Positions 1 to 20,547 of a DNA stretch of 20,547 bases are shown in pieces (position 1 is the stretch's first letter; every line of letters begins with the position of its first letter). A model generated the notes under the pieces. It did not search any database and was not told where the DNA came from. It saw only the letters and a program-made list of their open reading frames with translations. The position numbers were made by a program, and so were the translations under genes. This stretch comes from a virus: IMG/VR virus record IMGVR_UViG_3300021961_000790, positions 1 through 20,547 of that record, one strand, 5' to 3'.

Positions 1-609
1 TATGTTCCAACTAACATGTGCATTAGCTGAGAATTGTGATCCTGTGTTAGGAATCAAACAAGCTGTGCGTGATTCTAACTTAGTTACCCAATATGTACCA
101 CCATCTGAATCAGTAGCATTCAGACTCATTTCACCAACGGCCGCTGGTGCATTAGGTACTAACCTACATACACTAGTTCCGTCAGCATTCGTTACTCTGT
201 AACGACGTGAACTGCGTTGTGTGACAACGTCAGCTACCTTGCCCATGCTACCACCTGTTACCCAGGCATTAGCATAGATAGCATCAGCTGTTGTTGTGCC
301 TGCATATAATGACACGTTTGCTGTCGCTGGACTAGCATTAGCACCTGTGATACTTGCTGTTGGTGCTGATGTATAGCCACTACCAATTGTGGTGATTGCT
401 ATTGCTGTTACGTTGCCGTTTCCATCGAGAGTGACTGTACCGGCGGCAGTTGTACCGCCTGCAATTTGTGGTGCTGAGAATGTTACACCAACGTTGGCTG
501 TGTAGTATCCTTCACCAGCAATCCAGACGTTTGCGTATTGAACACCTTCTCCACCTACACCTGTTCCCTTAGGTGCACCAAAATATACTGCTTTAATAGG
601 ACGTCCCAT
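1..609 (-). CDS. Beta-rich phage structural protein, partial (C-terminus beyond window)
   Basis: The frame is open for 203 codons from the ATG at 609-607 to the window edge, so the C-terminus is missing. The start follows a good ribosome binding site (AGGAGA, 7 nt before the ATG). The protein starts MGRPIKAVYFG and is rich in G, T, A, V and N. It has two turn/strand motifs of the type GxGYTxxP (GEGYYTANVG near residues 32-41 and GSGYTSAPTA near 77-86) around a DGNGNV turn. Such motifs are common in virion surface or decoration proteins of marine T4-like phages, and that general pattern is the only basis for the call. It lies after gp23 but behind its own late promoter-like box and the gp23 terminator, so it is probably transcribed separately. 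A head decoration, neck or fibre-associated role is possible; the exact role is unknown. Confidence 0.6.
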   Translation of the reverse strand, partial: MGRPIKAVYFGAPKGTGVGGEGVQYANVWIAGEGYYTANVGVTFSAPQIAGGTTAAGTVTLDGNGNVTAIAITTIGSGYTSAPTASITGANASPATANVSLYAGTTTADAIYANAWVTGGSMGKVADVVTQRSSRRYRVTNADGTSVCRLVPNAPAAVGEMSLNATDSDGGTYWVTKLESRTACLIPNTGSQFSANAHVSWNI

Positions 610-684
610 TTGTTTTCTCCTTAAAAAATTAATGGCGTTCTAGGCCTACGCGGTGGGGACCGCATAAGTTCTTATGAACAATAG

Positions 685-692
685 TATTTATT
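685..692 (-). promoter_or_regulatory. T4-type late promoter-like box (7 of 8)
   Basis: On the minus strand the sequence reads AATAAATACTATT. This matches the T4 late box TATAAATA at 7 of 8 positions and has the C-rich/T-rich continuation seen after many T4 late boxes. It lies 76 nt before the ATG of the structural gene at 609 and just after the gp23 terminator, a sensible place for a new transcription start. The promoter call is inferred from position and motif. Confidence 0.5.
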
Positions 693-705
693 TTAAAATC
701 AAAAC

Positions 706-728
706 AAAAGGCCCATATAGGGCCTTTT
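706..728 (-). terminator. Rho-independent terminator after gp23
   Basis: A 9-bp perfect stem (AAAAGGCCC / GGGCCTTTT) with the loop ATATA lies 28 nt after the gp23 stop. On the minus strand it is followed by a T-rich tract (TTTTGTTTTGATTTT). It would end the head-gene transcript after the capsid gene. The stem is symmetric, but no plus-strand gene reads into it. Confidence 0.85.
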
Positions 729-755
729 GAGTAAAGTTCACTACTAAACTTATTC

Positions 756-1931
756 TTATTGGAAAGATAAGTTAGCAACTGTGATTTCTTCTAAGTAGTC
801 AGCCGCATTACCAAGAGATGAAGCTGTGTTTGATAATTCAACATAGCCATATCTTGTCATGAAACCTACTACTGGTTCAAATGTTGCTGGGTCAAGCACA
901 ACACCACTACTCATTAATGGAACATATGGGCAGTAGAATGCGGCCGCATCAGCTTCTGATGAACCTTTGTAACCTACTAATACTGGTGTGTCATCAGCGG
1001 CATAACCGTCAACATACACTTTCATAGCGCCGTTTAATGTACCAACGAATTTAGTATTTGTTGGAGCTTCAAATGTACCTTCTGTACTTCTAGCAAAAGC
1101 TGAAGTTGTAGCAGATTGTAACACTGTTAAAGCGGCGGCTGATACAACAGCCCAGTTACCAGCACCACGTCTTGTTCTTTGAGCGATCAAGTTAGCGGCT
1201 CTGTTGATTAGAACTGCTAAAGCGGCATGTTCGTCACCAACAAATGTTGCTGTACCAGAAACTGTTGATTGATTGTAACCGTATGTAGAACCAGCTAAAG
1301 CACGTAATGAGCCAAGAACTTCTTGGTCGATCTCAACTGTGATCTCTTGTGCTAGAGCGGCCATGATTTCAGCTTCAACGTCTAAGCCGTGCATCGCTTG
1401 TGCGTCTTGAGCGGCTTCAAATGTCCAACGAGCTGATAGTTTGCGAGTTTTCGCTTCAACAACTTGTTTTAAGATTTGAACGTTGATTCTGTTACCTGGA
1501 ACACCTTCAAGTGCAGATGTAGCAGAAGCTCTACTATCAGCTGTTTTACTTGAATATGCTGTTGCAATACGATATGGTGATAATGCTTCGTCACCAGCTG
1601 TTGCGGCATCACCTAATGTACCAGCGGCTTGTGAATCAGCATAACGTACACGTAGTGTATGAATCTGAGCCACAGGACCAGTCATTGGTTGAACACCAAC
1701 AATCTCGTTAGCGATAACTGTTGGCATAACACGTCTGATCACTGGAAGAATAACGCGGTTTAATGTTGCTACGTTGCCAGAAGCAGTAGCACCACTAGTA
1801 GCATTCTCTTGCAAGTGCTTCTTAGTGTTTTCTAAAATTATAGCCATTGTCGTTCTTTTAGAACCTTGTAGACCTTCTAACAGGGCGTCTTTGGTCTCAT
1901 TCCAACGGCCTTCTAATAGTTGGGTTGTCAT
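756..1931 (-). CDS. gp23: Major capsid protein, gp23-like
   Basis: This is a 391-residue major head subunit of the T4 gp23 family, which forms the hexamers of the prohead shell. The signature block NEIVGVQPMTGP is near residues 75-86 and corresponds to the conserved IxGVQPM region of T4 gp23. The C-terminal part (FMTRYGYVEL) is also typical. It directly follows gp22, as in T4. The ATG at 1931 has AAGGA upstream. A gp21-type cleavage site ([LI]xE) at L40-Q41-E42 sits just before NATSG, where T4 gp23 is cut, so I infer a mature chain of about 349 residues. T4 gp23 is 521 residues; this one is much shorter, which suggests that the inserted surface domain is absent. Confidence 0.93.
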   Translation of the reverse strand: MTTQLLEGRWNETKDALLEGLQGSKRTTMAIILENTKKHLQENATSGATASGNVATLNRVILPVIRRVMPTVIANEIVGVQPMTGPVAQIHTLRVRYADSQAAGTLGDAATAGDEALSPYRIATAYSSKTADSRASATSALEGVPGNRINVQILKQVVEAKTRKLSARWTFEAAQDAQAMHGLDVEAEIMAALAQEITVEIDQEVLGSLRALAGSTYGYNQSTVSGTATFVGDEHAALAVLINRAANLIAQRTRRGAGNWAVVSAAALTVLQSATTSAFARSTEGTFEAPTNTKFVGTLNGAMKVYVDGYAADDTPVLVGYKGSSEADAAAFYCPYVPLMSSGVVLDPATFEPVVGFMTRYGYVELSNTASSLGNAADYLEEITVANLSFQ

Positions 1932-1962
1932 TTCTTTTTTCCTTTTAATTAAAAGTTACTAC

Positions 1963-3060
1963 TTATTTTAGCCCTGCTAAGCGTCGAATTTCTACAACAT
2001 TGTTGAGCGATTCGTCGTCTGTTTTAGCAGATTTATTACCAGTTACTTCTACTTTACTCTCTGATAGCACAGACTTCTCAGCCTTAGGTGCTACTGATGA
2101 GTTATTTAGAACTGCTGGCAAATACTTATCATATGCTCCCTGAAGTTTTTCAGTTTGCACACTTTCGAGTAGGCTAGACATTACTTCAGCCTTCTCTTTG
2201 TTCAGAGGTTTAAGCAATTCAGCAAGCTTCTCTTTACGAGCTACACTTTCTGTGATCACTTTAACTTCATGTTCTTTAGATTCAACTAGTGCTTCTTTTT
2301 CAGCGATTGCTTTTTGACTTTCAGTAATTATTTGATCTTTTTCATCAATAATTGATTGAAGTTTAGCAAGTTCTTTGTTCTCATTTAAATGAGTAACAGC
2401 AAACTCATTAGCAAATGCTTCGAAGATTCTACGTCCAAACATATTCTCACGAGCTGATTGGATGTCTTCTTTTAGTTGAGCTAATTCTGAGCCTAGATTA
2501 TCTGTCACTGCTTCTTTAACAAGTTTAGCACTGCGAGCAACAAAAGATTTTTGTAGTTCAGCAAGTTTTGATTTTGCTTCAGCAACAAGTTTAACTTTTG
2601 TTTCTACCACAGAACGTTTGTCTTCTTCAAACTCTTTGATTTCATTAGCAAGTTCTTGAATCACAAATTTCTCCAACTTAGCGATTGCTTCAGTTTGAGT
2701 TTTGCGATCTGAACGTAATTCTTTGATTTCTTCAGCTAATTTTGTAACCATAAAATCATTGAACTTACCAGCATTTTCCATCATTTGTGTTTTGAATTTA
2801 ACACGATCTTCTGCTAGAGCTTGTTTCTCGTCGGCGAAATCTTTGATTTCAGCGGCAAGTTGTTCAGTAACCATTTTGTCTAGAGCTTCAACCATTTGAT
2901 TCTTGTCGTGTTCGTAGCGACCAGCGAACTCTTCACGCAATTCAGCACGAATAGTTTCACGAGCTTCATTTAACTTAGATTCCCAAGCTTCTGTAATAGC
3001 AGTTTGAGTCTCTTCATTAATGATGCCACTATCCAACAATGGTTTGATAGCATCTAACAT
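1963..3060 (-). CDS. gp22: Prohead core scaffolding protein, gp22-like
   Basis: A 365-residue, highly charged and almost wholly helical protein, predicted as long coiled coils, directly between gp21 and gp23 as in T4. It would form the internal scaffold on which gp23 assembles and which gp21 then degrades. A degenerate unit built on the motif LAxEIK[DE] recurs at about residues 68, 108 and 137, with a weaker copy near 189 (LGSELAQLK), so part of the length comes from internal duplication. Many [LI]xE sites suitable for gp21 are present. The C-terminus ends in a basic RRLAGLK tail. The start has AGGAGA 6 nt upstream. It is longer than T4 gp22 (269 residues). Confidence 0.88.
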   Translation of the reverse strand: MLDAIKPLLDSGIINEETQTAITEAWESKLNEARETIRAELREEFAGRYEHDKNQMVEALDKMVTEQLAAEIKDFADEKQALAEDRVKFKTQMMENAGKFNDFMVTKLAEEIKELRSDRKTQTEAIAKLEKFVIQELANEIKEFEEDKRSVVETKVKLVAEAKSKLAELQKSFVARSAKLVKEAVTDNLGSELAQLKEDIQSARENMFGRRIFEAFANEFAVTHLNENKELAKLQSIIDEKDQIITESQKAIAEKEALVESKEHEVKVITESVARKEKLAELLKPLNKEKAEVMSSLLESVQTEKLQGAYDKYLPAVLNNSSVAPKAEKSVLSESKVEVTGNKSAKTDDESLNNVVEIRRLAGLK

Positions 3061-3069
3061 TGTGATCTC

Positions 3070-3714
3070 CTATTTAATTTTCAGATCTTTGATTAGGCCT
3101 TTTACAGCTTCTCTCAGATATTTTTGTACTTTTTGATCTGCACTGGCCTCACGTGCCATTTCGAATACCTTGTGTCCGCCACGCATATTCATCAGTCCTT
3201 CGTAAATCGCTGTTGGATACGCATTAGGAGCACTAGGTTGTGCAACTACATCAACTGTGACTATTTCAAAGTCACTTACTTTACCGTCACCCTCGTTCAC
3301 GTTTCCGCTACCACGAGAACTAACGCCAAGTTTTACACCACTTTCCAACATGGTCTTGACTAATTGACCCATTGGAGTTGGTAAAATCTTTAGTTTGCCA
3401 TAGCCGTTTGGTCCATCCATCCACATTTCTGTGATCATGTGTGAAACACGGTCTAGGTTAATTTTCAAATCATCTGGGTGGTCTACTTCGCCTAGGACGC
3501 TGTAGCCACCAGTGATCTGTTCATTAAGAGTAGAAACAGCATTGGCAATTTCATTTACAGGGTATACACGCTCATTGTGGTTTTTAACTCCACCTTGAAT
3601 GCAGATACCTTTCATGTAAAGATTCTTACCACCTTTACCGTCAGTATGGTCTTCAGTGATGACTTCCATACGAGCGGCATCAAATGTTAAGTTCTCTTTA
3701 AGATATAATGCCAT
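3070..3714 (-). CDS. gp21: Prohead protease, gp21-like
   Basis: A 214-residue serine protease of the T4 gp21 family, which has a herpesvirus-assemblin-like fold and matures the prohead by cutting scaffold, core and capsid proteins after [LI]xE. The likely catalytic residues are visible: H79 in GEVDHP, S132 or S133 in GVSSRGSG, and possibly D155 in TVDVVAQPSAP. The N-terminal part contains NHNERVYP near residues 45-52, typical of the family. The length agrees with T4 gp21 (212). The start has AGGAAA upstream. It lies between the acidic core protein and gp22, the T4 gene order. Confidence 0.93.
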   Translation of the reverse strand: MALYLKENLTFDAARMEVITEDHTDGKGGKNLYMKGICIQGGVKNHNERVYPVNEIANAVSTLNEQITGGYSVLGEVDHPDDLKINLDRVSHMITEMWMDGPNGYGKLKILPTPMGQLVKTMLESGVKLGVSSRGSGNVNEGDGKVSDFEIVTVDVVAQPSAPNAYPTAIYEGLMNMRGGHKVFEMAREASADQKVQKYLREAVKGLIKDLKIK

Positions 3715-3727
3715 TATAGTTTCCTAA

Positions 3728-4453
3728 TTATGCTTTTTTAAATGCTTTACCAGCATCAGCACCTGGTTTTGTTAAACCGTCATGTGGTAATTCGCCTTTT
3801 GGTGCAACTTTAGCGCCTTTTTCTTCGCCGCCTGCTGTTACATCAACTGCTTTACCGCCCATGTCGTTTTTACCAGCCACTGGTGATTTTGTATTAGCGC
3901 CTTCTTCTGATGTTTTTGGAGCAGGTGCTTTTTCTACATATTCACGCACTACTTCTTCTGTTGTTTCTTCTGTTGTTTCTTCTGTTGCTTCTTCAACTGC
4001 TTCTTCAGCAACTTCGTCTGTTTCTTCCATCATGTCTTCTGCAGGCACTTCCATGTCAGCGTGTTCTGGTTCTTCAGCTTCGCCGGCCATTAATGCGTCA
4101 AATTCTGCTTTTAATTCGTCGAGTGCATCTTCTAAGTCTTCAACGCGATCTTCGATTTCTTCGTGTTCTTCTTCAGGTGCTTCTTCAGCGTCCATTTCCA
4201 TGTCGACTTCTGCTTCTTCACCTTCTTCACCTTCTTCTTCTGAGATACCTTGTTCGTCAGCAACGATTTCGTTTGCTAACTCTTCAATCTCTGTTGAATC
4301 TTCATCATTGATTTCGCTGATGTCTGTTTCGTCGATCAAACTTTCATAAATGTCGCGTGATTTTTCTATAACGATTTCATGAAAGAGTTCACGAGCTTTG
4401 TCTTGTTCCTCATTGATGATTAAATCAATAAGTTGTTCATATTTGTTTGCCAT
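3728..4453 (-). CDS. Acidic prohead core protein (gp67/gp68 position)
   Basis: A 241-residue, extremely acidic protein between the portal-side genes and gp21, where T4 has gp67 and gp68. The N-terminal 40 residues are helical and contain the block ARELFHEIVIEKSRDIYE, which I recognise from prohead core proteins of marine T4-like phages. Residues about 55-165 are dominated by E, D and A, with EETTEETT repeats near 155-165. The last 60 residues are a basic/glycine-rich tail (DMGGKAVDV, GLTKPGADAG). By analogy with T4 it would sit inside the prohead and be processed by gp21. AGGAG lies 9 nt before the ATG, and a late promoter-like box is further upstream. I cannot decide between gp67 and gp68. 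Confidence 0.8.
   Translation of the reverse strand: MANKYEQLIDLIINEEQDKARELFHEIVIEKSRDIYESLIDETDISEINDEDSTEIEELANEIVADEQGISEEEGEEGEEAEVDMEMDAEEAPEEEHEEIEDRVEDLEDALDELKAEFDALMAGEAEEPEHADMEVPAEDMMEETDEVAEEAVEEATEETTEETTEEVVREYVEKAPAPKTSEEGANTKSPVAGKNDMGGKAVDVTAGGEEKGAKVAPKGELPHDGLTKPGADAGKAFKKA
3954..4013 (-). repeat. 12-bp tandem repeat inside the acidic core protein gene
   Basis: On the plus strand the unit TCTTCTGTTGTT is repeated exactly at 3954-3965 and 3966-3977. Degenerate copies follow at 3978-3989, 3990-4001 and 4002-4013. On the coding strand it encodes the EETT-type acidic repeats. Units of 12 bp keep the frame, so copy-number change would lengthen or shorten the acidic tract. Confidence 0.8.
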
Positions 4454-4522
4454 CTATGTAAACTCCTAAAAAAAAAATGGGTAACTGTTAAATTGAGTTA
4501 GTTAGGTTATAATATGTTTATA

Positions 4523-4530
4523 TATTTACA
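4523..4530 (-). promoter_or_regulatory. T4-type late promoter-like box (7 of 8)
   Basis: The minus strand reads TGTAAATATATAAAC, which matches TATAAATA at 7 of 8 positions and is set in a very AT-rich stretch. It lies 70 nt before the ATG of the acidic core protein. It would add late transcription of the core-protease-scaffold-capsid block on top of reading from the portal promoter. The call rests on motif and position only. Confidence 0.45.
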
Positions 4531-4536
4531 AAATTC

Positions 4537-4570
4537 CTCAAAAAACCTGGTTAAATGCGTTGTTTTTGAG
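4537..4570 (-). other. Inverted repeat between the 73-residue protein gene and the core protein gene
   Basis: CTCAAAAAAC (4537-4546) can pair with GTTTTTGAG (4562-4570), with one bulged base and a 15-nt loop. In the minus-strand direction it follows the stop of the 73-residue gene and comes before a late promoter-like box. It could act as a weak attenuator or a processing site that sets the ratio of portal to core and capsid mRNA. The stem is AT-rich and the function is not established. Confidence 0.3.
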
Positions 4571-4586
4571 TCGTTTTGCTAGATAA

Positions 4587-4808
4587 TTATAATCCACCGG
4601 CCGGTGCTGTAGGCGTCTTATATTGTACTTGGACCTGTTCAATCTTTTGTTCGTGCTCTAATTTACGGACATCGTTCATAATTCTTAAACGATTAATCTG
4701 TTTTAGTGTTAGTTTGGTTTTGCGTATGTCAGACAAGGAGACAGCGGTATTGTCTTCTTTTTCTGAGCGATAACCTTGTGGTTCCGTAAACATTTCAATG
4801 ATATTCAT
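4587..4808 (-). CDS. Small conserved-looking protein in the head cluster, function unknown
   Basis: A 73-residue protein that starts MNIIEMFTEPQGY. It has a charged helical middle (LRKTKLTL-type block, then KQINRLRIMNDVRKLEHEQK) and a Pro/Ala-rich end. I prefer the ATG at 4808 to the upstream TTG at 4823, which would overlap the spacer after gp20. It lies 18 nt after the gp20 stop, where T4 carries gp67, and is probably co-transcribed with the portal gene. The sequence is basic rather than acidic, so it is not an obvious gp67. A minor prohead core or portal-associated role is plausible from context alone. Confidence 0.65.
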   Translation of the reverse strand: MNIIEMFTEPQGYRSEKEDNTAVSLSDIRKTKLTLKQINRLRIMNDVRKLEHEQKIEQVQVQYKTPTAPAGGL

Positions 4809-4826
4809 ACTGTTATTTACCAAATG

Positions 4827-6524
4827 TTAAGGCGTTTCTGGTGTGCCCAACGGAACTGGTGTCGCGCCTTCCCCTGGTGCTGGGGGAGTTTCACTTCCGG
4901 GGGCTTCTGCTGTTGTGTTTTCTGGAGCGACGAATGTGTCTAGGTCTGTTTGGATGTCAGAATCCGTGATACCCACTGCTCTTAATCCAGCATCTGCAGA
5001 TGGTATTTCCCCTGCTTCACCTTGCTCTTCAGACCATAATTTATCATTCCTAGTGATTTCTTCTTCGCTCAGGTCTAGATATCTCTCAAGTAGGAAACGT
5101 TTGCTCAGATATGGTACTGCTTCTAGTTGACTAAATGCTTGTATTCTCGTGGCATCGATCTCTGCTTGGCGATGTTTGGCAAAATTTTGTGGCTCATTAA
5201 AACGCAATTCAAATAGATTGTTGTCAATGTTAATACCTCTCCATCGCATGAACATCTTAAACTCTTGATCTAGTTTTTCCACAATTAGGGTTTGTAAACG
5301 TTTACAGTATTGATTAAAGCGCCATTCTTGTATCAGTGCTGTGGTAGCCCCGTCGGTGTGCATACGCTCGCTGTCATCATCTTGTGTTGGCAAGTAACTG
5401 CTCGGTATACGTAGACCACGGAACATCTTGTTGGTAAAGAAACGTAGGTCTGTGATCTCACCTAAATTCTGTCCACCTGGAAACACATCAATGCTTGATC
5501 CACGACCGTCAGCTGTTACCGGAAAGAAATAATCTTCGTTGGTCGATAATGGATTATAAGTAGCATCCATCATGTTAACCCCGCCGCCTGTTTGAGTTGG
5601 AATTCTGCGTTGATGGATCTCATTTTTAATGCGATCAACATACGCCATGGCCATGTGTGTGGGCATGTTTCCCACGTCAATTTTGAAGATACGACGTTCT
5701 GGTGCACGTTGTATGCGATAGATAATCACAGCATCTTCTAACAGTTCTTTTTGTTTGAAAATCTTGAATATGCTTTCCAGTATACTGGTGCCAAATGGCC
5801 AATTGAGATCAAGACCTTCGGTTAGACTAATATGCACCACATGTTCCGCATCAATCACGCTCTCATTCTGTGCATGGCTAAAACGTGTGCCGCCACTGTA
5901 GGGAACATTCGGTTGTGTGTATGCTCCGCTGGGTCCACCCACCTGCGGATGATTGATATACGTATCACTGGAACTAACTGCTGTGCTGGTTAAATTTTGG
6001 AAATTTATATTCAGATCTTTAACAAAATATTGTTCTGGTTTCTTGCCTTCCGCTTCATTGACGATGACCTTGACCACCTTGTGCATCTCTGTCCAGTATA
6101 ATTTAAATGTTTCTGGATCACGTAGGAATACCTGATCACCATACTTTAAGGTATTGCGTATGAGCTTGAACAATCTCTTGTTAAGATCGTTTAGGTTAAC
6201 CCATTGATTCAATGAATCTCTAAGAATGTTAACTTCATTGTCGGTTGGATCATCCTTGAAGAACAGATCAAATCCCGTACCATTTTCTATGTTTGGTTGA
6301 GAGCAGAATTCTGCTATGATATCCAAGGCCGCGTTGACCTCACTGTCCATATCCATTTGTTCATATTGATTGTAGCGTTCTACTCGATTTGGATGACCAA
6401 TGTAAACTTCAGGTAATTGGCTTTGCCAGTTACTGTATTTGGCCTCGGGTGTTGATTGATTAGCCAGAACGCTCATTTGACCGCTGGTATTTGCGGCTTT
6501 AAAATATTTTTTCCAACCTGCCAT
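4827..6524 (-). CDS. gp20: Portal vertex protein, gp20-like
   Basis: A 565-residue portal protein of the T4 gp20 family, which forms the dodecameric ring through which DNA is packaged and to which the neck and tail attach. The diagnostic block RIQRAPERRIFKIDVGNMP lies mid-protein, and nearby are QRRIPTQTGGGVNMMDATYNP and the FRGLRIPSSYLPTQ region, all characteristic of gp20. It is slightly longer than T4 gp20 (524). The extra length is mostly a low-complexity Pro/Thr/Ala/Glu tail over the last 50 residues. It stands at the head of the T4-order cluster. A late promoter-like box lies 31 nt before the ATG, and the ribosome binding site is weak (TGGAAA). Confidence 0.95.
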   Translation of the reverse strand: MAGWKKYFKAANTSGQMSVLANQSTPEAKYSNWQSQLPEVYIGHPNRVERYNQYEQMDMDSEVNAALDIIAEFCSQPNIENGTGFDLFFKDDPTDNEVNILRDSLNQWVNLNDLNKRLFKLIRNTLKYGDQVFLRDPETFKLYWTEMHKVVKVIVNEAEGKKPEQYFVKDLNINFQNLTSTAVSSSDTYINHPQVGGPSGAYTQPNVPYSGGTRFSHAQNESVIDAEHVVHISLTEGLDLNWPFGTSILESIFKIFKQKELLEDAVIIYRIQRAPERRIFKIDVGNMPTHMAMAYVDRIKNEIHQRRIPTQTGGGVNMMDATYNPLSTNEDYFFPVTADGRGSSIDVFPGGQNLGEITDLRFFTNKMFRGLRIPSSYLPTQDDDSERMHTDGATTALIQEWRFNQYCKRLQTLIVEKLDQEFKMFMRWRGINIDNNLFELRFNEPQNFAKHRQAEIDATRIQAFSQLEAVPYLSKRFLLERYLDLSEEEITRNDKLWSEEQGEAGEIPSADAGLRAVGITDSDIQTDLDTFVAPENTTAEAPGSETPPAPGEGATPVPLGTPETP

Positions 6525-6554
6525 AGATTTTTTCCAGTACCATTATTATTACTA

Positions 6555-6562
6555 TATTTATC
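6555..6562 (-). promoter_or_regulatory. T4-type late promoter-like box (7 of 8) before the portal gene
   Basis: The minus strand reads CGATAAATATAG, with GATAAATA matching TATAAATA at 7 of 8 positions. The box starts 4 nt after the tape-measure stop codon and 31 nt before the gp20 ATG. It would start a late transcript for portal and head genes. Confidence 0.5.
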
Positions 6563-6565
6563 GTA

Positions 6566-8749
6566 CTAGTAACTGTTCTGTAAAATTCCTGATTGTATGT
6601 TGTTGCCGTCTTTGAGTGTGCGTAGAATTTCTGTTAACAGCACAGACTGTCCATTTATGTCGGCACTGATTCTGGCCATGTCCATATTAGTCTGTGGTCT
6701 TGCATCGGCATCTTTGGTGATGGTTACCGGAATTGACTTGTCGCCTGGCAAGGGCACCACTGCTTCAGTGCCGTGTAAAGTTTCTTGGTATCCACTAACC
6801 GGTCCGGTTGATATGCCACCATTGGCCTTGCCTTGGTATGCATCTGACATCATTGACGCACCAGTTCCTGCAACAAACCCGCCTCCAAGGAGACCGCCCC
6901 AGCCACCAGTCGCCGCTGTCAAAGCCGCACCACCAGCTACCATGGCTCCACCTAATAGCATTTTACCCCAACTGATACCTTTATCTTCAGGATTTTTGAC
7001 ACCAAAATCATCAGCCATTGCATCTTTGACTGATTTTAATACATCGGCAAATTGATCAACATAGTGTGTACTTTTTAATAATGCCCGATTATACCCAATT
7101 ATTGGACCTGTGAGTTCTTTACCTAGTGCGGCTTTTAATCGTTGGACTTCTTCATCCAATTGATTGATTGTGGTCGTTAGTGGGTCGATGGTGCCTGCGG
7201 CTCCTTCGACTTCATCTCTGACTGCATCACTTGTGCCTTTGGCTACTTTAACTCCGTACATGATCTGTTGATTGTACATGTCAAATGCTGGTGCCAGTTC
7301 CGTAGCTCCCATCCTGACCGCTGTGCCTATTTCTTTAAAGTTGCCTGGCATGCTACGAGCGTATTCACCAACTTCTTCAAAGTTTCTTAGTGTTCTTTGT
7401 GATATGTCGCTGGCTGATAATGAGGCATCAGTGATGTCGTTATAAAATCCATAGATGGCTCCACGTAATTTTGGATTTCGTGCCATGTTCAGATTTGTGG
7501 CAAAGTCACCTATGGCGCGACCTTGTGTACTCATTAGTTCCATTACACCAGTTCTGGCATACTCAGGAACAGCGTTAAGTGCCGCGATGGTTCTCTCAAC
7601 TGCTTCTGGACCACCGACACGCATCGCCTCTGCTAGAATATCTGCCTGTAGTGCGTCTTTCCTTGCCTGTTCTAACTTCTTACGTGCATCCTCACCTGTA
7701 AGTCCTTGTAGCACTTTTAGATCTTTGGTATACGCAACAGTGGCTTCAGCCACTTCTCTATCAGTCATTGATCTTAATCTACCACTGGCATTCAACATAC
7801 TTGCGGTTAATGCGGCCATTTCACCTTGTTCTTCTACATTAAGTCCTAGGTTACGTAGATCCTGACCTAACGAAGAATTGCGTAGTACTCCGCTCACACC
7901 TGCTATTCTTCTCGAGGCTTCGGTTAGTCCAACACCCATCATTGATAGACTTTCTGTACTGGATTTGATTATGGCGGCAAATTGAGTGATGTCCAATCCA
8001 GCACGGTAGGCTTCATTTCGCATTTCTGACATACCACCTGCGAACTCTGCTCCTACTCCAGTAATGTCTCTGAAGCCTTTTTTAGTTTTATCCACCTCAG
8101 TGTTTAAAACTTGAAGGCCTTTTTTAGCCATGTCAGATAGAGCAGGGCCTGCCACTTCTGCGGCAATGCCTAATCCTGTTAACGCCAATCCCACCCACGG
8201 AAGTTTTTTCAAGAATACCATCAATGGACCTAGAGCACTGGCAACTGCTCCAAAGTTTTCAACCAGTTGTCCGGTGGCTGTGGCCGCTTTTTCTGCGGCC
8301 GATCCTAGTATTTCAGTGCCTTCTTTGGTACCTTGAAGATCCTTAACAAATTCATAAGCACCATTTAATATAGTTTTGGTTACTTGACCCATGCCTATGG
8401 CAAAATTTGCCATAGCTGTATTAACATTTTTTTGTCTATAGGCCGTGGCTAACTGAGAACGTTGAGTTTCTAGGTCTGCGGCTATCTTGTCTTCATTGGC
8501 TTTGACTGCTTGTTCTATTGCTCGATCTAATTTCTTAAACTCATTAGTCATGTCTGCCAATGGTTGTTTGGTACCTAACAGGAAATCTTTAAATGCCTTG
8601 CTGGCTGGTCGAGTTGCTTCTAACTCTTTCTTCCAGTTATCTATCTCTTTGTTTAATCGTGGGAGGTCTTTGATGAGATCTTCTATTTCATCAGACCCCT
8701 TGCTCAATGCCTCTCGCAACCGATCTAATATTTCACTATCATCAGCCAT
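6566..8749 (-). CDS. Tail tape-measure-like protein
   Basis: A 727-residue protein with tape-measure features. The N-terminal 110 residues are charged and coiled-coil. Two hydrophobic segments occur (about 172-204 and 597-631, the second Gly/Ala-rich). A long helical middle lies between them. Near 644-677 is a C-terminal block (GGISTGPVSGYQETLHGTEA followed by VVPLPGDKSIPV) of a type I know from many tail tape measure proteins. It would span the tail tube and set its length, the role of T4 gp29 (590 residues). Divergently placed beside it are the gp26/gp51-like genes, which fits a chaperone-tape measure pair, although in T4 they are co-directional. An exact late box lies 40 nt before the ATG. 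The ribosome binding site is weak (GGAT). A different large structural role cannot be excluded. Confidence 0.75.
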   Translation of the reverse strand: MADDSEILDRLREALSKGSDEIEDLIKDLPRLNKEIDNWKKELEATRPASKAFKDFLLGTKQPLADMTNEFKKLDRAIEQAVKANEDKIAADLETQRSQLATAYRQKNVNTAMANFAIGMGQVTKTILNGAYEFVKDLQGTKEGTEILGSAAEKAATATGQLVENFGAVASALGPLMVFLKKLPWVGLALTGLGIAAEVAGPALSDMAKKGLQVLNTEVDKTKKGFRDITGVGAEFAGGMSEMRNEAYRAGLDITQFAAIIKSSTESLSMMGVGLTEASRRIAGVSGVLRNSSLGQDLRNLGLNVEEQGEMAALTASMLNASGRLRSMTDREVAEATVAYTKDLKVLQGLTGEDARKKLEQARKDALQADILAEAMRVGGPEAVERTIAALNAVPEYARTGVMELMSTQGRAIGDFATNLNMARNPKLRGAIYGFYNDITDASLSASDISQRTLRNFEEVGEYARSMPGNFKEIGTAVRMGATELAPAFDMYNQQIMYGVKVAKGTSDAVRDEVEGAAGTIDPLTTTINQLDEEVQRLKAALGKELTGPIIGYNRALLKSTHYVDQFADVLKSVKDAMADDFGVKNPEDKGISWGKMLLGGAMVAGGAALTAATGGWGGLLGGGFVAGTGASMMSDAYQGKANGGISTGPVSGYQETLHGTEAVVPLPGDKSIPVTITKDADARPQTNMDMARISADINGQSVLLTEILRTLKDGNNIQSGILQNSY

Positions 8750-8762
8750 GTGTTTTTATCCA

Positions 8763-8770
8763 TATAAATA
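8763..8770 (+). promoter_or_regulatory. Exact T4-type late promoter box for the gp26/gp51-like genes
   Basis: TATAAATA matches the T4 late consensus at all 8 positions. Transcription would begin a few bases downstream, near 8776, and run into the gp26-like gene. The box faces the oppositely oriented late box at 8789-8796, so the two form a 9-bp inverted repeat (TATAAATAT / ATATTTATA). Confidence 0.75.
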
Positions 8771-8788
8771 TCAGCAGTACTACATGTA

Positions 8789-8796
8789 TATTTATA
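8789..8796 (-). promoter_or_regulatory. Exact T4-type late promoter box for the tape measure gene
   Basis: The minus strand reads TATAAATA, an 8 of 8 match, placed 40 nt before the tape-measure ATG. Transcription would start near 8783 and run across the plus-strand late box at 8763-8770. The resulting leader would be about 35 nt. Confidence 0.75.
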
Positions 8797-8808
8797 GGTT
8801 TTTTTACC

Positions 8809-9654
8809 ATGGAAAATTCAATGAACAATCCGTTGTCTAAATATTTTAGGCAACCAGCAATTTATCTTCAATTACCGAGCAAGGGCAAATATTGGCCAGA
8901 CGGTAGTGTGGAGTTACCAGTCAATGGTGAACTGCCCATCTACCCAATGACAACCAAAGATGAAATCATCTTAAGAACACCAGATGCCCTGTTAAACGGC
9001 AACGGTGTTGTTGATGTTATCCAAAGTTGTTGTCCTAGTATTAAAGATGCTTGGAAAACTCCCAGTGTTGATGTTGATGCTATCTTAATTGCTATACGTA
9101 TAGCCACATATGGCAATAAAATGCCAATCGAAACCACCTGTCCACACTGTCAGACCAAGAACGACAACGAGCTTGATCTACAGGGAGCATTAAATTCTAT
9201 ACGTGCACCAGAGTATAATGAGTTTGATGTTAACGGATTAAAAGTTAAGTTGGTGCCGCAACCATTTTTTGGTGCCAATAGAGATAGTTCTATAGAATTT
9301 GCTGAACAAAAATTACGCCAAGCACTAGAGTTACCGGACACTGATCCAAAAGTACGTGCCGACGAACTAGCCAAAAGTCTACAGCGTTTGATTGACGTCA
9401 CCACCGATGCTATCACTGACAGCACTGAATATATTTTACTTCCAGACGGTGTAACGGTATCTGACAAGGCGCATATTAAAGAATTTTATCAGAATGCTGA
9501 TAGAACTTTTATCAATTCTATCCAAGCAGAAGTAACCAACCTCAATCAAGAAGGTGGTATACCACCTAACAAGGTTTTGTGCGACGACTGCACCAAGGAA
9601 TACGAAGTTCCAGTTCTCTTCGACTATGCCCGTTTTTTCGGAGTTGGCTCTTAA
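8809..9654 (+). CDS. gp26: Baseplate hub / tail assembly protein, gp26-like (PF12322-type)
   Basis: A 281-residue protein with the block NPLSKYFRQPAIYLQLPSKG near its start and PIYPMTTKDEIILRTPDAL near residues 43-61. I recognise these from the T4-like baseplate protein family annotated as gp26 in marine T4-like phages. Two CxxC pairs (C111/C114 in CPHC and C258/C261 in CDDC) suggest a zinc-binding knuckle. The start may be the ATG at 8809 or the in-frame ATG at 8821 (277 residues, NPL block right after Met, GGAAA upstream). The frame stops at 9652-9654, five codons after a T-TTT-TTC heptamer that can move ribosomes into the gp51-like frame. The family match comes from memory of motifs; whether gp26 or gp51 is the better T4 equivalent is less certain. 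Confidence 0.8.
   Translation: MENSMNNPLSKYFRQPAIYLQLPSKGKYWPDGSVELPVNGELPIYPMTTKDEIILRTPDALLNGNGVVDVIQSCCPSIKDAWKTPSVDVDAILIAIRIATYGNKMPIETTCPHCQTKNDNELDLQGALNSIRAPEYNEFDVNGLKVKLVPQPFFGANRDSSIEFAEQKLRQALELPDTDPKVRADELAKSLQRLIDVTTDAITDSTEYILLPDGVTVSDKAHIKEFYQNADRTFINSIQAEVTNLNQEGGIPPNKVLCDDCTKEYEVPVLFDYARFFGVGS
9633..9639 (+). promoter_or_regulatory. Candidate -1 ribosomal frameshift site (T TTT TTC)
   Basis: In the gp26-like frame the codons read CGT TTT TTC, so bases 9633-9639 form a canonical X XXY YYZ slippery heptamer. The zero frame ends at TAA 9652-9654. The -1 frame is open through this point to 9869 and carries the gp51-like domain, which has no ATG, GTG or TTG start after the heptamer until the ATG near 9735, inside the domain. 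GGAGTT (9640-9645) can pair with AACTCT (9653-9658) directly downstream, a short stem with less than the usual spacing. Confidence 0.65.
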
Positions 9655-9869
9655 CTCTCAGTGATGAGGAAATTGTCGAGCAACTAGAAAGACTCGACAA
9701 AGAGGTAAGGGCCATAAAAGACGATATCCTTAGAATGTGCTGGTATATGCGTGGCGGACTCACTTATGGTGAGGGAATGATGCTGAGCAAAACTGAACGT
9801 GATCTAATAGGTGACATCATCAAGGACAACTTAGAAACCACAAAGAAATCCAAAATGCCATTTTTTTAA
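9639..9869 (+). CDS. gp51: gp51-like baseplate hub assembly protein, expressed as a -1 frameshift extension of the gp26-like protein
   Basis: This is the -1 frame after the slippery site and encodes about 76 residues: a short helix (SDEEIVEQLERLDKEVRAIK), then CWYMRGG, then LSKTERDLIGDIIKDN, ending in ETTKKSKMPFF. The WYMRGG block and the ETTKKxxxPFF end are familiar from the short proteins annotated as gp51 (hub assembly catalyst) after gp26 in marine T4-like phages. An independent start is poor: the only candidate upstream is a GTG at 9579 with weak AAGG, and it would add 20 residues that are merely the shadow of gp26 codons. A gp26-gp51 fusion of about 353 residues made by some ribosomes is the simplest reading. 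It parallels the G/GT tail chaperones of lambda, encoded beside the tape measure gene. Confidence 0.7.
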   Translation, partial: RSWLLTLSDEEIVEQLERLDKEVRAIKDDILRMCWYMRGGLTYGEGMMLSKTERDLIGDIIKDNLETTKKSKMPFF

Positions 9870-9912
9870 TGTTATGTTATATTAGTTGTCTGGACCAACC
9901 TAAATAAACAAG

Positions 9913-9967
9913 CAGATCGGGGAGGTGGAGGATCTGTGAAACATTTTAATAATTGGCAATAATGCCA
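9913..9967 (+). promoter_or_regulatory. Structured leader with possible 8-codon leader peptide before the membrane protein gene
   Basis: CAGATC (9913-9918) pairs with GATCTG (9931-9936) around a purine loop that contains two GGAGG stretches. A second hairpin, TGGCA (9954-9958) with TGCCA (9963-9967), ends right before the AGGAGG of the next gene. The GGAGG at 9927-9931 is well placed for a GTG at 9936-9938 that opens an eight-codon reading frame ending at TAA 9960-9962. Such a leader could tune translation of the downstream gene. This is seen in sequence only. Confidence 0.35.
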
Positions 9968-9977
9968 GGAGGAAAAT

Positions 9978-10214
9978 ATGGATGTTTTAGCAACAATTAA
10001 AAAATGGGCAAGTGCATTATGCGACGTGGCTGTATCATTAATGGCTCTAGCAATCGTATTAGAGTTATTATTTGGTGGCGCAAAATCACTACCATTCTTA
10101 CCTGTGACAGACGTTATTGGTTCTGTGACAGAAGTTGTTAAATCACTAGGCTCTGAAGGTTTAGTAGGCTTGGTGGCTGTTTGGGTATTATGGAATATTT
10201 GGAATAAGAAATAA
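9978..10214 (+). CDS. Small two-helix membrane protein, holin candidate
   Basis: A 78-residue protein with one of the best ribosome binding sites in the window (AGGAGG, 5 nt before the ATG). Hydrophobic segments span about residues 13-33 and 61-75, joined by a polar linker that contains VTDVIGSVTEVVKSLGSEG. The protein ends with the basic NIWNKK. The size, two membrane helices and charged C-terminus fit a holin or another small inner-membrane phage protein. No lysin gene is nearby in the window, so the lysis role is only a guess. It follows the gp26/gp51-like genes and is closed by a strong terminator. Confidence 0.75.
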   Translation: MDVLATIKKWASALCDVAVSLMALAIVLELLFGGAKSLPFLPVTDVIGSVTEVVKSLGSEGLVGLVAVWVLWNIWNKK

Positions 10215-10245
10215 TATTTGACAGTTAAGAAGTTCGACGAACACG

Positions 10246-10277
10246 AAGAGCATGCTAAACACATGCTCTTTTTTTTT
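10246..10277 (+). terminator. Strong rho-independent terminator
   Basis: A 9-bp stem AAGAGCATG / CATGCTCTT around the loop CTAAACA runs into nine T residues (10269-10277). It lies 31 nt after the membrane protein stop and closes the plus-strand block that starts at 8763. Confidence 0.93.
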
Positions 10278-10803
10278 GGCTAAGACAATCATATCCAAGA
10301 AACTCTGAACATGGCAACACCACACGCACAGTTTAGGATTGATAAGTCTATCATATCAACTTATAAGATGTCTGCGACATCTGCGTTTTCGCTCACGCTC
10401 AACGCTTTTTCTTTTATTCTGATTAACTGTTAACAAGAGTATATTACAATTACTTTGCCTATCATCCAGATGTTATAGTCACAATTTACCCGTTAAGGGT
10501 AAATTGCGTCAGAGCATCATCCGAGTGCGCCGTCACACTAACTAAAAGAGATTGCTTTCACAAGCACGGAGGCGGTCAGCCTGTACCCCCTACTCTAGAT
10601 CTTTCTGGCGGTAGCTCACACAGCCGTAGTTAGCCAACTGTGATTTTGCTCCTGGGTCGGTTTGTTTCGGAGCCCAGATCTTTTGGTTTTTACACCTATA
10701 GAATACCTTTGTCGTCCCGTTCCCGAGTCTTCTCTCAGGAGTTCCACACGCCGTCAGCGTGATCACCTCATAGGACACAGAAATACATCTGCATCAGCGA
10801 CTG
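10278..10803. other. Gene-poor interval with a GC-rich, hairpin-rich island
   Basis: This interval holds no coding region I would call with confidence. The first 270 bases are AT-rich, with short hairpins (GATGTC/GACATC near 10368, GCGTT/AACGC before a T-rich run near 10383-10410) and a strong 10-bp hairpin at 10482-10506. From about 10561 to 10800 a hand count gives roughly 52% G+C, clearly above the surrounding genes. Several local stems occur there, such as TGCTT/AAGCA, AGGC/GCCT, CACAG/CTGTG and CTGGG/CCCAG. A 62-codon minus-strand frame (10590-10778, GTG start, no ribosome binding site) covers part of it. It could be a structured RNA, a small foreign insertion or a decayed gene. Confidence 0.5.
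10482..10506. repeat. Perfect 10-bp inverted repeat without a T run
   Basis: CAATTTACCC and GGGTAAATTG flank the loop GTTAA. The stem is perfect, but neither strand is followed by a T tract, so it does not look like a simple terminator. It could be a protein-binding palindrome or the end of a structured RNA that covers the GC-rich island. Confidence 0.6.
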
Positions 10804-11238
10804 TTAATTAATTTTTAGTTCTTTTACGGATCCAATACCAAGCCTAATGTTGATTATGCCGTTGTAATTGTTTTCACGCAACAGCACTTCTTCTTTAAAT
10901 TGGTAGTGAGCTTCCATGTAGTTTGTGATGCCTCTGCTTTTACAAAGACATATAATTTCTCTTGTGAATTTATCTTTGCCTAGTTGGTCTATATCTTTGG
11001 TGAGCCTGTCTGACGATCCCCAGTAGTCCTTCCAATCTGTCTCTACTGTTTCTCGTCTCTTGTTCTTTTTGCCTTTTAGAGGTGGTCTCTTCTTTACTGT
11101 CCAGAAAAACTTTTTACCTAAATAGTCAAACCCATTTTCGGTATTGGTTATTCTATATACGAATCCATAGTTGTCACCGATATCCTCAGACTCAAAAGGC
11201 TCGCCCTGGTAAGTCCAAGGATTATCGTATGATGCCAT
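10804..11238 (-). CDS. GIY-YIG-like endonuclease-fold protein
   Basis: A 144-residue protein with GIY-YIG-type elements: GFVYRI (residues 25-30) and DYLGKK (38-43) as the two halves of the motif, an Arg in FTREII (near 93), and a Glu in MEAHYQF (E109) at the place of the metal-binding Glu. A basic insertion (RPPLKGKKNKRR, about 51-62) and the block DYWGSSDRL (71-79) sit between. Similar proteins are known in T4-like marine phages; some GIY-YIG proteins are homing nucleases, others repair enzymes. No DNA-binding tail typical of homing nucleases is visible. It starts 2 nt before the stop of the preceding small gene and has no good ribosome binding site, so coupled translation is likely. Confidence 0.65.
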   Translation of the reverse strand: MASYDNPWTYQGEPFESEDIGDNYGFVYRITNTENGFDYLGKKFFWTVKKRPPLKGKKNKRRETVETDWKDYWGSSDRLTKDIDQLGKDKFTREIICLCKSRGITNYMEAHYQFKEEVLLRENNYNGIINIRLGIGSVKELKIN

Positions 11239-11240
11239 GA

Positions 11241-11420
11241 TTACATTGAGTTCTTTTTGTCTTGAATTTCTGCACGACGAGCTTTTGCTAGTTTGCCTAG
11301 ATCACCCAGAGCCTTACGTGCTCTTGAACTTGCGGCTTTTACACCTTTAACTTCAAACTTCTCGTTTTCAGCCTTATAAGTTTCAATCAATTCTAAAATT
11401 TGTTCATGTGTTGTTGCCAT
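11241..11420 (-). CDS. Small basic helical protein, function unknown
   Basis: A 59-residue protein (ATG at 11420, stop TAA at 11241-11243) with AAGGAG 9 nt upstream. It starts MATTHEQILELIETYKAE and continues into a lysine/arginine- and alanine-rich helix (AASSRARKALGDLGKLAKAR). The pattern resembles small proteins conserved in T4-like marine phages, and the basic alanine-rich helix suggests nucleic acid binding, but I can assign no function. It lies between the 74-residue basic protein and the GIY-YIG-like gene in one late block. Confidence 0.75.
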   Translation of the reverse strand: MATTHEQILELIETYKAENEKFEVKGVKAASSRARKALGDLGKLAKARRAEIQDKKNSM

Positions 11421-11440
11421 TTTTCATTTCTCCTTGAAAA

Positions 11441-11665
11441 TTATTTCTTGTCAAAAGCCGGACTAGTGAATTCTGCTGTGGGAAAACGTCTTACGATTTC
11501 ATTGCGGAATTTAGCCGCTTTTTTTCTTGATACCTGTTTTAATAATGTCTCTTTAAGTTTTTCTAAACTCCATCCTTTGATACGGGGGTTTTCGTTTTTA
11601 GTGTAGTCTGGATTACGCTTACGTTTTCCTGGATGCACTCTTTGTTGTCCACTTGCCTTTGCCAT
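11441..11665 (-). CDS. Small basic protein, function unknown
   Basis: A 74-residue, strongly basic protein that starts MAKASGQQRVHPGKRKRNPDY and has a helical core (WSLEKLKETLLKQVSRKKAA, then KFRNEIVRRF) and a FTSPAFDKK end. AAGGAAAG precedes the ATG, and an exact late box lies 42 nt upstream. The charge suggests DNA or RNA binding. A late transcription co-factor or DNA-packaging accessory role would fit the neighbourhood, but nothing in the sequence proves it. Confidence 0.75.
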   Translation of the reverse strand: MAKASGQQRVHPGKRKRNPDYTKNENPRIKGWSLEKLKETLLKQVSRKKAAKFRNEIVRRFPTAEFTSPAFDKK

Positions 11666-11706
11666 TTTCTTTCCTTATTGTTTTTATTATGCAGGAATCC
11701 TTCGTC

Positions 11707-11714
11707 TATTTATA
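11707..11714 (-). promoter_or_regulatory. Exact T4-type late promoter box
   Basis: The minus strand reads CATATAAATAGAC, an exact TATAAATA, between the gp46 stop (11765) and the ATG of the 74-residue gene (11665). It would give the small basic proteins and the GIY-YIG-like gene late expression, separate from the upstream replication and recombination genes. Confidence 0.75.
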
Positions 11715-11764
11715 TGTAATTAGTGTGCAGACAAATACCACCATACTATTCTTGAAAAACAAGT

Positions 11765-13534
11765 TTAGGCAATATCAATATCTGTATTATAACTGGTAAA
11801 TCCGTTTTCTTTTACCACAGTAAGCACATTATTTACACGACCACCTAGCTCATCTCTGTGCGATACCAACCAAATTGATTTGTGTGCCTCACGTGCCATT
11901 TTCTTAAGAATAGCCATGGCATTTTCAACACCACTGGCATCCATACCACTGTCGATCAATTCGTCAATGAATAACAAGTTGATTGGTTGATACAGACTTT
12001 CCCAAACATCACGGAAACTCCAGGATAATGATAAAATTAACCGATTACGTTCACCTCTACTCAGGTTGTCGAAGTCCAACTCACGCCCAAGCTCAGTGAT
12101 GTTCACACTCAGGTCGTTTAAGAATACCACGGTATGGGGTAGGCCAATACGGTCAAGATATTGGCCTAGTCGAGCGTTCAAGTAGCTCAAGTTTTGATCG
12201 ATAATACGCTTACGTATAAATGAGTCTTTGTTGGTCAACAATTTATACAGGAATTCCTGATGATCTCTAACTCTGGATAACTCATTCATGGCAGTGTAGT
12301 CAATTTCTTCACCAGCAACGTTTTTCATTTCTTCTATTTGCTCAGCGTAAGGATCTGTTTCTGTTTTTTTACTAGACAATTGAACCTGCAGATGTGCCAC
12401 GGAGCTTCTATGATGTATGGCATCTTCTTCCTTGGGATAAAAAGTACTAGGAGCCTCACCTGGATCACCTAGTTCATTTTCTGCCTCACACAATTCCTTG
12501 TGCAAATTGGTAAACTTATCAAATTGTTGTTTGGCATCAGTATAACTGGTTTCTTTAGCAGTTAATATTTCCTGATGCTTATCATCATGCACTTCTTGTC
12601 CACAAGCATGACATTTGTGTTCACGTAAACTTGCCAGATCTATGTCTAACTTTTCCATAGCACGTTGTTCACGTATAATATCTGCTTCAGCACGTTTGAT
12701 TGATGTCCTTAACTCGTTAATTTGACTGACCTGTATTTTCCATCCTGCTAGATTTTTATGAGCAGTAATTTCAGCATCGATATCCAATTTTTGTAATTCA
12801 TCTAATGCTTGTTGTAATCCGTCTAGGTCTTCTTTGTGTTTGTTCTGCCACAGAGTCTGTCTGCGTTTGAGATTTTCAATCTGCTCTTTCATTTTTTCAT
12901 TGGCATCTTGCACGGCCTTGATCTTGAACTCTTCTGCCTGTATGGCATCACGAGTTGTCTTCATCTGATCCTTTAAGGATTCGGCCTTTTCACTTAGAAC
13001 GGTGATACCCAACAGTTGCTCAATGATTTCTCTCTGATCATTGGGTTTAAGTGCGAGGAATGGTTCAGTGTAGGTGTTCAGTGCCACAATGTGTTTAAAC
13101 ATATCGTGGCTCATGTTGAGCAAACGCTCTATTTCTGCTTGTGTCTCACGGCTGTCACCTTGGGCATTATCTTCAGCTTCTTTTTCTTCACCACCCACAA
13201 AAAATTTGATGGTATTGGGCTTGCGGCCTCGCTCAATCTTATAATCAATGCCGTTGACCTCAAAGTCCACAGTGACCAACATGCCCTTGCCGTTGGTCTT
13301 GTTGATTAGGTTTTCTTTTCTGATCTTGGTCAAGGCCTCACCATACAGACCATAACTTAACGCATTGATTATTGTGGTCTTACCTGTGCCATTTCTAGCA
13401 CCTGTGTCATCCCCACCAAGGTCAATGTTCTCGCCTAGGACCAATGTCAGGTCCTTGCGATCAAAATTAACTGCCTGGGTACTGTTACCCACGCTCATGA
13501 AGTTCTTAACTGTGAGATGTTTTATCTTGAACAT
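11765..13534 (-). CDS. gp46: Recombination endonuclease ATPase subunit, gp46 (Rad50/SbcC-like)
   Basis: A 589-residue SMC-type ATPase that partners gp47 in resecting double-strand ends for recombination-dependent replication and host DNA breakdown. Visible motifs in order: Walker A in RNGTGKTT (about 47-54), Q-loop TYTEPF (154-159), a long coiled coil (about 180-410) with a zinc-hook CHAC (C308/C311) at its apex, ABC signature LSRGERNRL (491-499), Walker B NLLFIDEL (519-526), and switch His in LVSHRDEL (H559). The length is close to T4 gp46 (560). The ATG lies 29 nt inside the preceding SGNH-like gene with no clear ribosome binding site, so translation is probably coupled. Confidence 0.96.
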   Translation of the reverse strand: MFKIKHLTVKNFMSVGNSTQAVNFDRKDLTLVLGENIDLGGDDTGARNGTGKTTIINALSYGLYGEALTKIRKENLINKTNGKGMLVTVDFEVNGIDYKIERGRKPNTIKFFVGGEEKEAEDNAQGDSRETQAEIERLLNMSHDMFKHIVALNTYTEPFLALKPNDQREIIEQLLGITVLSEKAESLKDQMKTTRDAIQAEEFKIKAVQDANEKMKEQIENLKRRQTLWQNKHKEDLDGLQQALDELQKLDIDAEITAHKNLAGWKIQVSQINELRTSIKRAEADIIREQRAMEKLDIDLASLREHKCHACGQEVHDDKHQEILTAKETSYTDAKQQFDKFTNLHKELCEAENELGDPGEAPSTFYPKEEDAIHHRSSVAHLQVQLSSKKTETDPYAEQIEEMKNVAGEEIDYTAMNELSRVRDHQEFLYKLLTNKDSFIRKRIIDQNLSYLNARLGQYLDRIGLPHTVVFLNDLSVNITELGRELDFDNLSRGERNRLILSLSWSFRDVWESLYQPINLLFIDELIDSGMDASGVENAMAILKKMAREAHKSIWLVSHRDELGGRVNNVLTVVKENGFTSYNTDIDIA

Positions 13535-14246
13535 GTGTATAAATTAAATCTGCTAAATGTTGGTGACCTTCTTCTAATATGTGCCCTCTCGGACCACACT
13601 TAAAAGTTTTACAAAGTTGTGCAATATAAAAATTAGGCCATTGGTAAAATTTATTTGTGTCGACTAAACTTATATAATACTGTATTTCTTTGCATTCGTC
13701 AAAGATTTGTTGATCGTTCATGACATCGAAATTGATCAGATACTTAACTGACTCAATAAAAAGATTTTCATCTACCAGCCATTTAGAAAGACGATTGTCT
13801 AAGGTATTAATCATAAGATATGGTTTGCTCTTTAAGGTAGACTGCAATTGAATAATTTGCTGTAACCAAAGTTTAAAAGAATATAGTTCGTTATACCAGT
13901 ATTTGTAAAGATCAGATCCCCAATTCTTATAAGAAATCGTAGCGAACTCTTTGGATAAATTCGAAGCAGAATCTAACTGAGGAGTAAAATTAATTTCTTG
14001 ATTGTCGTCACTTTTATAAAAGGTAAACCTGGCATAACTAGTCCAAGCAATCAGATACAAATCATAATCGTTACCGATATTTTTTATAGTGTGGTATACA
14101 GTTCTGGCATTGGTGCCGCCACCGACGGCTTCATTTGTGATAGACGCCTGCAACATATCTGCCAAGACAGCAGGCCACGCCTGGGTCGCAGGATCAGCCA
14201 ATTCATCACCGTATGTAAAACTACAACCACAGGCATATATTCTCAT
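13506..14246 (-). CDS. SGNH/GDSL-hydrolase-like protein inserted between gp47 and gp46
   Basis: A 246-residue protein with SGNH-hydrolase-like blocks: GCSFTYGDEL near the N-terminus (S9 as likely nucleophile), VGGGTNART with G43/N46 as oxyanion-hole candidates (41-49), a YLIAWTSYAR strand in the place of block III, and a C-terminal GHILEEGHQHLADLI with H222 or H228 as catalytic His. The usual block III GxND is not seen, so activity is unsure. SGNH enzymes remove acyl groups from glycans or lipids. The ATG overlaps the gp47 stop as ATGA, and the last 29 nt overlap gp46. T4 has no such gene between 47 and 46, so it looks like an accessory gene fully built into the operon. Confidence 0.65.
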   Translation of the reverse strand: MRIYACGCSFTYGDELADPATQAWPAVLADMLQASITNEAVGGGTNARTVYHTIKNIGNDYDLYLIAWTSYARFTFYKSDDNQEINFTPQLDSASNLSKEFATISYKNWGSDLYKYWYNELYSFKLWLQQIIQLQSTLKSKPYLMINTLDNRLSKWLVDENLFIESVKYLINFDVMNDQQIFDECKEIQYYISLVDTNKFYQWPNFYIAQLCKTFKCGPRGHILEEGHQHLADLIYTHVQDKTSHS

Positions 14247-15259
14247 AGATGTCTATAGATATCTAACAGTAAATTTGGGTCATAATGATCGCTGTCGATA
14301 TTTGTCAATTGGTTCGTGACAATGGTGTCAATACTTTCGAATTTGATATTACCTAACATGATATCCTGTCCTATGTCAGCATTCTTGACAGGCAACAAGG
14401 TTAACTCACGTAGACCATATTGCCCAACAAAGGTTTCCTTGATGAATGTGGCCTCTTCATATGATATGTCAATGTCCAGATTAACTCGGCAGTGCATGCC
14501 TGGCAATAATAATGCTTCTGGAGTCTTGAGTACATTACTTAAATTATAAACTCTATACCTAGGTTGATCTGGCCAAGTGTGATATTCTGGATTGCCACCC
14601 CATTCTAACACCATCATGCCACGAGCGTCATCTCCAGCATCTGCGTAGTTATGTGGAAAGCAGTTGCCGATGTAGGTGATATTATTATTTGTCTGTCGTT
14701 TGTGGAAGTGTCCGCTGAACACATGCTCAAAGTTGTTAAAATCCTCACGCTTGATCTCGCCCGTGTCAGGCATAGCCACCATGGCATTCATCATGAAGTG
14801 TGGTAATTCAAAATGCCCAAATATGTAGCGACCTTTTAGTTTATGAACACGCTTGTGATCATCACCGACAAGCCATGGAGCAATAACAACATCACCGTCA
14901 CTGAACCAATCGTTAACAATGCGAACATTAGGAAGGTGGCGTGCCCATTCAACTGATTGGATATCTCGCTTGTCACGATAGTAAAGATCATGATTGCCAG
15001 GAATAAAATACACAGTGTCAAAGGCGTCATTTAATAATTCCAATGCCCTAAGGCTATAATTCAGCGTGACTATGTTGATCGCGGCACGGTTGTTGTGCCA
15101 ATCACCTAAGAAGAAGCAGGTCTCACAACCTTCCTCCTTGGCCTTGCCAATGAACCATTTGATAAAATTCAGACAGTCATCATTATGTAATTGACTGTTG
15201 GACTTTAGCCCAAAGTGTATGTCTGTACACACCGCCGCTTTTTTAAATAAATTAGCCAT
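14243..15259 (-). CDS. gp47: Recombination endonuclease nuclease subunit, gp47 (Mre11/SbcD-like)
   Basis: A 338-residue metallophosphoesterase of the Mre11/SbcD family, almost the same length as T4 gp47 (339). The five phosphoesterase motifs are visible: DIHFG (D13, H15), GDWHNN (D53), GNHDLYY (N89, H90), GHFELP (H149) and SGHFHKR (H184, H186). It forms the resection complex with gp46, encoded two genes downstream. The ATG at 15259 lies 18 nt after the radical SAM stop, with TAAGG upstream. A good -35/-10 pair ends just before the ATG. Confidence 0.95.
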   Translation of the reverse strand: MANLFKKAAVCTDIHFGLKSNSQLHNDDCLNFIKWFIGKAKEEGCETCFFLGDWHNNRAAINIVTLNYSLRALELLNDAFDTVYFIPGNHDLYYRDKRDIQSVEWARHLPNVRIVNDWFSDGDVVIAPWLVGDDHKRVHKLKGRYIFGHFELPHFMMNAMVAMPDTGEIKREDFNNFEHVFSGHFHKRQTNNNITYIGNCFPHNYADAGDDARGMMVLEWGGNPEYHTWPDQPRYRVYNLSNVLKTPEALLLPGMHCRVNLDIDISYEEATFIKETFVGQYGLRELTLLPVKNADIGQDIMLGNIKFESIDTIVTNQLTNIDSDHYDPNLLLDIYRHL

Positions 15260-15265
15260 ATATCT

Positions 15266-15294
15266 ATTATACCTTAATTATTTGCCGTTGTCTA
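15266..15294 (-). promoter_or_regulatory. Candidate host sigma70-type promoter before gp47
   Basis: The minus strand has TAGACA (15294-15289), a 17-bp spacer and a perfect TATAAT (15271-15266): 11 of 12 consensus positions with ideal spacing. The expected start falls at about 15260-15258, right on the gp47 ATG, so the transcript would be leaderless or nearly so. It overlaps the end of the radical SAM gene. In an AT-rich genome it may be chance, but the spacing is notable. Confidence 0.45.
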
Positions 15295-16591
15295 CACCTT
15301 TGATAGAATTTTCTAATAATGACATAACTGACTTACACATGTCATTGGTGTTGGGAGTAAGTTTGTCTATAATTGCCCGTTTGGTTTGATCATCCAGAGA
15401 TAATATATTGTAATGATAAGGATTATGCAGTATGTTGTAAGATATGTGATCAAAATCCTGTGTGCTGATCCATTCTAGCAATTCTGGAAGATAGAATACG
15501 TTTTGTGTGTTAATGGTAGGATATACCTCCGTTTGAAATTTTTCAGATCTCTTTGAATTAAACTTCTTAACATTATCCACCACGGTCGCCCAATCAGCAC
15601 CACAACGCTGTTGCTCAAACCGCTCACCTATATCATCAATGCTGAAACTTATCTTTATTTCTTTAAAATGTTGCCATAGATCAAAGAATTTTTCCGAATA
15701 CACAGTGCCATTACTATTATAGTCAATTTTAATGTCTTTTGCTACATCTAATTCTATCAGTCGCTTAAGAAATTTAAAATGCAATCTTGACATCAGTGGT
15801 TCACCACCATACAAATCCAAATATCGAATATTCTGAACGGTGTCTAGTAGTTGGTCCCAAAATTCATCAGTTTCTGCCCACCTAACTGCTCCTTTAAGAT
15901 TTTGAAAATCCACTATAGACATAACGCCATTGTCTAATTCCGCTTTGGCTATAGATGAGCTCGACGCTGGGTTACAGATCTTACAGGATAAATTACAGTC
16001 ATTGCCTAGATTTAAATCAAATAATTGTAAATTATTGATATTCTCTGATTGGTAGTCTAGCCGATAGTATATGTCCTTGAATTTGTGCTTGGCTCGCTGG
16101 CGCATACTAGACTTGCCCGCCGCCTCTTCCTTCCAACATGGCGAGCAACTACCAGGATACTCACCAATTAGGAATGCCCGACGCAAGTTTTTCATCGCAC
16201 TACCGGTATAGGCCTCTTTCAAGGTGGTTGATGATAGATTAGAAATCTTAGCGGTGTTCATACAACAAGGACTGATGTCACCAATGGTGGACACACGTAA
16301 ATTTATCCACGGGTATATGCAAAAACTATCACTGAAACTAAAATTAATTCCGCCAGCCTGGTCGGTCTGAGTAAATTCGATGAAGAATTCGGGAATGTCA
16401 ATGGTTGATAGCAATTCATCAACCAATCTTTTTTGATTATCAGAATTATATACAATAACAATACGCTCGTCGTCGGCAAATACGTCTTTCTTCAATGCCA
16501 ATAGGGCTTCATACAAGTCATTTAGAGAGTTGTATGAAGTTACATCTATTTTGGCTAGAATGTTATTCTTCGTAGTGACCACCACCGCCAC
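15278..16591 (-). CDS. Twitch-type radical SAM protein, substrate unknown
   Basis: About 437 residues. The radical SAM core has the CX3CX2C cluster motif CNLSCKIC (C199, C203, C206), followed by YGGEP (261-265), the SAM-binding GGE motif. Before the core is a second cysteine set, C91, C109, C110, C149 and C152 (FCIYPW, SPCCMN, CSPCW), which resembles a SPASM/twitch auxiliary iron-sulfur domain placed at the N-terminus. Proteins of this layout occur in marine phages and bacteria with unknown substrates; SPASM/twitch enzymes often modify peptides or sugars. The start is unsure: GTG codons at 16591, 16585 and 16582 all lie inside the end of gp55 (overlap up to 29 nt). It lies between gp55 and gp47, where T4 has no counterpart. 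Confidence 0.85.
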   Translation of the reverse strand: MAVVVTTKNNILAKIDVTSYNSLNDLYEALLALKKDVFADDERIVIVYNSDNQKRLVDELLSTIDIPEFFIEFTQTDQAGGINFSFSDSFCIYPWINLRVSTIGDISPCCMNTAKISNLSSTTLKEAYTGSAMKNLRRAFLIGEYPGSCSPCWKEEAAGKSSMRQRAKHKFKDIYYRLDYQSENINNLQLFDLNLGNDCNLSCKICNPASSSSIAKAELDNGVMSIVDFQNLKGAVRWAETDEFWDQLLDTVQNIRYLDLYGGEPLMSRLHFKFLKRLIELDVAKDIKIDYNSNGTVYSEKFFDLWQHFKEIKISFSIDDIGERFEQQRCGADWATVVDNVKKFNSKRSEKFQTEVYPTINTQNVFYLPELLEWISTQDFDHISYNILHNPYHYNILSLDDQTKRAIIDKLTPNTNDMCKSVMSLLENSIKGVDNGK

Positions 16592-17441
16592 CCCAGTCTC
16601 CCTGACGAGTATAACTTGGCGTGTAGTTGTTCATTTCTAATATATCATCACGGATGTTTTGATTGCGTTTCTCAATGTTAAGCACGCGGGTAAATGAATT
16701 GGTAATGGCCGCGGTGTAGTAAGCAAACGGATTTTGTGACTTAGATTCATCAAACTGTAGGCCAATCTGACTTAGCTGTAGCAAAGCCTGGGATTGCATC
16801 TCGTCATTGTAGGTATAACCACGCCAATTACTACGTGTTCCGTAGCGTTCACATAATTTAATAAACATATGAGCAAGTTTTGGAGTCATCTGGCCATGGT
16901 CTTTGCTGAACTTACCTTTTTCAACTCCGCCCTTCCAATGGCTTTTACCAACTAAGATTGGTTCACCCTCTTCGTTTATCCTGTAGTGGTTAAAGGGAGG
17001 AAAGTTAACTCTAACATACTTGTTTGGCGCCTTGATCAGATCTGGATCGTCGTATTCGGTATCAAAATTTTCATCGTCTTCCAATTCTTCACGCAATTTC
17101 GCATCTGCTTTCTTCTGTTTGACCTCGTCGATCGGAATGTGTTCCCAGGTCATCACACGGAATACCACGTCAGTTTGGGGAATGTCTTTGGCAGGCACAA
17201 GATATTCATCTAATTTTTTCTTGATGCCATTCAACAGATCTACTTCTTGCTGTTCCTTGGCCAATCGCTCAGATCGCAATTTGCGTGCTTCTAAGATATT
17301 TTTCTTATTGATCTTTTCCACGCTTGTGAGTATCATATCATAATTCTTGTCCTCAGGTGAAGCAAAACTACAATATGTTAGTTTACTTTTGTGTATTTCT
17401 TTAAGAATATCTTTGTTGTTTAAATAGTTAACCTTTCTCAT
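16563..17441 (-). CDS. gp55: Late-transcription sigma factor, gp55-like
   Basis: A 292-residue relative of T4 gp55, the sigma factor that directs host RNA polymerase to TATAAATA late promoters. The N-terminal NYLNNKDILKEI (5-16) and the core WRGYTYNDEM (206-215), FDESKSQNPFAYYT (230-243) and FTRVLNIEKRN (250-260) align by eye with T4 gp55 (185 residues). Between them is an extra segment of about 130 residues (roughly 45-180), charged, with an acidic EDDENFDTEYDDPD stretch. The C-terminus is short and ends in GGGGGHYEE; the clamp-binding LDFLYE-type end of T4 gp55 is missing. I start at ATG 17441 (AAAGGA upstream) rather than in the upstream hydrophobic extension, which would run into the promoter region. 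Confidence 0.92.
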   Translation of the reverse strand: MRKVNYLNNKDILKEIHKSKLTYCSFASPEDKNYDMILTSVEKINKKNILEARKLRSERLAKEQQEVDLLNGIKKKLDEYLVPAKDIPQTDVVFRVMTWEHIPIDEVKQKKADAKLREELEDDENFDTEYDDPDLIKAPNKYVRVNFPPFNHYRINEEGEPILVGKSHWKGGVEKGKFSKDHGQMTPKLAHMFIKLCERYGTRSNWRGYTYNDEMQSQALLQLSQIGLQFDESKSQNPFAYYTAAITNSFTRVLNIEKRNQNIRDDILEMNNYTPSYTRQGDWGGGGGHYEE

Positions 17442-17469
17442 AAATTTTAATTTCCTTTTATATGCTACT

Positions 17470-17499
17470 ATTATAATACCTATAAATACAAGAAAGCAA
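17470..17499 (-). promoter_or_regulatory. Candidate host sigma70-type promoter for gp55
   Basis: The minus strand has a perfect TATAAT (17475-17470), with TTGCTT (17499-17494) 18 bp upstream as a partial -35 box. The expected start near 17463 gives a 22-nt leader that contains the AAAGGA of gp55. The late box for the plus strand lies inside the spacer. Confidence 0.45.
17481..17488 (+). promoter_or_regulatory. Exact T4-type late promoter box for the gp48-gp53 block
   Basis: CCTATAAATACAAG carries an exact TATAAATA. Transcription would begin near 17494, giving a short leader with AAGAGG before the ATG at 17516. It is divergent from gp55 and overlaps the candidate gp55 promoter. Confidence 0.8.
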
Positions 17500-17515
17500 G
17501 AGGTATTTGATAAAA

Positions 17516-18538
17516 ATGGCACTCAACATAACAGGAGCAATAAGCTCAGCCGCTGGCCTAATAGGATCAGGTAGTAAATCTGCCGCATCTAGCGTGTTTA
17601 GCTTGTTGGACCCTAAAAACGCAAGACTAAATCTTTCTGGCCTGTTGCCTGGTGGCACCATGGGTCCGGGTAAAAATAGTGGACCAACGGTGGGCTTTAA
17701 GGGCTCCTCTGGATTGGCCAGCACCATTGAAGAAGAAGATTGGCGTGTGCGTATTAGCCTTGGCGACAAAGCCACGATACTATACAAAGACCCAACTCTG
17801 TCTCCCATGGGTGAAAACCAATTGATGCTACCGTTAATAAAAACCAATGGAGTTATATTTCCTTATACACCACAAATTGAAGTTACGCATCTGGCAAACT
17901 ACCAAACAGCCGCCCTCACACATAGTAATTATCCCGCACACTTTTACAACAACTCAGAAGTGAGTGACATCAGAGTCAGCGGAGAATTTACCGTACAAAG
18001 TGAGGAAGAAGGACAATACCTAATGGCCGCCATCTACTTCTTCCGCTCAGCAACCAAAATGTTTTTTGGACAAGGTGCTAACCAAGGAAACCCGCCACCA
18101 TTGGTGTTCTTGGATGGTTATGGTAGTCACTACTTTCCACATGTGCCCTGTGTGATATCAAGTTTTTCACACACCATGCCAAATGAAGTAGACTACATCC
18201 AGGTGCCAGTGACATCGACGAGTTTAGAAGAAGTGGCTATTGATCCAGAACTTGAAATGAATGCGGTCAATGCCGTGGAAAACCGTGGAGTTAACAATTC
18301 GGAATTTGTGCCCGGACTACTTCAAGCCAGCCCACAGGGACAGATGTCTGCCGGAACCACAAGAATGCAGTACAAGACCATTACCACAAGTACCAGATTA
18401 CCAACTTCTAGTACAATAAGTATTACACTAAAACCAATTTACAGTCGCAGAAATCTACATGAAAGATTTGATCATGCAAAATTTGCCGCTGGCAAACTAC
18501 TACAAGATAACGATCTTGGTCTAGGAGGATTTATCTAA
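17516..18538 (+). CDS. gp48: Baseplate tail-tube cap protein, gp48-like (or gp54-like)
   Basis: A 340-residue protein. The N-terminus is Gly/Ser/Ala-rich (MALNITGAISSAAG). The structured part holds EEEDWRVRISLGDK (near 73-86), YLMAAIYFFRSATKMFFG (near 167-184) and GSHYFPHVPCVISSFSHTMP, typical of the T4-like gp48/gp54 proteins that join the tail tube to the baseplate hub. T4 gp48 is 364 and gp54 320 residues; the two are related and I cannot separate them firmly. The gp53-like neighbour favours gp48 as annotated in marine T4-like phages. The start is at 17516 with AAGAGG upstream, and the stop shares a base with the next start (TAATG). Confidence 0.8.
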   Translation: MALNITGAISSAAGLIGSGSKSAASSVFSLLDPKNARLNLSGLLPGGTMGPGKNSGPTVGFKGSSGLASTIEEEDWRVRISLGDKATILYKDPTLSPMGENQLMLPLIKTNGVIFPYTPQIEVTHLANYQTAALTHSNYPAHFYNNSEVSDIRVSGEFTVQSEEEGQYLMAAIYFFRSATKMFFGQGANQGNPPPLVFLDGYGSHYFPHVPCVISSFSHTMPNEVDYIQVPVTSTSLEEVAIDPELEMNAVNAVENRGVNNSEFVPGLLQASPQGQMSAGTTRMQYKTITTSTRLPTSSTISITLKPIYSRRNLHERFDHAKFAAGKLLQDNDLGLGGFI

Positions 18539-18840
18539 TGGCAGTGAACTACAAAAAGACTAGCCCTTATGCGAATACTGACTACTATGGTTTCTTTCTT
18601 GACGTAGCCAATATTCCTACCATCCCTAATGATCCAAGCGATATTCAATATGAAATAGATGCAATTTATCAATATCGCCCAGACCTATTAGCCAATGACT
18701 TGTATGGTGACAGCGGACTTTGGTGGGTATTCAGCGTAAGAAACCCTAATACTATCAAAGATCCTATATTTGATTTTGTCGCAGGTGCTAATATTTTTGT
18801 TCCTAAAAAAGAGAATTTAACTGCGGCATTGGGGTTATAA
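18538..18840 (+). CDS. gp53: Baseplate wedge protein, gp53-like
   Basis: A 100-residue protein with the block IYQYRPDLLANDLYGDSGLWWVF (start near residue 42), followed by NPNTIKDPIFDF and a GANIFVPKK end, all features of the gp53 wedge family. In T4, gp53 (196 residues) links neighbouring wedges around the hub; this version is about half that length. It has a strong AGGAGG 9 nt before the ATG and overlaps the gp48-like stop by one base, so the two are translated together. Confidence 0.85.
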   Translation: MAVNYKKTSPYANTDYYGFFLDVANIPTIPNDPSDIQYEIDAIYQYRPDLLANDLYGDSGLWWVFSVRNPNTIKDPIFDFVAGANIFVPKKENLTAALGL

Positions 18841-18843
18841 TAC

Positions 18844-20547
18844 ATGCCTTACGTACCTCCGTATGAAGATCCTAAAGCTAGTAGTCGTGTCATTGAAGGC
18901 GCTCTTAGATCAGACATATACGAAAGTGAACAACAGATTAAAGCAATTGACGACAATATTGCCCAAGCAGAAGCACGACTAGAAAGATATCAGAACAAAG
19001 GACAAACCACACAGGCAAACTTATTAAAAGCAACAATTGATGATCAAAAGGCTATCAAAGCTCGACAGCAAGAACAATTAGATGGTGCTCGTTCTGAATT
19101 GAATGCTGTTAAAAATGATATCAAACCCAACCTGCCAGCAGACACGGCAAAGAATTCTATAGAAAACAATCCTGCTCCTATAGAGCAAGAAACTCTGTCA
19201 GAGACCGAACAAGCCAATCTGGAAAGTAGTGCAGAGATATCTGCTTCGTTGGATGAAACTGGAGCTGAAGCAACTATCGCAATACCCGAAGCAGGAACAG
19301 AACTGACGCTGAACACAAACACAGGCGTTACGTTGACCACACCAATAATAAATGTGACACCAACCTCAGAAGAGGAAGAGGAAGACACTCCCCGGTCTCA
19401 AGCAATAAATGACGTAACTGAAGTGTATACACCTTTAGACAATGTCTTACATGACTATTCCACATATACCTATGGGGTGAGTCTACATTTGTTAACCCCC
19501 GATGAATATAATCTTGTGGTGCAGACAGAAAAGTATATACCAAAACGTGTGTTAGTGGCCAGTGCCGGCAGACATAACTCTTTAAGTCCCGATGACCCAC
19601 GAGCATTCCTACGCAACAAGTATTTTAATAGAGATTTTTATTTTGACAATCTAGAGATATCTACGATCATTGGTTGTACAGAAATAAATCGTATGACCAA
19701 TGCCATCAGCGTTGAATTTACCTTGATCGAACCATATGGAGTAACATTTCTAGATAACCTCATGAATGCCTGTGCTGATGCTGATGTTGGTGGCCTAAAT
19801 TATTTAGACATGCCATATCTGTTGGAAATTGATTTCTTTGCCAACAGCGATGCCGGAGAGATCATCAATAAGATACCTAATCTGACCAAACGCATACCCA
19901 TTAAGATTAATAAAATGGATATCGATATTTCGACCAAAGGTGCCACATATAAATTTTTAGCCACACCCTTTAACCATGACGCATTTAATAGTACAACAGT
20001 AACCGTGCCGGCGGCACTGACTGTGGTTGCCGGGACAGTGGCAGAGTTTTTCCAAACATCAGAAAGTACTGGAGTGCCACAGGAACTAGCAGATGACAGC
20101 AGAGATACTGGTAAGAATACCTTATACAGGACAGGACTCGGAACATTCAGTGTGGGCGGGCTAACAGTAAATGCAAATGAAATTCCCACGATCAATCTTA
20201 ACAAGACATCACTGTCAAGGTTAAGGACGGTTAGCAGTTTTGGCAGTGGGATCAATGCCTGGTTCAAGGAATTGAGAGATCAGAATAAGCTGGCCACCAA
20301 TGACGAATACTATTTTGAATTTGATGATGAAATTAAAAATAGTCAATTTACCACTATCACAAATAAAACGACGGACATTAAAAATAGTAGAATGTCCCAA
20401 TTGGATAGAACTAACTCCATCAGATTATCCAGTGCCACACAGAAAGGATCCTCAGACTTTGATCTTACCCTTAAAGAATTTCAAATTAATGCAGGCACGA
20501 CCATAGAAAAAGTTATCAATACCATCGTAAGATCCAGTGATTATATT
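18844..20547 (+). CDS. Large baseplate-associated structural protein, partial (C-terminus beyond window)
   Basis: The frame is open for 568 codons from ATG 18844 to the window edge, with 3 nt between it and the gp53-like stop. Residues about 22-90 form a charged coiled coil. About 95-190 is an acidic, Thr/Pro-rich linker (with EEEEED near 180). From about 200 a beta-rich structured part begins (YTYGVSLHLLTPDEYN), with LEISTIIG, VEFTLIEPYGVTFLDNL and MDIDISTKGATYKFLATPF. The last three look like hub or spike-type elements that recur in baseplate proteins. Marine T4-like phages carry large proteins here, sometimes labelled VrlC-like or hub proteins; I offer that as a likely kind, not a firm name. 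Confidence 0.65.
   Translation, partial: MPYVPPYEDPKASSRVIEGALRSDIYESEQQIKAIDDNIAQAEARLERYQNKGQTTQANLLKATIDDQKAIKARQQEQLDGARSELNAVKNDIKPNLPADTAKNSIENNPAPIEQETLSETEQANLESSAEISASLDETGAEATIAIPEAGTELTLNTNTGVTLTTPIINVTPTSEEEEEDTPRSQAINDVTEVYTPLDNVLHDYSTYTYGVSLHLLTPDEYNLVVQTEKYIPKRVLVASAGRHNSLSPDDPRAFLRNKYFNRDFYFDNLEISTIIGCTEINRMTNAISVEFTLIEPYGVTFLDNLMNACADADVGGLNYLDMPYLLEIDFFANSDAGEIINKIPNLTKRIPIKINKMDIDISTKGATYKFLATPFNHDAFNSTTVTVPAALTVVAGTVAEFFQTSESTGVPQELADDSRDTGKNTLYRTGLGTFSVGGLTVNANEIPTINLNKTSLSRLRTVSSFGSGINAWFKELRDQNKLATNDEYYFEFDDEIKNSQFTTITNKTTDIKNSRMSQLDRTNSIRLSSATQKGSSDFDLTLKEFQINAGTTIEKVINTIVRSSDYI

Follow-up and report, generated by a model that had tools for sequence, protein, structure and literature searches.

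A programmed -1 ribosomal frameshift site from which one gene would yield two isoforms of a tail assembly chaperone is, with a probability of about 0.9, what we infer at the gp26-like locus of an uncultured T4 relative. The best reading of the locus is a chaperone system of the lambda G/GT type, by analogy. The window, that is the whole stretch of DNA analysed (20,547 nt, IMG/VR record IMGVR_UViG_3300021961_000790), is a 20.5 kb virus fragment carrying T4-type genes for gp23, a gp21-type protease, gp20 and a gp53-like wedge protein; it has no nucleotide similarity to cultured phages. Its gp26-like gene starts at ATG 8809, and the short-form product matches the Pfam family T4_baseplate (PF12322, E 4.8e-16, exceeding the gathering cut-off) and the phrog_150 ‘baseplate hub’ family (E 5.4e-18); the query used in the searches began at 8797, four residues upstream of the ATG. 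Features of the locus are compiled in Table 1.

Table 1. Features of the gp26-like locus and its surroundings, in window coordinates
Feature	Position	Strand	Basis or remark
Tape-measure-like protein, 727 aa, divergent neighbour of the gp26-like gene	6566..8749	-	phrog tape-measure match, E 0.002 (weak)
T4-type late promoter box TATAAATA upstream of the gp26-like gene	8763..8770	+	consensus match only
gp26-like protein, short form (TAC-N-like), 281 aa	8809..9654	+	PF12322 / phrog_150
Slippery heptamer T TTT TTC, in phase	9633..9639	+	sequence; conserved in relatives
-1 frame extension (gp51 C-terminal-like, TAC-C-like), 76 codons + stop	9639..9869	+	base 9639 read twice
Putative stimulatory RNA stem-loop	9645..9714	+	outer stem 9645-9653 with 9706-9714, 5 nt past the heptamer

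The gp26-like gene ends in CGT TTT TTC GGA GTT GGC TCT TAA, with four sense codons between the heptamer and the zero-frame TAA at 9652-9654. The T TTT TTC stands in the phase required for two-tRNA -1 slippage, exactly as the initial annotation had seen it. TTTTTTC alone is common, with eight copies on the plus strand of the window; the significance of this copy lies in its phase, position and conservation, not in its mere presence. The -1 frame is open at the heptamer, being stop-free from about 9570 to 9866 and closed by a stop at 9867-9869, and the product past the slippage point reads FF-RSWLLTLSDEEIVEQLERLDKEVRAIKDDILRMCWYMRGGLTYGEGMMLSKTERDLIGDIIKDNLETTKKSKMPFF. No credible start for the extension was found near the junction in the window, and the first -1-frame start past it, ATG 9735, falls within the conserved domain, in agreement with the claim that the gp51-like domain lacks a start of its own. 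The open reading frame earlier delimited as 9579-9869 is indeed open, but its ‘start’ is just a GTG inside gp26. The 76 residues of the extension are conserved, and differences within the window clade are most frequent at third positions of -1-frame codons (9587), followed by first (5704) and second (3660) positions; by this bias the -1 frame evolves as coding sequence. An AlphaFold model of the extension is confident and all-helical (pLDDT 90), with uncharacterised phage proteins of similar size as the best matches in a fold search (best E 0.004), and the domain has no direct match in Pfam or PHROG.

Relatives of the gp26-like protein are encoded at 80 IMG/VR loci, with 33-71% identity across the matched part. 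In all 78 loci that include the gene end, and thus with the window in 79 of 79, T TTT TTC occurs in phase and 1-4 codons before the stop. After dereplication at 90% identity, an in-phase T TTT TT(C/T) is present in 57/57 relatives (54 TTTTTTC, 3 TTTTTTT), and in each of them the -1 frame stays open for 47-97 codons beyond the zero-frame stop. Gene bodies of gp26 contain one in-phase T6(C/T) motif per 14,168 codons, corresponding to 0.0018 expected per 25-codon tail; a naive log10 P of -47 from the 57-gene comparison was set aside because it ignores shared ancestry. The residue preceding FF is variable in the dereplicated set (N, S, D, H, R, A, Y or G), its codon always ends in T, and the Phe codons at the slip site are always TTT-TTC or TTT-TTT. 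Phages RAS14, C48C1 and pf16 have T TTT TTT at this place.

The motif extends to more distant myoviruses. All eight jumbo phages of the RaK2/PA5oct/Atu_ph07 type (Atu_ph07, Phosso, PA5oct, RaK2, 121Q, SCTP-2, Vibrio 2.275.O and Munch) carry the heptamer 1-11 codons before the stop; the -1 extension in these genomes has no annotation or is labelled hypothetical. It lies one codon before the stop in the cyanophages S-SM2, Bellamy and P-SSM7, in the KVP40-like ValKK3, Aeromonas 65 and AsFcp_1, and also in Stenotrophomonas Yut3. With the Bellamy and ValKK3 proteins as queries, 82 cyanophage/KVP40-like loci were found; in every one of them TTTTTTC stands exactly one codon ahead of the stop, and in 78 it is preceded by the serine codon TCT or AGT. 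An ATG or GTG is found near the junction in 80 of these 82 loci and in 18 of the 57 dereplicated relatives. The heptamer and its phase are conserved throughout (57/57 and 82/82); in the loci with a start near the junction, the extension could also be initiated separately.

Downstream of the heptamer, the putative stem-loop of the window has a minimum free energy of -25.3 kcal/mol (z -4.1); a wider fold, covering 161 nt, has ordinary stability (z -1.0). The gap of 5 nt between heptamer and stem is the spacing of a frameshift stimulator, a role predicted here from sequence. The same stem occurs in nearly all relatives of the window clade, with L042 as a member devoid of it, and in Atu_ph07 and Phosso. 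Paired changes are seen in an alignment of 28 sequences, where one pair is CG in 13 and UA in 13, and another GC in 17, AU in 9 and UA in 1. The covariation score reaches 0.216, compared with 0.118 in shuffles (0/500 reach 0.216) and at most 0.136 when the partner strand is slid. Part of this covariation links a Leu codon that changes silently in one arm to an Arg/Lys change in the other, a coupling that is not predicted by protein constraint alone. Altogether, the covariation argues strongly, though not conclusively, for a conserved RNA structure, as kinship of the sequences can inflate such scores. Other lineages lack this stem, and no consistent structure emerged from cyanophage, RaK2-like or most clade-b sequences, so that a stem-loop general to all lineages was rejected. 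Clade-b loci L051-L080 have a different possible structure (ACGGGTTCCTAGG...CCTAGG..ACTCG), one base past the heptamer and with weak z-scores.

In T4, genes 26 and 51 are separate, divergent and homologous. Both products are full-length members of PF12322 (E 8.8e-64 for gp26 and 3.9e-52 for gp51), and the longer gp51 consists of a gp26-like domain and a C-terminal extension. The C-terminus of T4 gp51 matches phrog_634, the cyanophage gp51 family, which is itself the -1 extension. Aligned as whole proteins, the fusions of the window group match the cyanophage fusions and T4 gp51 over the full length, extension included (99.6%, E 1.9e-24); the -1 domain alone gives a weak hhalign match to the cyanophage and T4 gp51 C-termini (49.6%, E 1.7e-4). 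The names gp26 and gp51 given in the initial annotation are therefore well founded for the PF12322 domain and for the fusion as a whole, and the -1 domain is tied to gp51 mainly because the entire fusion is collinear, its own similarity being weak. T4 itself has no sign of a frameshift: gene 26 ends in GAG TTC TTT GAG, where FF is kept and the sequence is not slippery. As judged from these alignments, T4 gp26 probably represents the short form and T4 gp51 the long one. Since both belong to PF12322 and gp51 is a gp26 domain with an extension, T4 appears to make the two forms from two genes, while its relatives would use one frameshifted gene. T4 and the window are alike in their PF12322 proteins and in the collinearity of gp51 with the window frameshift product, and differ in that T4 has one gene for each form, the two being divergent and free of a slippery site. 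Cyanophage and vibriophage gp51 have been described as lacking the first ~200 residues (PMC3037559), and reading gp51 as a frameshift extension accounts for this absence.

Other origins for the downstream reading frame have to be weighed against ribosomal frameshifting. The -1 domain could be a gene in its own right, translated through coupled re-initiation at a start of its own, with the T run incidental. It is annotated as such in cyanophages, ValKK3, Yut3 and 121Q, and the near-junction ATG of the cyanophage/KVP40-like loci, like the ATG or GTG in a minority of the dereplicated relatives, would suit separate initiation. However, neither the window nor most of its relatives has a usable start, and, amid variable flanking residues, the heptamer and its phase stay constant. 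Moreover, the annotated starts would lose conserved residues located right after FF, and T4 gp51 holds both domains in one chain. We consider separate initiation very unlikely.

Slippage of the polymerase rather than the ribosome on the T run, yielding transcripts of mixed frames, is if anything slightly less probable still. The motif consists of six T in a row, sometimes seven, and polymerase slippage is known for some genes with long A or T runs; yet six T are short for efficient slippage, the last base is C in 54 of the 57 dereplicated relatives, which suits two-tRNA slippage on TTT TTC, and a covarying RNA hairpin placed where a stimulator would be agrees with ribosomal frameshifting. That a frameshift mutation, or an indel from assembly, interrupts what is truly one continuous gene can be given almost no credence. 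T4 gp51 does carry these two domains without interruption and homopolymer runs are error-prone, but the same arrangement recurs in many independent contigs and in many cultured phage genomes, always with the stop after the heptamer. This conservation refutes the reading; in particular, a sequencing indel at the T run, raised initially as a possible refutation, is excluded because independent contigs from many sites agree. A programmed -1 ribosomal frameshift therefore remains the preferred reading, in line with the original proposal, with an in-phase conserved heptamer, a coding -1 frame and a covarying stem-loop all pointing to it.

Under programmed frameshifting, most ribosomes would stop at 9652 and release the short gp26-like form. 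A minority would slip back by one base on T TTT TTC, aided by the stem-loop 5 nt downstream, and produce a long form of ~353 residues with a gp51-type C-terminal domain. If the parallel with lambda gpG/gpGT holds, the short form may coat the tape measure protein, the extra domain of the long form may recruit the tail tube protein, and neither form would stay in the virion. A chaperone function of the gp26-like short/long pair is likewise proposed from this analogy. One review names T4 gp26 and gp51 as chaperones of hub assembly; it gives gp51 as needed yet missing from the particle, and also notes that genetic data support a place of gp26 in the hub (PMC3004832). The PDB has no chain for T4 gp26 or gp51, although the hub protein gp27 of the same baseplate is present in 5iv5, and this lack agrees with proteins absent from the virion. 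Comparison of the gp26 model with solved structures matched no tail chaperone fold (Foldseek E at least 0.49, VIA Z at most 6.2); the matches, mostly to one helical stretch, are uninformative and no evidence of a new fold.

The tape-measure-like gene, whose product is the presumed client of the chaperone, deserves a separate comment. It adjoins the gp26-like gene, as first noted, but it is divergent rather than downstream, and its assignment is weak, being based on the PHROG match; the syntenic gene of RaK2 is annotated as tape-measure-like. In cyanophages, gp26 and gp51, in this order, are followed by a long gene whose position makes it a tape-measure candidate. Late promoter boxes resembling that of the window are also found upstream of gp26 in many relatives. 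The window contains four exact TATAAATA boxes versus 1.3 expected. Two of them, at 8763-8770 (+) and 8789-8796 (-), are divergent and lie between the gp26-like and tape-measure-like genes; those at 11707-11714 (-) and 17481-17488 (+) sit just upstream of open reading frames. Elsewhere, this T4-type fragment encodes a Radical SAM/SPASM protein (PF04055, PF13186; 15278-16591, minus strand). Near the 26/51 locus, it carries a gene for a SegE-like GIY-YIG homing endonuclease (10804-11238, minus strand; PF19835, E 1.6e-38), and T4 segE is likewise near 26/51.

Junctions of other types occur in a few phages, each represented by a single genome. In Rhodothermus RM378 (L095, near 4113) and Microcystis Mel-JY01 (L091, near 3760), the gp26-like gene ends in TTTTTTTGG and the extension is in the +1 (equivalently -2) frame, which suggests that another kind of recoding takes place there. 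In Vibrio BX-1 and D506 the extension is in the -1 frame and the junction sequences are of other types, and Streptococcus phage GXN1 (L105, near 2730) has a long open +1 frame after the gp26-like gene, without a T run. As to evolution, we lean slightly towards a scenario in which 26/51 recoding would be ancestral to a very broad supergroup of T4-like and jumbo myoviruses. It would have been retuned by lineage, with -1 slippage at T6C/T7 sites, apparent +1/-2 recoding at TTTTTTTGG in RM378 and Mel-JY01 and a covarying hairpin in the clade of the window, and T4 would have replaced recoding by duplication into 26 (short) and 51 (long).

Producing a short and a long form through frameshifting is the hallmark of tail assembly chaperones, as exemplified by lambda gpG/gpGT; lambda slips at GGGAAAG, and its locus precedes the tape measure gene in the same orientation. 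The window differs from lambda by its T TTT TTC site with a hairpin and by its divergent tape-measure-like neighbour; the likeness is one of arrangement, not of demonstrated sequence homology. Among T4-like phages, frameshifting is reportedly conserved in several groups, with T4 using separate genes (Vladimirov, Gautam and Davidson, Virology 566:9-15, 2022). Where later papers cite that study, one states that some T4-like phages have one short gene and one fusion gene instead of frameshifting (PMC10885494) and another mentions poly-T signals in the TAC-N genes of T4-like phages (PMC12846349). Judging from these citing statements, the idea that gp26/gp51 are the tail assembly chaperones of T4-like phages, which the initial annotation thought the locus could support, was already published in 2022; the concept is therefore not a novelty, and the window adds one more well-marked member to it. 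With the T4-like systems as they are cited there, the window shares short and long forms and poly-T slip sites, whereas the covarying stem-loop of its clade and the divergent tape-measure gene may be additional. The TAC locus of Vandenendeviridae/Andersonviridae, as in phage Adele, has a poly-T slip site at the end of TAC-N and a conserved open -1 frame, as in the window, but its motif is GTTTTT and it lies just upstream of the tape measure gene (PMC12846349). More generally, the TAC frameshift is described as widely conserved among long-tailed phages ‘except T4’ (PMC5009743).

In the window, slip signal and RNA hairpin are unusually clear. The covarying hairpin, the extension to an uncultured clade and to the jumbo group, and the +1/-2 variants may be new. 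An abundant group of uncultured phages and the jumbo phages of the RaK2/PA5oct/Atu_ph07 type would thereby enter the frameshift scheme of tail chaperones. This may also explain long-standing annotation oddities, such as the truncated ‘gp51’ of cyanophages and vibriophages and the many gp51 genes that are missing or ‘hypothetical’. Finally, the clade-specific hairpin would offer a handle on frameshift efficiency, and hence on the short:long ratio, in T4-like tails.
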